A stretch of 64,000 bases of DNA from Candidatus Gastranaerophilales bacterium (GTDB lineage Bacteria > Cyanobacteriota > Vampirovibrionia > Gastranaerophilales > Gastranaerophilaceae), in the NCBI GenBank assembly GCA_944324315.1, contig CALUVW010000009.1:1-64000 (forward strand). The letters are read 5' to 3'. Of the stretch, positions 1-64,000 are shown piece by piece (positions within the stretch are counted from its first letter, which is position 1; every line of letters begins with the position of its first letter). Under the pieces are notes generated by a model that saw nothing but the letters and a program-made list of their open reading frames with translations, made no database searches and had not been told where the DNA came from. A program made the position numbers and the translations under genes.

Positions 1-1115
1 AGCATTGATTTGTAATCAAGATATTCATTTTTTGAATGCATATTGCAAACAGTTGCAAGACCTAGCAAATACGGTACAAATTTATCATTATTTGCATTGG
101 TTTCGTTTGCATAAATATGAGTTTCTGCCCCAGCGTGGAATGATGTTATATCGGGTTCTACACCGGCTTTTCTTGCAGAAGCTTCAAAAAGTATCGGGAT
201 ATAATCATCATCAGATTTTTCAAACGGCGGGAGATGTTCTTCAAATTCAATTGTAGCATCTGCAAGGTTTTTATGGCTTGCATTAAATTCATCAACAGTT
301 AATGCCATTTTCATTTTTAATTCTTCTTCTTTTTTTCGGCTGGAACTTCTGATTGAATAACTTACTTCGGCATCTGTGTTAATAATATTTGTAACATTGA
401 TGTCTCCAGCTGAAATTCCGCCTAAGTTGCAGGATGTTATAACAGTTCCATCTTCTTCATAGAAAACACCCTGCGGAAGGTTAGAAATTAAATCCGCAAT
501 AAGTTTTGCAGCATTAGCTCTCGTTTTGTCGCCGATATCAATACCTGAATGACCGCCTTTAAAGCTGTGAACTTTAATTCTTGCCAGAGTATAGCTTGCG
601 CCTGAAACTTCGCACTGGCCTAGTGTGTCGCTGTCAAGCACCAGAACGTATTTTGATTTAAAGTTTTTTAAGTTTGCGTTTCTAATACCTGAAAGCCCGT
701 TTTCTTCATCGCGTGTAAACATAACTTCAAGACCGCCATGCATCATTGTTGATTTTGCAAGATTTTTGGCAAAATAAAGCGCATTTGCAACCCCTGCTTT
801 ATCATCTCCGCCCAGGGTTCTCTCTATTGCGTGAATAAATCCGTTTTCATCAACATAAGTTTTAACTGGGCTGTTATCACCTATTACATCCATGTGGGCA
901 GAAAGCATCAGAGGTTCTTTTGAACTGTCGGTTGCCGGAATATTTATAATTACATTTTTAAAGTCATCAAATCTGCAGTAAATTCCTTCATTATCGCAGT
1001 AGTTTTTAATCCATTCCGCGACTTTTTCTTCGTGCATAGAAGGCGACGGTATTTCTGCTAGACTGCAGAACAAATCAACAAGCTCATGTTCTTTTCTTAT
1101 AGTTTCTATAGTCAT
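1..1115 (-). CDS. M20-family metallopeptidase, PepT-like (C-terminus beyond window)
   Basis: The frame is open from the ATG at 1115 to the left edge, giving about 371 residues without a stop. Visible motifs are those of the M20 zinc peptidases: SAHMDV near residue 72 (His and Asp of the first metal site), GGDDKAG near residue 95 (bridging Asp), TRDEENG near residue 130 (catalytic Glu pair), and HAGAETHIFAN plus NMHSKNEY close to the edge. This order matches tripeptidase PepT and the related PepV/YgeY group. The expected role is cytoplasmic cleavage of short peptides. A Shine-Dalgarno GGAG lies just upstream. Assignment to PepT itself rather than a general M20 peptidase is not certain. Confidence 0.85.
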   Translation of the reverse strand, partial: MTIETIRKEHELVDLFCSLAEIPSPSMHEEKVAEWIKNYCDNEGIYCRFDDFKNVIINIPATDSSKEPLMLSAHMDVIGDNSPVKTYVDENGFIHAIERTLGGDDKAGVANALYFAKNLAKSTMMHGGLEVMFTRDEENGLSGIRNANLKNFKSKYVLVLDSDTLGQCEVSGASYTLARIKVHSFKGGHSGIDIGDKTRANAAKLIADLISNLPQGVFYEEDGTVITSCNLGGISAGDINVTNIINTDAEVSYSIRSSSRKKEEELKMKMALTVDEFNASHKNLADATIEFEEHLPPFEKSDDDYIPILFEASARKAGVEPDITSFHAGAETHIYANETNANNDKFVPYLLGLATVCNMHSKNEYLDYKSM

Positions 1116-1151
1116 AATTCTCTCCTTTTACGGAATTATTATAGCACTATT

Positions 1152-3518
1152 TTAATTAATATCAACCACACTCACGCCGTCTCCGCCTTCTGTGTCTTCT
1201 CCGGGTCTGAATTTCGCAACGTACGGGGAAGTTGAGAGAAAATCCCTTACGGCTGATTTCAATGCTCCTGTTCCGTGGCCATGAATAATTGTTACGCAGG
1301 CAAGATTTGCAAGACTTGCTTTATCAAGGTAAAATTCAAGACTGTCGAGCGCATCTTCCACCTTGTAGCCCCGTAAATCCAGTGTATTTGAAATATTTGT
1401 TCTTCTTAATTCAAATTTTTCAAGAGAGCCCGGTCTGTAAACATTTTCTTTTTTCTCAAAAGCAGAGTCGTAAGGTGCGAGTTTGTCGCATTTGATTTTT
1501 GTTTTAAAGTTGCCCATCTGAACGGTTATATAATTATTTTTATCAGGCAAAGAAAGCACGGTTACGGGCTGATGCAGCTCTTTGAGAATTAATTTGTCAC
1601 CAGCTTTAACACTATTCCAGTCAATTTCGGCATACTTCTGTTTTTCATCAAATTTTGAAAGTTCCCCGCGGAATTTTTGTTCTGTCTGGGCGAGTCTTGC
1701 GTAAGATCTGCGGGCAATTTTTTCTGATTTTTCGCGTCTGAGCTCATCAAGAATTTGTTTAATTTCTCCTTTTGCTTCAAGCAGTTCGCGGTCAAATTTG
1801 TCTTTGATAATTTTTACTGTTTTCTTTTTGTCTTTTTTAACCTGCTCAAGTGAATTTTCATATTCTTCTTTCAGAGTTTGTGAAGTTTCTTTCAGGTTTT
1901 CCGCTTCTTCAAGGTTATGCGCCAGTTTTGCCTGTGTCTCCTGCAGTTTTTCAACAACCAGAATTGAAGGGTCTTTTGTTGACACTACTATATTTTTTGC
2001 TTTGTCTGTTAATTCTTTATCAAGTCCTAAATTTGCGGCTATTGAAATAGCATTGCTCAATCCCGGGATACCGATAAGCAGTTTGTAAGTCGGTTTTAGT
2101 GTTTCTGTGTTAAATTCAACAGACGCGTTTCTGAAATACGGGTTAAGATATTCAAGAGCTTTTAATTCTCCGTAGTGTGTCGTAATTGTTGATAAAACTC
2201 CATTTTCGCTGAGTTTTTCCAATATTACCTGAGCAAGAACAGCGCCTTCAACAGGATCGGTTCCCGCGCATATTTCATCTAAAATTACAAAAGATTTTTC
2301 ATTACTCTTTTTCAAAATCTCTATAATATTTGTCATGTGCGATGAAAAAGTCGAAAGATTTTGCAAAATGCTCTGGTCATCTCCGATATCGGCGAAAACA
2401 TTTTCAAACGGATAAACTTTTGCTGCGGTACAGGGCAGGAACATTCCTGCTTTTGCCATAAGAATAAAAAGACCGATAGTCTTTATTGTAACAGTTTTTC
2501 CGCCTGTGTTTGAGCCTGTGATGATAACTGATTTGTAATCTTTTCCGATTTCAAAGTTATTTGTTACTACATTTTCAACGTTATCAATCAATAACGGATG
2601 CTTCATATTTTCAAATTCCAGAAATTTATGCGTAACAATTTCCGGCTCCGTTGCATGAATTTTTATTGCATATCTGGCTTTTGCAAAATGATAGTCAATT
2701 GTTGCAAGAATTTGTTCTGTTAAAACAAGCTCCCTTATTTTATCTTTAACAAGAGATGTAAGCCATGCAAGAATTCTCACCATTTCGGAATGAATATTTG
2801 ATTTAATCTCTCTGATTTTGTTATTTAGAGGAACAATCTGCTGAGGTTCTATATAAAATGTTTTGTTTGTCGCGGAAACATCGTGGACAATTCCAGGAAC
2901 CTTGCTTTTTGAAGATGCCATTACCTGAAAAACAATTCTGTCATCGCGTGTTGTGTAAATACTTTCCTGCAGGTGTTTTGAAAAATCAGGAGAATTTAAA
3001 AGCGAATTTACGGTGTTTTTTAAGTTTTTTTCATTGTCGCGTAAAGCAGAATAAAGTCCTTTAAGCTCTTGGGTTGCATCCTGCTTTATATTCAAATTTT
3101 CATCAAAAGTTGAAAAAATTTTATCTTCCAGCTCTTTGTCAACGGTTAAATTAATAGATGCTATTCTGATTATTGCGTCAGCAGGAAGATTTTCATAAAG
3201 AAATTTTTTGACGAGTCTTGATGTCCGCAAGGTTTTTGCAACATCAATTAATTCATCTTCAGAAAGATAAGTTGCACCGATATTTTGCTTTATTTTTTCC
3301 ATATCGGCAACAAATTCTATCGGAATATCTGATGGCATATCAAGAATAAATTTTGCTTCACGTGTACATTTGAGTTCATTTTTGATTTTAACGATGTCAT
3401 CAAACGGCAGAGTTTTAAGACAAATTGCTTTACTTTGCGGTATTTTTGCAAAATTTGAAAGTTTTTCTGCTATTTTATCAAATTCGAGAGATTTTCGGCT
3501 TTTTTCAATAATATTCAT
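1152..3518 (-). CDS. mutS2: Endonuclease MutS2 (MutS-like ATPase with Smr nuclease domain)
   Basis: 788 residues, the usual MutS2 length. The order is: N-terminal clamp-like helices, Walker A GSNTGGKT near residue 335, Walker B VILDEICAGTDP near residue 410, a switch motif TTHYGELKAL, a long charged coiled coil (about 510-620), and a C-terminal Smr domain from about 711 with LDLRGYKVEDAL and IIHGHGTGALK. MutS2 lacks the mismatch-recognition domain of MutS. It acts on branched DNA in recombination and on collided ribosomes in some bacteria. It lies 37 nt downstream of the peptidase start on the same strand and is probably transcribed ahead of it. Nothing looks broken. Confidence 0.96.
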   Translation of the reverse strand: MNIIEKSRKSLEFDKIAEKLSNFAKIPQSKAICLKTLPFDDIVKIKNELKCTREAKFILDMPSDIPIEFVADMEKIKQNIGATYLSEDELIDVAKTLRTSRLVKKFLYENLPADAIIRIASINLTVDKELEDKIFSTFDENLNIKQDATQELKGLYSALRDNEKNLKNTVNSLLNSPDFSKHLQESIYTTRDDRIVFQVMASSKSKVPGIVHDVSATNKTFYIEPQQIVPLNNKIREIKSNIHSEMVRILAWLTSLVKDKIRELVLTEQILATIDYHFAKARYAIKIHATEPEIVTHKFLEFENMKHPLLIDNVENVVTNNFEIGKDYKSVIITGSNTGGKTVTIKTIGLFILMAKAGMFLPCTAAKVYPFENVFADIGDDQSILQNLSTFSSHMTNIIEILKKSNEKSFVILDEICAGTDPVEGAVLAQVILEKLSENGVLSTITTHYGELKALEYLNPYFRNASVEFNTETLKPTYKLLIGIPGLSNAISIAANLGLDKELTDKAKNIVVSTKDPSILVVEKLQETQAKLAHNLEEAENLKETSQTLKEEYENSLEQVKKDKKKTVKIIKDKFDRELLEAKGEIKQILDELRREKSEKIARRSYARLAQTEQKFRGELSKFDEKQKYAEIDWNSVKAGDKLILKELHQPVTVLSLPDKNNYITVQMGNFKTKIKCDKLAPYDSAFEKKENVYRPGSLEKFELRRTNISNTLDLRGYKVEDALDSLEFYLDKASLANLACVTIIHGHGTGALKSAVRDFLSTSPYVAKFRPGEDTEGGDGVSVVDIN

Positions 3519-3610
3519 AACCTGATAATATCATAAAAATAGTTCGTATATTGATATTTTCATTGATATATGTTAAAATAATAAAAAATATATAAGAAAG
3601 GAGTACAGGT

Positions 3611-4668
3611 ATGAAAAACATGTTAAGAAATGTTACAATCGGGGGGGGGGCGATTCCGAGCTTTTAGAAAATAATTTATCTAAGAGGTCAAGAAGTCAAG
3701 CAAGTTTAAAAAATGTCATCCCGAACTTGTTTCGGGATATCATAATTAGATACAAAGATGCAAAGAGGCATAGATGCGAAGCTAGTATTGCAAAATTTTT
3801 CCCTCTCTCAGGGAGAGGGAGGGAAATTGGTCGGGTGCACCCCTCATCCGGTACTTCGTACCACCTTCTCCCACACAGGGGAGAAGGAAGAAATGCCGTT
3901 TCACCCTTCACTCTTCACCTTTCACTTAAACAACGGACCGCTTTTACTCTTGCAGAAGTTCTCATAACCCTCGGCATAATCGGTGTAGTTGCTGCAATGA
4001 CAATGCCGGTACTTATTACTAAGCATCAGAAAGAAGTTACGGTGAATAAATTAAAAAAGGCAGTATCAACTTTTGAACAGGCTTTGACACGTGCACAAGC
4101 TGATTACGGTGATATGTCGGGGTGGACTTTTTTGCAGGCGGGTACCGATTTGTCATCTGATTCTGATTCTGCAAATGCAGAGCGTGAAACATTTATAAAA
4201 AATTATATAATGCAGTATCTGAATATTGCTAAAGATTGCGGAGCACGTAATGTGAATAATTGTCCCAACTATATAGCTACATCGCTTGATAAAACATCAT
4301 TTGTTTTGGATATGTCAAATGATAGAAAGTTTATAACTTCTGATGGTACTTTATATAATGTATCAGTTGATCTTAACATGGTGGAGAATGATGATGGAGT
4401 CAAAGTTCCTGTTACCAATGGACATTTGATTGTTACTGTTGATATAAACGGTTTCAGCGGTCCTAATATTTACGGTCGTGATTTATTTGTGATGGATGTC
4501 GCTCCAAATACCAAAAAAGTTACAATGTTTGGTGCGGGACGAAATAGAGAAGTTTTGAAAAACGATACAAACTGGGCATGTAACAGCAGAACCTCAAGAC
4601 GTTATTACTGTGGTGCAATTATTCAACAAGATGGCTGGCAAATAAAAGACGATTATCTCTGGAGATAA
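3611..4668 (+). CDS. Phase-variable prepilin-like protein, locus 1 (frame broken at G10 tract)
   Basis: Start codon ATG 3611 follows AAAGGAG at 3597-3603 and a TAAAAT -10-like box at 3574-3579. Ten codons later come ten G (3641-3650), and the frame ends at TAG 3665-3667. The pilin frame is open from the tract to 4668 and is reached by one extra G. The joined product would have a leader of about 111 residues, cleavage at Ala|Phe before FTLAEVLITLGIIG, and a mature pilin of about 241 residues. The mature part carries VDINGFSGPN, a Cys pair and a terminal DGWQIKDDY. The leader holds octamer, palindromic and heptamer repeats. A TTG at 3727 lies in the pilin frame but has no convincing ribosome site. 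Confidence 0.85.
3641..3650 (+). repeat. Poly-G tract (G10), switch of prepilin locus 1
   Basis: Ten consecutive G, 30 nt after the start codon. With ten G the frame reads five more codons (ending ...IPSF) and stops. With nine it also stops within eight codons. With eleven or eight it enters the pilin gene. Homopolymers of this length are classic slipped-strand contingency tracts. It also contains the heptamer G GGG GGG, a possible -1 slippery site. Confidence 0.9.
3684..3738 (+). repeat. Octamer repeat (2 units) plus palindrome in leader of locus 1
   Basis: Two octamers (gaggtcaa, gaagtcaa) occupy 3684-3699. A hairpin follows at 3718-3738, with arms atcccgaa and ttcgggat. Related blocks occur in the leaders of loci 2, 3, 5 and 6. 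All lie inside the predicted coding frame. Confidence 0.8.
3900..3927 (+). repeat. Heptamer tandem repeat (4 units) in leader of locus 1
   Basis: Four consecutive 7-mers: ttcaccc, ttcactc, ttcacct, ttcactt. The same repeat occurs at 33606-33633 and 38324-38351, and in reverse orientation at 6102-6129. It resembles the heptameric STRR repeats known from cyanobacteria. Confidence 0.8.
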
Positions 4669-4733
4669 ATTTTTTATACATTGTATATTATTTCTCTTTC
4701 TGCTACAATAATTGTATAAGAAGGGGAGTAGAA

Positions 4734-6107
4734 ATGGCAGTAGAAAGACAACACGTAAAAGAACAGGATAAAATTGAAAGACGTCATAATTTTGAACCGG
4801 TTGAAAGTAATTTAACCGAAGAACAGGTAAAACTTGAAGCATCAAGATGTTTACACTGTAAAAATCCAAGATGCGTTGCAGGCTGCCCTGTTAATATTCA
4901 AATACCTGATTTTATAAAAGCTATTAAAGATGGAGATTTGAATAAAGCAGGTGAAATTATCCGTCAAACTAGTATGTTGCCGTCGGTTTGCGGACGTGTC
5001 TGTCCGCAGGAAAGACAATGCGAAGGTCAGTGCGTTTTGGGCATTAAGGGCGAACCTGTTGCAATTGGTGCTCTTGAAAGATATGTCGGCGATAACACAA
5101 AAGCAGAAATGCCTGAAATTAAACCATCAGGTAAAAAAGTTGCGGTTGTAGGATCCGGCTGCGCAGGAATGACTGCTGCATGTGATCTTAGAAAAGCAGG
5201 TCATGAAGTTGAAGTTTTTGAAGCACTCCATGAACTCGGAGGTGTTTTAAGATATGGTATTCCGCCTTTCAGGCTGCCGCGTGTTGTGCTTGACAGAGAA
5301 ATCGAAAACCTCAAAGCAATGGGTGTAAAATTCCATACAAATGTTGTTGTCGGGAAATCTATTACCCTGAAACAGTTAAAAGAAGACGGTTTTGATGCAA
5401 TATTTATCTGCTCCGGTGCTGGACTCCCAAAAATGCTCCACGTCCCCGGAGAAAATTTAAACGGAGTATTTTCCGCAAACGAATTTTTAACCAGAGTAAA
5501 TCTTATGCACGCAGGTCAGCCTGACAGCCCGACACCATTAAGAGTCGGCAAAAAGGCTGCAATATTTGGCGGCGGAAATGTTGCAATGGATGCAGCCAGA
5601 ACTGCAGTTCGTGTAGGATTTGAAGAAGTTTATATTATTTACAGAAGAACTGAAAAAGAACTTCCGGCACGTCTTGAAGAAATAAGACACGCTAAAGAAG
5701 AAGGTATTGTATTTAAATTCCTGTATGCGCCGAAAGAAATTGTAGGTGAAAACGGTTATGTAAAAGCTGTTGAACTTGAAGTTATGGAACTAGGCGAACC
5801 TGATGAATCAGGCAGACGCAGACCTGTTGCAACAGGCAAAACGGAAATAATGGATCTTGATACTGTAATTGTTGCATTGGGTACAGGTCCAAACCCAATT
5901 ATACAACGTTCAGCAGAAGCTGACGGTATAGAATTAATTACTGATAAAAAAGGCTATATCACAGTTGATGGCGAAACTCGTGCGACAAATATTCCGACTG
6001 TATATGCAGGCGGTGATGTTGCTCCTGTCGGTGAATCTAACGCAATCAACGCTATGGGAGCAGGTAAAAAAGCCGCTAAAGCTATTAATGAAATGTTGTC
6101 AGAGTGA
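4734..6107 (+). CDS. gltA: NADPH-dependent glutamate synthase, homotetrameric/small-subunit type
   Basis: 457 residues, a typical length. The N-terminal Cys-rich [4Fe-4S] region (CLHCKNPRCVAGCP near residue 40, then CGRVCPQERQCEGQC) is followed by an FAD-binding GSGCAGM near residue 140 and an NADPH-binding GGGNVAMDAA near residue 278. The C-terminal AGGDVAPVGESNAINA is the usual second FAD contact. The family passes electrons from NADPH to glutamate synthase, or works alone as a homotetramer. No large glutamate synthase subunit is next to it, so it may instead serve a ferredoxin:NADP oxidoreductase role like NfnB. A strong GGGGAG ribosome site precedes the ATG. The stop codon lies inside a heptamer repeat (6102-6129). 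Confidence 0.85.
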   Translation: MAVERQHVKEQDKIERRHNFEPVESNLTEEQVKLEASRCLHCKNPRCVAGCPVNIQIPDFIKAIKDGDLNKAGEIIRQTSMLPSVCGRVCPQERQCEGQCVLGIKGEPVAIGALERYVGDNTKAEMPEIKPSGKKVAVVGSGCAGMTAACDLRKAGHEVEVFEALHELGGVLRYGIPPFRLPRVVLDREIENLKAMGVKFHTNVVVGKSITLKQLKEDGFDAIFICSGAGLPKMLHVPGENLNGVFSANEFLTRVNLMHAGQPDSPTPLRVGKKAAIFGGGNVAMDAARTAVRVGFEEVYIIYRRTEKELPARLEEIRHAKEEGIVFKFLYAPKEIVGENGYVKAVELEVMELGEPDESGRRRPVATGKTEIMDLDTVIVALGTGPNPIIQRSAEADGIELITDKKGYITVDGETRATNIPTVYAGGDVAPVGESNAINAMGAGKKAAKAINEMLSE

Positions 6108-6129
6108 AGAGTGAGGGGTGAAGTGTGAA
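6102..6129 (-). repeat. Heptamer tandem repeat (4 units) across a gene junction
   Basis: Four 7-mers (gagtgaa, gagtgag, gggtgaa, gtgtgaa) are the reverse complement of the TTCAC heptamer in the prepilin leaders. The repeat contains the stop of the glutamate synthase gene (6105-6107), the probable ribosome site (GAGGGG) and the GTG start (6125) of the next gene. Repeat copy number would therefore affect both genes. Confidence 0.75.
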
Positions 6130-6985
6130 GAAATTTTTAGCATTAATTTGCACTTTATTCATACTCGTATTGCCGGTTTTTGCACTGGAACTGGACACTT
6201 CTGTTGACGATGAAATCAGGCGGACTTATGACCCGTCAAAGTTAGAGCAGACGCTTCCGGATCTTCCTAAAACATCACCAACGCAGGCATCTAAAACTCC
6301 GAAATCAAATCCTTCAACACCGCCAAAGACAACTCCTGTGGTGCCGGATGCAAAACCTCAAATTGGTGTTAAAAAATTTGATAATGAATACAAATACGAT
6401 AAATCAACGGCGATAAGAATTAAAAAAGGAACAAAATTCAGGGTAAAATCTAATTCTGTAATTTCTGATTATTTAAGAACAGGAGCAAAAGTTTCTTTCT
6501 CATCAATAAAACCTGTTACCCAAAGATATATTACAGTCCCTGAAGGTACGAAATTTACTGCAATTGTGGAAGATTCCCACCAACCGCAGATGAGCGGAAA
6601 CGGCGGGCTTGTGGTATTAATGGTTGACAGCATAACAGTCAACGGTCAGACAAGAAGTGTGCACGGAAAAATTACAAAAGCAAATATGAAAAAGATATTT
6701 TTCAATAATATGAAAGGTAAACGCAGTTACTGGAAAGGTGTAGCAAATCAAATTGATAAAGGAGAAAACTTCTATAAAAAAACAAGAAGAACATCCTCAA
6801 AACTTGCAGACAACCCTGTTGGAATTTTTATTTCACCAATTCCTGTTTTGACGGGTATGGTTGTTTATGCGGTAAACTTTGCAGGCTCACCTTTGTTTGC
6901 GCTCTGGTCAAAAGGCGGAAGGATTTCAATACCTGCCGGAAGTGAGTTTGAAATAAAATTGTTAGAAGATGTTTATTTATATTAA
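6125..6985 (+). CDS. Secreted protein of unknown function with Pro-rich linker
   Basis: 286 residues from a GTG start. A signal peptide (KKFLALICTLFILVLPVFA) is followed by a Thr/Ser/Pro/Lys-rich linker (about residues 45-85). The globular part contains IRIKKGTKFRVKS and a section (VPEGTKFTAIVED, then VNGQTRSVHGKITKA) that resembles VIPKGTIAHGKITQ in the protein at 61362. A hydrophobic segment near residue 235 could span the membrane. No named family is recognised. Envelope location is inferred. The start lies inside the heptamer repeat, 17 nt after the previous stop, so it is probably co-transcribed with the glutamate synthase. Confidence 0.7.
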   Translation: MKKFLALICTLFILVLPVFALELDTSVDDEIRRTYDPSKLEQTLPDLPKTSPTQASKTPKSNPSTPPKTTPVVPDAKPQIGVKKFDNEYKYDKSTAIRIKKGTKFRVKSNSVISDYLRTGAKVSFSSIKPVTQRYITVPEGTKFTAIVEDSHQPQMSGNGGLVVLMVDSITVNGQTRSVHGKITKANMKKIFFNNMKGKRSYWKGVANQIDKGENFYKKTRRTSSKLADNPVGIFISPIPVLTGMVVYAVNFAGSPLFALWSKGGRISIPAGSEFEIKLLEDVYLY

Positions 6986-7097
6986 TTAATTTTGAAATTT
7001 TAATTTAATATATCTTAATATAAAGATGAAATTCAGCAAAAATATTTTTTAGGTGTTTTACAATATTTGCAATTAAACAAAGAAAGGAATAAAAATT

Positions 7098-7514
7098 ATG
7101 CCCCCGATTTTAGGATTAGATTATGCAGCAAATACTATGTTTCGTTCATTAATAAAAGGCTCTTCTTCTGCTGATAAAAAAATAGGTCAATTTTTTAATC
7201 TGGCAAATAACAGTAATTTGCAAGGGCAAGCTCTTGTGTCATACTATTCTCAGGCAAGAGAAATAGGAAAAATTTTCCCCGGAGCTTCTCATGAAGTTTT
7301 AAATAATGCAGTTATGACCAGAATATATTCAAATGAAGAACTACAAAAATCAGCCGATGTTTTTGTTAAAGAATTAAATAAATCATACCCGAAAACATTA
7401 CAGGACAGAATCGCTCTGGCAAGTCATGGCTGTGTTGAATCAGGGACAGTAAAACCACAATCAAAGTTCAAAAAATTCCTTGTTTCAGTAAGCAAAATGA
7501 TACGTGAAGACTAG
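7098..7514 (+). CDS. Small hypothetical protein
   Basis: 138 residues, preceded by AAAGGAAT at good spacing. No signal peptide or membrane segment is seen. The N-terminus (PPILGLDYAANTMFRSLIKG) is moderately hydrophobic and the middle looks helical. The C-terminus is basic (KFKKFLVSVSKMIRED). I recognise no family. It stands alone between a secreted protein and hppA and ends just before a strong terminator. Confidence 0.6.
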   Translation: MPPILGLDYAANTMFRSLIKGSSSADKKIGQFFNLANNSNLQGQALVSYYSQAREIGKIFPGASHEVLNNAVMTRIYSNEELQKSADVFVKELNKSYPKTLQDRIALASHGCVESGTVKPQSKFKKFLVSVSKMIRED

Positions 7515-7534
7515 TTTTTGTAATCTACACATGC

Positions 7535-7573
7535 ATATCAGACAATGACATTTTTTCATTGTCTGATATTTTT
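7535..7573 (+). terminator. Rho-independent terminator after the 7098 gene
   Basis: A 14-bp perfect stem (atatcagacaatga with its complement at 7556-7569) encloses a 7-nt loop and is followed by a run of T. Confidence 0.9.
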
Positions 7574-7675
7574 TATGTGTTAATTTATTTTAAAGTATTG
7601 TTTAATATTTTAGTTTAGTTTATAATATTTACATTAGTTTATGGTAGGACAACTTATTTTAGTGAAGGAGAGATT

Positions 7676-10105
7676 ATGATTAAAAAGTTGACTTCTCCAA
7701 AAGCATTGGTGGCTCTTTTTGCTACTTTGCTAATGGGTGTTTCGCCTGTACTTGCAAGCGAAGCAGATTTAGTTGTTCCGAGTATTAAAGATACAAATCC
7801 TGACTTCTTTAACTATTTGTTAATAGGGATTGCAATTTCTGTTATCGGTTTGATATTCGGATTTATTGAATTTTTTAGAATTAAAAAATTGGATGTTCAC
7901 AAAGCTATGGCTGAAGTGGGTAATACAATTTTTGAAACCTGCAAAACTTATCTTATTCAACAGGGTAAATTTTTGCTTGTATTAGAAGTATTGATCGGTC
8001 TGTGTATCGCATTTTACTTCGGTTATTTGCAGCATATGCCTTTAAAAAATGTTTTGATTATTCTGGCATGGTCTGTAATTGGTATTTTGGGTTCTTATGC
8101 AGTTGCATGGTTTGGTATCAGAATGAATACTTTAGCAAACGCAAGAACTGCTTTCGTTTCTTTAAAAGGAAATCCTTTGAATATCTTGAATATTCCGTTG
8201 AAAGCAGGTATGTCAATAGGTGTTTGCCTTGTATCTGTTGAACTTATTTTAATGTTGACAATTCTTTTATTTGTACCGGGTGAAATTGCCGGTGCATGCT
8301 TCATCGGTTTTGCAATCGGTGAATCTTTAGGTGCTTCTGCGCTTCGTGTAGCAGGTGGTATCTTTACAAAAATTGCTGATATCGGATCTGACTTGATGAA
8401 AATTCAATTCGGTATTAAAGAAGATGACCCGAGAAACCCGGGTGTTATTGCTGACTGTACCGGTGACAACGCAGGTGACTCTGTAGGACCTACTGCAGAT
8501 GGTTTTGAAACTTACGGTGTAACAGGTGTTGCACTTGTTTCATTCATCTTACTTGCTGTTGCAGGTGAAGCTAATCAGGTTCAATTGTTAACATGGATTT
8601 TCGTTATGAGATTCTTAATGATTGTAACCTCTGTTGTCGCATACTGGATTAACGGCGTAGTTGACAAATTCTATGCTGCTAAAACAGAAAAATTTGATTT
8701 TGAAAAACCGTTAACTAACCTTGTTTGGTTAACTTCTATTCTATCAATTGCAATGACTTTTGGTGTAAGCCACTGGTTATTGGCTGATATGGGGAATAAC
8801 TTATGGTTGGTTCTTTCAATAATTATTTCTTGCGGTACTTTAGGCGCAGCTTTAATTCCTGAATTTACCAAAATATTTACATCACCTAAAGCTAAACATA
8901 CTGAAGAAGTTGTTACAGCATCCCGTGAAGGCGGTGCATCTTTAACAATCCTTTCTGGTATTGTTGCAGGTAACTTCTCAGCATTCTGGATCGGTATGGT
9001 AATCGTTCTGTTGATGGGACTTGCTTATGTCGCATCAATTCATATTCCTGAAGCTGTTATGATTTATCCGTCTGTATTTGCATTCGGGCTTGTTGCATTC
9101 GGTTTCTTGGGAATGGGACCTGTTACAATTGCCGTTGACTCTTACGGCCCTGTAACAGATAATGCTCAATCAGTTTATGAATTATCTTTAATTGAAGATA
9201 TTCCGAATGTATCCGATGAAATTGAAAAAGAGTTCGGTTTCAAACCTGATTTTGATAACGCTAAGAAATACTTAGAAGAAAATGATGGTGCTGGAAACAC
9301 ATTCAAAGCAACTTCAAAACCTGTACTTATCGGTACTGCTGTTGTTGGTGCTACAACAATGATTTTCTCATTGATTCTTGTTATCAAAACAACTCTTGGC
9401 ATTGAACCGGAAATGATTTTGAATGTATTAAATCCATATACATTGCTCGGCTTCTTGTCAGGTGGTGCAGTTATTTACTGGTTCTCAGGTGCATCTATGC
9501 AGGCTGTAACAACAGGTGCATATTCTGCAACTGAATATATCAAAGATAACATCAAACTAGGCGATGCAGATTCTAAGAGTGCAAATGTTGCAAATTCAAA
9601 AGAAGTTGTAAAAATTTGTACTCAATATGCTCAAAAAGGTATGATTAATATCTTTATCGCATTGTTTGCATTTGCTCTGGCATTTGCATGTTTATCAGCT
9701 CCTGGTTGCATGACATCTGCTCCTGTAGCATTCTTTGTAAGCTACTTGATTGCTATTGCAGTATTCGGTCTGTTCCAGGCTGTATTTATGGCTAATGCCG
9801 GCGGATGCTGGGATAATGCTAAGAAAATCGTAGAAGTAGATTTAGCTGAAAAAGGCACTCCGCTTCACGAAGCAACTGTAGTCGGTGACACAGTAGGTGA
9901 TCCTTTCAAGGATACATCATCAGTTGCAATGAACCCGATTATTAAATTTACAACGTTATTCGGACTTCTTGCAATGGAAATAGCAATTTCTGAAAACTTC
10001 AGAAATATCGCACCTATTGCCGGCTGGATATTCTTAATTATTGCATTGGTGTTCGTTGTTCGTTCGTTCTATGCAATGAGAATACCCTCAAAATCAGTAA
10101 AGTAA
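7676..10105 (+). CDS. hppA: Membrane-bound proton/sodium-translocating pyrophosphatase
   Basis: 809 residues with about 16 membrane segments. It hydrolyses cytoplasmic pyrophosphate and pumps H+ or Na+ outward, saving energy in a fermenter. The substrate-binding loops are present: EDDPRNPGVIADCTGDNAGD near residue 250 and GDTVGDPFKDTSS near residue 738. In the K+ determinant segment the sequence is GNTFKA (near 539). Lys at that site marks the K+-independent subclass in known enzymes, so this one is probably K+-independent and H+-pumping (inference). The middle (about 300-540) is more divergent than usual. A GGAGAG ribosome site precedes the ATG. Confidence 0.95.
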   Translation: MIKKLTSPKALVALFATLLMGVSPVLASEADLVVPSIKDTNPDFFNYLLIGIAISVIGLIFGFIEFFRIKKLDVHKAMAEVGNTIFETCKTYLIQQGKFLLVLEVLIGLCIAFYFGYLQHMPLKNVLIILAWSVIGILGSYAVAWFGIRMNTLANARTAFVSLKGNPLNILNIPLKAGMSIGVCLVSVELILMLTILLFVPGEIAGACFIGFAIGESLGASALRVAGGIFTKIADIGSDLMKIQFGIKEDDPRNPGVIADCTGDNAGDSVGPTADGFETYGVTGVALVSFILLAVAGEANQVQLLTWIFVMRFLMIVTSVVAYWINGVVDKFYAAKTEKFDFEKPLTNLVWLTSILSIAMTFGVSHWLLADMGNNLWLVLSIIISCGTLGAALIPEFTKIFTSPKAKHTEEVVTASREGGASLTILSGIVAGNFSAFWIGMVIVLLMGLAYVASIHIPEAVMIYPSVFAFGLVAFGFLGMGPVTIAVDSYGPVTDNAQSVYELSLIEDIPNVSDEIEKEFGFKPDFDNAKKYLEENDGAGNTFKATSKPVLIGTAVVGATTMIFSLILVIKTTLGIEPEMILNVLNPYTLLGFLSGGAVIYWFSGASMQAVTTGAYSATEYIKDNIKLGDADSKSANVANSKEVVKICTQYAQKGMINIFIALFAFALAFACLSAPGCMTSAPVAFFVSYLIAIAVFGLFQAVFMANAGGCWDNAKKIVEVDLAEKGTPLHEATVVGDTVGDPFKDTSSVAMNPIIKFTTLFGLLAMEIAISENFRNIAPIAGWIFLIIALVFVVRSFYAMRIPSKSVK

Positions 10106-10130
10106 AATGTAAATTTTACATATAAAGAAA

Positions 10131-10164
10131 AAGTAAGCCATGAAATTCCATGGCTTACTTTTTT
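10131..10164 (+). terminator. Terminator after hppA
   Basis: A 12-bp perfect stem (aagtaagccatg and its complement at 10149-10160) with a 6-nt loop, followed by T residues. Confidence 0.9.
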
Positions 10165-10224
10165 GCTTGAACCTTAAATATAAACATGTTATAATAAATA
10201 AAAAAAGTAAAGGGTTGTTATTAT

Positions 10225-10695
10225 ATGATAAAAAAATGTGCAATGTCGGTTTTAGGTTATGCAATAGTCCTTGTTATTATACTTGGTGTTGTTATGATTA
10301 TAAGTGCACCAATGATAGTAGATAAGCATAAACAAGATTCTGATCAAAATATGGTGAATAATATTCCACAATATGACAATCGAAATCGAGATAACTATAT
10401 GACTCCGAGAGATTATAAAGAGAATAGAAATTCTTATAATTCGTCTGATAGTTCAAATCAAATAGAACTTGTTTCAGAGCTAAGACGGGTAGAAAATAAT
10501 CTTTCCAGCAGGATTGATAGTATTGAGCGGGCACAAAATGATTTATTAAGAAATCAAGCCTCAAGAGTTTCCGACAAATATGAATGCACAATTGAAGGTA
10601 ATATGGATGCTAATGGTAATATTGTACCTATAACTTCTGAAAATTCAGCTCAGGAAAATCAAAAATTTGTATTTGTTTGTGAATATGTTAAATAA
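10225..10695 (+). CDS. Membrane-anchored coiled-coil protein, unknown function
   Basis: 156 residues. One hydrophobic segment (about residues 8-31, LGYAIVLVIILGVVMIIS) is followed by an Asn/Asp/Tyr-rich linker and a short coiled coil (ELVSELRRVENNLSSRIDSIERAQNDLL, about 90-117). The C-terminal part has two Cys (YECTIEG and FVCEYVK) that could pair outside the cell. No family is recognised. It is monocistronic, with a weak AGGG ribosome site and its own terminator. Confidence 0.65.
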   Translation: MIKKCAMSVLGYAIVLVIILGVVMIISAPMIVDKHKQDSDQNMVNNIPQYDNRNRDNYMTPRDYKENRNSYNSSDSSNQIELVSELRRVENNLSSRIDSIERAQNDLLRNQASRVSDKYECTIEGNMDANGNIVPITSENSAQENQKFVFVCEYVK

Positions 10696-10701
10696 AATAA
10701 A

Positions 10702-10735
10702 AATCCGGCAGAGAGCTGCCGGATTTTTATTTTTT
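10702..10735 (+). terminator. Terminator between the 10225 gene and ferredoxin
   Basis: A 10-bp stem (aatccggcag / ctgccggatt) with an AGAG loop, followed by a long T run. It lies between convergent genes and has A residues on the other side, so it may work in both directions. Confidence 0.88.
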
Positions 10736-10748
10736 TATTTAGAGTATA

Positions 10749-10925
10749 CTATTCAACTTCGATTGCGCCTACAGGGCAAGCATCAGCTGCTTCTTTAACA
10801 CAATCCATATTATCAGCAACTGCAGCTTCATCAACCTGTGCAATACCGTCTACAGAAAATACTGCATCACAAATTGATTCGCAAGCGCCGCATCCGATAC
10901 AAGAATCATTTACTTTTACTGTCAT
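10749..10925 (-). CDS. [4Fe-4S] ferredoxin
   Basis: 58 residues: starts MTVKVNDSCIGCGACESICD and ends with CVKEAADACPVGAIEVE. Cys 9, 12 and 15 plus the Cys of CPVGAI supply the ligands of one [4Fe-4S] cluster. Cys 19 and the Cys in DCVKEA may form the disulfide seen in other monocluster ferredoxins. It is a low-potential electron carrier for fermentative and radical reactions. AGGAGA lies at normal distance before the ATG. The protein is complete and very acidic, as usual for the family. Confidence 0.93.
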   Translation of the reverse strand: MTVKVNDSCIGCGACESICDAVFSVDGIAQVDEAAVADNMDCVKEAADACPVGAIEVE

Positions 10926-11000
10926 TTCTACTTTCTCCTTATATTTTATACATTGTGAAATACATCACACAGATAATTATAAAACAAAAATTTTTTAATT

Positions 11001-12191
11001 TCAATTATGCATTAAAATTTGTTGCCCTATAATTTTTGCGACGTAATCAAATCCGTTAATTATTCCGAGATTTTTCGGAGATATATTTTTTGAATATACA
11101 AGCAGCGGAACCTGTTCCCTTGTATGATCAGTTCCTTCTACAGTCGGATCACAGCCATGATCAGCAGTGATAATAAGGATATCATCTTCTGTCATATTAT
11201 CAATAATTTTATCTATAAATGTATCTATTTCTTCTATTGCTTTCCCATAGCCTTTGGCATCGTTTCTGTGCCCGAAAAGCATATCAGTGTCGACAAGATT
11301 TGTAAAAATTAAATCTCCCGTTTTAGCGTTATTATGTTCATTATATTCTGGGTAGGCAATTTCAGGCAGATTAAGTTCATTTTTTACAGCTTTAAGAGTA
11401 AGTTCAAGCCCTTCTTTGTTTGAACCTGTATGGACTGCATGTGTAATTCCTGATTTAGAGAAAATATCTTCAATTTTTCCTATTCCTATAACTCGTCCGC
11501 CTGAATTTTTTATGTCATCAAGTATTGTGTGGCTTGGAACCATTGAAAAGTCTCTTCTATCCTTTGATATTCTCGTTGGTTTTCCGTCAATTATTTTATA
11601 TGGTCTTGCAATTACTCTTGATACATTCCAATCATCGTCATCCAGAATGTTTCTAGCAATTTCACACCATTTATAAAGTGTTTCAAGCGGAATTAGATCG
11701 GTATCGACAGCAATTTGAAAAACGCTGTCCGCACTTGTATAGATAATAGGAAATTTTGTTTTATGATGTTCTTCATTAAGTTCGGATATGATTGCAGTAC
11801 CGCTTGCGGGACGGTTAGCCAAAACGCCCTTGCATCCTGTCTTTGTTATGAATTTTTCAATTAAATCTTTGGGAAATCCTTCCGGAAAAGTTGAAAATGG
11901 CTTAGGAGATATTAAACCTGCCATTTCCCAATGTCCTGTAGTTGTATCTTTTCCCTTAGATTTTTCAGTCATAATTCCGTATTGTGCTGTTGGATTTTCT
12001 ACTTGTTTTATCCCTTTGAGTTTTTGAATATTTCCAAGCCCCATCTTTTCCATGTTGGGAACATTTAATCCGTTATTATATTCACAAACATGTTTTAATG
12101 TATTGCATTCCGGTGTATCATTAAATTCTCTGCAATCAGGCAGTGCACCTATCCCCATGGAATCTATAACCATTACAATTGCTCTTTTCAT
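11001..12191 (-). CDS. deoB: Phosphopentomutase
   Basis: 396 residues, the full family length. It interconverts ribose 1-phosphate and ribose 5-phosphate (and the deoxy forms) in nucleoside salvage. Alkaline-phosphatase-fold metal motifs are visible: VIDSMGIGALPD at the N-terminus, KGKDTTTGHWE near residue 80, and TADHGCDPTVEGTDHTREQ near residue 339. A GGGG ribosome site precedes the ATG. No other nucleoside-salvage gene is adjacent. Confidence 0.95.
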   Translation of the reverse strand: MKRAIVMVIDSMGIGALPDCREFNDTPECNTLKHVCEYNNGLNVPNMEKMGLGNIQKLKGIKQVENPTAQYGIMTEKSKGKDTTTGHWEMAGLISPKPFSTFPEGFPKDLIEKFITKTGCKGVLANRPASGTAIISELNEEHHKTKFPIIYTSADSVFQIAVDTDLIPLETLYKWCEIARNILDDDDWNVSRVIARPYKIIDGKPTRISKDRRDFSMVPSHTILDDIKNSGGRVIGIGKIEDIFSKSGITHAVHTGSNKEGLELTLKAVKNELNLPEIAYPEYNEHNNAKTGDLIFTNLVDTDMLFGHRNDAKGYGKAIEEIDTFIDKIIDNMTEDDILIITADHGCDPTVEGTDHTREQVPLLVYSKNISPKNLGIINGFDYVAKIIGQQILMHN

Positions 12192-12230
12192 GTTTATTCC
12201 CCTTTTTCTGAAATTATTTTAGCAGTCCTG

Positions 12231-12761
12231 CTATTTTGTGTCAATTACGGTGTAAGCATTGAAATCAGGACAACCGTAAATAATTTGTACATGATAGTCT
12301 CCATGCGGTAATAATTTTACAAAATTTATTGTAGGCTCATTAAAATCGTCATTTGTTTCTGTTGCAGGAAGTTTAGCAATTACATAATGTGCCTGATAGA
12401 GTTTTAAATATACTTGTCCGTTTTCTTTTACTCCTTCAACCTGATAATGCCCTATTGGAATTTCTGAATTTTCATTGATTTTAAGTGTCAGGGGGACAAG
12501 CAGTACAGGTAATTCTTTTGAGACATTAATGATAGCATTAGTTTCGTTACTTTGAAAAAAACTCTCTCCTTTCGGAATATTTTTATCCTTTTTTTTCTTT
12601 CCTTTTTTACTTTCCAGTGCTTTTTGAAAATCTTCATCGCTTACAGGTTTTTGCCCGTAAACATTTGTGTCCCCGTAATTATCCCACAAATCACCCTCTG
12701 CATAAACTGTATTGCAGAAGAGCATAAAAAACGTAAATAAAAACAAGGATAATTTTTTCAT
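12231..12761 (-). CDS. Secreted protein of unknown function
   Basis: 176 residues with a clear signal peptide (KKLSLFLFTFFMLFCNTVYA, cleavage near residue 22). A Lys-rich stretch (SKKGKKKKDKNIPKG) follows, then a beta-rich domain with IGHYQVEGVKENG. One Cys remains near the C-terminus (YGCPDF). Function is unknown. It appears leaderless: TAAAAT at 12768-12773 ends 6 nt before the ATG and no Shine-Dalgarno sequence is visible. It reads away from the activator gene at 12898. Confidence 0.7.
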   Translation of the reverse strand: MKKLSLFLFTFFMLFCNTVYAEGDLWDNYGDTNVYGQKPVSDEDFQKALESKKGKKKKDKNIPKGESFFQSNETNAIINVSKELPVLLVPLTLKINENSEIPIGHYQVEGVKENGQVYLKLYQAHYVIAKLPATETNDDFNEPTINFVKLLPHGDYHVQIIYGCPDFNAYTVIDTK

Positions 12762-12767
12762 AATTTA

Positions 12768-12773
12768 ATTTTA
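12768..12773 (-). promoter_or_regulatory. -10 element of a leaderless promoter (12231-12761 gene)
   Basis: TAAAAT on the minus strand with exactly 6 nt (taaatt) to the ATG. A -35-like TTTACT lies 16 nt upstream. No purine-rich ribosome site is present. Confidence 0.5.
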
Positions 12774-12897
12774 ATTTTTTTTTACTAAAAGTAAACCTCT
12801 TTTTATATGAAAGATTTAATTTATTTTAAAAGGTGTTTAGCAATTATTTTTTTTGTGTTACTATAAGTTCATAGAGTTAATTATAGAAGGAAGGAAT

Positions 12898-13902
12898 ATG
12901 AGTTTAACTGTATATTTAGGGATAGATGTCGGTTCAGTTACTACAAAATTAGCGCTTGTCGATGAAAAAGGGAAATATGTTGACAGCTATATGCTTCGTA
13001 CAGCGGGAAAACCTGTTATGGCTGTTCAGAAAGGTTTGAATGAACTTTATGCAAAAAAAATAACCGATTATGAGGTTATGGGTGTAGGAACAACAGGTTC
13101 CGGACGTAATCTTGCCGGAGCACTTGTCGGAGCTGATATTATAAAAAACGAAATTACAGCCCATGCCGTTGCTGCAAGCATTAATGTCCCCGGTGTTCAG
13201 ACTATTCTAGAAATCGGCGGTCAAGATAGCAAAATTATTATTCTACGCGATGGTATTGTAACAGATTTCGCTATGAATACTGTTTGTGCTGCAGGAACAG
13301 GAAGTTTTCTTGATCAGCAGGCAAACAGGTTAAATGTCCCAATTGAAGAATTTGGTGACACAGCATTAAAATCTACAAATCCGGCAAGAATTGCAGGCCG
13401 TTGCGGTGTGTTTGCAGAAAGTGACTTAATACATAAACAACAGCTCGGATATCCTGTTGAAGATTTATTGTACGGTCTTTGTCAGGCACTGGTAAGAAAT
13501 TATCTTTCAAACCTCGCACTGGGTAAAGAATTGTTACCTGTATTTTCATTCCAGGGTGGTGTAGCAACAAATTCAGGTATGGTAAAAGCTTTTGAAGAAG
13601 CTCTGGGACATAAAGTGGTTGTCCCTGATAATCATCAGACAATGGGTGCAATAGGTGCTGCGCTTCTTGCTATGGAAAATCACCAGTATACCGAGACTCC
13701 GACAAAATTCAAAGGCTGGCAGGTAGGTGAAATGCATTTCCATTCAATAACCTGCGACTGCACAGGCTGTTCAAACAACTGTGAAGTTATTACAATTGTT
13801 GAAGGCGGTGAAGAAGTTCAACATGTCGAAAAGATAAAAGATATTAAAGGAAATATTATTGCCCGTTGGGGCGGCACATGTGGAAGATGGGATATTTCGT
13901 AA
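12898..13902 (+). CDS. BadF/BadG/HgdC-type ATPase, 2-hydroxyacyl-CoA dehydratase activator-like
   Basis: 334 residues. ASKHA-fold motifs are present: GIDVGSVTTKLAL at the N-terminus, EIGGQDSKII near residue 105, and NTVCAAGTGSFLDQQANRL near residue 127, followed by GRCGVFAESDLIH. These proteins use ATP hydrolysis to push an electron from a [4Fe-4S] cluster into a dehydratase or reductase. The Cys in CAAGTG and in GRCGVF are the usual cluster ligands. The C-terminus adds about 70 residues with CDCTGCSNNC and ends GGTCGRWDIS, which the short HgdC activators lack. No dehydratase subunit gene is adjacent. I chose ATG 12898 because GAAGGAAGG precedes it. Confidence 0.85.
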   Translation: MSLTVYLGIDVGSVTTKLALVDEKGKYVDSYMLRTAGKPVMAVQKGLNELYAKKITDYEVMGVGTTGSGRNLAGALVGADIIKNEITAHAVAASINVPGVQTILEIGGQDSKIIILRDGIVTDFAMNTVCAAGTGSFLDQQANRLNVPIEEFGDTALKSTNPARIAGRCGVFAESDLIHKQQLGYPVEDLLYGLCQALVRNYLSNLALGKELLPVFSFQGGVATNSGMVKAFEEALGHKVVVPDNHQTMGAIGAALLAMENHQYTETPTKFKGWQVGEMHFHSITCDCTGCSNNCEVITIVEGGEEVQHVEKIKDIKGNIIARWGGTCGRWDIS

Positions 13903-13904
13903 TC

Positions 13905-13996
13905 CCCTCTTCTTAATATTCCTTTACAAACATTAGAAATTTGTAAATTTCCTCTTAAAGAATTTTTTTATAAAAATATAGGGAAATATTAAGAGG
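13905..13996 (+). promoter_or_regulatory. Nested inverted repeats before the EF-hand gene
   Basis: Three pairings are possible: cctctt...cttaatattcc (13905-13921) with ggaaatattaagagg (13982-13996), cctcttaa (13951-13958) with ttaagagg (13989-13996), and an inner hairpin tttacaaa/tttgtaaa (13923-13947). The first two compete for the same 3' arm, which contains the AAGAGG ribosome site of the gene at 14004. The second hairpin is followed by six T. It could be the activator gene's terminator or an attenuator. Confidence 0.5.
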
Positions 13997-14003
13997 ATTT
14001 TTT

Positions 14004-14681
14004 ATGAGGATTAATGCAGTTCAATACGGAAATGTTTCAGCAGAGCGCGGAGCGCAGTTTGTAAGATTTACAGCAAAAATTGCCGCTGATGAAAATGCTA
14101 TTATCGGTAAAATTTTAAACGGTACAATAACGACAGAAGAACAACGTGCAGAAGAACATTTTAGAGTTACAAACCAGACTTTTGAAGTTCTTCCTGATGA
14201 ATACCGTCAATTGGCTAATAAAAAGAACAAAACTCCTGAAGAAATTCAAAAAATGAAAGATATGTACAAAAATGGATTTTTGAATTTTGGTGCTTCATAT
14301 ATAAAGCACATAGACAATGAATACGGCAATAGTGACGACAAATTAACAGCTGATGAATTTGTAAAATCTCAGCTTGATACATCTATGGAGGATGAGTTAA
14401 GTTTGTCTGAGCAGCAGGCAATGGCACGCAATATATTTTCTCATATTGATATAAATAAAGACGGAGTTGCCGACAAAAAAGAAGTTGCAGCTATGATGTC
14501 AATGTTTGATATGTCTATCGGGCATAATGGTGATAAAGCCGGTGGTATTGACGGAAAAATTAAAGCAGTTGATTATAACGGCAAAGCCCTTAATCTTCTA
14601 AAACCGTCAAGTGAAGAGGGCGGAGCAGCTATGGATAGCCAGATGGAAATAATGTATAATTTCTTGTTTGGAAATAACTAA
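14004..14681 (+). CDS. EF-hand-like calcium-binding protein, cytoplasmic or unconventional
   Basis: 225 residues with no signal peptide. A canonical EF-hand loop, DINKDGVADKKE, sits near residue 150. A second, degenerate loop is near residue 112 (NEYGNSDDKLTADE), and GHNGDKAGGIDGKI near residue 174 may be a third Asp/Gly-rich site. The rest is helical. EF-hand proteins of this kind are often calcium sensors or buffers, but the partner is unknown. The ribosome site AAGAGG lies in the 3' arm of an upstream hairpin. Confidence 0.72.
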   Translation: MRINAVQYGNVSAERGAQFVRFTAKIAADENAIIGKILNGTITTEEQRAEEHFRVTNQTFEVLPDEYRQLANKKNKTPEEIQKMKDMYKNGFLNFGASYIKHIDNEYGNSDDKLTADEFVKSQLDTSMEDELSLSEQQAMARNIFSHIDINKDGVADKKEVAAMMSMFDMSIGHNGDKAGGIDGKIKAVDYNGKALNLLKPSSEEGGAAMDSQMEIMYNFLFGNN

Positions 14682-14692
14682 AATGTTTATGT

Positions 14693-14698
14693 TAAACT
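14693..14698 (+). promoter_or_regulatory. -10 element of a leaderless promoter (14705 gene)
   Basis: TAAACT with exactly 6 nt (ttagtt) to ATG 14705. No Shine-Dalgarno sequence. The -35 region is weak. Confidence 0.45.
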
Positions 14699-14704
14699 TT
14701 AGTT

Positions 14705-15415
14705 ATGGAAGACTTATCAAAATCAATTTCCAAGATGCGTAAAAAATACCGCGAAATTTTTCGAACAACTGTTGATGCGATAAAGCAGAGGGTTGACGAA
14801 ATTAAACCGAAAACTTTAGACGGCGATATTTTCGATAACTTTGAAAAAAACAGTGACGGAGAAAAATGGCAGATAGCTGTTTTAGATATGTTTGAAAATG
14901 ATATTTCGCATGAAATTGTAAGGAAATGGAAAGAAATTCTTGCTTACAGAGAAAATTTTTCCTGCAAAGGGTGTGCAACCTGTTGCAATCTTGCGTGTTC
15001 AGAGTTTGCTCCGGATGAACTAAGCCAAAGGGCACAACTCGGCGATAAATTTGCATCGCAGTTTACAAGTATTTTTATACCTTATGAATCAACAAAACAG
15101 GCAGAAAAAATCTATCCTGAATATATTCAACTCCTAAAAGATAATGTGAAAGAAGATGTCTATTTTTATCATTGTCCAAAGCTAAATGAATGTAATCGCT
15201 GCTCAGATTATGAAAATCGTCCGCAAATTTGTCGTGATTTTCCGGATAATCCTTTGAGTATTTTACCAGAGTCCTGCGGGTTTTATGAATGGCGCCTTCA
15301 GGTTGAACCTGTTGCTTTGATGCTTCATGCAATGATGGAGATAATTGATTATTACAAACAGAAAATACCTGTTTTGGAAGCCCGGAAGGTAAGAGGGCAG
15401 GAAGGCAGGCCATAA
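14705..15415 (+). CDS. YkgJ-family cysteine-cluster protein
   Basis: 236 residues. The Cys cluster is CKGCATCCNLACSEF near residue 89, followed by HCPKLNECNRCSDYENRPQIC near 158 and ESCGFYEW. This is the zinc/iron-chelating CxxCxxCC domain of YkgJ/YeiW proteins, whose function is not established. The N-terminal 80 residues are helical and lack Cys. The protein at 21597 is a paralogue. Only 4 nt separate it from rlmN, so both form an operon with dtd. It appears leaderless. Confidence 0.85.
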   Translation: MEDLSKSISKMRKKYREIFRTTVDAIKQRVDEIKPKTLDGDIFDNFEKNSDGEKWQIAVLDMFENDISHEIVRKWKEILAYRENFSCKGCATCCNLACSEFAPDELSQRAQLGDKFASQFTSIFIPYESTKQAEKIYPEYIQLLKDNVKEDVYFYHCPKLNECNRCSDYENRPQICRDFPDNPLSILPESCGFYEWRLQVEPVALMLHAMMEIIDYYKQKIPVLEARKVRGQEGRP

Positions 15416-15419
15416 TCCT

Positions 15420-16445
15420 ATGATAGTGCTCTCAGGTTTAGACTTACACGAAATAGAAAAAATAACTGATGAATTGAAAGCGTCAAAATTTAGGGCACGC
15501 CAAATTCATAATTGGATTTATTTAAAATCGGTAAAAAGTATTGATGAGATGACCGATTTATCCGTAAAGTTCAGGGAACAGCTGAAAGAAGTTGCAACAG
15601 TTACAGATACAAAAATCAAAGTTAAGCAGGAAAGTTCTGACGGAACTTTGAAATATTTGCTTGAATATCCTGACGGTGAGTGTGTTGAAACTGTTTTAAT
15701 GCGTTTTGACAACCGTGCAAATTTGACAGCCTGCGTAAGTTCTCAGGTGGGTTGCGCTGTTAATTGTTCTTTCTGCGCTACAGGAAAACGCGGTTTTATA
15801 AGAAATTTAACTTATAAAGAAATTATTGAGCAGGTTTTGACAATTCAAAGAGATACAGGATTAAAAGTCACAAATGTTGTATTTATGGGGCAGGGAGAGC
15901 CGCTTTTAAATCTAGATAACGTTTTAAAAGCTATGGAAATTTTTAATGAAAATTTTCAAATAGGCGCAAGACGACTAACCGTTTCAACCTCCGGTATTAT
16001 TCCCGGAATAAATAAACTTGCAGAACTTGATATGCAGTCAACACTTGCCATATCATTACACGCCCCAAATCATGATATCAGACGAAAACTTATGAAGATT
16101 GAAGATAAATATCCTATGCCGGAGTTGAAAAAAGCATTAAAGAATTATATTGAAAAAACAGGCAGAAGAATAACTATTGAATATCTTCTTATAAAGGATT
16201 TAAACGATACTCTTGAAAGCGTAAAAGAGCTAGTGGATTATTTGCACGATTTAAAATGTAATGTGAATTTAATCCCCTATAATCCGACAGAAAAGAATGA
16301 TTATCAAAAGCCTTCTAATAATTCAATAATGCGTTTTAAATCTTTGCTTGAACAATCCGGCAAAAAAGTAACTGTCCGTTTGGAGCGTGGAGCAGATATT
16401 GATGCCGCCTGCGGACAATTGAGCGGAAGGGTTAACAACAAATGA
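15420..16445 (+). CDS. rlmN: 23S rRNA (adenine-2503-C2)-methyltransferase RlmN
   Basis: 341 residues. It is a radical SAM enzyme that methylates A2503 in 23S rRNA and A37 in some tRNAs. The [4Fe-4S] ligands are Cys 112, 116 and 119 (CAVNCSFC). MGQGEPLLN (near 160) and STSGIIPGI (near 192) are typical, and the Cys in DAACGQL near the C-terminus is the expected catalytic Cys. AGGAAGG upstream supports the start. It overlaps dtd by 4 nt (ATGA), which indicates translational coupling. Confidence 0.97.
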
Positions 16446-16879
16446 AAGCTTTAATTCAGAGAGTAAAAAGAGCATCAGTTACTATTAATAATAAACTATA
16501 TTCTTCAATAGATAAAGGCATTCTTGTGTTTCTCGGGGTTGAAAAATCAGATGAAAAAGAAAATGCCGAAAAATTAGCCCAAAAGATTTCAAGTCTCAGA
16601 ATTTTCGAAGATGAGCATGGCAAAATGAACTTATCAGTTAAAGATGTATGCGGTGAAATTCTTGTTGTTTCACAATTTACTCTATGTGCTGATTGCAAAA
16701 AAGGCACAAGACCATCTTTTGATAATGCTGCTTTTCCTGATAAAGCGAATGATTTATATGAATATTTTATTAAGAATTTGAAAGCAAACTATCTCTCAGT
16801 GAAAACAGGACAGTTTCGTGCTATGATGGATGTAAGCCTTATAAATGACGGCCCTGTAACTTTTTTTGTTGAAAAATAA
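16442..16879 (+). CDS. dtd: D-aminoacyl-tRNA deacylase
   Basis: 145 residues, the normal length. It hydrolyses D-amino acids and glycine from mischarged tRNA. The two family signatures are present: [17 protein letters not shown] near residue 78 (catalytic Thr region) and the C-terminal [10 protein letters not shown]. It starts inside the rlmN stop (ATGA overlap). Confidence 0.97.
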
Positions 16880-17023
16880 ATTGCCTATTGCAAATATTTT
16901 AAAAGCATGTTATAATTATAATATTGATATAGAGTTTAAATTCAATTTTTCACTGAGGAGAAAATTCTTTATTAACCCGGAATTACGTTATTATTGTTAT
17001 TTTTTAATTAAGAGGCTTATATT

Positions 17024-18016
17024 ATGTATGTAAACAAGTGTATCAAGTGTGGTCGTGAATTTGAAACGAAAAACCCCAAAAGAGTTATTTGCCCGGATTG
17101 TTTATATCCGGATAAAAAAATGATGTTATCTCCGTCTTCTGACAGTCCTTCATCTGTTCAGGAACCGGTTTCTCCGTCAGAAGAACCTTTAAAAGGCTAT
17201 AGTGCAGGCGGAGTTGAAGAACCTCCTAGATACTATAGCGCAGGCGGAAATCCTGAGCAACCGCGTTATAACAGACCTCAGAGAAATTATAATAATCAAG
17301 GAGGTTACAACAGAGGCGGATACAGCCAAAACAGTTATAATAGACAAGGCGGCGGTTATAACAGACCTCAAAAAAATTATAATAACAGACGTCCACAACA
17401 GGGCGGGTTTAACAGAGGCGGTCAAAGACGTCCGCAACAAGGCGGATTTAATCGGAATAACAGACGTCCGCAAATGAAAAAAGCACCTAAACAGTTATTA
17501 GTAAGTAAGGAGCAGTTAGAACAAATTGAAATGTTATATAAAGCGATGCTTCCGCTTCCTAATCCTGATTGTCATGAAGTAATTGGTGCAAAAATAGGTT
17601 TGGAACCTAGAAAAGTATTTTTCGGAATAAACCTTGTAAGACAAAAATTGATGCTTCCGAAATTGCCTTTCCCGAAAAGAAAATTGGCTATTTCTCCGGA
17701 TCAGCTTTTTGCCATAAAAAATCTTTATGAACCATTACTTCCACTTCCACCGATAGGATGCCACAAAATAATTGCGGCACAATTGAAAATGGACGAATGG
17801 AGAGTTCACGTAGGTATAGGTTTGATTCGTTCTCAAATGGGACTTGAACGTTGGAATCAAGATAGACCTGATTTACCGGAAGAGTTTAAGAAACAAAAAG
17901 AAGAAGCATCAAAAAATGTTGATACAAAAGACGAAGTTGTTGAAAATACTGTAGAAGATGCTAAACCGAAACGCGGCAGAAAACCTAAAAAAACTGAAGA
18001 AGCTCCGGAAGTTTAA
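17024..18016 (+). CDS. Zinc-ribbon, RG/Asn-rich protein with a duplicated domain, possibly RNA-binding
   Basis: 330 residues. The N-terminal zinc ribbon is CIKCGREFE...CPDC (residues 5-26). A low-complexity region (about 70-150) rich in Tyr, Asn, Arg and Gly follows, with repeated RPQ, GGYNR and RRPQQGGFNR. Then come two copies of a domain of about 55 residues: LLVSKEQLEQIEMLYKAMLP with CHEVIGAKIGLEPRKV, and LAISPDQLFAIKNLYEPLLP with CHKIIAAQLKMDEWRV. A Lys-rich tail ends the protein. Only 2 nt separate it from rimM, so it belongs to the rimM-trmD operon. Binding to RNA or ribosomes is inferred from the composition and context. No known family is recognised. Confidence 0.75.
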   Translation: MYVNKCIKCGREFETKNPKRVICPDCLYPDKKMMLSPSSDSPSSVQEPVSPSEEPLKGYSAGGVEEPPRYYSAGGNPEQPRYNRPQRNYNNQGGYNRGGYSQNSYNRQGGGYNRPQKNYNNRRPQQGGFNRGGQRRPQQGGFNRNNRRPQMKKAPKQLLVSKEQLEQIEMLYKAMLPLPNPDCHEVIGAKIGLEPRKVFFGINLVRQKLMLPKLPFPKRKLAISPDQLFAIKNLYEPLLPLPPIGCHKIIAAQLKMDEWRVHVGIGLIRSQMGLERWNQDRPDLPEEFKKQKEEASKNVDTKDEVVENTVEDAKPKRGRKPKKTEEAPEV

Positions 18017-18018
18017 TT

Positions 18019-18531
18019 ATGACAAAATATATTTCTGTCGGTAAAATTTTAAATTTCCACGGAATTAAAGGTGAAGCTAAAGTTGGTTTTACTAAAAATC
18101 AGCAAGATTTTTTCTGTTCATTAGATAAAGTTTTTGTTAAAGTAGAGCATAATTATAAACAGCTTAATATAGAAACTGTACGTTTGCATAAAAATTATGC
18201 ACTTGTGAAATTTGAACAAATAAATTCAATAAATGAATTGATGGAATATAAAGGTGCTTTCCTTTATGTTGAAGAAGAAACTATAAGAGAAAATCTTGAA
18301 GAGGATGAATTTCTGATTGACGAGCTGGTCAGCCTTGAAGTATTTGATCAGAACAATAAAAAAGTTGGATTTGTGGTAGGTGTTTCAAACAATGGTGCAA
18401 GTGATTTGCTTTCTGTCAAAACAAATTCAAAAAAAATTGTTCTGATTCCTTTTGTAAAAGCTATTGTGACAGATGTCAGCATCAAAGACAAAAAAATTAT
18501 TATAAACAATATTGAGGGATTGATAGAATGA
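18019..18531 (+). CDS. rimM: Ribosome maturation factor RimM
   Basis: 170 residues. It helps 30S subunit maturation around ribosomal protein S19. VGKILNFHGIKGEAKVG at the N-terminus is the typical RimM barrel start, and the C-terminal PRC barrel contains GVSNNGASDLLSV and LIPFVKAIVTDVS. It overlaps trmD by 4 nt, the standard gene order. Confidence 0.95.
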   Translation: MTKYISVGKILNFHGIKGEAKVGFTKNQQDFFCSLDKVFVKVEHNYKQLNIETVRLHKNYALVKFEQINSINELMEYKGAFLYVEEETIRENLEEDEFLIDELVSLEVFDQNNKKVGFVVGVSNNGASDLLSVKTNSKKIVLIPFVKAIVTDVSIKDKKIIINNIEGLIE

Positions 18532-19217
18532 TATTTGATGTCCTAACACTTTTTCCTGAAATGATTGAAAACTATTGCGGTTTTAGTATAATGAAACGCG
18601 CAATAGATGGAGGAATTGTTACCATAAATGCTATTAATCCTCGTGATTTTACTCTGAATAAGCATAAAAAAGTTGATGACACACCATATGGCGGTGGAGC
18701 AGGAATGGTTTTGATGCCTCAGCCGTATGTTGACGCTTATGAAAGTATTAAACAGTGCGATAATACAGTTACGGTAATGCTTTCCCCACAGGGTGAACCA
18801 TTGAATGACAATATAGTAAATGATTTAGCTAAATATGATCAGATGATTTTACTTTGTGGACATTATGAAGGTTTTGATGAGCGTATAAGAGAGATTATAA
18901 AACCGCGTGAAATATCGTTGGGTGATTTTGTTTTAACGGGCGGAGAGCTGCCCGCTTTGTGTTTAATTGATGCTGTGAGCAGAAAGCTTGATGGAACTTT
19001 AGGAAAAATTGAATCAGCAGCTGAGGATAGTTTTTCAAACGGTCTTTTAGAATATCCGCATTATACAAAACCGCGCGTGTATAGAGGCTTAAAAGTTCCT
19101 GAAGTTTTATTGAACGGTAATCATAAAGATATAAATGAATTTCGTCTTGAAAAAAGTGTTGAGAGAACAAAAACTAAGCGTCCTGATCTTTATAAAAAGT
19201 GGGTTGAAAATAAGTAA
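18528..19217 (+). CDS. trmD: tRNA (guanine-37-N1)-methyltransferase
   Basis: 229 residues. It methylates G37 in tRNAs to keep the reading frame. SPOUT-fold motifs are clear: VDDTPYGGGAGMVLMPQP near residue 50, LLCGHYEGFDERI near 108, and ISLGDFVLTGGELPA near 130. The C-terminal PHYTKP is also present. It is coupled to rimM by an ATGA overlap. rplS is not downstream; prepilin locus 2 is. Confidence 0.97.
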   Translation: MIFDVLTLFPEMIENYCGFSIMKRAIDGGIVTINAINPRDFTLNKHKKVDDTPYGGGAGMVLMPQPYVDAYESIKQCDNTVTVMLSPQGEPLNDNIVNDLAKYDQMILLCGHYEGFDERIREIIKPREISLGDFVLTGGELPALCLIDAVSRKLDGTLGKIESAAEDSFSNGLLEYPHYTKPRVYRGLKVPEVLLNGNHKDINEFRLEKSVERTKTKRPDLYKKWVENK

Positions 19218-19261
19218 ATAGTGTGCTATAATAAATATGTTGCAAAAAGAGGAGTGAATGT

Positions 19262-20217
19262 ATGAAAAATATATTAAGCAATGTTACCCTCGGGGGGGGG
19301 GCGATTCGGGGCTAACCGGAAGTCCAGAGGTCAGGAAGTCAGGAGGTCAAGCAATTAAAGTTATGCTGAACTTGTTTCAGCATCTCGCTATAAGATGCAA
19401 AGTCTGTAACGTAAAAAAATATTTTCCTCACCTGGGAGAGGGATTAAGTGAGAGTGTAATACACAATATCTTCCTTCCCTTATTATGGAAGGATAAGAGG
19501 ATTGGTAATGATTTCAGACGTAAAGCCGCCTTTACTCTTGCTGAGGTATTAATTACGTTGGGTATCATAGGTGTTATTGTAGCAATAACGATGCCTTTAT
19601 TGACAGCTAATTATAAAAAGAAAGAGTTGCCGGTAAGACTGCAAAAATTTTATACTACATTTAATAATGCTCTGCTTATGTCGCAGGTTTATAATGGAGA
19701 TATATCAACTTGGGAATATTCAATTCAGTCTGTTGGAACTCCGGAATCTGATAATGCTAATTATCAATTTTTTAATACTTATCTATTTCCTTATATGAAA
19801 GGGATTAAGGAATGCAAACCATACGATAAAGATTGTGAGATAAAATTAGATCCTAATATTTTTGAAAACCCGAATTATACTGCAAACACATATTCAATGT
19901 ATATTTTGACTGATGGTTCTTGTTTTGGAATTTTGACTGGTGGTACTGGTGAAGGCACCGCAAATATTCACGGGTGGTTTGATTATAACTGTCAAGGCAA
20001 GCCAAATCTTGCGGGACATGATCAATTCATTTTTTTTATGCTTTTAGGTTCTCAAGAACGTTATATCCCTTTGCAATTTTGGAGTAAAGGGCAAAAATTA
20101 TCAGGTAAAAAAAGAATAGATATTATTAATCAATGTAAGACAAGAGCTTCTGATTGCGGGGCTTTAATTCAGTATGACGGATGGCAGGTTGCTGATGATT
20201 ATCCTGTAAAAATTTAG
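19262..20217 (+). CDS. Phase-variable prepilin-like protein, locus 2 (G10; alternative ATG 4 nt upstream)
   Basis: The start homologous to the other loci is ATG 19262, 7 nt after AGAGGAG (19248-19254). Ten codons later comes G10 (19292-19301), and that frame ends at TAA. A second ATG at 19258 is in the pilin frame at G10, but it lies only 3 nt from the ribosome site. With G11 the leader from 19262 would be 90 residues and the mature pilin about 228, beginning FTLAEVLITLGIIGVIVA after Ala-Ala. The C-terminus has a Cys pair and CGALIQYDGWQVADDYP. The middle keeps GKPNLAGHDQF. The leader holds three octamers and a variant palindrome. Confidence 0.83.
19292..19301 (+). repeat. Poly-G tract (G10), switch of prepilin locus 2
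   Basis: Ten G, 30 nt after ATG 19262 and flanked by CTC and CGATTC as in other loci. From ATG 19262 the frame stops five codons after entering the tract region (AIRG then TAA). From ATG 19258 the pilin frame is read. Confidence 0.9.
19327..19383 (+). repeat. Octamer repeat (3 units) plus palindrome in leader of locus 2
   Basis: Octamers gaggtcag, gaagtcag and gaggtcaa (19327-19350) are followed by a hairpin with arms atgctgaa and ttcagcat (19363-19383). Both arms differ from locus 1 in a compensating way. Confidence 0.78.
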
Positions 20218-20690
20218 AACTTTCTGTTTAAATCGTTATAATGCCCGAATCCAAGAACATCTTTGACAATTTTTACAGCAGCATATATTCCAAGTCCGAT
20301 TGCTGAGCCTTTTGCCCATTTGCCTTTACCTAACAGCGCACCGAGACCGAGTCCAAACGGAACTACGCTCTCTACAAGCATTGTGCCGAATCCTTTAAAA
20401 TATCCTATCGCAGAATTTACAAAATGTCTTACGTTATTGTCTGTTTCCCATTTGAATACTGTATCTTTGAGTTTAGATGTGACTATACTGGGGCTTGTTA
20501 AGTAATCTGTGTTACTGTATGCGTTCATACAAGCATCTGCATCACCTGATTTTGAATAGACATCTGATTGCAGTTTTCCCATAATATGAGAGTCATAAGC
20601 CACAAGACCTAATGCTGCAACACCTGTCCCTTTAACTATGTATTTTGTAAGATTATTCTTAACTGATGTTAATGCTGTACTGATACTCAT
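20214..20690 (-). CDS. Hypothetical protein with C-terminal hydrophobic segments
   Basis: 158 residues. A hydrophobic stretch near residue 20 (GTGVAALGLVAYD) and a longer Gly-rich pair near 108-145 (VVPFGLGLGALLGKG, GSAIGLGIYAAVKIV) suggest membrane association. One Cys (DACMNAY) is present. No family is recognised. Its stop overlaps the stop of prepilin locus 2 by 4 nt (convergent). It is 7 nt from the HEAT-like gene upstream, so the two probably form one operon. Confidence 0.6.
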   Translation of the reverse strand: MSISTALTSVKNNLTKYIVKGTGVAALGLVAYDSHIMGKLQSDVYSKSGDADACMNAYSNTDYLTSPSIVTSKLKDTVFKWETDNNVRHFVNSAIGYFKGFGTMLVESVVPFGLGLGALLGKGKWAKGSAIGLGIYAAVKIVKDVLGFGHYNDLNRKF

Positions 20691-20697
20691 TTTCTAC

Positions 20698-21480
20698 CTA
20701 TTTCTTTTCGGTTTTTTGTGCTGTTTTTTTGTTATCTTTAACTTCAAATTCTTTTTCTACTTTAGGACCTGACATTTTTAACAGAATATTTGTTGCCTGC
20801 ATTGCGTCTTGTCCGTAACCGGAATCAGAGTTTTGCATTTGTTTTAGTACATTTATTGTAAAGTCATCACCACTGACAACTCCTGAATCCAATGCACTCA
20901 GAGCAAGTATTTTTACAGGAGAATAAGGATCCTGAAGCATTTTGTTGATAAGTGCATTTAAGGCTTTATCATTTTTCCTTGAATGATCTTCTTCCAATCT
21001 TGCAACTACTTCTTTTGCACCCATTAAACGTACATCTTTGTTTTGGCTGTTCAGATAATTTTCAAGATTTCTAATATAATCATCTGTTAATTGAACTATT
21101 TCACGTTTTTCCGTTTTCTTTTCTGTTTTTTTATTTTCCGTATTTGTTGTGGTTGTTGTATTTGTATTATTTTGATTATTTTTCCCAAAATCGTTTGTAT
21201 AGTAATTTGGAGGGTAACAGCCGTTGACAGGTGTTCCGCCGTAATTTGGTGCATTTACGTTGTATACAGGGGCAGTAGCTCCCGTAGGAGTTACTGTAGG
21301 GTTAAATATTTGAATATTTACGCCTGAGTAATTTGGCACCTGTACATTTTGTGCTTGCTGCGGTTGTTGAGATTGTACGGGAACTTGCTGCATTGCTGGC
21401 TGAACAGTCGGTTGTGAAACATAAGTTTGCATAACCTTTGGCGGTTGTATATTATTTTGTTGCGCTAACTGACTTTGCAT
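20698..21480 (-). CDS. HEAT-repeat-like protein with Gln/Pro/Asn-rich N-terminus
   Basis: 260 residues. The first 110 are low complexity: Gln/Pro/Val-rich, then a poly-Asn/Thr stretch. Residues 130-240 are helical with a HEAT-like pattern (YLNSQNKDVRLMGAKEVVARL, then MLQDPYSPVKILALSALDSG). The C-terminus is Lys-rich. This suggests a flexible arm attached to a protein-binding solenoid. There is no signal peptide. No specific family is recognised. The neighbour at 20214 is probably co-transcribed. Confidence 0.62.
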   Translation of the reverse strand: MQSQLAQQNNIQPPKVMQTYVSQPTVQPAMQQVPVQSQQPQQAQNVQVPNYSGVNIQIFNPTVTPTGATAPVYNVNAPNYGGTPVNGCYPPNYYTNDFGKNNQNNTNTTTTTNTENKKTEKKTEKREIVQLTDDYIRNLENYLNSQNKDVRLMGAKEVVARLEEDHSRKNDKALNALINKMLQDPYSPVKILALSALDSGVVSGDDFTINVLKQMQNSDSGYGQDAMQATNILLKMSGPKVEKEFEVKDNKKTAQKTEKK

Positions 21481-21584
21481 AAAACTACCCTTTTACTACT
21501 TATATTTATAAAGTATTTAGTATATTATTTATTGCCTAATTTTTAAGAAATGTAACATAATTTTTTTATTTTTATCATGATAGC

Positions 21585-21590
21585 TATAAT
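21585..21590 (+). promoter_or_regulatory. -10 element of a leaderless promoter (21597 gene)
   Basis: Consensus TATAAT with exactly 6 nt (tatttt) to ATG 21597. No Shine-Dalgarno sequence upstream. The -35 region is only a T-rich tract. Confidence 0.6.
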
Positions 21591-21596
21591 TATTTT

Positions 21597-22178
21597 ATGG
21601 GCAGTTATGAAGAAAATTATTTGGATAAACGTCCTCAATCTCTTTGTCACATGTGCGGTAAATGCTGCCGTGTGGTTACAACACAGTATCCGTATAACGA
21701 ACTAAAAAAAATGGCAGCAAAAGGCGATAAGGGAGCAATAGATTTTTTGTCCATTTTTGTCCCGTATGAGTCAATTGAAGCTGCCAGAAAGGTCGATGCG
21801 GAGGTTGTTGATAATATCATAACAAGACTTATTGACGACGGTAATTTTAATGAACAGGAAACAACTTTTTATTGTTGTAAGTATTTAAGAGATGATAATT
21901 TGTGCTCTAACTATGAAAACAGACCGATCTTATGCCGTCACTGTCCGTCTTCTCCATGGGTTATAGTTCCTCCGGGTTGCGGCTTTGAAGGATGGTTGTT
22001 CTGGAAGCGAGAAGAAGAAAAACAAAAGATCCGCAAAAGTAAAGAAGATTTGCTTGAATTAAAGCTTCTTCGTTCAAAAACAAAAGATCCGCAAACCTTA
22101 GAAAAAATTTCTGCGGTTGAACAAAAAATTTACAGAAACATTGATTCCTTGAAAAAATACGGTTCTGAAAACTGGTAA
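21597..22178 (+). CDS. YkgJ-family cysteine-cluster protein (second paralogue)
   Basis: 193 residues. The Cys cluster is LCHMCGKCCRVV near residue 17, then FYCCKYL, LCSNYENRPILCRHCP near 101 and PPGCGFEGW. It shares with the 14705 protein the spacing, the FVPYES/FIPYES segment and the NRPxxCR signature, but it has a much shorter N-terminus and a charged C-terminal coiled coil. It probably binds zinc or iron; the function is unknown. Like its paralogue it seems to be translated from a leaderless mRNA. Confidence 0.85.
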   Translation: MGSYEENYLDKRPQSLCHMCGKCCRVVTTQYPYNELKKMAAKGDKGAIDFLSIFVPYESIEAARKVDAEVVDNIITRLIDDGNFNEQETTFYCCKYLRDDNLCSNYENRPILCRHCPSSPWVIVPPGCGFEGWLFWKREEEKQKIRKSKEDLLELKLLRSKTKDPQTLEKISAVEQKIYRNIDSLKKYGSENW

Positions 22179-22182
22179 GACG

Positions 22183-24681
22183 TTATTTAAGCATGAGTTT
22201 ATCAAGTTTTCTTGTATAAAATTCCGTATTAATATTCAGATTTTCTCCTATATCAAGAAGAAGCTCTATAAATTTCCTATGAGCGTTAGTCAATTTTTCA
22301 TTGTCAGCTTCTATAATATCTCCAATTCTGTGATAAATTTTTGTAAAATATGTATTTTGAGCTTCAGCAATATCAACTTGGAGTTCGAGTTTTTCAATAT
22401 TGTCAAAGATCTCAAGAATTGCTTCTGCCTGTTGTATTTCAAAACTATATACAAGTCTGTTTATGTTTTGAAGAACTTTTTTACTAAATATTTTATTTGA
22501 GGGTGATTTGTCGAGCTGAATATCTATTTTTTTAGCTTCGTAGTTTATATCTGCAGCCTGCTGTATAAGATCATCATCAACAAAACCGCCCGAGTGAACA
22601 ACAAGATCGTTAAATTTGTGACTTAATGCATAACCTGCAGAAATTTTAAATTCATCAGGGATTTTAAGTCCAAGACCTTGAAGATGATATATAGATCCTT
22701 TTCCTTCATCATACATCATTTGATAAGTTTGAGAGAATTTTTCAAGCTTGCCTTTTAATAAAATTTGTAAAATTTTTCTTCTTTCTTCTATAAATATGTC
22801 TTTAAGTGTGAAATATTCTTTCCCGAATATTTCATCTAATGCGCGAATAATTTCAGTAAGTGGATTCATAAGGAATGTTTTAATTAAGTTTGATTTAATT
22901 CTGTTAAATTCTGTATCATCCGAATATTCTTTTATTGCACAATGGAAGTCGCCGCCGGAATATTGCATTAATGCAAACATCATATTTGATTTTTGCAGAG
23001 TAATTCTTGATTGAATTTCAATATGCCCGACAACAAAAGTTGAAGTACCTTTTTGAACCTTTTTATATGCATGTTTTTTTACTGTGTAACAATAGACATC
23101 TTCTTCATCCTCAAAATCCTGATATAATGAAGATAACGCCCATAAACTTGCAATTTGTTTTGTTGTGACAATAGACGGTTTTACAAAGCGCTGAAATATA
23201 TCTTTACCTGTCCCGTGCTCTGCTATATTGCTTTTTGCTTCGGAAAGTATATTCAGGAAATGTTCCTCAAGATTTTTGGGTGAAAATTTTGAGGCAAGCT
23301 GCATTGCTCTTGCCGCGTACTTCATAATCTGTACTGTTTCAATGCCGGAAATTTCTGCAAAGAACCAGCCGCAGCTTGTGTACATTAAAAGAGATTGACG
23401 TTGAATTTCCAAAAGCTCCATTGCCTTAACCTTATCTTCATCCGATAAGTCAGGTTTGAAGTTTTCTTGTTGGAATTTTTTGACATTCATTTCATTTCTG
23501 TCAAGTATGACATCTATATATTTGTTTCTGACAGTCCAAACATCATCAAAATATTTTTTACCTTCGTTTTCAAAGATTATAATTAATTCATCACGCAGGT
23601 AATCAAGAGCATCTCTTAAAGGTTTTCTCCATTTTTGATTCCATCCAGGATGCCCGCCTGTAGAGCAGCCGCAATCTTCTTTCCATCTGCCGACGCCATG
23701 GAAGCAGCTCCAGCTTGAAGCTTGTTTTATTTCAACTTCACAGTCACTTCTATATTTATCCAGATATTCCGCATAATTGGTTATGACAAAACCTTCATCT
23801 TTTGCTTTTACTTTTAAAACATAAGCAAGAGCCATGTCTCCAAATTTTGTATGATGACCGTAGCTTTCTCCGTCAGTTGCAATATTTATCAACTGCGGAT
23901 AATCCCGACAGTCTGATACACCTTCTTTAAGGCGTTTAATAAACTTATTTCCGTCTTTTAGCAGTTCATCAAAAGCTACAGAGCGGGAAATTGCTCCATC
24001 GTAAAAGAATAAGTCAATAAATTTCCCGGGGGCGGATTTGATATTGTATCTGTAAGAGCGTGCCGGATCAATATTCCCCCAGCTTACGTCAGTCCACTCT
24101 TTGTCACCTTTTTTTCTGAACTTATCGGCTTGATAAGGAGAGAGAATTGTAAATTTAATGCCGTTTTCTTCTAAAAGTCTTAGCGTGTCATCATCAACTG
24201 CGGTTTCCGCAAGCCACATCCCTTCAGGTTTTCTCCCGAAACGGTATTCAAAATCTCTAATTCCCCATTTAATTTGGGTTTCCTTATCATGTTCATTGGC
24301 AAGCGGCATAATAATATGGTTATAAACCTGTGCAAGCGCATTACCATGACCGCTGTGCTCCGGAATACTTTCAATATCAGCTTTAATAATTCTGTCATAG
24401 GTAAGCGGAGCATAATGTTCCATCCACGATAATAGTGTTGGTCCGAAGTTAAAGCTCATGTGTTCATAATTATTAACAACATCAAGTATTCTGTTTCTGC
24501 TGTCTACAATTTTTGATACGGAGTTAGGATTATAACATTCTTTATTTATTCTTTCGTTCCAGTCGTGGTAAGGAAGTGCACTGTCCTGAAGTTCGATTGC
24601 TTCAAGCCATGGATTTTCACGCGGCGGCTGGTAAAAGTGTCCATGAATAGTTAAAAATATTTCTTGTTTATTATTGCTCAT
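22183..24681 (-). CDS. Glycoside hydrolase family 57 protein with DUF3536-type C-terminus
   Basis: 832 residues. The N-terminus, LTIHGHFYQPPRENPW, is the GH57 first motif. WGIRDFEYRFGRKPEGMWLAETAVDD (near 150) carries the expected catalytic Glu region, and ATDGESYGHH (near 268) supplies the Asp. The C-terminal 450 residues are helical and match the DUF3536 arrangement. GH57 enzymes act on alpha-glucans (amylase, branching or transferase), so a cytoplasmic role in glycogen turnover is likely but not proven. GGAG precedes the ATG. Confidence 0.85.
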   Translation of the reverse strand: MSNNKQEIFLTIHGHFYQPPRENPWLEAIELQDSALPYHDWNERINKECYNPNSVSKIVDSRNRILDVVNNYEHMSFNFGPTLLSWMEHYAPLTYDRIIKADIESIPEHSGHGNALAQVYNHIIMPLANEHDKETQIKWGIRDFEYRFGRKPEGMWLAETAVDDDTLRLLEENGIKFTILSPYQADKFRKKGDKEWTDVSWGNIDPARSYRYNIKSAPGKFIDLFFYDGAISRSVAFDELLKDGNKFIKRLKEGVSDCRDYPQLINIATDGESYGHHTKFGDMALAYVLKVKAKDEGFVITNYAEYLDKYRSDCEVEIKQASSWSCFHGVGRWKEDCGCSTGGHPGWNQKWRKPLRDALDYLRDELIIIFENEGKKYFDDVWTVRNKYIDVILDRNEMNVKKFQQENFKPDLSDEDKVKAMELLEIQRQSLLMYTSCGWFFAEISGIETVQIMKYAARAMQLASKFSPKNLEEHFLNILSEAKSNIAEHGTGKDIFQRFVKPSIVTTKQIASLWALSSLYQDFEDEEDVYCYTVKKHAYKKVQKGTSTFVVGHIEIQSRITLQKSNMMFALMQYSGGDFHCAIKEYSDDTEFNRIKSNLIKTFLMNPLTEIIRALDEIFGKEYFTLKDIFIEERRKILQILLKGKLEKFSQTYQMMYDEGKGSIYHLQGLGLKIPDEFKISAGYALSHKFNDLVVHSGGFVDDDLIQQAADINYEAKKIDIQLDKSPSNKIFSKKVLQNINRLVYSFEIQQAEAILEIFDNIEKLELQVDIAEAQNTYFTKIYHRIGDIIEADNEKLTNAHRKFIELLLDIGENLNINTEFYTRKLDKLMLK

Positions 24682-24705
24682 CTCTTAACTCCGATTATTT
24701 TTTTA

Positions 24706-25209
24706 TTATTTTGTTTCTGTTTTAGGTTTCGCACTAACTACTGTGAATTTGTCAACATCCATCCAGGCATCACCAAGAGCATTTGAAAATATTTTTCCTG
24801 TAAATTCTACAACATCACCGGAATTTAATTCAATATATTTTTCAGCTTCTGTTCTGTCAATAAATATTTTCAATTCTGAAAGCGGAATATTGTGGTCTGT
24901 AATATCAGGACGTTGAATTAAGAATGAGATATATTTTTCAGAACTTCTCATTGCCGGTTTGTAATCAAGTCCTAACGTTGAAAATTTATCAAATTTAGCT
25001 TTTATTTTTACGTTTTTGTTTAAATAAAAATTAGGTCTTGCGACAATATCTAACGGATTTACGTTAATATATGTTTTTGTAGACTGATTGTGAAGCTGCT
25101 GAACTCCGTTTGCACTTACTATTGTGTATGAAGGTGTTTGGGTTCCGGCATAAACGCTCAACCCTGCAATAAGTGTTAATATGGTAATAACAGATTTTAT
25201 TTTATTCAT
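24706..25209 (-). CDS. Secreted protein with OB-like domain, unknown function
   Basis: 167 residues. The signal peptide is NKIKSVITILTLIAGLSVYA. The rest is beta-rich and contains NVKIKAKFDKFSTLGLDYK, then LKIFIDRTEAEKYIEL and GDVVEFTGKIFSNALGDAWM, a pattern like nucleic-acid or polysaccharide-binding OB folds in periplasmic proteins. The fold is inferred from the pattern only. It lies 24 nt upstream of the GH57 gene and may share its transcript. Confidence 0.65.
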   Translation of the reverse strand: MNKIKSVITILTLIAGLSVYAGTQTPSYTIVSANGVQQLHNQSTKTYINVNPLDIVARPNFYLNKNVKIKAKFDKFSTLGLDYKPAMRSSEKYISFLIQRPDITDHNIPLSELKIFIDRTEAEKYIELNSGDVVEFTGKIFSNALGDAWMDVDKFTVVSAKPKTETK

Positions 25210-25316
25210 TAAACAATCCCCTTTTATTTACTATGATTTAACAATAATATTCTAGCACAATTTTTTGTTTTTGTAACTACCTGAGTAAATAATATGTTTA
25301 GGAGGGAATTTATATA

Positions 25317-25340
25317 CTAAAAACGCCGCATTCTGCGGCG
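25317..25340 (-). terminator. Terminator after the sigma factor gene
   Basis: Stem cgccgca/tgcggcg with a 3-nt loop. On the minus strand it is followed by five T, so it terminates the sigma factor transcript. Confidence 0.85.
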
Positions 25341-25390
25341 AATAATTTTCTTTAATAATATCTACACTAATAATTGGTTACTTTACCTTC

Positions 25391-26305
25391 TTAGTCAACG
25401 TATGCAGAAAGTACCTGTTGACCGAGCACGGAGAATCTCATTTTGTTTAAAGCTCTCAATTCTGTTTGTCTTATGCATTCTTTTGTTACGCCATAAATAT
25501 TTCCGATTTCTTCCAGAGTCATTTTGTCGGTATCATCAAGCCCGTATCGCATTTTCACAACCTGCTGTTCTCTTTCTTTGAGAGTTGAAATTACGTTCAA
25601 AATATCATTTCTCAAGTTCTCAAATTCTACATCATGTGTTGCAGATGCCTTTTCATCTTCAAGCACATCTGCAACACTCATATTTTTTCCGTCGTTGTTT
25701 TCAATGAATCCTTCAATGGAAATTGTTTTGGTATAAGCATTAAGGAATGTATCAATTTTATCTGTAGGTATATTCATTTTTTTTGCTACATCTTCTGTTT
25801 TTACCTGACAATTATTAGCATATTCCATTTCTCGTTTTATTTTTGAAAATTTTGATAATGTTTCCTGTATATATACCGGAATTTTCATACAATTTGATTG
25901 CTCGGATATTGCTTTAAACATAGCCTGTTTTATCCACCAGCTTGCGTAAGTTGCGAATTTGTATCCAAGCTTGTAGTTAAATTTTTCAACAGCGACCATA
26001 AGACCGAGATTACCTTCCTGAATTAGATCAATCATAGGAATTTTGGACATGTGTATAGCCTTTTTGGCAATTGTAACTACAAGTTTTAAATTTGCCTTAA
26101 TAAGTTTTTGTTTTGCTTCCAAATCTCCTTCTTTTGCTTTTCTTGCAAATTCTTTTTCTTCTGCAGGTGTTAAGCTTTTGTAATCGGAAATTTCCCGTAT
26201 GTAATTTGATAATGTGTTGTCATCTGCACCTTCAATAATTTCATTTTTTGCGGGGTTTGAATGCTCTTTTGTCTTTTTCATTTGTACAATTACATTTTTT
26301 TTCAT
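25391..26305 (-). CDS. RNA polymerase sigma factor, sigma-70 family (group 2 type)
   Basis: 304 residues from ATG 26305. Region 1.2 contains NYIREISDYKSLTPAEE. Region 2 contains NLKLVVTIAKKA, MIDLIQEGNLGLMVAVEKF and YASWWIKQAM (the core- and -10-binding parts). Region 4 contains LKEREQQVVKMRYGLDD and TLEEIGNIYGVTKECIRQ (the -35-binding helix-turn-helix). Region 1.1 and a long non-conserved region are absent, which fits a group 2 rather than the primary sigma factor. I prefer 26305 to the in-frame ATG at 26329 because AAGGAG lies 12 nt before it. An AT-rich inverted repeat lies upstream. Confidence 0.9.
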   Translation of the reverse strand: MKKNVIVQMKKTKEHSNPAKNEIIEGADDNTLSNYIREISDYKSLTPAEEKEFARKAKEGDLEAKQKLIKANLKLVVTIAKKAIHMSKIPMIDLIQEGNLGLMVAVEKFNYKLGYKFATYASWWIKQAMFKAISEQSNCMKIPVYIQETLSKFSKIKREMEYANNCQVKTEDVAKKMNIPTDKIDTFLNAYTKTISIEGFIENNDGKNMSVADVLEDEKASATHDVEFENLRNDILNVISTLKEREQQVVKMRYGLDDTDKMTLEEIGNIYGVTKECIRQTELRALNKMRFSVLGQQVLSAYVD

Positions 26306-26360
26306 ACCTCTTTTAAACTCCTTCTTCATAGTTGAACACAAGATTAATTACGAAATACTT

Positions 26361-26399
26361 ATATACAATGATATATATATAGTATATACTATTGTATAT
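26361..26399. promoter_or_regulatory. AT-rich inverted repeat between divergent genes
   Basis: Arms atatacaat (26361-26369) and attgtatat (26391-26399) match perfectly across 21 nt of alternating AT. The repeat lies between the divergent sigma factor and thioredoxin-like genes, so it could be an operator. AT-rich sequence makes chance matches more likely. Confidence 0.4.
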
Positions 26400-26469
26400 A
26401 AAATTTCAAGTCTTATGTTAAGCTTTATTAATTTAAAAATTTGTAGTATAATTTTTAACGGAGGTTACC

Positions 26470-26943
26470 ATGAAAAAGAAGATATTTATAACATTGGCAG
26501 TGCTTGTATTATTAGCCTGTACATCTGCAGTTTGTTTTGCTGTTGCAATGATGAACAGCCCTAAGCATCCGTCAGAATATAAAATCGGTATTAAATATGA
26601 ACAGGCGCTGCAGTCTAACAAACCGATGCTTGCAGTATTTTATGTTGATTGGTGCGGATATTGTTTAAGATTTATGCCTAAATTTAATATTTTGAGTAAA
26701 TTATATAAAGACAAATTTAATTTTGTTATGGTAGATGTTGAAGATAAGGAAAATACTTCACTAGCAAATGATTTAGGCATTGCTGGATTTCCAACTGTTT
26801 ATATTTTGGATCCTAAATATGATAACAGAGTTTTATTACCTAACAGTATCTATCAAAATTTGGGTAAATTCAGAGTTGAACTTGACAGATACCTTAGAAT
26901 AAGAGGTCTGTTAGACAAAGCTTCAGGCGAAATTGAAAAATAA
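26470..26943 (+). CDS. Thioredoxin-fold protein, membrane-anchored or exported
   Basis: 157 residues. The N-terminal hydrophobic segment (KKKIFITLAVLVLLACTSAVCFA) is a signal peptide or anchor. The thioredoxin motif is FYVDWCGYCLRFMPKF near residue 53, with the redox pair CGYC. GIAGFPTVYILDP (near 104) has the cis-Pro of the fold. It is probably an extracytoplasmic thiol-disulfide protein. Disulfides in the pilins of this window are possible clients, but that is speculation. GGAGG precedes the ATG. Confidence 0.85.
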   Translation: MKKKIFITLAVLVLLACTSAVCFAVAMMNSPKHPSEYKIGIKYEQALQSNKPMLAVFYVDWCGYCLRFMPKFNILSKLYKDKFNFVMVDVEDKENTSLANDLGIAGFPTVYILDPKYDNRVLLPNSIYQNLGKFRVELDRYLRIRGLLDKASGEIEK

Positions 26944-27043
26944 TTTGTAATATTTCTTAATATATTGGACAGAAACTAGCAATTTTTTAAAGGGAGATGA
27001 CTTTATATAAATATAAAGCTCTCTCTTCTTATTTAAACGGATA

Positions 27044-27078
27044 GGCCTTGAATACTAATTCTCAAGGTCTTTTTTTTA
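27044..27078 (+). terminator. Terminator after the thioredoxin-like gene
   Basis: An 8-bp stem (ggccttga with tcaaggtc, one G-U pair) followed by about nine T. A smaller palindrome (ctttatat/atataaag) lies at 27001-27018. Confidence 0.8.
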
Positions 27079-27110
27079 TGCTTTGGAGAGATTTACTATA
27101 TTTTTTATGA

Positions 27111-27116
27111 TAAAAT
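27111..27116 (+). promoter_or_regulatory. -10 element of a leaderless promoter (folE2)
   Basis: TAAAAT with exactly 6 nt (tgttgt) to ATG 27123. No ribosome site is visible. Confidence 0.5.
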
Positions 27117-27122
27117 TGTTGT

Positions 27123-27905
27123 ATGAAAGATATTCAAAATTTAAAAGATAACAGGAATGTAGATATTCAAAAAGTAGGGATTAAGAATCTGGAATTACCT
27201 TTGATAATTCAAAGGAAAAATAACTCAAATCAGGTTGTATGTGCAAAAGCAAGAGTAAATGTTTCTTTGCCTCGAGATTATAAAGGAACGCACATGTCGA
27301 GATTTGTAGAAGTATTAGCTGAATGGAAAAACAAAAATCTTCTTGGTGTTGACATAAAAGGATGTTTGGAAAAAATAATTCATAATCTTGATGCAGAAAG
27401 CGGTGAGCTTGAATTTAAGTTCACATATTTTCTTGATAAGAAATCCCCTGTAACTGGTTTATCAGCACCGATGAGTTATGAATGTTTATTTGAGGGGCGT
27501 ATAGAAAACGGAAATTACAAATTTATACTTGGAGTTGAGGTCCCCGTAACAACGCTTTGCCCTTGTTCAAAGGAAATTTCAGATAACGGAGCTCATAATC
27601 AACGTGCTTTTATAAAGGTAAAAGTTTCTTATGATGAAAAAGAGCAAGTTTGGCTGGAAGATTTAATAGAATTGATTGAAAGTTGTGCATCTTGTCCGGT
27701 TTATCCTTTATTAAAACGTGAGGACGAAAAATTTGTTACGGAAAAGGCCTGGGATAATCCTAAATTTGTTGAAGATGTTCTACGGGATGTTGTAGTAAAA
27801 CTTCGTAATCATCCTATAATTCAAGAGTTTGATGTTGAATGTGAAGCATTTGAGAGTATCCATAATCATTCAGCCTGGGCATTTCAACATGAAAAGAAAG
27901 GTTGA
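27123..27905 (+). CDS. folE2: GTP cyclohydrolase I, FolE2 type (type IB)
   Basis: 260 residues. It converts GTP to dihydroneopterin triphosphate, the first step of folate (and queuosine) synthesis. VPVTTLCPCSKEISDNGAHN near residue 143 contains the FolE2 metal-ligand Cys and the active-site region. SCASCPVYPLLKREDE (near 190) and the C-terminal FESIHNHSAWAF are family marks. The type IB enzyme accepts metals other than zinc. folC is far away at 47.5 kb. The start is supported by the leaderless promoter pattern rather than by a ribosome site. Confidence 0.95.
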   Translation: MKDIQNLKDNRNVDIQKVGIKNLELPLIIQRKNNSNQVVCAKARVNVSLPRDYKGTHMSRFVEVLAEWKNKNLLGVDIKGCLEKIIHNLDAESGELEFKFTYFLDKKSPVTGLSAPMSYECLFEGRIENGNYKFILGVEVPVTTLCPCSKEISDNGAHNQRAFIKVKVSYDEKEQVWLEDLIELIESCASCPVYPLLKREDEKFVTEKAWDNPKFVEDVLRDVVVKLRNHPIIQEFDVECEAFESIHNHSAWAFQHEKKG

Positions 27906-27959
27906 AAAGATCTGAAAAATTTGTTAAAATAAAAAAATAATAAGAAAGGAGTCAGATTT

Positions 27960-28876
27960 ATGAGAAGATTTAGAATTAAAGAGCCGCAAACCCAATGCTG
28001 TAATTTTGCAGCTATGTCTGAAAGCCTCGGGGGGGGGGCAATTCAGGGCTAAATAGAGGTCAGGAAGTCCGGAGGTCAAGAAGTCAAGCAAGTTTAAACA
28101 CCGTCATCCCGAACTTGTTTCGGGATCTAGTAATTAGATGCGAAGATGCAAAGAGGCATAGATGTGAAGTCTGTAACGTAAACACCTTCGTTCCATTATT
28201 AGGGAAGGATAAGAGGATGGGTAACAATTTCGGACGTAAAGCCGCCTTTACTCTTGCTGAGGTATTAATTACCCTTGGCATAATCGGTGTGGTTGCAGCT
28301 TTAACAATGCCTTCATTAATTGCGCATTACCGTAAACAAGAAATAGAAACCCGTTTAAAACATTTTTATTCAATAATAAATCAGGCTGTTATGTTATCAG
28401 AAGTTCATAATGGAGAAGCTGAATATTGGGATTATACAGATGCCCCATACGGTCAAGATGCTTCTGCTTGGGTTAACAAATATTTAGCTCCATATATGAA
28501 AGTTATAGATATCTATGATCCTAAGGATGAAGATTCTAAACCATGTAACTGGGCGCCGATTTTTGTATTGGAAAATGGTATAAGTTTTTCTGTCGTTGGG
28601 GATAGTAAAGTCACAATGTGCGTCTGGTTGACGGGAAAAACACAAAAAGAAGGAGTAAATGTTTTTAGGTTTATGTTCCATCCTACACGATATGCATCGA
28701 AGGTTATGCCTGATAGTTATCTGGAGTGGGTTGAAGATGCTCCAGTGGGTTTTATGCCTATAAATGGTGACAGAGATAATTTAATGAAAGTTTGTAAAAG
28801 GTTCCCTTATCGTTGTGCTGCCTTAATAATGCATGACGGCTGGAAAATACTTGATGATTATCCCTATAAAATATAA
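27960..28876 (+). CDS. Phase-variable prepilin-like protein, locus 3 (frame broken at G10 tract)
   Basis: ATG 27960 follows AAAGGAG at 9 nt. After 23 codons ending MSESL comes G10 (28029-28038), and the frame ends AIQG-TAA. The pilin frame is open from the tract to 28876, offset by one extra G. Joined, it has a 96-residue leader, Ala|Phe cleavage before FTLAEVLITLGIIGVVAA, and a mature part of about 209 residues, the shortest of the set. The C-terminus keeps CKRFPYRCAALIMHDGWKI and DDYP. DVNG-GPN is not recognisable here. The leader carries four octamers, a palindrome and the CNVNTF segment shared with locus 6. Confidence 0.85.
28029..28038 (+). repeat. Poly-G tract (G10), switch of prepilin locus 3
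   Basis: Ten G, 69 nt after the start codon and 15 nt after an internal in-frame ATG. Context GCCTC before and CAATTCAGG after. Stops follow in both non-pilin frames. Confidence 0.9.
28056..28126 (+). repeat. Octamer repeat (4 units) plus palindrome in leader of locus 3
   Basis: Octamers gaggtcag, gaagtccg, gaggtcaa and gaagtcaa (28056-28087) are followed by a hairpin with arms atcccgaa/ttcgggat (28106-28126). Inside the predicted frame. Confidence 0.78.
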
Positions 28877-28885
28877 TATAATAAT

Positions 28886-28913
28886 CCGCTCATCGATATA
28901 TACCGGTGAGCGG
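28886..28913. terminator. Hairpin between convergent genes
   Basis: A 10-bp stem (ccgctcatcg with cggtgagcgg, one G-U pair) with an 8-nt loop. There is no clear T run on either side, so it is a weak or Rho-assisted terminator candidate. Confidence 0.5.
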
Positions 28914-28920
28914 GTGTATG

Positions 28921-30645
28921 TTATTCGTTTAACAGCTTTTCGGCAAGCTCTGATTCTGTTCTGCCGTTAAGTGTTTTGTTTATTTTTTGCAGTTTCTGTC
29001 CGATAAGTTCCATATTATCTGTCCAGACAAAGTTATCAAGAACATATTTTTCTGCTTTGTCAAAATCTCCTTCTATTTGGATTCTTACAATTTCAGAGAG
29101 CATTTCTTTAGCAATCGGAACAACTTTATCTATATTAACGTGTATTTTTTCGTCAATAATGTCGTATGCTCCGCGTTCTGCAAAATATTTGTTCTGCATA
29201 ACTGTACGGACTCTGTGAGCCTGACTTAATGTCGGTTTAGATTTTAAGAAGTTGTCGGTGATTGTAGTAACAATAATTTGTTTCCTCTGTTCTTCTGTAT
29301 ACATTCCAAGTTCTGTTAAAAGATCAACAAAAGCCAAAGACCCCATATCTGCTTTGTTTTCCTCAATAATGTTGCGATATTTGCCTAATGTTTCGCAGGC
29401 TTTTTTAGGCCCTAAAGAATGCGCGTTTTCATGCCCTATTGTAAACCAGTGATCAGCTTCATCAAGGTAGAATTTATGCTGTTCTTTATCCAAAATCGCA
29501 TCTAATCTTTCCTGAAGTTTTTTCATATCGCTTATAAATCGGATTTGTCTGTGATAAACATTTCTTCTGCCGCCGCCGATTGTAAGCGATAATTTGTCGT
29601 CATTCGGAAGGTTTTCAGCAAGTGTAATCCCGCCTCTGTAAGCCCCGACATCTCCTGTTACCGCAACCAGATCAACATCAACCATTGTTTGTTTTGCATC
29701 GCTGTTCGGATTAATATTTTGTTCGTATTCATCAGCATACGGCATATTTTTGGCAAGAGTCGGAAGATATTGTTTTATTGACATTAATGCCTCTGTACCT
29801 TTTTTATTGACAATCCCGACACGTCCGCCGAGAAAATCTTTCGGGATTGCTTTAATTCCATGTTTTTCAAGAAGTTCAGAAAGTTCTTTGTTTTCGGCAA
29901 TTGTACCTGTCATTTCATCTTCGTAATTTTCTCTTGTTATCGTGAATTCAAGCGGTGTATCCTGTAATGTAGCCCATTTTTTATCAGCATAAGCGTCAAG
30001 CATTGGATCTGCAATGCGTAATGCTTTTGACTGAAGCTTTAAATATTCCGTAAAATCACAGTTTGTTGATGTTTGCGCGGCTTTGTCGATTTCATCAGCC
30101 ATTTTTGAAAAATCTTCTTTGAATTTGTCAATGTAATCAATTCCGACGAGTTCATCGCCGTTTCTTTCAACAACCGAGCGCTGGGTAAGTATTTTTTTGA
30201 CTTCTTTTATTTTCCCTTCATTAATCATTCTGGTTAAGATGCTGTGAAATTCCTCTTTTGATAAATCTTCAGGGTAAACGCCTTTGCCGGGGAGTTCTTT
30301 TATTCCTTTTGCAAGATTAATTTTATTTGACATTGTGTCAATTGCGTTCATTCCTTTTTGCGCATCAAACAAAATTTTTGTCAGTTTTGCCTGCTCGTTT
30401 CCTTTTTCAATCTCTTTTTCAAGGAATGCTTTAAATTCAAGGTTGTGATGGCAGTCAATCTGCATGTTGATTTTTTCTAAAATGTATGCAGCTTTGACAA
30501 GATGTTTAAGCGTTTCTTTGTCCCCTTCTTGAAGTGCAAGATATTCCGGCGCATCGCATTTAAGCATTTTTTTTGTCATTAAGTAATCTTTATTTGTACG
30601 TTTTTCAAGTTCTTCCATAGAAAGATTGAATTCAAACTCTCTCAT
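28921..30645 (-). CDS. M49-like (dipeptidyl peptidase III-type) metallopeptidase
   Basis: 574 residues with no signal peptide. A zinc motif WFTIGHENAHSLGPKK (near residue 405) supplies two His and a catalytic Glu in an HExxH-like arrangement. EENKADMGSLAFVDLL (near 437) supplies the third ligand, matching the EECRAE/EEAKAD motif of M49 peptidases and their bacterial relatives. The first 250 residues are helical. A cytoplasmic peptidase is expected. The exact subfamily is uncertain because classical M49 enzymes have HELLGH. GGAGAA precedes the ATG. Confidence 0.75.
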   Translation of the reverse strand: MREFEFNLSMEELEKRTNKDYLMTKKMLKCDAPEYLALQEGDKETLKHLVKAAYILEKINMQIDCHHNLEFKAFLEKEIEKGNEQAKLTKILFDAQKGMNAIDTMSNKINLAKGIKELPGKGVYPEDLSKEEFHSILTRMINEGKIKEVKKILTQRSVVERNGDELVGIDYIDKFKEDFSKMADEIDKAAQTSTNCDFTEYLKLQSKALRIADPMLDAYADKKWATLQDTPLEFTITRENYEDEMTGTIAENKELSELLEKHGIKAIPKDFLGGRVGIVNKKGTEALMSIKQYLPTLAKNMPYADEYEQNINPNSDAKQTMVDVDLVAVTGDVGAYRGGITLAENLPNDDKLSLTIGGGRRNVYHRQIRFISDMKKLQERLDAILDKEQHKFYLDEADHWFTIGHENAHSLGPKKACETLGKYRNIIEENKADMGSLAFVDLLTELGMYTEEQRKQIIVTTITDNFLKSKPTLSQAHRVRTVMQNKYFAERGAYDIIDEKIHVNIDKVVPIAKEMLSEIVRIQIEGDFDKAEKYVLDNFVWTDNMELIGQKLQKINKTLNGRTESELAEKLLNE

Positions 30646-30782
30646 ATTTTTTCTCCTTTATTTTAGATAATTATAGCATATTCTATCAAATTTATATTAG
30701 GCCATATAGTGTAGTCTTGTTGAAAATTATAAAAATTTTTGTTAAAATAGTTATGTTATAATTTAATTAAAAAGGAGGAAGT

Positions 30783-31618
30783 ATGAAAACATATTTTAAA
30801 TCAGCATCTCGGGGGGGGGGCATTTAGGAGCTTCTTCCAAAGATTTCGGCGATTTATGCAAGAGATTTATGCCGGGAAAAGCGGCACTTTTAGGATTTAC
30901 ACTTGCAGAAGTTTTGATAACACTTGGAATTATAGGAATTGTTGCCGCAATCACTATGCCGGCACTTATTAATTCTTATCAAAAAATGGTCTTAAGGCAG
31001 CAGTTTAAAAAAGCGTATAATACTATGTTAAATGGTTATCGTTTAGCAGAGGTAAAGTTAGGTTTTCATCCGATGTGTTATTATGGGGATGATTGGGTTG
31101 GAAGTCCTTGTATAGAATATAATGATGAAGGAGATTGTGTGAAATATGGAGAGGCTGTTAATCCAACAAATCAAGAGTCTGACTGTCCGGTATTCAGAGA
31201 AGAATTAATGAAAGTTTTGTCAGTTGTAAAAGTTTGTAAAGGAAATGGATTAGCAGATGGATGTATTCCTCCATATAAAGGAAATGATACGTTATATAAA
31301 GAAAATAATGAAAATGCCTCTGAAGTAGATACTAATATGGCTACGGCAGGTCTGTCAGGCTGGAGAGAGCAGAATATCCATAATAAATCACATATCTGGG
31401 TTTTGGCTGATGGCATGATTATAGTATGGTACAGTAATTCAACAAGGTTGTTTGCTGTAGATGTTAACGGGATGAAAGGTCCAAATAAATGGGGATATGA
31501 TTTGTTTGGTTTTATGTTGAAGTCAAATTTGGCTAAAGCATTATGGCTTGAAGGAAGCGGGTACACTGAAAAAGGCGGAAAGGCTACAAAACAAATGATG
31601 GAAAGTATGGGGTTGTAA
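30783..31618 (+). CDS. Phase-variable prepilin-like protein, locus 4 (G10; short leader)
   Basis: ATG 30783 follows AAAGGAGG. Nine codons plus a C lead into G10 (30811-30820), and the frame ends with ATT TAG. The pilin frame is open and offset by one extra G. Joined, it has a 38-residue leader without repeats and is the only one with the canonical Gly|Phe cleavage site (LLGFTLAEV). The mature part of about 240 residues has DVNGMKGPNKWGYDLF but lacks the C-terminal Cys pair and GW motif, ending KQMMESMGL. An in-frame ATG at 30869 would give a normal 9-residue leader, so internal initiation is a rival model for this locus. Confidence 0.83.
30811..30820 (+). repeat. Poly-G tract (G10), switch of prepilin locus 4
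   Basis: Ten G, 28 nt after the A of the start codon. Flanked by TCTC and CATTTAG; the last three bases of that flank are the stop in the current frame. Confidence 0.9.
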
Positions 31619-31619
31619 T

Positions 31620-32090
31620 TTACTTGTGATAGGTTTCGCCTTTAATAATTTTAAAAGCTCTGTAAATCTGTTCAACCAGAATAAGTCTTGCAAATTGATG
31701 AAGAAATGTCATTTTAGACATACTCATTTTCAGATTTGCGCGGTTTGATACTATTGGAGAAATTCCGCAGGAGGAACCTATTACAAAAACGATTTCTGAA
31801 ACTCCGTCATTTGTAAGTTCATCAATTTTTTGCGCAAATTCTTCCGATGAAAACATTTTGCCATTTATTTCCAGAGTAACTACATAGGATTGCAGTTTTA
31901 TGTGCGATAGAATCTTTTCACCTTCCTGCTCTAATATTTTTGAAGTTAGATTTTCATCTTTTATTTCAATCGCAGGAAGTTCAATTATTTCTACAGAAGC
32001 ATAAGGCGTCAGACGTTTTAAAAATTCAACAATGCCTTCTTTTAGAAACTTTTCTTTAATTTTTCCTAGTGCAATTATTTTAATTTTCAT
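31620..32090 (-). CDS. rlmH: 23S rRNA (pseudouridine-1915-N3)-methyltransferase RlmH
   Basis: 156 residues, full length. It methylates pseudouridine 1915 in helix 69 of 23S rRNA. The SPOUT features are IALGKIKEKFLKEGI at the N-terminus, FVIGSSCGISPIV near residue 100 (SAM-binding knot), and the C-terminal HQFARLILVEQIYRAFKI. It starts inside the end of the mscS gene (11-nt overlap). Its stop is one base from the stop of prepilin locus 4, convergent. Confidence 0.95.
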   Translation of the reverse strand: MKIKIIALGKIKEKFLKEGIVEFLKRLTPYASVEIIELPAIEIKDENLTSKILEQEGEKILSHIKLQSYVVTLEINGKMFSSEEFAQKIDELTNDGVSEIVFVIGSSCGISPIVSNRANLKMSMSKMTFLHQFARLILVEQIYRAFKIIKGETYHK

Positions 32091-32940
32091 TTTTTGCTAT
32101 GTAAACTGTGGTTGACGGGAATGCAAAATCAATATTTTCTTTTCGGAATTCTTTTACTGCCTGCTGCAAAAACTCGCCTTTAATTCGTTCATATTCAATA
32201 AATGCGCCTGTTTTTGCGTAAGCCGTCACTTTAATATTGATAGAACTTGAATCAAGAGCGTCAAGATTTACTCTGTAGTCGTTATGAATATCGTTTCTTG
32301 TTTGGGCAATACCTTTTAGAATATCAATGGCTTTTTGAATTTTTTCATCAGGTGTATCGTATGTAACTCCGAAAGTTACTTTAATTAATCTTTTGTGGGC
32401 TTTACTGATATTTTCAACGATATTTGAAGCAATTACGCTGTTAGGGATTGACACCTGAAAATTATCAAGCGAGCGGATTTTTGTGGAACGCAGGCTGATG
32501 CTTTCTACAGTGCCTTCAAAATTATTTACTCTGATATAATCGCCGATTTTGTAAACTTTATCAGTTAAAATGCCTAAAGTTCCAAACATTGATGCAATTG
32601 TCTGTTGTGCTGCAAAACCTACTGCCAAACCTGTAATTCCGAAACCTGCAATAAGTGAAGTTAACGAATAACCCTGACTTTGTAAAAACGATGCAACAAG
32701 GAAAAATACTATTAAACTTTTTATAACCCTGTCAAGAATAATAAATATATGACCAATTGTTGCGGCATTATCTTTTGTGATAAATTTCGTTTTAAGTTTA
32801 TTAATCGCAATATCAGTAAGTTTAAAAAGCAAAATAATCAGTATAATGTTGATAATTACACCAACAAACATGCTGACTTTGAAAGTCGCAAAAACTTTAT
32901 CAACTTTATCAGCGTTAACAACAAGATTGTCAAAATTCAT
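32080..32940 (-). CDS. mscS: MscS-family small-conductance mechanosensitive channel
   Basis: 286 residues. Three membrane segments are seen: about 18-45, 67-88, and the pore helix with SLIAGFGITGLAVGFAAQQT near residue 95, which is the Gly/Ala-rich TM3 of MscS. The beta domain follows with GDYIRVNNFEGTVESISLR and IPNSVIASNIVENIS. It releases solutes during hypo-osmotic shock. GGAG precedes the ATG. It overlaps rlmH, so they form an operon. Confidence 0.93.
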   Translation of the reverse strand: MNFDNLVVNADKVDKVFATFKVSMFVGVIINIILIILLFKLTDIAINKLKTKFITKDNAATIGHIFIILDRVIKSLIVFFLVASFLQSQGYSLTSLIAGFGITGLAVGFAAQQTIASMFGTLGILTDKVYKIGDYIRVNNFEGTVESISLRSTKIRSLDNFQVSIPNSVIASNIVENISKAHKRLIKVTFGVTYDTPDEKIQKAIDILKGIAQTRNDIHNDYRVNLDALDSSSINIKVTAYAKTGAFIEYERIKGEFLQQAVKEFRKENIDFAFPSTTVYIAKNEN

Positions 32941-32975
32941 AAAAACTCCTGATGCTTTTATAAAGATACGAAAAA

Positions 32976-33048
32976 AGCGGAAGACGAGACTCGAACTCGC
33001 AACAGCCTGCTTGGAAGGCAGGTACTCTAGCCATTGAGTTACTTCCGC
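32976..33048 (-). tRNA. tRNA-Gly (anticodon TCC)
   Basis: A full cloverleaf reads on the minus strand. The acceptor stem is GCGGAAG with CTTCCGC. The anticodon arm is CCTGC-CTTCCAA-GCAGG, giving TCC. The T arm contains GTTCGAGTC. CCA is not encoded. It is the only tRNA I found in the window and lies 35 nt upstream of mscS on the same strand. Confidence 0.95.
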
Positions 33049-33193
33049 ATATTTCTAATATAATATAAAAAAAAATTTTTGCAATAGTTATATGAACTAT
33101 TTATGTATTTGTATCGGATTTAGAGTATTGAAATTAGTTTAATAAAATGTTAAAATAAATAAGTAGATAAGAATTAAGAAAGGAGTTTGCTTT

Positions 33194-34326
33194 ATGAAAA
33201 GATTAAGATTGGATGAGCAGCAATTACAACCTTGTTTAGAAATTACTATGTCTGAAAGCCTCGGGGGGGGGGCGATTCAGGGCTAAGTAGCGGTCAAGAA
33301 GTCCGGAGGTCAAGAAGTCAAGCAATTAAAGTCATCCTGAATTTATTTCAGGATCTGTTCTTCCTTCCCTTATTAGGGAAGGATAAGAGGATGGGTAATA
33401 ATTTCAAAGAAACTAAGTTGATACCCACCCCTGCCCCCTCCCTAATAAGGGAGGGTACTACGCATGTAGACGTGTTAGACAATTCATGTCAGTATTTGTC
33501 ATGTAATCTTAAGAGTACTACGCAGTCTCATAATTATAATTTTAATTCAAGACGGACTTATCGTCCTAACGTCTTATCTTCTTATCGACTAAAAAATAAA
33601 CTCTCTTCACTCTTCACGTTTCACCCTTCACTAAAACCGAAAGCTGCGTTTGCTCTTGCAGAGGTTCTAATTACACTTGGCATCATTGGCGTAGTTGCCG
33701 CTTTAACAATGCCGGTACTTATCGCAAATCATCGAAAAACAGAAGCTGTAACCAGGCTCAAAAAAGTTTATACAACAATAAATCAGGCAGTTTACATGTC
33801 AATTGCAAATGATACATGGACTGAACCGCCTCTAAATGACAGGTACAATCAAGACGCGTTAAACGAATGGATGAATAAGGCATTATACCCTTATCTTAAT
33901 GATGTAAAAAAATTTGGTCCCGGAGAATTTGAGCATCCAAGTGGCGGCGGCAGTACAGCTTATGGTTTAATGTTTTCTGACGGTACAATAATGTGGTTTA
34001 GTAATAATTATAGAATCCATGTATATGTTGATACAAACGGATTAAGAGGTCCCAATAAGGGCGGAGTTGATTGTTTTCGCTTTTTCCTTGATTATGAAAA
34101 TGAGCGCAAACTTGGTTATTTTTATCCTTCAGGATATACTTATTCAAATGATAACGTTGAGGATGCCGATAAGAAAGACCAATATGTTTACGGTAATCGT
34201 GACGGAATTCTGAAATATTGCAAATCCGAATATGTCAGTGGAAATTTCGCATTCGAAAATACATGCGGACTTTTGATAATGTATGAAGGCTGGCAGATAC
34301 CTGAAGATTATCCGGTAAATTTTTAA
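33194..34326 (+). CDS. Phase-variable prepilin-like protein, locus 5 (G10; longest leader)
   Basis: ATG 33194 follows AAAGGAG. After 23 codons ending MSESL comes G10 (33263-33272), then AIQG-TAA. The pilin frame is open from the tract through about 380 nt of repeat-rich leader. Joined, the leader is 152 residues, the longest here, and cleavage would be at Ala|Phe before FALAEVLITLGIIG (Ala in place of Thr). The mature part is about 225 residues with DTNGLRGPNKGGVDCF, a Cys pair and LLIMYEGWQIPEDYP. Four octamers, a covarying palindrome and four heptamers are present. An in-frame ATG at 33391 has no clear ribosome site. Confidence 0.84.
33263..33272 (+). repeat. Poly-G tract (G10), switch of prepilin locus 5
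   Basis: Ten G, 69 nt after the start. The flanks are almost identical to locus 3 (GCCTC before, CGATTCAGG after), so the 5' modules of loci 3 and 5 are recently related. Confidence 0.9.
33290..33354 (+). repeat. Octamer repeat (4 units) plus palindrome in leader of locus 5
   Basis: Octamers gcggtcaa, gaagtccg, gaggtcaa and gaagtcaa (33290-33321) are followed by a hairpin with arms atcctgaa/ttcaggat (33334-33354), again with compensating arm changes. Confidence 0.78.
33606..33633 (+). repeat. Heptamer tandem repeat (4 units) in leader of locus 5
   Basis: Units ttcactc, ttcacgt, ttcaccc and ttcacta, just before the pilin hydrophobic segment, in the same relative place as in loci 1 and 6. Confidence 0.78.
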
Positions 34327-36104
34327 TCTGTTTTACATCCGGGATCATTCATATCAATTTTCCCGTCAAAATTGTTGTCTATTCCGTCAGAGCAGGAGCC
34401 TATTGAATATTTGCCTTCTGCTCTGACTCCTTGTCTTAAGTATTTATCAGGAATTTTTCTCCATAAATACTCGAAAAAACCTTTATAAAATTTTGCAAGC
34501 CTTTCGTCTTCAATAATTACAACATTTTCGTCATTTTTATTTTCACCGCTTTTTGAAAAATTCATTGAACCAACAATAATATATTTATCGTCAATGATTA
34601 TACTTTTAGAATGTATTTTCCCTGCATAATTTTCTATTTTTACCGGTATGCCTGCAGACCTCAGCATTTTTACTTTGCTTCTTGACGAATATGTGTTAGT
34701 CGCATCAATTATAAGCTTCACGTCAACTCCGCGCTGTTTCGCTTTAATTAAGGCTGCAGCCATTTCATCATGTGTTACAAGAAACGCCGGAATATAAATA
34801 TACTTTTTCGCCCCCTCAATTAACGGTATCAGGTTATTTGTAATAATTTTATCTTTGGGAGAAAAAAGCGGAGTTAGTTTGGTATTGCCCAGAATGACTG
34901 TTTTGTGGTTAACTTTATTTTTTGTAATATGAAATTTGCCTTCAAGCATTTGTTCAAACTCTTCTTCATAAATTTTGGCGGCTTCAATTGAATTAATAAA
35001 CAAAACACTGTCACTGTTAAATCCCGAAAAACCTGTTTTCGCAAAATTCATGGAACCTGTTATAACCTTTGCACCGTCAAAAATCATAAATTTGTTATGC
35101 ATTAGGATTTTCGGGGTATCAGTTGAAGTTTTATCCGCGAGAGAAATTATTGATTTTATTTCTTTATAATAAGGATTGTCGCTGGTATCGTAAACAAGTC
35201 TGATTTTTATTCCTCTGGCTTTGGCTTTTTTTAGAGCACTTGAAATTTCCGGAATATCATCCCAGCCGTAAAGTGCAATATCAATTGACTTTTTGGTTAA
35301 GTTAATTTGATTTAAAATTTCCCTGCATGCAAGCGATGAACATTTGTTATCGGGTTTTAATTTTGTTGTTAAATCAGTAAGATATAACTTAACGCTTCCG
35401 TTTGAAATGACAAGAGGATAGAGAGTCACTGTTTTTAGAGTATTTTTATATTTGTTTATTGATTTATTTTGAGGTTGTATATGACAGAATTTGCAAGGTT
35501 TTGCATCTCTCGCTAATTGTCTTGAGGGAATTATGATTGCGTCGTGTGCAATTAGCCCGTATTTGCAATTTAAAGTGTGATATTTATTACTTTTATGATT
35601 TAGTATAACAAGTTTTAATTTTTTTGCTTTATCAAGCTGTTTTTTATAATTTTCTTGATTTTTTGCTTTCCCGTTTATAAATCCGAAACCCGATATAATT
35701 AACTTTTCCCTATAAGATTCATTATCCGTTATCAAATCTCCGAATTTGCAATTTTGATTTGTGACACCGTTAAGTTTAACTTTTACTTTTTTCCCGGCAA
35801 GCATACTGTCCGTGAAATTATCGGTTAAATAACCTAATTTAAGCCCGTCATCATTTGAAATTTTCAATGAATTTATAAGCTCGGATTGATTGGCTGACAA
35901 ATTAGAAGTAAGTGCATCAATGTTTTCTATACAAACGGTTTCTCCATCATCAAAGCGCTTATTCCCGTTTAAATCTACATTAAACATTACAGGAGAAATA
36001 ATATCCAGAACTAGACTTTCGGATTTTCTATAAAACTCAAGACAGCAAAATGTTATAAAAATTCCTAAAATCACTATTATTGAAATTAATTTATAACTTT
36101 GCAT
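34323..36104 (-). CDS. Phospholipase D-like protein with two HKD motifs, membrane-anchored
   Basis: 593 residues from ATG 36104. An N-terminal anchor (ISIIVILGIFITFCCLEF) is followed by an extracytoplasmic part. Near residue 190 there is a Cys/His site (YHTLNCKYG, then CKFCH) like metal-binding Ada-type motifs. The two PLD motifs are HNKFMIFDGAKVITGSMNF near 335 and HSKSIIIDDKYIIVGSMNF near 495. The C-terminus has CSDGIDNNFDGKIDMNDPGC, like the Asp-rich CSDGxDNDxDG repeats of some secreted proteins. Function could be a nuclease or lipid hydrolase. A TTG at 36146 is possible but has no better ribosome site. It overlaps the YdjC gene by 14 nt. Confidence 0.8.
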   Translation of the reverse strand: MQSYKLISIIVILGIFITFCCLEFYRKSESLVLDIISPVMFNVDLNGNKRFDDGETVCIENIDALTSNLSANQSELINSLKISNDDGLKLGYLTDNFTDSMLAGKKVKVKLNGVTNQNCKFGDLITDNESYREKLIISGFGFINGKAKNQENYKKQLDKAKKLKLVILNHKSNKYHTLNCKYGLIAHDAIIIPSRQLARDAKPCKFCHIQPQNKSINKYKNTLKTVTLYPLVISNGSVKLYLTDLTTKLKPDNKCSSLACREILNQINLTKKSIDIALYGWDDIPEISSALKKAKARGIKIRLVYDTSDNPYYKEIKSIISLADKTSTDTPKILMHNKFMIFDGAKVITGSMNFAKTGFSGFNSDSVLFINSIEAAKIYEEEFEQMLEGKFHITKNKVNHKTVILGNTKLTPLFSPKDKIITNNLIPLIEGAKKYIYIPAFLVTHDEMAAALIKAKQRGVDVKLIIDATNTYSSRSKVKMLRSAGIPVKIENYAGKIHSKSIIIDDKYIIVGSMNFSKSGENKNDENVVIIEDERLAKFYKGFFEYLWRKIPDKYLRQGVRAEGKYSIGSCSDGIDNNFDGKIDMNDPGCKTD

Positions 36105-36945
36105 ATTCTTTTTTATAGTTTGTAATTTCAAATCCAAGTCTGTCAATTTTATCTTTAAGTGTTTTGTTTTGTGTAGTTAAAAATTCCGTATAGTGTTGAT
36201 TATTATTTGATACAGCATAATAGCAGGGGTGAATAAGTGCTTCTGCTATGCAATTATCGGATTCAATTGCCTTTAAACCGTATTCAATTGTTGTGTCGTC
36301 CATCAAACCTGTATATCCTACGCCAATGAGATAGTCATTTGTTTTTAATCCGTATTCATTAAGAATTTTTTTGTTTTTGTTTGTGAAAGAGTTGAGAAGG
36401 ATTATTTTCAAGATATTAGGCGGATATTTTAAATTTAAGTGTTTTTTTAAGCTTGGTACAAAATACATTTCTTCATACTGTGTTCTTACATACGGTATAT
36501 TATATTCTTTAGCCAGTTTTGCGGTTATTTTAAATATATTCGGTATTGCATGGGTATGTACATGAGAATCAATATGATCAATTTTTGTGTAATTCATCAC
36601 TGTTTCAATCTGTGTACGAAATTCATTTTCAACTTGATTAAGAAAATCCGGATTATGCGATTTTATCCAGAGTGATAAAAAACCGTTATTGAATTTTCCT
36701 TTTCTGTTTGTAAGCAAGGAAGCTTTAGTTAAAGAACGCCCTTCAATAATATTAAGATGAACTCCTATACCGAGATTAGGGCACTCGGGAATTATTTCGT
36801 TTACTGCTGCATTAAAAGCTTTTCCGTTAGCGCACAAGCTCGCGCTTGACAAAAAACCGTTATGATAACCGTGTAAAACAGCCCTGTTAAAAGGTTTGGA
36901 CATCCCAAAATCATCAGCATTCAATATAAATTTTTTATTCATCAT
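36091..36945 (-). CDS. YdjC/ChbG-family carbohydrate deacetylase
   Basis: 284 residues. The N-terminal LNADDFGMSKPFNRAVLHG is the metal-binding motif (Asp-Asp-Phe-Gly). IDHIDSHVHTHAIPNI near residue 123 supplies the two metal His, and EALIHPCYY near 238 completes the site. Members remove acetyl groups from N-acetylated sugars. Adjacent divergent GT2 and PLD-like genes suggest envelope polysaccharide or lipid-linked sugar modification (inference). GGAT precedes the ATG pair. Confidence 0.88.
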   Translation of the reverse strand: MMNKKFILNADDFGMSKPFNRAVLHGYHNGFLSSASLCANGKAFNAAVNEIIPECPNLGIGVHLNIIEGRSLTKASLLTNRKGKFNNGFLSLWIKSHNPDFLNQVENEFRTQIETVMNYTKIDHIDSHVHTHAIPNIFKITAKLAKEYNIPYVRTQYEEMYFVPSLKKHLNLKYPPNILKIILLNSFTNKNKKILNEYGLKTNDYLIGVGYTGLMDDTTIEYGLKAIESDNCIAEALIHPCYYAVSNNNQHYTEFLTTQNKTLKDKIDRLGFEITNYKKEYAKL

Positions 36946-37024
36946 ATATAAAAAATCCTTGCGTTAATAATATGTATATTATAATATAAAATTAAGTTGT
37001 TTGGCAAATACAAAGAGAGAAATT

Positions 37025-37981
37025 ATGAAAAATACACCTGTTCTGGCAATTATTATTCCTTGTTATAATGAAGAATTATGTATCCATTCAACTGTTGAAA
37101 AACTCCTGTCTCTTCTTGATACTCTTGCAGCCAAAAATAAAATCAGTAACAAAAGTTATCTTTATTTAATTGATGACGGTTCAAAAGATTTAACCTGGTC
37201 TATAATTGAGAACCTGCATAAAACTGACACTCGTGTAAAGGCTGTAAAATTTATCAGAAATTTCGGTAATCAAAAGGCAATTCTTGCAGGTTTGGAAGGT
37301 GTAAGAGAAATCGGCTGCGACTGTGCTGTATCTATAGACGCTGACCTTCAGCAAGATGAAAATGCAATAGAGAAATTTATTGATGAATATATGAGCGGGG
37401 CTGATATTGTTTCAGGCATAAGAAATGATCGTAAAACGGATCCTTTTTTCAAAAAAATTACAGCACTTATGTTTTACAAGATAATGAATATTCTCGGTGC
37501 AAAAATTCCGCCAAATCATTCTGATTACAGACTTGTAAGCAAAAGAGCAATAGATGTTATGGAATTATATCCCGAAAAGTCTTTATTTTTGCGTGGATTT
37601 TTTAATGAACTGGGATTACAGACTTCTTATGTCTATTTTGATGTTAAACCGCGTATGGCAGGAAAATCAAAATTCAATTTTATGAGTTTAATGACACTGG
37701 CTCTTAGCGGTATAACATCATACAGCGTTGTTCCTTTGCGTTTTGTAACTGTGCTTGGCTTTTTTATGGCGCTTTTTGGCTTTTTAGTCGGGGTTGAAAC
37801 TGTGATAGAAAAAATATTCTTGCATAATTCTCCTAACGGCTGGGCTACTGCAATTATTCTTTCGTGTATATTCGGCGGAATCCAGTTATTTTGTCTCGGA
37901 TTAATAGGTGAATATGTCGGGCAGGTTTTTATGGAAGTCAAGTCAAGACCTCGTTACATTAAAGATAAAGAGTTAAAATAG
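37025..37981 (+). CDS. GT2 glycosyltransferase, polyprenyl-phosphate (DPM1/GtrB) type
   Basis: 318 residues. The catalytic domain starts AIIIPCYNEELCIHSTVEKL; SIDADLQQDENAI near residue 113 is the nucleotide-sugar/metal site, and HSDYRLVSKRAID near 170 is typical. Two C-terminal membrane segments follow (about 230-255 and 268-292) with a short KSRPRYIK tail. It probably loads a sugar onto undecaprenyl phosphate for wall or pilus glycosylation. I chose ATG 37025 with AAGAGAG upstream instead of the upstream TTG. Confidence 0.9.
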   Translation: MKNTPVLAIIIPCYNEELCIHSTVEKLLSLLDTLAAKNKISNKSYLYLIDDGSKDLTWSIIENLHKTDTRVKAVKFIRNFGNQKAILAGLEGVREIGCDCAVSIDADLQQDENAIEKFIDEYMSGADIVSGIRNDRKTDPFFKKITALMFYKIMNILGAKIPPNHSDYRLVSKRAIDVMELYPEKSLFLRGFFNELGLQTSYVYFDVKPRMAGKSKFNFMSLMTLALSGITSYSVVPLRFVTVLGFFMALFGFLVGVETVIEKIFLHNSPNGWATAIILSCIFGGIQLFCLGLIGEYVGQVFMEVKSRPRYIKDKELK

Positions 37982-38046
37982 AGTTGAAATTATTTCAAAA
38001 ATATGATAAAATAATAAAGTAGATAAAAAGAAGAAAGGAATGATGT

Positions 38047-39134
38047 ATGAAGAGATTTATTATGCCTGAAACCCTCGGGGGGGGGGCGATTCCGAGCTTT
38101 TAGAAAATAATTTATCTAAGAGGTCAAGAAGTCAAGCAAGTTTACCAAAAGTCATCCCGAACTTGTTTCGGGATCTCATAATTAGATGCAAAGAAGCAAA
38201 GAGGCATAGATGCGAAGTCTGTAACGTAAACACCTTCCTTCCCTTATTAGGGAAGGATAGGAGGATGGGTATTAATCAATACCCACCCCACCCCTCTCCC
38301 ATAGGAGAAGGAAGAAATGCCGTTTCCTCCTTCACTCTTCACCTTTCACTTAAACAACGGGTAGCATTTACTTTGGCAGAGGTATTAATCACTCTTGGAG
38401 TCATAGGTGTAGTAGCTGCTTTGACAATGCCTTCATTAATTGCTAATTACCAGAAGAAAGTATTGGTTACACAGATAAAGAAAACATACGCAACCTTGAA
38501 TGAGGGATTTCGCCAAATTATGACCAGTCAAGGCTGTACAGATATGACTTGTGCAGGTTTTCTTGATTATTTAACTACTAAAAAAAACAATTTGAATGTT
38601 CAACAAATTATATCAGCTTACTCTGGTAATTTCGCAGTCGTAAGTAGTACATTCAAAATGGTAAACACTTCAACTACTTTTAATCAAAACAGTCCTTTAT
38701 ATGATTATGATATTTCTGCAGTAGGCTTTGAAGATGAGATTATGCCTTTCGCAACTCTCTTAAATGAGTTGATATATGCCGGATATGACAATCTAACATT
38801 GTCGGGAGCCCTTCCTGGTGGCAGTATATTATTTTATCAACTTGGCGGGTTTATGCTTATAGATGTGAATGGCAAGAAGAAACCAAATATATTAGGACGC
38901 GACATTTTTTCATTACGCGTACTCTCGGATGGTCGTGTAATACCTAATTCAGATTTCAATTTTTGGTATTTCTATAATGTTTATGCAAAATCAATTCCAG
39001 AGAATGAATTCGGAGTTATAAATGAAGAGAAGCGACTTTCAAATTTAAAAGATTGGTGTTTTTCAAATACTGATGATTTAAAAGGCGCCTGTTTAGAATT
39101 AATTATCCATGACGGCTGGGAGATGAATTATTAA
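38047..39134 (+). CDS. Phase-variable prepilin-like protein, locus 6 (frame broken at G10 tract)
   Basis: ATG 38047 follows AAAGGAA. After ten codons (MKRFIMPETL) comes G10 (38077-38086), then AIPSF-TAG. The pilin frame is open and offset by one extra G. Joined, it has a 107-residue leader, cleavage at Ala|Phe before FTLAEVLITLGVIG, and a mature part of about 255 residues with DVNGKKKPNILGRDIF, a Cys pair and ELIIHDGWEM. The 50 residues after the pilin helix are nearly the same as in locus 7. The post-tract sequence is nearly identical to locus 1. Two extra ATGs (38040, 38043) lie upstream in the pilin frame but stop at TGA after nine or eight codons. Confidence 0.85.
38077..38086 (+). repeat. 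Poly-G tract (G10), switch of prepilin locus 6
   Basis: Ten G, 30 nt after the start. The following bases match locus 1 for more than 50 nt. Confidence 0.9.
38120..38174 (+). repeat. Octamer repeat (2 units) plus palindrome in leader of locus 6
   Basis: Octamers gaggtcaa and gaagtcaa (38120-38135), then a hairpin with arms atcccgaa/ttcgggat (38154-38174). Same arrangement as locus 1. Confidence 0.78.
38324..38351 (+). repeat. Heptamer tandem repeat (4 units) in leader of locus 6
   Basis: Units ttcctcc, ttcactc, ttcacct and ttcactt, shortly before the pilin hydrophobic segment. Confidence 0.75.
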
Positions 39135-39141
39135 AGAGAGA

Positions 39142-39170
39142 AAAGGCTGACTTTATAGTCAGCCTTTAAT
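39142..39170 (+). terminator. Terminator after prepilin locus 6
   Basis: An 11-bp perfect stem (aaaggctgact/agtcagccttt) with loop TTAT. The T run is part of the stem end and an AT-rich tail follows. Confidence 0.8.
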
Positions 39171-39201
39171 ATAAACTCTCATTCTTACTAAACAATAAGC
39201 A

Positions 39202-39357
39202 CTATCTGACTGCTTTCAGTCCTGCTTGAATACCTGCATCCGCATTAATTTGTTTTGCGGATAATAATGCCATATGGCGGCGTTTTCTCGCTCCTCTTAA
39301 TATAAATTCCACACTGTCGCATACATTACACGAAGGTGTTACAATCTTTTTTAGCAT
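39202..39357 (-). CDS. Small CxxC protein (51 residues), unknown function
   Basis: The sequence begins MLKKIVTPSCNVCDSVEF and continues basic (LRGARKRRHMALLSAKQ), ending AGLKAVR. CNVC could bind zinc or iron or be redox active. GGAGAT lies about 10 nt before the ATG. The frame has no stop for 51 codons. No family is recognised. It lies alone in an otherwise empty stretch, so it could be missed by automatic annotation. Confidence 0.55.
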   Translation of the reverse strand: MLKKIVTPSCNVCDSVEFILRGARKRRHMALLSAKQINADAGIQAGLKAVR

Positions 39358-39537
39358 ATCTGATTATCTCCAATGTTTTTCTGATTACATATTTTATATC
39401 GGATTGAAAACATTAAATCTTTAGAATTTTAAATATGAGTTTAATATTTTGTAACATTAGTTCGGTTTATAGCAATTTTTCTACTTTTATATATTTATAT
39501 TAATAAGAAAGTTTTTTAGTGTAGAAAGGATTTTTAT

Positions 39538-40392
39538 ATGGATAAAATTAGCCCTGTCAGTACAAATTTACTTTACGCTTACAAAACTCAAGCAAACGTG
39601 CCTGCTGAAAGTAAAAATAACTCAAATACAACAACAATAGCCCCTGATATAGTGAAAAAAGAAACAGCAGATGCCACAAAAGCTTATGCAATTGTTGCAC
39701 CTCCGCAAAAATCAGCTCCCGAAAAGAAAAGTATTGATGAATTGAAAGCTGATTTGACATCTCAGGGAAAAGTTGAAGGGAAAGATTTTACTGTTCGTAA
39801 AGATGAAAAAGATTCGCAATTAAATATTATTGAAGATGGAAAAACTGTTAAAGTATACAGATTTATGAACAATGGCGAGAAAAAAGAAGATTTTGATGCA
39901 ATTCAGGAATTTTCATATCCACTAGACTCTTCAAAAGGCTTAAAACAGGTTGAAACAATGTATGGAGCAGATGGCGATTTTCGTTTTAGAATGACAAGAT
40001 ATGAAAAAGATAAATCTCCTTATAAAGATGATATTGTAAACTATGAAACTAAGCCTTATGAATTAGAAGAAAAACTCAAAGCTGAAGGAATTAAATTCTC
40101 TCGTGATACTGTTTATGCTGATTTAGGATACACTGTTAAAATTACGGCATTTGACCCTAAAAAAGATGAAATAACAAGATATGAATTTTCATACCCGAAT
40201 GATAGTGATAAGGTAAATGCAGTAAGTAAATGTATTATTGATAAAGACGGCTCTTTAAGTGCTGAAATTATGTTCAGAAATGATGAAACGGTATACACTG
40301 ATTTTCATGACAACTTAATTCCTGAAAATTTAAATCGTGAAGAACGTATTGCATATATCCAAAGTCATGGCGGGCCTGGGTTGAAATCTTAA
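39538..40392 (+). CDS. Hypothetical protein, beta-rich with disordered N-terminus
   Basis: 284 residues, no signal peptide. Residues 1-65 are Ser/Thr/Ala/Pro-rich and likely disordered. Two related segments follow: IDELKADLTSQGKVEGKDFTV...KVYRF and ELEEKLKAEGIKFSRDT...ITRYEFSYPNDSDK. This suggests a duplicated domain of about 100 residues. EFSYPLDSSK and EFSYPNDSDK are the clearest matching parts. No family is recognised. AAAGGAT precedes the ATG, and a strong terminator follows. Confidence 0.65.
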   Translation: MDKISPVSTNLLYAYKTQANVPAESKNNSNTTTIAPDIVKKETADATKAYAIVAPPQKSAPEKKSIDELKADLTSQGKVEGKDFTVRKDEKDSQLNIIEDGKTVKVYRFMNNGEKKEDFDAIQEFSYPLDSSKGLKQVETMYGADGDFRFRMTRYEKDKSPYKDDIVNYETKPYELEEKLKAEGIKFSRDTVYADLGYTVKITAFDPKKDEITRYEFSYPNDSDKVNAVSKCIIDKDGSLSAEIMFRNDETVYTDFHDNLIPENLNREERIAYIQSHGGPGLKS

Positions 40393-40401
40393 ATAAAAAA
40401 A

Positions 40402-40432
40402 AAGAACCCTTTTAAGGGTTCTTTTTTTTATA
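40402..40432. terminator. Terminator between the 39538 gene and rpmA
   Basis: Arms aagaaccctt and aagggttctt with A residues on the left and T residues on the right. It is symmetrical, so it can serve both convergent genes. Confidence 0.88.
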
Positions 40433-40443
40433 GCTTTTGTTTG

Positions 40444-40698
40444 TTACACCGCGTAAACGCTAACCTGTTTTCTGTCGCGTCTGTGTGCTTCAAATTTCAC
40501 CTGACCGTCAATCAATGCGTACAATGTATCATCAGAGCCGATACCTACATTGTTGCCCGGATGAACTTTTGTTCCTCTTTGACGAACAAGGATATTTCCG
40601 GCTTTAACGATTTCACCGCCGAATTTTTTAACGCCTAATCGCTTCGCTTCTGAATCGCGGCCGTTACGGGTTGATCCCATACCTTTCTTATGTGCCAT
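40444..40698 (-). CDS. rpmA: 50S ribosomal protein L27
   Basis: 84 residues, [20 protein letters not shown] at the start. The N-terminus reaches the peptidyl transferase centre. It has no Firmicutes-type cleavable extension. It lies downstream of rplU with a gap of 143 nt that holds a small palindrome (ctccc...gggag near 40810-40830). GGAGAA precedes the ATG. Confidence 0.98.
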
Positions 40699-40841
40699 AA
40701 TTTATTTCTCCTTATGTACTACGTACGCAGCCGTAACTTGCAGTTAATTGAAGTGCCGCCTCTGTACGATTTTTTGTATTACTTTCCCGATTTTTTATTA
40801 TCGGATTTCCATCTCCCGTTATGAGAGGGAGGATAAGAAGT

Positions 40842-41192
40842 TTATGCTTCTTCTGTTGTTTCAGCGGCTTTTTTCTGAGCAGAAGTTCTGATTTTAGAAA
40901 TCATTACTCTTGTAAAGCCTTGTCTGTGTCCTTGTTTTCTTCTGTAACCTTTTTTAGGTCTTTGTTTGTAAACAATAATTTTCTTTTCTTTGTCATGTTT
41001 TACGATAGTTCCTTCAGCAGAAGCGCCTGCAACGTAAGGCTGTCCTACTTTAGATTTTTTACCGTTTACAATCATAACGACTTTATCAAAAACAACTTTT
41101 GAATCTTTTTCGCCGTCTAATAATTCAACATCAAGGTATCTTCCTTCTTCTACCTGATACTGTTTTCCGCCTGTTTCTACAATTGCGTACAT
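40842..41192 (-). CDS. rplU: 50S ribosomal protein L21
   Basis: 116 residues, MYAIVETGGKQYQVEEGRYL at the start. RPKKGYRRKQGHRQGFTRV is the rRNA-binding C-terminal signature. It forms the usual rplU-rpmA pair. AAAGGAAAAG precedes the ATG. The C-terminal tail (AQKKAAETTEEA) is slightly longer than in E. coli. Confidence 0.98.
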   Translation of the reverse strand: MYAIVETGGKQYQVEEGRYLDVELLDGEKDSKVVFDKVVMIVNGKKSKVGQPYVAGASAEGTIVKHDKEKKIIVYKQRPKKGYRRKQGHRQGFTRVMISKIRTSAQKKAAETTEEA

Positions 41193-41460
41193 TTTCTTTT
41201 CCTTTCTTGGGTTTCGTTTTTTCGAAATAGCTTAAGGGATTGCATATACCGCCTTTTAACGGTTAAGGTCAAGTTTTGAAACATTTTTTATTACCGGCTT
41301 TATATTATTAATGCACTCGGGTAAATTTGTTTTATTTTATATGTTTCAGAATGGCTTGTCCCTCGCATCTGTTTCGCTTTATAAGCTTTCGAAAAATTGT
41401 CAACGAGTTACCGCATACTAATACATCAATTATTATCACCTGCTCAAAACCCCTTGTCAA
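41193..41460 (-). promoter_or_regulatory. rplU promoter and long 5' leader
   Basis: On the minus strand TTGACA (41455-41460) and GATAAT (41432-41437) are 17 nt apart, a near-consensus promoter. The predicted leader before rplU is about 230 nt. A second TTGACA lies at 41399-41404. The leader contains short inverted repeats (around 41250-41270) but no known riboswitch that I can recognise. It could hold an autoregulatory ribosomal-protein site. Confidence 0.55.
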
Positions 41461-41532
41461 GCACTATTAACATTTATTAACTTTACGTTCTTGCGTGTTT
41501 GTTTGCGGTAAAATTATTTTAGCGAGGGAGAG

Positions 41533-42894
41533 ATGAAATTTACTGTTGAAGAATTGAAAAAAGCAACAAATGCCGAAATTAAAGGCAATTTGAAGGGAAA
41601 TTTTGAGATTTCCACTGATACGAGAACCATTAAAAAAGGTGATTTGTATTTACCTTTGAAAGGCGCAAATTTTGACGGTGAAAATTTTTGTGATAAGGCA
41701 ATTGATGCAGGTGCTGCCGGTTGTTTCTGCACAAAAGATAATTGCCCTACTGAATGTACTTTGAAAGTACCTGACACATTAACGGCCTACCTTCAAATTG
41801 CAAATTTTGCACGTAAAAAATATAATCCGATAGTTGTCGGTATTACCGGAAGTTCAGGCAAAACTACGACAAAAGAAATGGTTTATTCTGTTTTGTCAGA
41901 AAAATTCAAAACTCACAAAACTTTTTCAAACCATAACAACGAAATCGGGTTTTGTCAGACAGTTCTTTCAATGCCTGAAGATATTGAAGTGCTGATTGTT
42001 GAAATGGGAATGCGCGGGGTTGGCGAGATTGAACTTATTACAAAGTATGCACAGCCTGATTACGCAATAATTACAAATGCCGGTTCTGCTCATATCGGAC
42101 GTCTGGGAAGCCTTGACAATATTGCAAAGGCAAAATGCGAAATTACAAAATATTTGAAAAATACTCTCATTGCACAGGATAACGAAAGGATTAAAAAATT
42201 TGCGGACTTTGAAGGTGAAAAGATTTTTTATTCAATAAAAGATGCGGAAATTCTGGAAAAACGCAAAGGCTATTCTAAATTCATTTATAAAAATCCCTCC
42301 ACCGCTTGCGCGGTCCCCCTCGCTTTATCAAGGGAGGCAGATGAATATGAACTCAATGTTGAAGGGGATTACAATATTGAAAATTCTCTGTCTGCAATTG
42401 AGCTTGGCTTTAAGCTTGGTATGTCTTATGAAGAGATTAAGCGCGGCTTGGCAAAATATCACCAGATTGAAAAACGTTGGGAGGTTCAAAATGTCAAAGG
42501 GTTTGATATTATAAATGACAGTTATAATGCAAATCCTGAATCTATGAAAGCTTCTGTTTCAACATTTTTGGAACTTTATAAAAATCCGGTTGTAATTCTC
42601 GGAGATATGGGTGAACTTGGTGAAAATGAAATTGAGTTTCACCGTGAAACAGGCGAATTTATCGGGAAGAAGTTTCATGGTAAACAGGCGGTATTTCTTA
42701 CAGTCGGCAAGCTTGCAAAGTATATTGGAGATGAATTATCTAAGTATGGATTTGATGTAAAACATTTTGACAACAATCTTGAAACATCTCGTTACATTCT
42801 TGATAATTTACATGCGGGTATTACAATATTCTTAAAGGCTTCAAGGGCTATGAAGTTTGAAGAGATTATAGAAAATTTAAAAAACGGAGACTGA
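41533..42894 (+). CDS. murF: UDP-MurNAc-tripeptide:D-Ala-D-Ala ligase MurF
   Basis: 453 residues. It adds D-Ala-D-Ala to the peptidoglycan precursor. GITGSSGKTTTKEM near residue 103 is the ATP site; FSNHNNEIG (near 137), DSYNANPESMKAS (near 335) and VILGDMGELG (near 353) are family motifs. Around residues 254-269 the sequence NPSTACAVPLALSREAD is encoded by a repeat-like palindrome (42295-42337), in frame. It is the first gene of a mur/fts operon. GAGGGAGAG precedes the ATG. Confidence 0.96.
   Translation: MKFTVEELKKATNAEIKGNLKGNFEISTDTRTIKKGDLYLPLKGANFDGENFCDKAIDAGAAGCFCTKDNCPTECTLKVPDTLTAYLQIANFARKKYNPIVVGITGSSGKTTTKEMVYSVLSEKFKTHKTFSNHNNEIGFCQTVLSMPEDIEVLIVEMGMRGVGEIELITKYAQPDYAIITNAGSAHIGRLGSLDNIAKAKCEITKYLKNTLIAQDNERIKKFADFEGEKIFYSIKDAEILEKRKGYSKFIYKNPSTACAVPLALSREADEYELNVEGDYNIENSLSAIELGFKLGMSYEEIKRGLAKYHQIEKRWEVQNVKGFDIINDSYNANPESMKASVSTFLELYKNPVVILGDMGELGENEIEFHRETGEFIGKKFHGKQAVFLTVGKLAKYIGDELSKYGFDVKHFDNNLETSRYILDNLHAGITIFLKASRAMKFEEIIENLKNGD
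42295..42337 (+). repeat. Palindromic repeat-like element inserted in frame in murF
   Basis: Outer arms ccctcc (42295-42300) and gggagg (42332-42337) enclose an inner palindrome (accgcttgcgcggt, 42301-42314). It is GC-rich in an AT-rich gene. The composition and layout resemble interspersed palindromes such as those in the prepilin leaders. Confidence 0.65.
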
Positions 42895-42900
42895 TAATTT

Positions 42901-43881
42901 ATGATTATGTTGGCTGTTGCATTTTTACTGGGTATGATATTATGTTTACTTTTTGGCGTACCGTATATAGATTTTTTGAAAAAACATATGATAGGTCAGT
43001 ACGTAAAGGACTGTGCGCCGGAGGCTCATGCTAAAAAACAAGGAACTCCGACGACAGGCGGAATTTTTATAATACTTGCGGTGCTGCTCGGTTCAATTAT
43101 TACACTTGCCATGGCTCAAAGACTCTCTACAGAAGCTTTTATTATTCTTTTAACCCTTTTATTTTATACGTTTGCAGGATTTCAAGATGATTATATAAAG
43201 TTAAAAGGCAAAGGTAATGACGGTTTGACACCGCGCGGAAAGCTTTTAAGACAAATTGCGATAGCAATGCTTCCAACGCTTTATCTGATGATGACAAAAA
43301 CAAATGCAGGGGATGTTTCAATCGGGCATTACGTATTACATTTAGGGTGGTTTTATCCTGTGTTTGCAGTATTTGTTATTACAGGTGCTTCAAATGCTTA
43401 TAATTTAACAGATGGATTAGACGGGCTTGCCGCATCAACAGGCATTTTTTCATTTGCTGCGTGTGCGTTGATTTGCTTATTTTCGGGCTATCCTGAAGCT
43501 GCAATAATTTCAGCTGCTGTAGGAGGTGCGTTAGCAGGATTTTTAAAATATAACAAACCGAAAGCTCAAGTTTTTATGGGCGATACCGGTTCTCTTGCAA
43601 TAGGCGGACTACTTGGAACCGTTGCGGTATTAGGAAAATTTGAAATTCTTTTGATATTGATTGCCGGAGTTTTTGTAATGGAAACTTTGTCTGTTATAAT
43701 TCAGGTTGCAAGCTTTAAAACAACAGGTAAAAGGGTTTTTAAAATGGCTCCTATACATCACCATTTTGAATTATGCGATTGGAGTGAAAAGAAAATTGTA
43801 TGCGTCTTTGCGCTTGTGTCGGCAATTCTTTCCGCTTCTGCAATTGTATTATATGTATTATTTAACAGAGGAATAATTTAG
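42901..43881 (+). CDS. mraY: Phospho-MurNAc-pentapeptide transferase MraY
   Basis: 326 residues with about ten membrane segments. It makes lipid I. HAKKQGTPTTGGIFI near residue 42, FQDDYIKLKGKGNDGL near 97, NLTDGLDGLA near 175, and FMGDTGSLAIGG near 227 are the MraY motifs with the catalytic Asp residues. The last, PIHHHFELCDWSEKKI, has the His triplet. It lies 6 nt after murF and abuts murD. Confidence 0.97.
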   Translation: MIMLAVAFLLGMILCLLFGVPYIDFLKKHMIGQYVKDCAPEAHAKKQGTPTTGGIFIILAVLLGSIITLAMAQRLSTEAFIILLTLLFYTFAGFQDDYIKLKGKGNDGLTPRGKLLRQIAIAMLPTLYLMMTKTNAGDVSIGHYVLHLGWFYPVFAVFVITGASNAYNLTDGLDGLAASTGIFSFAACALICLFSGYPEAAIISAAVGGALAGFLKYNKPKAQVFMGDTGSLAIGGLLGTVAVLGKFEILLILIAGVFVMETLSVIIQVASFKTTGKRVFKMAPIHHHFELCDWSEKKIVCVFALVSAILSASAIVLYVLFNRGII

Positions 43882-45255
43882 ATGAAATCTTTATTACCCA
43901 ATATAAAATTTACTGATAAAAAAGTCTTGGTTCTCGGTTTATCAAAAAGCGGAATCTCGGCTGCTCAATACCTTAACAAAGTCGGAGCAGATGTTTATAT
44001 AACAGAATTCAGAAAAGAAAAACCTGAGGATGCGCAAATTTTAAAAGAGCTTAGAGAAACAGGGATTAAAATTGAAATGGGCGGACACAGCGATGAATTT
44101 ATAAATGATTCTTATATTGCTGTAACATCGCCCGGGATTCCTCCGCATTCAGAGATAATGCAAAGATTAAAAGAAAAGAAAATAAAGGTAATATCTGAAA
44201 TAGAGCTTGCCGCATCACAGTCAGGTGTGCCGTTTATTGCGATAACGGGGACTAACGGAAAAACGACGACAACTGCTTTGACAGCGCATATACTTTCCAG
44301 TGAATATAAAGCAGAACCATGCGGGAATTACGGAGTTCCGCCATGTGATCTGCTGGATAAAGATATTGATTTTATGGTGTGTGAATGCAGTTCTTTCCAA
44401 TTGGAATACAGCAATTCATTCCAGCCTCAGATTTCTGTTTTTACAAACTTTACACCCGATCATATTGACTGGCATGGAGGATTAGAAAATTACTTTAAAG
44501 CCAAGGCTAAAATCTTTAAGGGGCCTCAGGCGCCGCAATTTTCGATTTTGAATGCAAAGGATGAAAGATTGCTTGAGTTTTCAAAAGAATGTGGTGGGAC
44601 AGTATTCCTTTTTGACGGTGATATTGGTGAAAACTGCTCTTATATAAAAGACGGAGCAATATATTTTAAACGAAACGGTAAAGAAGAAAAAATTATTACT
44701 CTGGATGAATGTCCGCTTATCGGCAGCCATAATTATCAGAATGTTATGTGCGCTGTTATTGCCGCCAAAATTGAGGGAATTTCAAATGAGGATATTAAAA
44801 AATCAGTAATGTCATTTAAAGTTCCGGAACACAGACTTGAAAAGTTTGCGCAAAAAGAAAAAACAGTTTTTTATAATGACTCAAAAGCAACTAATCCTGA
44901 GGCAAGCCTTGTAGCAATTAATTCATTTAATAACTGTGATGTAGTATTGATTGCCGGAGGACGTGATAAAAATACTGATTTGACAGAGTTTTGTGATGCG
45001 ATAAATAAACATATTAAAACTGTTATATTGATCGGAGAAGCTGCTGATAGATTTGATGAAAATCTTAGAAAAAATGGATTTGATAACATTATAAGAGAAG
45101 ATTCAATGCAGCGTGCAATAGACAAATCAATTGAGTTAAATCCGGATGTTGTGTTATTGTCGCCTGCGTGTGCAAGTTTCGATATGTTTAGCGGATATGA
45201 AGAAAGAGGAAAGGTATTTAAAGAATATGTCTTATCAAAGATCAACAAGGCGTGA
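43882..45255 (+). CDS. murD: UDP-MurNAc-alanine:D-glutamate ligase MurD
   Basis: 457 residues. It adds D-Glu. The N-terminal VLVLGLSKSGISAAQYL is the UDP-binding fold, ITGTNGKTTTTAL near residue 118 is the ATP site, and VFTNFTPDHIDWHG near 185 and YNDSKATNPEASLVA near 330 are conserved. LSPACASFDMFSGYEERG at the end is typical. It begins directly after the mraY stop and overlaps ftsW by 29 nt. Confidence 0.97.
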   Translation: MKSLLPNIKFTDKKVLVLGLSKSGISAAQYLNKVGADVYITEFRKEKPEDAQILKELRETGIKIEMGGHSDEFINDSYIAVTSPGIPPHSEIMQRLKEKKIKVISEIELAASQSGVPFIAITGTNGKTTTTALTAHILSSEYKAEPCGNYGVPPCDLLDKDIDFMVCECSSFQLEYSNSFQPQISVFTNFTPDHIDWHGGLENYFKAKAKIFKGPQAPQFSILNAKDERLLEFSKECGGTVFLFDGDIGENCSYIKDGAIYFKRNGKEEKIITLDECPLIGSHNYQNVMCAVIAAKIEGISNEDIKKSVMSFKVPEHRLEKFAQKEKTVFYNDSKATNPEASLVAINSFNNCDVVLIAGGRDKNTDLTEFCDAINKHIKTVILIGEAADRFDENLRKNGFDNIIREDSMQRAIDKSIELNPDVVLLSPACASFDMFSGYEERGKVFKEYVLSKINKA

Positions 45256-46405
45256 GCCGCATTCAAGACGTGACGAACAGCCTATTCAAAGCATTATAAT
45301 ATCATCTCCTGACAAGACATTGTTAATTGTCGTAGCTTTTCTCGTTATTATTGGATTTCTTGCGATATTTTCGGCAACTGCGCCAAAATGTCTTGATGAA
45401 GGCGGAAATCCTGCACAATTTTTAATCAAACAGTTAATTTGTTTTGTGGTAGGATTTTTCGGCTTAAAGTTTTTTATGAATTACGACTATAAAAAGCTTG
45501 CGGATTGGAATGTAATTGTAATGTCAGTAATTCTGATATCTTTAATTCTCGTTGATTTTACTCCATTGGGGGTTACAGTTAACGGTGCAAAAAGATGGAT
45601 GAATATTGCCGGGTTCCAATTGCAGCCTTCGGAATTTGCAAAACCGGCAGTTGTACTTTTGCTGGCAAATGCATTCAGGAAAGATGCAAATTTATTTGAT
45701 CAAAATAAATGGGTATGGGCGTTTTTCCCTATTATTGCAATGGCAGGTTTAATTTTTATTCAGCCGAATTTGTCAATGGTTATATTACTTGGTATGACAA
45801 CTGTTGTTATGTATATGGCAGCAGGAGGGTCAATGAAGCTGTTTTTAAGCTGTGTTGGTGCACTGGTTACCACTATAATTGTTGCAGCCGCTACTATTAT
45901 TAAACCGTACCAGATGCAGAGAATTAAAACCTGGAGAAATCCTGATCTTGATCCTTTGGGCGCAGGTTATAATATTATTCAATCGTTGATTGCTTTTGCC
46001 TCCGGAGGTTTCAGCGGTGTCGGCTATGGCGGCTCTATTCAAAAACTTTCCTATCTGCCGGAATGTCATACAGACTTTATTTTTGCTGTTATTGCGGAGG
46101 AATTAGGATTTGTCGGATGTGTGCTTGTAATCGGTTTATTCTTTACGTTTATGCAAAGAGGCTTTGTAATTGCTGCCAGATGTCCTGATATTTATGGAAA
46201 ACTTCTCGCTGTGGGAATTACATTTTCAATTGTATTCCAGGCATTTATGAATATGAGTGTTGCAAGTTCATTCCTGCCGACAACAGGTGTTCCGCTTCCT
46301 TTCATAAGTTATGGCGGTTCATCTTTGATTGTTTCAATGATTATGGTCGGTATACTTTTAAATATTTCTAAAAAACGAATAAAAAAAATAAGGAACAGAT
46401 ATTAA
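45227..46405 (+). CDS. ftsW: Lipid II polymerase / cell-division protein FtsW
   Basis: 392 residues with about ten membrane segments (SEDS family). It polymerises glycan strands with class B PBPs. GAKRWMNIAGFQLQPSEFAK near residue 122 and the C-terminal GVPLPFISYGGSSLIVSM are the signatures. The position between murD and murG favours FtsW over RodA. I chose ATG 45227 since AGAGGAAAGG lies upstream and the product then begins with a short cytoplasmic tail rich in Arg. Confidence 0.93.
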   Translation: MSYQRSTRREPHSRRDEQPIQSIIISSPDKTLLIVVAFLVIIGFLAIFSATAPKCLDEGGNPAQFLIKQLICFVVGFFGLKFFMNYDYKKLADWNVIVMSVILISLILVDFTPLGVTVNGAKRWMNIAGFQLQPSEFAKPAVVLLLANAFRKDANLFDQNKWVWAFFPIIAMAGLIFIQPNLSMVILLGMTTVVMYMAAGGSMKLFLSCVGALVTTIIVAAATIIKPYQMQRIKTWRNPDLDPLGAGYNIIQSLIAFASGGFSGVGYGGSIQKLSYLPECHTDFIFAVIAEELGFVGCVLVIGLFFTFMQRGFVIAARCPDIYGKLLAVGITFSIVFQAFMNMSVASSFLPTTGVPLPFISYGGSSLIVSMIMVGILLNISKKRIKKIRNRY

Positions 46406-46406
46406 A

Positions 46407-47507
46407 ATGAGTAGATTTTTTATAACCGGCGGTGGTACTGGAGGTCATATTTATCCTGCAATAGCAGTTGCAGAAGCCCTAAAGGATGACGAGATATTTT
46501 ATGTTGGAAACCCGAAAAATTTGGAATTTGATATTGTAAAACAAAAAGGTTATAAGTTTTTGGGTGTAAATGTTCATGGTATGCCAAGAAGTTTTGACTT
46601 TCATTTAATTGAATGTTTGTTTCAACTTGGTGTTGCGGTTTTAAAATGTTGTTTTTATATATTAAAATACAAGCCTGATGCTGTTTTTGGAACTGGCGGT
46701 TATGTTTCTGCACCTGCACTAATAGCCGCAAGGTTCATGAATGTCCCTTATATGATGCATGATTGTGATGCACAGCCAGGATTGGTGACCAGAAAACTCT
46801 CAAGAGGTGCAAAGAGCGTTTCTGTAGCATTCGAATGTGCTTGTAAATGTTTGAATAATAAAAATTGTTATGTTAACGGCAATCCGATTCGTTCGGCATT
46901 CAAAATCCTTTCAAAAGATGATGCGAGAAAAAATCTTGGACTTGAAAATAAGTTAACGCTTTGTATAATGGGCGGCTCTCAGGGTGCACGCTCTATAAAT
47001 GACGCTGCTGTTGAAATTTTAAAATCTGTTTCAAAAGATTTTGATGTGCAGATAATTTTCCAAACGGGCAAGAAAAATTATGAAAGGGTAATTGAACAAT
47101 TAATTTTAATTTATCCGCAGTATGAAGCAGATAAAAATATAATTATAAAACCGTATTTTGATGATATGGTGACGGTTTTGAAGGCATCGGATATTGCGGT
47201 ATCCCGTTCGGGTTCGTTGAGCATTTCGGAAATCTGTGCCTGCGGAATTGCTCCGATATTTGTTCCATACCCTTATGCAGCAGCTGATCACCAGCGTAAA
47301 AATGCAAGGTATATGGTAGAAAAAGATGCAGGACTTTATCTTGAAGATAGTGAAATAAACGAAAAAACTTTATTAGAGGCAGTAGTTTCTCTTATTGAAA
47401 ATAAAGCACGATTGAAACAAATTCAGGAAAATTCACTTGGTCTTGCAAAATTTGACGGTACTGAAAAAATAGTAGGACAGTTGAAAGAAATTGCAAATGG
47501 AAAATAA
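46407..47507 (+). CDS. murG: UDP-GlcNAc:lipid I GlcNAc transferase MurG
   Basis: 366 residues. It converts lipid I to lipid II at the inner membrane face. The N-terminal ITGGGTGGHIYPAIAVAEAL is the Gly-rich acceptor-lipid loop. CIMGGSQGARSINDA near residue 190 and PYPYAAADHQRKNARYM near 290 bind UDP-GlcNAc. Its end overlaps folC by 11 nt. Confidence 0.97.
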   Translation: MSRFFITGGGTGGHIYPAIAVAEALKDDEIFYVGNPKNLEFDIVKQKGYKFLGVNVHGMPRSFDFHLIECLFQLGVAVLKCCFYILKYKPDAVFGTGGYVSAPALIAARFMNVPYMMHDCDAQPGLVTRKLSRGAKSVSVAFECACKCLNNKNCYVNGNPIRSAFKILSKDDARKNLGLENKLTLCIMGGSQGARSINDAAVEILKSVSKDFDVQIIFQTGKKNYERVIEQLILIYPQYEADKNIIIKPYFDDMVTVLKASDIAVSRSGSLSISEICACGIAPIFVPYPYAAADHQRKNARYMVEKDAGLYLEDSEINEKTLLEAVVSLIENKARLKQIQENSLGLAKFDGTEKIVGQLKEIANGK

Positions 47508-48660
47508 TTATGATAGTGCAGTAAAGTTATTAACATCTCAGGGAAAGTTTTATATAAATCTTGGACTTGAGAGAATTTCCGATGTATTAGAATTGCTTGG
47601 TAATCCTCAGGATAAATTAAAATGCATTCATGTCGCAGGTACTAACGGTAAGGGATCCGTGTGCGCAATTATATCTGCTGTTCTTGCTAAAGCCGGAATG
47701 AAAACGGGGTTATATACAAGTCCGCATATTTACGAATATACTGAACGTATAAAAATTAACGGTTATGATATTCCTAAAGATGATTTTGCAAAATATGTTT
47801 TTGAAATTTGTTCTCTTGCGGACAAAAGTAATATTCATCTTACAGAATTTGAAATCTTAACAGCAACTATGTTTAAATATTTTGCTGATAATAATGTTGA
47901 TGTTGTTGTGTTGGAAACTGGGCTTGGCGGAAGGTTTGATGCAACGAACGTTATAAAATCAAACTTGTGTTCAATCATAACTCATATTGATCTGGATCAT
48001 ACTGAACGTCTCGGGAACACAAAATCAAAAATAGCTTTTGAAAAGGCTGGTATTATAAAATCAGATTGTCCTGTGTTTACGTGTGAAGGGTACGAGGAAA
48101 TAAAGGATAAAGCAGATGAATGTAACTCTATGTTTGTTCTTGTAACACCTTTTGAGGATACAACAAATTTATCTCTTAAAGGAACATGCCAACAGGAAAA
48201 TTTATCCCTTGCACTTGCTGCTGTAAGATATCTTTTCCCGCAGATTCAGGAAAACATTATTCAGGCAGCCCTGACAGAAGTAAAACATCCCTGTCGTTTT
48301 CAACTTTGTAAACAAGATTTGATTGTGGATGGTTCTCATAATCCAAATGGCGCGATGGCGCTTCGGGATAGTCTGGATTTATATTTCCCGGATAAGAAAA
48401 GGTGCTTTGTATTCGGCTGTTTAAGAAATAAAGATTATGCAAAAATGATGGAAATACTATTCGCAAAAGGTGATGAAATTTATTTTTATCATTTCAATAA
48501 CAAAAATTCTTGCACTATTGATGAATTAAAAAAAGTCTGTCCTTACCCTTCAAAAGAATTTAAAGGCTTGGCTGAACTTCCTCAAGATTATTTGAAAATA
48601 GTATGCGGCTCATTTTATATGCTGAATGAAATTATCCCTTGTGACATTCTTCTTCATTAG
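47497..48660 (+). CDS. folC: Folylpolyglutamate synthase / dihydrofolate synthase
   Basis: 387 residues from ATG 47497. It adds glutamate to folates. HVAGTNGKGSVCAIISAV near residue 44 is the ATP site, TSPHIYEYTERI near 72 is the typical next motif, and VLETGLGGRFDATN near 140 and VDGSHNPNGAMALRD near 275 are conserved. It is the end of the mur operon. murC and murB are not here. The 3' end overlaps the convergent glycosyltransferase gene by 29 nt. Confidence 0.94.
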   Translation: MENNYDSAVKLLTSQGKFYINLGLERISDVLELLGNPQDKLKCIHVAGTNGKGSVCAIISAVLAKAGMKTGLYTSPHIYEYTERIKINGYDIPKDDFAKYVFEICSLADKSNIHLTEFEILTATMFKYFADNNVDVVVLETGLGGRFDATNVIKSNLCSIITHIDLDHTERLGNTKSKIAFEKAGIIKSDCPVFTCEGYEEIKDKADECNSMFVLVTPFEDTTNLSLKGTCQQENLSLALAAVRYLFPQIQENIIQAALTEVKHPCRFQLCKQDLIVDGSHNPNGAMALRDSLDLYFPDKKRCFVFGCLRNKDYAKMMEILFAKGDEIYFYHFNNKNSCTIDELKKVCPYPSKEFKGLAELPQDYLKIVCGSFYMLNEIIPCDILLH

Positions 48661-50200
48661 CCATTTCTTCAAGCAGGTTAGTTAACTCTGCAGGCTCAAA
48701 ATCAGAACATGAGTTCCATACTAATGTCGGTTTTCCGCCGCTGATTGAAGGACTCGGATAATCGCTGTTGCAAAATCCTTTCAGCATATTTGTTGATCCG
48801 TCAACATTTGAAGTAAAATATTTACAACAGCTGCAAATTTTAAGAACAAAACCATAGTCATATAATTTTTGTCTTATTTCCTGTAATGCATCAATCATAC
48901 GCAAATGTTTGCCCGTAATAAATTTTTTCTTTTTGTAAATAAATTTGATTTTAGCAAGTCCTGATTCTGATATAAATTCAACCCTGCAAGGTAATTCTCT
49001 GCCGGCATTATTCATAACAAATGCATCTACCGCAAGTTTTTCAGTACCTTCAGGAAGCTCTTCTCTTTGAGTAATTTTTGCAATAATAACTCTAACAGGA
49101 GGCAGGTTTTTTATAATATGGCAGAGTGAATAAATCGGATATAAACATAAAAGTACAATTTCTTTAAATCTTAATTTTGAATTTATCAAACTTATTCCAA
49201 AACCTGCTATAAGTATCAGGAATGTAAAAAGTACTATTTTAAAGTCTACAAAAAAGTAATATCTGTAGGAGTGTTTCATTACTACGGCATAAATTACGAG
49301 TATCATCCAGATATTAGGATTTAAGAGAGAAAATGTATGTTCTGCAAATATAAAGTTTTTCGACCAGATCTGGCTGAAACAGTTTTTAAAAAGGTCAAGT
49401 CTTGCAGAAAGTCTCGGTTTTCTAAACTCATAATTCGCGGTGTCAACGTATGTTTGAATATTAGGATTGTATGTGCATGGACATTTAATTTTAGATAAAA
49501 GCATGCTGTATTTTAATTCTGAATTTATATCTTTAAAATCGACAGAGCCAATTTCATCAACGATATCTTTCTTAATAACGAATACTCCGGAATCAGCGCT
49601 TGCCGCAAGCCCAAAGAGAGAGCGTGCTTTTCTCATAAAATTCATATGATATTTTTGATAAGCTGCTTTTATTTTATCAACAGGTCCTAAGTTGTCTGTG
49701 AGAATGAGAGTTTCGCCGCTAAGTACGCTGTGATTGACCAGTGCTGAATTTACTGTAGTTAAAAAGTTTGCAGGAATGCTTCTGTCAGCGTCCATAAATA
49801 CGTAAGAATCAATGCTCTGGTCTTTTGAAAGTCTTTCAATAAGCATAGATACCGCTTGATCTTTGCCCACAGTACCTACTCCGGTAATATTTATTAAACT
49901 TAAAAACGGCTCATTGATAAATAATTGTTCTGAACCGTCAGAGCAGTTATCAAGTATTACAAAAACCCTGAAGTTATTAATCGGGTAATCCTGCATTTTT
50001 AATTCTTTGATAAGATTTTCAAGAGTAATTTTATTATTTCTAGCATATATAATAACTGCTAAATTATCTTTTTCTTCATATTTTGAATATCTTTTTTCTA
50101 TCTTAAACGGTTTGTCATTAAGGTTTCTGACAGCGAGAGCCAGAAAATAAAAAGAGTATATCGCAACATAGATATATAAAATGTCTAAAATTAATTCCAT
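48632..50200 (-). CDS. Membrane GT2-family glycosyltransferase with Cys-rich C-terminus
   Basis: 522 residues. An N-terminal membrane segment (about 1-22) precedes the catalytic domain: AVIIYARNNKITLENLIKEL near residue 49, VILDNCSDGSEQ near 84 and YVFMDADRSIPANF near 133. Three or four membrane segments follow (about 295-370). The C-terminal part has KICSCCKYFTSN, GFCNSDYPS and NSCSDFEPAE, a Cys cluster that may bind metal and is unusual for this class. The donor and acceptor are unknown. It ends inside folC on the opposite strand. Confidence 0.82.
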   Translation of the reverse strand: MELILDILYIYVAIYSFYFLALAVRNLNDKPFKIEKRYSKYEEKDNLAVIIYARNNKITLENLIKELKMQDYPINNFRVFVILDNCSDGSEQLFINEPFLSLINITGVGTVGKDQAVSMLIERLSKDQSIDSYVFMDADRSIPANFLTTVNSALVNHSVLSGETLILTDNLGPVDKIKAAYQKYHMNFMRKARSLFGLAASADSGVFVIKKDIVDEIGSVDFKDINSELKYSMLLSKIKCPCTYNPNIQTYVDTANYEFRKPRLSARLDLFKNCFSQIWSKNFIFAEHTFSLLNPNIWMILVIYAVVMKHSYRYYFFVDFKIVLFTFLILIAGFGISLINSKLRFKEIVLLCLYPIYSLCHIIKNLPPVRVIIAKITQREELPEGTEKLAVDAFVMNNAGRELPCRVEFISESGLAKIKFIYKKKKFITGKHLRMIDALQEIRQKLYDYGFVLKICSCCKYFTSNVDGSTNMLKGFCNSDYPSPSISGGKPTLVWNSCSDFEPAELTNLLEEMANEEECHKG

Positions 50201-50335
50201 AAACTTCCTTTCACACTAATATTCTATGTAAAAATTTATTAAAAATCCATTACATGTTAATAAATGTTATATATTGATTGCATTCAGTCAGAAAATAGTT
50301 TATAATCGATTGTATAGTCAGAAAGGAGTAAAGTT

Positions 50336-51159
50336 ATGAAAAGTATTACGAGATTATCGGGGGGGGGGCACATCTAGGCTCAAACTCCTTATTTTCAAAA
50401 TTTTGTGCTACGCACGTAGCCTACTCTCAAAATATTCGTCGGGCAGCATTTACTTTGGCAGAAGTTCTCATCACGCTTGGAGTCATTGGTGTCGTTGCCG
50501 CTTTAACAATGCCGAGTTTGATGGCACATTACCAGAAGAAGGTTCTAGTTACACAGATAAAGAAGGCATATTCAACCTTAAATGAAGGTTTCAGGCAGAT
50601 AATGGCACAGGAAGGCTGTACGGATTTAATTTGTGCAGGATTTATGGATTCTTCATATCATATGATATTGAATGAATCCAATATAAACAAACTTGTCAGT
50701 ACATTCAAATTATCAGATTTTTCAAATACTTCAAATATATTTAATTATGATATAAAAAGTTTAAATGGTAATGTTATTACAGCAGATCTTCTTGATGATT
50801 TAAATACTGTCGGCGCATATTCAGGGAAAACTCCAGATGGAATGTTTGTAAGTTTTGTTAGTGATAATTCTGTTAACCAGTTGATCCTATTTGACGTCAA
50901 TGGTAAAAAAGGACCTAATGTTGCAGGAAGGGATATTTTCTATATTACTGTTACAAACAATATAATCACACCTTATTTCAGCCTTCCATACTTGAAGTTT
51001 GTTGGATTAGATTTAGATGGTGATTTGATAAATCAAGAATCAATTACAAAAATTGTCAAAGATGGATGCTCTCAAACAGGTTCTGGTAGGGATCCATCAC
51101 AGCCATTAATATATTGTTTAGAACGTATCATTATAGACGGATGGGAGATGAAGTATTAG
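50336..51159 (+). CDS. Phase-variable prepilin-like protein, locus 7 (no alternative start)
   Basis: ATG 50336 follows AAAGGAG. Seven codons and TC lead into G10 (50359-50368), then CAC ATC TAG. The pilin frame is open and offset by one extra G. Joined, it has a 38-residue repeat-free leader, cleavage at Ala|Phe before FTLAEVLITLGVIG, and about 236 mature residues with DVNGKKGPNVAGRDIF, a Cys pair and RIIIDGWEM. Between the tract and the pilin Phe this frame has no ATG, GTG or TTG, so the hydrophobic segment can only be made through the tract. The closest relative is locus 6. Confidence 0.88.
50359..50368 (+). repeat. Poly-G tract (G10), switch of prepilin locus 7
   Basis: Ten G, 23 nt after the A of the start codon. 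The stop in the current frame comes two codons later (CAC ATC TAG). Confidence 0.9.
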
Positions 51160-51178
51160 TAGAAAACTAGAAAGATTT

Positions 51179-51207
51179 TAGCCCCTTATTGTACAGGGGC
51201 TATTTTT
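51179..51207 (+). terminator. Terminator after prepilin locus 7
   Basis: An 8-bp stem (tagcccct/aggggcta) with an 8-nt loop, followed by five T. Confidence 0.87.
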
Positions 51208-51211
51208 GTGA

Positions 51212-51217
51212 TATATT
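51212..51217 (+). promoter_or_regulatory. -10 element of a leaderless promoter (padR-type gene)
   Basis: TATATT with exactly 6 nt (tatgct) to ATG 51224. TTGTAC lies 17 nt upstream as a -35 candidate, inside the preceding terminator hairpin. Confidence 0.5.
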
Positions 51218-51223
51218 TATGCT

Positions 51224-51751
51224 ATGACAGAACTTTTGATTTTGTATGTTTTATTAAAGAGAGATTTGACGATGTATGCAATTCAGAAACGAATTGGGGA
51301 GATTTTCGGGGCTTTTACTATACCTAGTTTTGGAGCTTTAAAACCTGCATTAAATCGTCTTGAGGAAAAGGGCGCTTTAACATCAAGAAAGATTATGTCT
51401 GATGGCGGTAAATTGTCAATATTTTATGAAATATCAAAGAATGGTTTATCTGAATTAAAAAGATTGCTGCTTGAAAGTTTTAGCGACAATCCGTTACAAT
51501 TTTTTTCAAACGCGCGTATAAAATTATATTGTGCGGATGTTCTGGATCAAAATGAACGTAAAAGGCTTTTCTTTGCTGTTAAATCAAAAGCTATGCTTTT
51601 TAAATCTTTTGCGCAAAATATCTTGAGTGATGAATATAATCAAACTGATTTTTATCAGAAAATAATACTTGATAATACAATTTGTGAATATTCAAATTTT
51701 ATAACGATTGTTGAAGGCCTGGAGAAAGATAATGCCGGCAATAGTAAATGA
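51224..51751 (+). CDS. PadR-family transcriptional regulator
   Basis: 175 residues. The winged helix is LLILYVLLKRDLTMYAIQKR at the N-terminus, then PSFGALKPALNRLEEKGAL near residue 44 (recognition helix and wing start) and YEISKNGLSELKRLL. The C-terminal half is the helical dimerisation part. It overlaps the DUF512 gene by 20 nt and is probably co-transcribed with it. Its target is unknown. Confidence 0.88.
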   Translation: MTELLILYVLLKRDLTMYAIQKRIGEIFGAFTIPSFGALKPALNRLEEKGALTSRKIMSDGGKLSIFYEISKNGLSELKRLLLESFSDNPLQFFSNARIKLYCADVLDQNERKRLFFAVKSKAMLFKSFAQNILSDEYNQTDFYQKIILDNTICEYSNFITIVEGLEKDNAGNSK

Positions 51752-53000
51752 TGTTATAAAAGGTTCTATTGCAGAAGAACTGGGTATTGGCCAGGGTGAT
51801 GAGATTATATCGATTGATAATACCGGAATGGTTGATATGATTGATTATAATTTTTTGTGCAAATCAGAATTTTTGACATTGGAAGTTAAGAAAAAATGCG
51901 GAGATACAGAAGTTATTGAACTTGAAAAAGATTATGATGAAGAGCTGGGTATAATTTTTGAAAGTGCTGTTTTCGACAGAGTGAGGCCATGTTTAAATCA
52001 TTGTATTTTTTGTTTTGTAGATCAGCAGCCAAAAGGATTAAGGGAAACTTTATATGTAAAAGATGATGATTACAGGCTATCTTATTTGCAAGGAACTTAT
52101 ATTACTCTCACAAATCTTACTGATAAGGACAAAGATCGTATAAAACGTATGCATTTGGGACCTTTTTACATTTCAGTGCATACTACTAATCCTGATTTGC
52201 GGATGAAAATGCTTAGAAATCCAAATGCAGGCAAAGCGCTTGAAAATTTGCAGTGGTTAAGAAAAAATAAAATACCTTTTCATGCGCAAATAGTTTTATG
52301 CCCTGGATATAACGACGGAGAAGAACTTGAAAGAACTTTGAATGATCTGGCAAAGTTGAAAAATACAGTTTTGTCTGTTGCAATTGTTCCTGTCGGAATT
52401 ACTCAGTTTCGCAAGAGCGGATTAAAACAGGTAGATAAAAAATGTGCTATAGAAACGATTAATATTGCATCAAAGTATAAAAGGGTTTGTTGTTCTGATG
52501 AATTTTTCTTGCTCGCAGGATATGACATTCCTCAATCTAAATATTATTGCGGATACAACCAGCTTGATGATGGTGTGGGGACATTGAGGATTCTTCTTGA
52601 TGATTTTGAATCAAGAAAACTGCCTAAGAAAATTTCTGCTCCTTTAAAAATTTCTTTTGCAACAAGTTTTGCTGCTAAATATGCGATAGAAAGGATTGCA
52701 GAAAAATTAAATAAAATAACAAATTTGACAGTTACAGTAAATCCTGTAAAATCAAATTACTGGGGTAAAAATATTACGGTCGCGGGTCTTATAACTACTG
52801 ATGATTTAATCAGGACAGTGAAAGATATTGATACAGATCTAGTTATAATTCCTTCTGTAATGTTAAAACCTTATTCTCAGGAATTTTTAAAAAAAAAAAG
52901 TTTGGATTATGTAAAACAACATACAGGTAAAAAATTTTTTGTGGTTAAAGACATATATTCTATGAAAGAAGTTGTTGATATGTTATGCGGGTTAGTTTGA
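51732..53000 (+). CDS. DUF512-family radical SAM-like protein with N-terminal PDZ domain
   Basis: 422 residues from ATG 51732, chosen for GGAGAAAG upstream. The first 60 residues are PDZ-like (IVNDVIKGSIAEELGIGQGD). The cluster motif is RPCLNHCIFCFVDQQPKG near residue 83 (CxxxCxxC). SYLQGTYITLTNL and FYISVHTTNPDLRMKMLRNP are the family's radical SAM core. The C-terminal half matches DUF512 (VAIVPVGITQFR, then VTVNPVKSNYWGKNITVAGL). Relatives are common in anaerobes and cyanobacteria, and their function is unknown. Confidence 0.88.
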   Translation: MPAIVNDVIKGSIAEELGIGQGDEIISIDNTGMVDMIDYNFLCKSEFLTLEVKKKCGDTEVIELEKDYDEELGIIFESAVFDRVRPCLNHCIFCFVDQQPKGLRETLYVKDDDYRLSYLQGTYITLTNLTDKDKDRIKRMHLGPFYISVHTTNPDLRMKMLRNPNAGKALENLQWLRKNKIPFHAQIVLCPGYNDGEELERTLNDLAKLKNTVLSVAIVPVGITQFRKSGLKQVDKKCAIETINIASKYKRVCCSDEFFLLAGYDIPQSKYYCGYNQLDDGVGTLRILLDDFESRKLPKKISAPLKISFATSFAAKYAIERIAEKLNKITNLTVTVNPVKSNYWGKNITVAGLITTDDLIRTVKDIDTDLVIIPSVMLKPYSQEFLKKKSLDYVKQHTGKKFFVVKDIYSMKEVVDMLCGLV

Positions 53001-53021
53001 TAAAAAATATGAGAGGTTTTG

Positions 53022-53522
53022 ATGAAAATTATTAATGTTTTATTTGCAGTTGTAATAATAGTGGCTTTATATGCTGTTTTTAAACCTGCAAAAACCGATT
53101 CTCCTAATGGTGGCGAAAAGACTCCAAGAATAAGTTTTCCGGGAGCTTCAAGAATCCCTGATAGTGTTTTTGAAAATACTTCTGCTTCAGATACTTATTA
53201 TGATGTTATTAACGGAGAGAAAAAACAAATATTCTGGGTATATGCTGACTGTCCTATCGGTCGCGCCATGAAAAAACAAATAGATGCGATAATTGAGAAT
53301 AATAATTTAGCCTCAAATTATTTACATAACGCTAATTTGATGTCTGGAGGAATGATGGTTTTCTGTAAAAACAGGACGAATAAATGTGCACAGATATATT
53401 TGTATGATAACTGTAGCGACAAAATTTGCGTAATTAATCCTAAGCAAAAAGCAATTTTAAAACTGAATAATTCTGATTTTCAAAAAGTTGCAGAAACTTT
53501 AGTAAAAGCAAAATACTGGTAA
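53022..53522 (+). CDS. Membrane-anchored or exported protein, unknown function
   Basis: 166 residues. The N-terminal hydrophobic segment (IINVLFAVVIIVALYAVF) is an anchor. The rest includes WVYADCPIGRAMKKQIDAII near residue 72, which has a thioredoxin-like look with only one Cys, and then a Cys-containing part (FCKNRTNKCAQIYLYDNC). A thioredoxin-like fold is possible but not proven. GAGAGG precedes the ATG. It follows the DUF512 gene by 21 nt. Confidence 0.6.
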   Translation: MKIINVLFAVVIIVALYAVFKPAKTDSPNGGEKTPRISFPGASRIPDSVFENTSASDTYYDVINGEKKQIFWVYADCPIGRAMKKQIDAIIENNNLASNYLHNANLMSGGMMVFCKNRTNKCAQIYLYDNCSDKICVINPKQKAILKLNNSDFQKVAETLVKAKYW

Positions 53523-53601
53523 GTTTCATATAAGTATATGAGGAATATTTGTTCGGTTATGGTACCTTTGTATAGGTGAACTTAATTTTTTGGAGATTTA
53601 T

Positions 53602-54312
53602 ATGAAAAAGAATTTATTATTTGCAGGTTTGTTTGTTATGCTGGCTTTTACGTTATCAGGCTGTGTGAAAGTTGAAGAAAATATCATAATTAATGAGAAC
53701 GGCACTGCAGAAGTAAAAATGGCAATGTTATTTGACAAAAGGTTAGAGCCTTATCTCGGTGCTGAACTTGATAAAGCTATGTCCGGCAAAGACTCAAGCT
53801 CCAATAAAAATTTTAAAGTGGAAAAAGTTGTAAGAGACGATTATTTCGGTATGGAATCAACAAATTTGATAGAAGATATACATAAAAAAGATCTTATTCC
53901 TCTTGATGACGATATAAAAACTTATAATAAAGATGGAAGATTTTTATCTGTGAAAAAAGGTTTTTTCAAAAATGTGTATACAATTGATGCTGATTTTAAC
54001 TTGACTTCATTGAAAACAACTGATTCGTATAAAAAATTAGATCCGGAAGCTGCATCTATGTATCAATATGAGTTAAATATTCAAATTCCTTCAAAAGCTA
54101 TTTCAACAAATTCAACTGATATAAAATTAAATCCTTATGTTTATAGTTGGAATATTAAATTTTTCCAATCAAATCCTGTAAAGCTTGTTTTTTCTATATA
54201 TAACAAGCTAAATATAGCAATAACATCTTCTGCTGTGATTATACTAATGTTAATTATGATTATTTCAAGGAAAAAGAAGCCGCAGATTCAAGCAGAAGAT
54301 GGAGATAACTAA
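53602..54312 (+). CDS. Lipoprotein with C-terminal membrane segment (LppM-like)
   Basis: 236 residues from ATG 53602. A lipobox FTLSGC (Cys near residue 20) follows a hydrophobic signal. CVKVEENIIINENGTAEVKM is like the beginning of LppM-type lipoproteins. A membrane segment near residue 208 (LNIAITSSAVIILMLIMII) precedes a basic tail (SRKKKPQ). It is probably an envelope lipoprotein anchored at both ends. GGAG precedes the ATG. Function unknown. Confidence 0.72.
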   Translation: MKKNLLFAGLFVMLAFTLSGCVKVEENIIINENGTAEVKMAMLFDKRLEPYLGAELDKAMSGKDSSSNKNFKVEKVVRDDYFGMESTNLIEDIHKKDLIPLDDDIKTYNKDGRFLSVKKGFFKNVYTIDADFNLTSLKTTDSYKKLDPEAASMYQYELNIQIPSKAISTNSTDIKLNPYVYSWNIKFFQSNPVKLVFSIYNKLNIAITSSAVIILMLIMIISRKKKPQIQAEDGDN

Positions 54313-54340
54313 ATTATTTAAACTAAATTTTTGTAATCCC

Positions 54341-54377
54341 AAAGAGGCTTTCATTTATATTCAAAGCCTCTTTATTT
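54341..54377. terminator. Terminator between convergent genes
   Basis: An 11-bp perfect stem (aaagaggcttt/aaagcctcttt) with an 11-nt loop. T residues follow on the plus side. Confidence 0.85.
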
Positions 54378-54378
54378 A

Positions 54379-54615
54379 CTAGTAATTATTATCTTTAAGC
54401 ATTTGTCTGTTATAATCTATTGTCTGCTGCCTCATATTTTCTATTTCATTAACAGTTTCATCAACATGTTCTTGAACGCTTTGAGTGTTTACGGATGAAT
54501 CTTTCAGCTTTAAAGAAGATACGCCTTTTAAAGAGTTTAAACCTATTATAAATATTACTGATGCTATTAGAAGTCCGATTAATAAGTCAATAGCTCCAAA
54601 CGCATTTTTTCTCAT
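54379..54615 (-). CDS. Small pseudopilin-like membrane protein
   Basis: 78 residues. MRKNAFGAIDLLIGLLIASV resembles a type IV pilin N-terminus: a short basic leader, a potential Ala|Phe cleavage point and a hydrophobic helix. The usual Glu at +5 is replaced by Asp. A coiled-coil tail with QEHVDETVNEIENMRQQ follows. It could be a minor pseudopilin or simply a single-span membrane protein. GGAAAT precedes the ATG. It is 10 nt downstream of the 54626 gene. Confidence 0.6.
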   Translation of the reverse strand: MRKNAFGAIDLLIGLLIASVIFIIGLNSLKGVSSLKLKDSSVNTQSVQEHVDETVNEIENMRQQTIDYNRQMLKDNNY

Positions 54616-54625
54616 TATATTTCCT

Positions 54626-54916
54626 TTAAGTAATCTTATTTTTGTGGATAAAAAATTTTATGGCCTCTTCTGTTGTTTTTGGTGTTTTTAAAATATCTTC
54701 TACAGGAGAGCCGCTTATATGATGTTTTATGAAAATTTTGTTGTATATTAATAAACCTAAAAATATAATTAACGATGATAAAACAACGCCACCCATAGCT
54801 AATGCGAATTTTATAACGCCTGTTTGCATAACAGCAGAGCGGGTTTGTTCGCACAAGCCCGCATTTGCTGTTAAAAATATAAATGTAAAAAATGTATTAC
54901 GGATTTTATTCTTCAA
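54626..54916 (-). CDS. Small membrane protein, TTG start, downstream of RNase E/G
   Basis: 96 residues. A signal-like N-terminus (RNTFFTFIFLTANAGLC) is followed by one membrane segment (VIKFALAMGGVVLSSLIIFLG). The C-terminus has LKTPKTTEEAIKFFIHKNK. TTG 54916 is the probable start, because GAGGAAAAAG precedes it. It overlaps the end of the RNase gene by 11 nt. It resembles the small accessory subunits of membrane decarboxylases only in general layout. Function unknown. Confidence 0.6.
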   Translation of the reverse strand: MKNKIRNTFFTFIFLTANAGLCEQTRSAVMQTGVIKFALAMGGVVLSSLIIFLGLLIYNKIFIKHHISGSPVEDILKTPKTTEEAIKFFIHKNKIT

Positions 54917-56669
54917 CTTTTTCCTCTGTTGTTTCTTTTGATTTTTTAGTTCGCGGTTTTCTTGTTTTAGATGTTCCGCGGTTTGGTCTGCGTGTTTTTT
55001 TAGGTTTTTCTTCCGATTGTTCTGCGGGTTGAACTTCAGCTTCGCTGTTTTGAGGTTCGGGTTTCGCCTCTGCCTCAGGTTCTATTACTGGTTTAATTTC
55101 TTCATTTGGTTTAAGAACAGTTTCTGCTGTTTCAATTGCTTGTTCAATTGTTTCCTGATGTTCTTGTTTTTTCTCAAATTTATTTTTTCTGTTTCCGCGT
55201 TTTTTCTTGTTGTCGCGTTTTTCTGTTTCCTGAACAGCTACTGTTGAAGGATTTTCAACCTCAATCTCCGGTGTTTGTTGTATTTCCTGTGTTTCAACAG
55301 ATGGTGTTTCTTGCTGCGGTGCAGGCTGATTTTGATTTTTGTTATTATTTTTATTCTTTTTAAAGTTGTTTACCGGCAGTTTCATTTTTGCAGCTTTTGC
55401 TCTGTATTCACCTTCTGCAGTCGGAGTTGCAAAGTTAAATTCATTCATGAAATACCCTGTTCCCTGACAATGCGGACATTTTCTTGTGAAAATTTCTGAT
55501 AAAGACTGTCCCTGACGATGTCTTGTTAGTTCTACAAGCCCTAAATCAGAAATTTGTCCTACCTGTGGTTTTGCTTTATCCGGTTCAAGAGCGATTTCAA
55601 GTTCTTCCAGCATTGCAAGTTTATCAGCTCTTGACATCATATCAATAAAGTCTACAATAATCATTCCGCCGATATTTCTTAATCTTAATTGTCTTGCAAT
55701 TTCATGAACTGCTTCGATATTTGTTTTTAAAATAGTTTCGTCCTGAGTTGATGAACTTGTGAATTTACCGCTGTTAACATCGATTACCGTAAGTGCTTCC
55801 GTCTGCTGGATAAACAAATAACCGCCTGAAGGCATATTTACTTTAACATTTAAAGCAGCTTTGATTTCTTTGTGTACATCGGTGGCTATTAAAAGCGGTT
55901 CTGTACCTTTATATAAAGTTACCTGAACATTTTTATTCATGTGCCAGTTTTGGAGAATGTTTTGAACTCTCTGCATTGCAAAAGCCGTATCAACAACAAT
56001 TTCTTTAACATCTTCAGTGCAGGCTTCTCTGATTGTTCTGTAGAGTAAATCTTGATCTCTGTAAAGAAGGTTTGGAGGAGTCATTGTTTCTGCAGCTGTA
56101 ATAATATTATTCCATTTTTCAAGAAGGATTTCCAAATCTTCCTGAATATCAGCTTCTGACTGTCCTTCTGCTTCAGTACGGATAATAACACCTACTCCTA
56201 CCGGTTTAATAAGGCTTACTACAGATTTTAATCTTGCTCTTTCTTTAGAATTTTCAATTTTTTTACTAATGCTTATGCCGGGTTCATTAGGCATTAAAAC
56301 TAAAAATCTTCCGGGAAGGCTTATTTCTGTCGTAACTCTGGGACCTTTATGCCCTGTCGGTTCTTTTACTACCTGAACAATAAGTTTTTGTTTCGGAGAA
56401 AGTTTGTCTTTTAAAGCGCCTTTTCCCATAACATCCTGAGCGTGTAAAAATCCCATTTTATCTGTTCCGACATTTACAAATGCCGCATCAATACTCGGCA
56501 GAATGTTATCAACAGTTGAAAGATAAACATCTCCTAAAATTACATCACCTCTGGAAATAAAAAAGTCGGTAACTTTACCGTTCTCCATTACTGCGGCGAT
56601 GTTGTCCCGCTCTGCAATGATAATTCGTTTTTCAACATTTCCGTTTTTGTTGTGTCTGTCGTTTGCCAT
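54906..56669 (-). CDS. rng: Ribonuclease E/G family endoribonuclease
   Basis: 587 residues from ATG 56669 (AAGGAT upstream). It cleaves AU-rich single-stranded RNA for rRNA and mRNA processing. The S1 domain is near residue 38 (LGDVYLSTVDNILPSIDAAF). The catalytic metal site region is LTVIDVNSGKF near 290 and IIVDFIDMMSRADK near 335. The zinc link is CPHCQGTGYF near 397. The C-terminal 170 residues are disordered and rich in Lys, Glu, Gln and Pro, ending with an Arg/Lys-rich stretch; similar tails bind RNA or other degradosome proteins. It lies downstream of the radical SAM gene, a common arrangement. Confidence 0.94.
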   Translation of the reverse strand: MANDRHNKNGNVEKRIIIAERDNIAAVMENGKVTDFFISRGDVILGDVYLSTVDNILPSIDAAFVNVGTDKMGFLHAQDVMGKGALKDKLSPKQKLIVQVVKEPTGHKGPRVTTEISLPGRFLVLMPNEPGISISKKIENSKERARLKSVVSLIKPVGVGVIIRTEAEGQSEADIQEDLEILLEKWNNIITAAETMTPPNLLYRDQDLLYRTIREACTEDVKEIVVDTAFAMQRVQNILQNWHMNKNVQVTLYKGTEPLLIATDVHKEIKAALNVKVNMPSGGYLFIQQTEALTVIDVNSGKFTSSSTQDETILKTNIEAVHEIARQLRLRNIGGMIIVDFIDMMSRADKLAMLEELEIALEPDKAKPQVGQISDLGLVELTRHRQGQSLSEIFTRKCPHCQGTGYFMNEFNFATPTAEGEYRAKAAKMKLPVNNFKKNKNNNKNQNQPAPQQETPSVETQEIQQTPEIEVENPSTVAVQETEKRDNKKKRGNRKNKFEKKQEHQETIEQAIETAETVLKPNEEIKPVIEPEAEAKPEPQNSEAEVQPAEQSEEKPKKTRRPNRGTSKTRKPRTKKSKETTEEKVEE

Positions 56670-56682
56670 AAATAAAAATCCT

Positions 56683-59214
56683 TTATAATTCTTGTAAATC
56701 TTTGTCAAAAAACCGTGTCCGCTTTATATCAAAAGTTACATCGGGCGCAATTAAATTCATAAGCATATCAGCTCTCAGTGCCGGAATTCCGCTTTCAGCC
56801 GTTCCGTCTGCTTTATTAATTGCAGATTGACCTGTTTTTAGTACTATGAACAGACTCTCATCTTTAAATCTGTAAGATTTAATAGATTGTTTAATGTCTG
56901 TTTTTTTGATTAAACCTTTTTTGTTTTTCTTCTCTATAAAAATTTCTTCGGAAGATAAAACTTTGTCTGTATTATATCTTAAATTTTCAAAATCGTAAAG
57001 TGATTTATTAAAAATCTCAACTTTATATTCTGCCCATTGTGCTGTCATATCAATTGCGGGGGCATTTTTTTCTATTTTAACAATACTTATAATTTTTGAT
57101 TGTTCGGGTAGAACTTTCTCTAACTTTAGTTTGAGTTCCTGTTCTGTAAGGTTATCGAAAAGCTCTATATCAACGAGTTCACATTCGCTTTCTGCAAATA
57201 AAGGAAGCGCAATTCCCATAGAAACTTTCATCGACGGGTTGTACCCGAGTGAATACACAACATCCAAATCAGTTCTGGCAAGTGCCTTAAAGAAAGTATT
57301 TTGCCAGTCAAGATGAGAAAAATATTTTAAAATCCCTGTTTTGGTAAGTTTAATTCTGTATTTGAAAATTTCTCTGTCATAACCCTGACAGGTTTTAGAA
57401 TCTTTTACTTCTATTTTTAACTTTTGAGCTTTTTCACCTGCTTTGAAAGGTTTTGCAAGAATTTTTCGTGTTTTAAGGTTTTTACATACGCCGCAATTTA
57501 CACATCCTTTTTCACAGGTTGGTTTAGCATTTGCATCATTGAATTCTTTAATAAACCAATCTTTATCAACCCCGATATTTATAAAATCCCAGGGTAAAAC
57601 TTCTTCTGTTGAATATTGTTTTTGGGCAAGTTCTGCAAGGTTAATTCCGAGTTCTTCGGCTGTTTTATGCCAGATATCTTTGTTAAAATACTCGCCCCAT
57701 GCATCTAGATAGCATCCTTTTTTATAAAGAGCTTCTATATATTTGCAAAGGCTTGCATCTCCGCGGGTTAAAACAGCTTCAATTTGCGAAACGGTGTCTT
57801 CATGGTAGTTAATTTTTAACCCTTTAATATGAGCAGTTTTTTCTTTTAAATATCTGATATGTTCATCAACTTCATCAAGCTTCATTTGACCGTACCACTG
57901 GAACGGCGTAAAAGGTTTGGGTACAAAAATCGATAAAGTGCAGGTTATATCAAGTCCATGATTTAAACCTTTTTCACGTTTAATCTGTTTGCAGCGGTAT
58001 TTAATTTTTCCCAAAAGCTCTGCCATTTCGTCCATATCTTGCAGTGTTTCTGTCGGAAGTCCGCAGATAAAATAAAATTTAATTTTAGACCAGCCGTTTT
58101 CATACAATGTCAGAACAGCATTTAAGATTTGCTCTTCAGATATATTTTTTTTAATTTTGTCGCGTAAACGCTGGCTCCCTGCTTCGGGGGCAAGTGTCAT
58201 TGTAGATTTACGGACACTCTGAACAAGGTTTGCAAGTTCAAGGTTGAATCCGTCAATTCGCTGGCTTGGAAGCGATACCGAAACCTTTTTTTCGTTAAAA
58301 TCAACCGCTAATTCTTTTATGACTTCGTTTATATTTTTATAATCATTAGAAGAAAGCGAAAGCAGAGAATATTCGTCATATCCCGTATTTGTAACAAGTT
58401 CTTTAGCAATTTTAATTATATCTTCTGCCGGACGTTCTCTTATCGGTAATGTTACATGCCCCGGCTGACAGAAACGGCACATTCTTCCGCATCCGCGTCT
58501 TATTTCAACTACGGCTCTATCCTGAACAGAAGTCGAAAAAGGAATCGGGTAAGATTTTAATGCTGTATCATACTCCAATTGCGCAATTCTTTTTGTAACG
58601 GCTCCGCCGGTTAATGCAGACCAGCGTCCGCAATTTTCTCCTTCACATAGAGCTTTAATTCTTTCTTCTCTTGGCAATCCTTTAGTTTTTTCTAAAATTT
58701 GACAAACCTCTATAATGCTGTCCTCTCCGTCGCCAATCATAAATACATCGATAAAATCCTGAACAGGCAACGGGTTAAATGCACATGGACCGCCCGCTAT
58801 AATAATAGGGTCATTATCCTTTCTCATATCATTACGATATGGTATTTGTGCCATTTCAAGCATTTTTAAAACTGTCGGGTATGCCATTTCATATTGTAGA
58901 GAAAATCCAACAGCATCAAAATCCTTTATATGTCTTTTACTTTCAAGAGCATATAAAATATCAGGCTGAAAATCCGCTTCCGGCGCATAAACTCTGTCTG
59001 CCATATATTCGGGTTGTTTATTAACCAGATCATATAAAACTCTTAATCCCAGATTGCTTATACCTATTTCGTATTTGTCGGGGAATGCAAAGGCAAATCT
59101 GACTTTAGACTTATCAAAATCTTTGTTGTAAGAAAGAAATTCTCCGCCTACATACTGGTATGGTTTATTGCATTTATATAAGGCTTCGTGATATTCTCTA
59201 AAAAAACAATTCAT
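56683..59214 (-). CDS. TIGR03960-type radical SAM protein fused to a TIGR03936 (DUF2344) domain
   Basis: 843 residues. The N-terminal B12-binding-like region includes FAFPDKYEIGISNLGLRVLY. The radical SAM site is CGRMCRFCQPGHVTLPIRER near residue 240, with SLSSNDYKNINEVIKEL later. KTCQGYDREIFKYRIKLTKT near 620 begins the C-terminal DUF2344 domain, with FSHLDWQNTFFKALARTDL. In cyanobacteria and Firmicutes these genes sit next to rng, as here. The reaction is not established. Cys near 560 (CEKGCVNCGVCKNLK) may bind an extra cluster. Confidence 0.92.
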   Translation of the reverse strand: MNCFFREYHEALYKCNKPYQYVGGEFLSYNKDFDKSKVRFAFAFPDKYEIGISNLGLRVLYDLVNKQPEYMADRVYAPEADFQPDILYALESKRHIKDFDAVGFSLQYEMAYPTVLKMLEMAQIPYRNDMRKDNDPIIIAGGPCAFNPLPVQDFIDVFMIGDGEDSIIEVCQILEKTKGLPREERIKALCEGENCGRWSALTGGAVTKRIAQLEYDTALKSYPIPFSTSVQDRAVVEIRRGCGRMCRFCQPGHVTLPIRERPAEDIIKIAKELVTNTGYDEYSLLSLSSNDYKNINEVIKELAVDFNEKKVSVSLPSQRIDGFNLELANLVQSVRKSTMTLAPEAGSQRLRDKIKKNISEEQILNAVLTLYENGWSKIKFYFICGLPTETLQDMDEMAELLGKIKYRCKQIKREKGLNHGLDITCTLSIFVPKPFTPFQWYGQMKLDEVDEHIRYLKEKTAHIKGLKINYHEDTVSQIEAVLTRGDASLCKYIEALYKKGCYLDAWGEYFNKDIWHKTAEELGINLAELAQKQYSTEEVLPWDFINIGVDKDWFIKEFNDANAKPTCEKGCVNCGVCKNLKTRKILAKPFKAGEKAQKLKIEVKDSKTCQGYDREIFKYRIKLTKTGILKYFSHLDWQNTFFKALARTDLDVVYSLGYNPSMKVSMGIALPLFAESECELVDIELFDNLTEQELKLKLEKVLPEQSKIISIVKIEKNAPAIDMTAQWAEYKVEIFNKSLYDFENLRYNTDKVLSSEEIFIEKKNKKGLIKKTDIKQSIKSYRFKDESLFIVLKTGQSAINKADGTAESGIPALRADMLMNLIAPDVTFDIKRTRFFDKDLQEL

Positions 59215-59218
59215 TTTA

Positions 59219-59548
59219 TTACGCTAAATCCTCCGGAAAATATTTGTCAATTTCTATAATTGTTCCGTCCAGAGTATTTTCTTCAAAAGACTTCATAAAC
59301 TTAAAAAGGTCGCTATTCGGAACATCATAATTGTACAGGACTGTTTCCCCTTTGTATTCACGCATAACCCTTACAATGTAATGGCATTTTTCCGCATATT
59401 GCAGGAGATGCTCTGCATTAAATCGCTTGCCGTTATGGTCTTTGTCTATTCTAACATAATGAAAACCGGCATAAAATTTTACTTTTTCATTACTTTCTGT
59501 CGGTTTTGAAAAAATATCTATAATTTTTTTATTAATTTCATCACTCAT
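59219..59548 (-). CDS. Small hypothetical protein upstream of the radical SAM gene
   Basis: 109 residues, acidic and soluble. It contains KFYAGFHYVRIDKDHNGKRF and HYIVRVMREYKGETVLYNYD. No family is recognised. It lies 4 nt before the radical SAM start, so the two form an operon with rng. No ribosome site is obvious; TTAAAT is 6 nt before the ATG, so this too may be leaderless, with lower support. Confidence 0.65.
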   Translation of the reverse strand: MSDEINKKIIDIFSKPTESNEKVKFYAGFHYVRIDKDHNGKRFNAEHLLQYAEKCHYIVRVMREYKGETVLYNYDVPNSDLFKFMKSFEENTLDGTIIEIDKYFPEDLA

Positions 59549-59637
59549 ATTTATATTTAACTATATTTGTAAAGTCATGGCTAAAATGTTAACAATTTGT
59601 GATATAATGGTTAAGGTTATAATATGGAGATGAAACA

Positions 59638-60585
59638 GTGTTTTTTGTCAAAAAAAATCGTTTAACAGGCAGGCTGATTGTAAATGTTTTCGGACTAAAG
59701 TTAAAATTTCGTTTGAGTCCAAAAAATAATTTCAAAGATGATCTTATGGCTAATTTGTTATATGAATTGGCTGATCCGCGGACATTACAATCTGTAAAAC
59801 TTCCAAAAGTTTTAAATTTATATGATTCTTTATATGCGCTTGTTGACTCGGATAAATCTTTAGCACGTTTTGGAGACGGAGAATTTAAAATTATGCTTGG
59901 AGAAAGTATTAATTTTCAAAAGTATGATCCGATTCTGTCAAAGCGTTTATGCCAAATATTAGGCAATAATTTGGATAATATTTTTATCGGAGTGCCTGAT
60001 GTTTTCGGATACTGTGACGGAAATTATTTCAGACGTGTTATGGTTTCTTGCCGCGATGCGTTATATAAATATATGAATTTTGAAAAGCCATACTGTGATG
60101 CTTTTTTGACGAGACAGTCCAAATTTTCCAGTGAAAAAATGGGAAATGATTATTATGGAAATCTAAAAAAGCTCTGGGAAAATAAAGATATAGTTATCGT
60201 TGAAGGAGAAGGCAGCAGGCTTGGTATCGGTAATGATTTATTTTCAAATACCAGTTCAATAAAACGTATTTTATGTCCTATAAAAGATGCATTTTCAAAA
60301 TATGATGAAATATTGAGTATTTGTAAAAAGCAATCGGAGGACAAAGTTTTTATTATTGCGCTAGGACCAACTGCAACTGTTCTTGCTTATGATCTTGCAA
60401 AACTCGGATATAGAGCGCTCGATGTCGGGCATGTTGACACAATGTATGAGTGGTTTTTAAGAAGAGCAACAAAAAGCATTCCTATTGAAGGGAAAATTGT
60501 TTTTAACGAAGAAAGAAACAAGAATAATATAAAACCCTGTAAAGATAAAAGATACTATGAGCAAATTATTGCAACAATAGAGTAA
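59638..60585 (+). CDS. GT-D fold glycosyltransferase (DUF1792-type)
   Basis: 315 residues from a GTG start with GGAG upstream. LARFGDGEFKIMLGESINFQ near residue 78 matches the Asp-Gly-Glu motif of DUF1792 (GT-D) enzymes. IFIGVPDVFGYCDGNYFRR near 117 and GPTATVLAYDLAKLGYRALD near 241 also fit. The C-terminal part has DVGHVDTMYEWFLRRA. GT-D enzymes add sugars to glycoproteins such as serine-rich adhesins. An envelope target is inferred. Confidence 0.8.
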   Translation: MFFVKKNRLTGRLIVNVFGLKLKFRLSPKNNFKDDLMANLLYELADPRTLQSVKLPKVLNLYDSLYALVDSDKSLARFGDGEFKIMLGESINFQKYDPILSKRLCQILGNNLDNIFIGVPDVFGYCDGNYFRRVMVSCRDALYKYMNFEKPYCDAFLTRQSKFSSEKMGNDYYGNLKKLWENKDIVIVEGEGSRLGIGNDLFSNTSSIKRILCPIKDAFSKYDEILSICKKQSEDKVFIIALGPTATVLAYDLAKLGYRALDVGHVDTMYEWFLRRATKSIPIEGKIVFNEERNKNNIKPCKDKRYYEQIIATIE

Positions 60586-60900
60586 CTATTTAAGTTTCTT
60601 TGCGTAATCTTTATATTCTTTTATAAAAGATATAATATCCAGAGCAAGTTCTTTGCGTATATCTGTTGGCGCATTTTTTAGATATTCCATGGCATGGGAT
60701 ACTTTAATGTTTTTATCGTACCATCTGCGCATTATATAGTTGTATTGATCGTCAAGCGACATTTCAATATTAAAATCAATATCTTTTAATCTGTCTATTA
60801 TAAAATCAGCACAACGAACCTGAATATACTCTTCAGCTTTTTCAAGTTCTGCAACAGCCCTGCTTACTGTCGGATCAATATCATACCAACGCTTTTTCAT
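60586..60900 (-). CDS. RWYD-motif protein A (tandem paralogue)
   Basis: 104 residues. Two copies of the same small unit are visible: KRWYDIDPTVSRAVAELEKA at the start and RRWYDKNIKVSHAMEYLKNA near residue 58. The protein at 60939 has the same arrangement. No family is recognised; the units look like short helical modules. It is probably leaderless (TATCAT 6 nt before the ATG). Its stop abuts the GT-D gene. Confidence 0.7.
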   Translation of the reverse strand: MKKRWYDIDPTVSRAVAELEKAEEYIQVRCADFIIDRLKDIDFNIEMSLDDQYNYIMRRWYDKNIKVSHAMEYLKNAPTDIRKELALDIISFIKEYKDYAKKLK

Positions 60901-60906
60901 ACATTT

Positions 60907-60935
60907 ATGATAGCGTTTTTTTTACAACTTGTCAA
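60907..60935 (-). promoter_or_regulatory. Near-consensus leaderless promoter (60586-60900 gene)
   Basis: Minus strand: TTGACA (60930-60935), 17-nt spacer, TATCAT (60907-60912), then exactly 6 nt to the ATG at 60900. No ribosome site. This is the best-supported of the leaderless set. Confidence 0.75.
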
Positions 60936-60938
60936 TAA

Positions 60939-61244
60939 TCAGGGGATAAGTTCATGTTGATTCTTAAATGCAAGTACAGATAATGCAACATCTTTTTGAA
61001 TTTGTTTTGTTGTATCTTTCAAATATGCAAACGCTTGTGATAAAATTTCATTTTTGTCGTACCATCTTTGATACTTATTAGTGACGTTGTTTTTTGCCGC
61101 ATTTTTAATGTAGGTTAAATCGCGGTCTTTTTCTTTTACTAATTTTATGATGTATTCGGCATATTCTATTTGAGCATTAGGTCCCGCACACTCAATCATA
61201 CTAATAGCCATGTATACATCAGGTTCTACATCATACCAGCGCAT
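60939..61244 (-). CDS. RWYD-motif protein B (tandem paralogue)
   Basis: 101 residues from ATG 61244, chosen for GGGAGG upstream. It has MRWYDVEPDVYMAISMIECA at the start and QRWYDKNEILSQAFAYLKDT near residue 59. Identity to protein A is clear in both units, so this is a recent tandem duplication of a protein that itself holds two copies of a unit. Unlike A it has a normal ribosome site. Function unknown. Confidence 0.7.
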   Translation of the reverse strand: MRWYDVEPDVYMAISMIECAGPNAQIEYAEYIIKLVKEKDRDLTYIKNAAKNNVTNKYQRWYDKNEILSQAFAYLKDTTKQIQKDVALSVLAFKNQHELIP

Positions 61245-61349
61245 TTCAGCTTCCTCCCTTAAGTACATTTTTAATATGCCCATATTTTAATAAAATAAAA
61301 CATTAAGTCAAAATTTTTTACATTTTTTGTATTTGTATTTTTAATGTTG

Positions 61350-61355
61350 TATAAT
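61350..61355 (+). promoter_or_regulatory. -10 element of a leaderless promoter (61362 gene)
   Basis: Consensus TATAAT with exactly 6 nt (cctgtt) to ATG 61362. TTGTAT lies 17 nt upstream. No ribosome site. Confidence 0.6.
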
Positions 61356-61361
61356 CCTGTT

Positions 61362-62516
61362 ATGAAAAAAATAGTTGCTTTGTGTTTACTAATTGCTTTT
61401 GTTTTTTCAAATTCTTCTGTTTTTGCAGAAGTTTTAGAAGGGCATGCGGAAAAAACTGAACACTTGGAACAGCAGCTTCAAAGAGAATTGTTTACAGGCG
61501 AAATTGAGCATTTAGAGAGAAGAGATGTTATTAATATGACGGTTTCGCAGGTGCTTGATAGCAATATTAATATTGAAGGTGACGAATTTTTTGCAGAAGT
61601 CACAGATGAGGTTAAAGGAGATAAAGGTGTTATTATCCCTAAAGGTACAATTGCGCACGGTAAAATTACCCAGACAGGAGATCCTAAGCGTCTGGGGCGT
61701 CAAGGGTGGATTGAATTGGATTTTGATTATTTAATAACGCCTGACGGACGTGAAATTCCTATAGAAGGGAAAATGTCTACAAAACTTCATCCTGTAGCCG
61801 AAGCTTCAAAAATTGTGGTTCAGGATGTCGGCTATACTCTTGCAGGAGGTGCTGCAGGAGGACTTTTAGCACTAAATTGGTTAGGACTTGAAGCCGCAAT
61901 TGCCTCTCAAGGTTACACTCTTGCAGGTGGTGCTGCTATTGGCGGTGCTATAGGGCTCGGTATGGCTTTAATAAGAAAAGGACATGATGTTTTGATAGCC
62001 CCGGGGGATCAGATAAGAGTTAAAATTAATACATCTGTTCCTTTGCCTGTTTATAAAGAAACAGCCCTAATGCAGCATGAATTATTTTATCCGGGACTTG
62101 ATATTCATATTAGTGATATAAAACACGAAAAAGATCCGTTCGGGGAAGTTAATACGATTACATTGACAGTTATGATTTCAAACATGTCAGATAAAACTTT
62201 TTCCGGTCTTGATATGGCTCTTGTAAATGATTATAATTCTGTTTTCAGACCATCTATTTTTGGTGATACAAAATTGATGTTTAAGCAGATAAGACCCGGA
62301 GATAAATTTGCAGGGAGCGTATCTTTTGCGGTTGATAATATAGACAGAAGTTTCTGGCTGACTTTTTATGATAGGAGAAAAGGAACTGCCTTGTCAAAAA
62401 TTTCGTTGGACAATGCTTACAGAAAAGTTTCTGATAAAACAAAAAAGAAAAATCAAAAGTTAAGAAAACGTAAAACAAATTTCAAAAAAGAAGAAGATTT
62501 GTTTGATGTTCAATGA
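61362..62516 (+). CDS. Exported protein with glycine-rich repeats, unknown function
   Basis: 384 residues from ATG 61362. The signal peptide is KKIVALCLLIAFVFSNSSVFA. A region near residue 80 (VIIPKGTIAHGKITQTGD) resembles the secreted protein at 6125. Two near-identical segments follow: GYTLAGGAAGGLLALNWLG and GYTLAGGAAIGGAIGLGMAL, which may be membrane-active or a glycine-zipper. The middle (DVLIAPGDQIRVKINTSVPL) looks beta-rich. The C-terminus is strongly basic. An envelope role is likely but unnamed. Confidence 0.68.
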   Translation: MKKIVALCLLIAFVFSNSSVFAEVLEGHAEKTEHLEQQLQRELFTGEIEHLERRDVINMTVSQVLDSNINIEGDEFFAEVTDEVKGDKGVIIPKGTIAHGKITQTGDPKRLGRQGWIELDFDYLITPDGREIPIEGKMSTKLHPVAEASKIVVQDVGYTLAGGAAGGLLALNWLGLEAAIASQGYTLAGGAAIGGAIGLGMALIRKGHDVLIAPGDQIRVKINTSVPLPVYKETALMQHELFYPGLDIHISDIKHEKDPFGEVNTITLTVMISNMSDKTFSGLDMALVNDYNSVFRPSIFGDTKLMFKQIRPGDKFAGSVSFAVDNIDRSFWLTFYDRRKGTALSKISLDNAYRKVSDKTKKKNQKLRKRKTNFKKEEDLFDVQ

Positions 62517-62607
62517 TTGTAACTTTTTTTGTACAACCTGTTGAAATCAAAGAAAGTTATGTTACAATGTTAGTAATTGGTACATATAAAAGAAAGTAGA
62601 GGAATTT

Positions 62608-62949
62608 ATGGTGTGCGGTAAACTGGAAATTGAGATACTAAATTCAATTTGGAGTTTAACTGAAGATAATGAGGACAGAGATATTTCTATTCAGGATATT
62701 GTTGATTATCTTGCAGAATCGGGTGTAAAAAGAGCTTATACTACGATAAAAACAGTTATGGACAGATTGACTGTAAAATCTGTTCTCGTACGCTATAAAG
62801 TTGGAAAAAAATTCTATTATAAAGCAACCATGAATAAAACCGAAATGGCAACGGATGCTGTGAAAACATTGTCGGAACAATTTTTTAACGGTAATTATGC
62901 CGCTATGATTAAATTCATAAATGAAAATACTCAAAATGTTTTAGTGTAA
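62608..62949 (+). CDS. BlaI/MecI-family transcriptional repressor
   Basis: 113 residues. Winged-helix features: LEIEILNSIWSLTE at the N-terminus, IVDYLAESGVKRAYTTIKTV near residue 28 (recognition helix) and KKFYYKATMNKTE (wing). The C-terminal dimerisation helices follow. No blaR/mecR sensor is adjacent, so the signal is unknown. AGAGGAA precedes the ATG. It is one base from the next gene. Confidence 0.88.
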   Translation: MVCGKLEIEILNSIWSLTEDNEDRDISIQDIVDYLAESGVKRAYTTIKTVMDRLTVKSVLVRYKVGKKFYYKATMNKTEMATDAVKTLSEQFFNGNYAAMIKFINENTQNVLV

Positions 62950-62950
62950 A

Positions 62951-63319
62951 ATGAATAATAATAAAAATGACAGAGTACTTGTTGCAGATTTAATCCGTCA
63001 GGTTTTAATTTCTCGTATGTGTGTAAGAGAAGCTATTTTGAATTTTCCGCGTGATACTGATGATAAAAGCATTCATGCGGCTTATCATGCTCTTGTTCAT
63101 TACGAAGCAGATGAGGATTTAAGAAAACGCGATACTCTTTATAAAGAAGAACAGGATGATTATCTTGAATTTATTTCTTATATTCTTGAAAAAGGCGAAG
63201 ATTTACCCGAAAATATTATTAACAACTATGAAAAATATTACGTTTGTGCTAATATCCCTCATGAAAAGAACGCAAAGGGTTTCTTAAAAAGTTTTTTACG
63301 ATTTTTGAATATTAAATAA
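62951..63319 (+). CDS. Hypothetical protein in BlaI-type operon
   Basis: 122 residues, helical and charged, without signal or membrane segment. SRMCVREAILNFPRDTDDKS and AAYHALVHYEADEDLRKRD are notable parts. It starts one base after the repressor stop, with no ribosome site of its own, so translation is probably coupled. No family is recognised. Confidence 0.68.
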   Translation: MNNNKNDRVLVADLIRQVLISRMCVREAILNFPRDTDDKSIHAAYHALVHYEADEDLRKRDTLYKEEQDDYLEFISYILEKGEDLPENIINNYEKYYVCANIPHEKNAKGFLKSFLRFLNIK

Positions 63320-63328
63320 GGAGAAAAT

Positions 63329-64000
63329 ATGAAAAAATTACTTTTATTATTTGGAATTTTATTATTGGCTGGCGGTTGTGCTATTGCAAGGTCAGAAAAA
63401 ACTCTTGATGTTTTGCCTTTACTTTCTTCAAAATCCGAACAGGCTAACAGAGTTTGGGTAGGAACTTTCCAGCTTGTGTGGAATGATTTGATGGACGGGA
63501 TAGTAAAAGGCCCTGTTAAATTTGAAGGTTATAAATCACCGCTTGCCAAGCAACTAAATAAACAAAGGTTTAAAGCGGATCAGTTATCAGAAGATTCTTA
63601 TTACAAAACTTATGGCGAAACTTCGCCCGAATTAAAAACTCAAATAGAAACGGCAATAAAAGAAAAATTTGGAGAAACAAGTGATATCTTAAATTCATTT
63701 GATTGGACTCCTGCGCCTGGAAAATATTTTATCTACGCAATGCTGAAAAAAGATTTCAAATTCCTGACAGCGTTTGACAAATTGAAACCTGCAAGATTTG
63801 CACATTCTTTCAGAAAAGTTGATTACTTCGGTATTGATGAAAACAGTGATAAAGTTTTGGATAATATGGTAAGTGTTTTATTCTATAATTCTTCAAAAGA
63901 TTTCGCAATATCAATAAGAACTGATGGTAATGATATTGTTTATCTTTACAGAACTAATGATGATAAAACTTTTGACAAATTGTATTCCGATATGTTTATG
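63329..64000 (+). CDS. Putative lipoprotein, cut by the right edge
   Basis: 224 residues visible, open to the edge. A lipobox is visible: KKLLLLFGILLLAGGCAIA, with Cys near residue 17. The mature part has NRVWVGTFQLVWNDLMDG and TPAPGKYFIYAMLKKDFKFL. GGAGAA precedes the ATG. It is third in the operon after the BlaI-type repressor and the small protein. No family is assigned. Confidence 0.7.
   Translation, partial: MKKLLLLFGILLLAGGCAIARSEKTLDVLPLLSSKSEQANRVWVGTFQLVWNDLMDGIVKGPVKFEGYKSPLAKQLNKQRFKADQLSEDSYYKTYGETSPELKTQIETAIKEKFGETSDILNSFDWTPAPGKYFIYAMLKKDFKFLTAFDKLKPARFAHSFRKVDYFGIDENSDKVLDNMVSVLFYNSSKDFAISIRTDGNDIVYLYRTNDDKTFDKLYSDMFM

Follow-up and report, generated by a model that had tools for sequence, protein, structure and literature searches.

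Putative phase variation at a G10 tract ahead of a type IV pilin-like gene in a gut Gastranaerophilales bacterium

Start codon, tract and reading frame at locus 7

The window (the whole stretch of 64,000 nucleotides that was analyzed) contains seven tracts of ten G residues, the last of which (locus 7) lies on the forward strand between a start codon and a type IV pilin-like gene. The ribosome site and start codon of this locus occupy positions 50321–50338, with the strong ribosome site AAAGGAG ahead of the ATG at 50336–50338. The G10 tract (50359–50368) is flanked by TC and CA, and is followed by a leader (50369–50448) and by the pilin-like gene itself (50449–51159, FTLAEVLITLGVIGVV...). The product of this gene scored 17.8 bits against the TIGR02532 profile, above the cut-off of 16.3, and carries the N-terminal cleavage/methylation motif together with a hydrophobic stretch (FTLAEVLITLGVIGVVAAL in the sequence). 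No match was found when the locus 7 pilin was used as the query against the proteins of named genomes.

At the assembled tract length of 10, the pilin-like gene is out of frame with its own ATG: the ATG frame reads MKSITRLSGGGHI and stops after 13 codons, three codons past the tract. With one additional G, the ATG frame runs into the pilin and reads MKSITRLSGGGAHLGSNSLFSKFCATHVAYSQNIRRAAFTLAEV, and the peptide crossing the tract would be GGGAHLGSNSLFSK. The two frames are thus joined at 11 G only, and not at 10.

The pilin frame of the leader is open, and we confirmed that it contains no ATG, GTG or TTG among the codons from position 50371 to the Phe at 50449, as the sequence-only reading of this locus had claimed. 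Its further claim that the first candidate is a TTG within the pilin motif also holds, since the first canonical start after the tract is the TTG at 50455, which encodes the Leu of FTLAEV; automatic gene calling would therefore lose the true leader of locus 7. The sole non-canonical start codon in the leader is an ATT at 50434, which has no Shine–Dalgarno sequence (ACGTAGCCTACTCTCAAAAT upstream), and a search for a conserved non-canonical start past the tract, which would have spoken for another route to the pilin, found none. The missing start is unremarkable and weak evidence when taken alone, because canonical starts occur 125 times in the 4645 pilin-frame codons of 70 loci (0.027 per codon), and at this density the probability of finding no start in 26 codons is 0.49. 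Nevertheless, we see no credible way in which locus 7 could yield a pilin except from the ATG at 50336 and an 11-base reading of the tract.

The pilin loci of the genome and their relatives

The family was analyzed using the DNA stretches around the tracts. Matches to G8 numbered 21 in the window (seven G10 tracts), compared with 0.25 expected from shuffled sequences, and the genome contains 93 exact C-G10-C sites, seven of which are inside the window. About 70 tracts of the genome precede type IV pilin-like genes. The other six tracts of the window, all on the forward strand, lie at 3641–3650 (locus 1, L028; pilin in frame at 11), 19292–19301 (locus 2, L029), 28029–28038 (locus 3, L030), 30811–30820 (locus 4), 33263–33272 (locus 5) and 38077–38086 (locus 6). 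The pilin genes of loci 3, 4 and 6 likewise need 11 bases; locus 5 precedes an open reading frame of 311 amino acids with weak matches to the pilin profile, and its longest upstream and downstream frames join at 11.

We defined as testable those pilin loci with a 10-base tract and an ATG accompanied by a ribosome site (n = 64; G10 or C10 on the coding strand), and found that the pilin was in frame at 11 and not at 10 in 63 of them. The 16 testable loci with C10 on the coding strand showed an offset identical to that of the G10 loci. The single exception was locus 2, which has two overlapping ATGs (ATGTATGAAA) ahead of its tract; from the one at 19258 the pilin is in frame at a tract length of 10, and from the one at 19262 at a length of 11. 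One further member, L084, has T followed by G9 and shows the offset of the 10-base pilins.

Between the tract and the Phe, 69 of 70 loci have no stop in the pilin frame (one stop in 4645 codons overall), and the other two frames of the 69 open loci contain 375 and 408 stops. In some sister genes the tract lies 7–11 codons ahead of the Phe, so that there is hardly space for an internal ribosome site; in L012, L060 and L072, for example, the gap is 7–10 codons long and contains no start codon. The open frame and these short, startless gaps therefore suggest that these genes are built to be translated from the upstream ATG. The dN/dS values of the paralogous 10-base pilins (0.13–0.51) indicate purifying selection, and thus pilins that have been functional over time. 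Many leaders contain palindromic repeats (e.g. TCATCCCGAACTTGTTTCGGGATCT) between the tract and the pilin, as at 38087–38366 in the window, and the pilin frame remains open across them. The only clearly ON tract pilin that we saw in the genome (G000) is L081 (contig C1, 57351), whose pilin N-terminus is in frame at G11 and is joined to long repeats that look like the head repeats of YadA-type proteins (TAIGYNTL...).

Tract length differs among the loci of the genus, being 9, 10, 11, or 12 or more. Across 33 species of this Gastranaerophilales genus, the pattern TC-Gn-C occurred 53 times with n = 9, 1162 times with n = 10 and 79 times with n = 11, and a further 14 times with n ≥ 12, nine of these in species G002. 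The in-frame length of the pilins was 2 mod 3, i.e. 11, at 17/19 G9 loci, 174/178 G10 loci and 20/25 classified G11 loci; in other words, a pilin needs two more bases at a tract of 9 and one more at a tract of 10, and most of those at 11 are already in frame. In species G002 (loci L259, L264, L266 and L275) the tracts have lengths of 11–13, and the pilins sampled there show the opposite offset, since one base fewer would bring them into frame.

In species or genera with few tracts or none, most of the sampled pilins have an ordinary ATG 4–9 codons before the Phe with a normal ribosome site (e.g. MKKG/FTLAEV and MKDFRA/FTLAEV), and some leaders are longer. Two relatives within the genus, G021 and G029, have more than 100 pilin matches each and nearly no G10 tracts, and several of the pilins sampled there have a normal start just ahead of the motif. 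The tract motif was absent from the first 25 genomes outside the genus. A distribution confined to the genus was nonetheless dropped, because a wider set of genomes showed a low number of copies of the motif in further genera of this family. In a pilin of another genus (G034), the tract is G11 and in frame, reading MEETKKLTGGGATSSQ...KIKA/FTLAEV.

Length, strand and surroundings of the tracts

The length distribution has an isolated peak. In 400 kb of genome G025, G/C runs of at least 6 numbered 10 (length 6), 0 (length 7), 0 (length 8), 1 (length 9), 12 (length 10) and 1 (length 11). Overall, about 90% of tracts are exactly 10 long. By comparison, the share of the mode in a stationary distribution computed from the rates of C. 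jejuni (rates from PMC8224891) is 43%. The peak at 10 is thus tighter than these rates would lead one to expect, which is odd for a hypermutable tract.

The orientation of the tracts is equally regular. Of 59 pairs of tracts that are neighbours on a contig of genome G000, 58 have both tracts on one strand (P about 1e-16), and the pilin genes point either way with respect to their tracts (along contig C4, for example, the order is C,G,G,G,C,C). Almost all tracts of G025 are on the strand with positive GC skew. Taken together, the shared strand, the two gene directions and the skew suggest that orientation follows replication and not the gene. On the G strand, the tracts are preceded by TC and followed by C and a purine, often with AGC ~10 bases further on, and these flanks are alike in both gene orientations. 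The search patterns bias part of the apparent extent of this flank motif; support free of this bias comes from a C on both sides in 7/7 runs of the window and in 13/14 runs in 400 kb of one relative.

Tracts also occur outside pilins. Seven non-pilin genes, glycosyltransferase-like and others (L003, L021, L025, L049, L070, L075 and L079), are in frame at exactly 10. Therefore, 10 is the default length whatever the gene needs, and it is a real length. The default state of these seven genes would be ON. Another G10, L071 (contig C30 of G000, G strand), lies inside the non-coding leader RNA of ribosomal protein L10 (RF00557). Four genomes have G10 at this site and one has G11; in sister species the place is taken by interrupted G-rich sequence such as GGGGTGGGG. 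The idea that G10 is an inserted mobile unit was considered and rejected; in the L10 leader, where the sisters have G-rich sequence, no insertion is needed.

The length peak, the strand lock, the flanks and the L10 leader favour a cause of tract length that acts on DNA and is linked to replication, and that is possibly dedicated. More speculatively, the lineage could possess a dedicated DNA element, TC-G10-CR, that is strand-polar. A process coupled to replication and specific for this sequence would then hold the run at exactly 10 everywhere (at pilins pointing either way, at glycosyltransferase-like genes and in the L10 leader) and release it to 11 at a set frequency, which would produce the mostly OFF bank of about 70 pilins. 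We regard this proposal as tentative and rather doubtful.

Explanations for the tract and known systems

Phase variation at the level of DNA, with most loci OFF, fits these observations best (probability about 0.7). On this view, this gut Gastranaerophilales bacterium would possess a bank of about 70 type IV pilin-like genes that are phase-variable, and locus 7 would belong to it. Translation would begin at the ATG ahead of the tract. A tract of 11, or of any other length that is 2 mod 3, would turn a gene ON; at 10, the length usually found and also that of locus 7, the gene would be OFF. Replication slippage may alter the tract by one base, and presumably just a few of the many pilins would be ON in each cell. 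The support for phase variation consists of the shared ON length, DNA lengths that vary between loci and between species, a single tract orientation relative to replication, intact frames and purifying selection on the pilins, from which the slippage and the few-ON state are extrapolated. As is characteristic of contingency loci, tract length sets the reading frame of an otherwise intact predicted surface gene, and length differs between similar genes and genomes. Against a switch stand the narrow length peak and the fact that all testable pilins but one in this assembly are OFF.

The sequence-only reading had argued that locus 7 has to make its pilin by read-through of the tract. This was too strong: G10 is plainly out of frame, and the product needs the upstream ATG together with an 11-base tract. 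Because most G11 homologues are in frame in the DNA, the G10 allele is likelier to be an OFF state than proof of slippage during expression, and the assembled allele of locus 7 is probably, and most simply, the OFF state of a phase-variable gene. Programmed transcriptional slippage, in which RNA polymerase would lengthen some transcripts by one base at G10 or C10 and so set a low level of pilin at a fixed DNA length, is unlikely, although nearly all pilins need exactly one more base at 10, tract length is near constant and bacterial IS elements use homopolymer slippage (PMC1088944). Slippage of this kind would have to add two bases in the G9 members, has nothing to correct in most G11 members and would damage the seven non-pilin genes that are in frame at 10. 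In addition, it should track the transcribed strand, whereas the tract tracks the replication strand. An ON length fixed at 11, with a DNA length that varies and is mostly OFF, is a signature of phase variation and not what programmed +1 slippage would need. Ribosomal frameshifting by minus one on the G or C run, which would join both frames, is far less probable: a slip back by one base yields the needed frame in all G10 and C10 loci, but it must act equally on G and C runs, and it leaves the G9 and G11 length variants in the DNA unexplained.

Internal initiation, by which the pilin would be made from a start past the tract and the tract would be irrelevant, is just as improbable as frameshifting, and the claim that locus 7 removes it proved partly right. 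At locus 7 the sole credible start is indeed the ATG before the tract; for the family the claim goes too far, since an in-frame start accompanied by a loose Shine–Dalgarno match follows the tract in 30 of 69 loci, and L031 and L066 retain an ATG five codons ahead of the Phe. However, 16 of 69 loci, including locus 7, lack a canonical start in this region, and in nearly every locus the frame remains free of stops all the way back to the tract. An artefact of assembly or sequencing, whereby true tracts of 11 are reported as 10, is only slightly less improbable. Illumina sequencing struggles with long G runs (PMC9187656), and several contigs end close to tracts. Nevertheless, 79 G11 tracts were reported as such, with most classified 11-base pilin loci in frame; the G10 motif is found in metagenome-assembled genomes (named Candidatus Gastranaerophilales or Melainabacteria) whose contig names suggest different assemblers (NODE, k127/k141 and idba), and in older scaffolds of Fusobacterium sp. 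CAG:439; and the T+G9 of L084 leaves the offset unchanged. The plain form of this explanation, 11 read as 10, was rejected because of the seven genes in frame at exactly 10.

If phase variation is right, a little-studied gut lineage has a very large bank of phase-variable genes, and automatic gene calling would take such genes as broken or mis-started. With so narrow a peak at 10 and tracts locked to the replication strand, it would also become testable what sets homopolymer length in bacteria. A literature search on Gastranaerophilales and phase variation gave no paper, and the literature searched described no bank of about 70 genes that share one ON length and are locked in both default length and strand.

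Several known systems resemble these loci in part. In the antigenic variation of Neisseria pilE driven by a G-quadruplex, pilin copies are likewise numerous and a G-rich element lies close to a pilin gene. Here, in contrast, the G-rich element consists of one run of 10 G and not a four-run G-quadruplex, every testable locus comes with a ribosome site and an ATG of its own, unlike the promoterless silent cassettes of Neisseria, and the loci examined lacked the hallmarks of pilin variation driven in this manner. Transcriptional slippage in IS elements (PMC1088944) similarly joins out-of-frame gene parts by a base change at a homopolymer; the present runs are of G/C and not A/T, and their length in the DNA varies while the ON length stays fixed. 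In Bifidobacterium breve, replication slippage of G tracts has been measured to switch sortase pili: an intragenic G10–G12 tract leaves a pilus gene OFF in the reference, one-base slippage turns it ON, and G10 makes up about 93% in culture (PMC9187656). That switch was measured in two sortase-pilus clusters, whereas the present one would involve about 70 type IV pilin-like genes and is deduced from their sequences. The poly-G contingency loci of Campylobacter and Neisseria also have a G/C homopolymer near the start of surface genes, the length of which determines frame and hence expression. Compared with these, the loci described here comprise about 70 genes of one family with one ON length (11) and one default (10), and show a far narrower length peak, a G strand that follows the direction of replication and conserved flanks.
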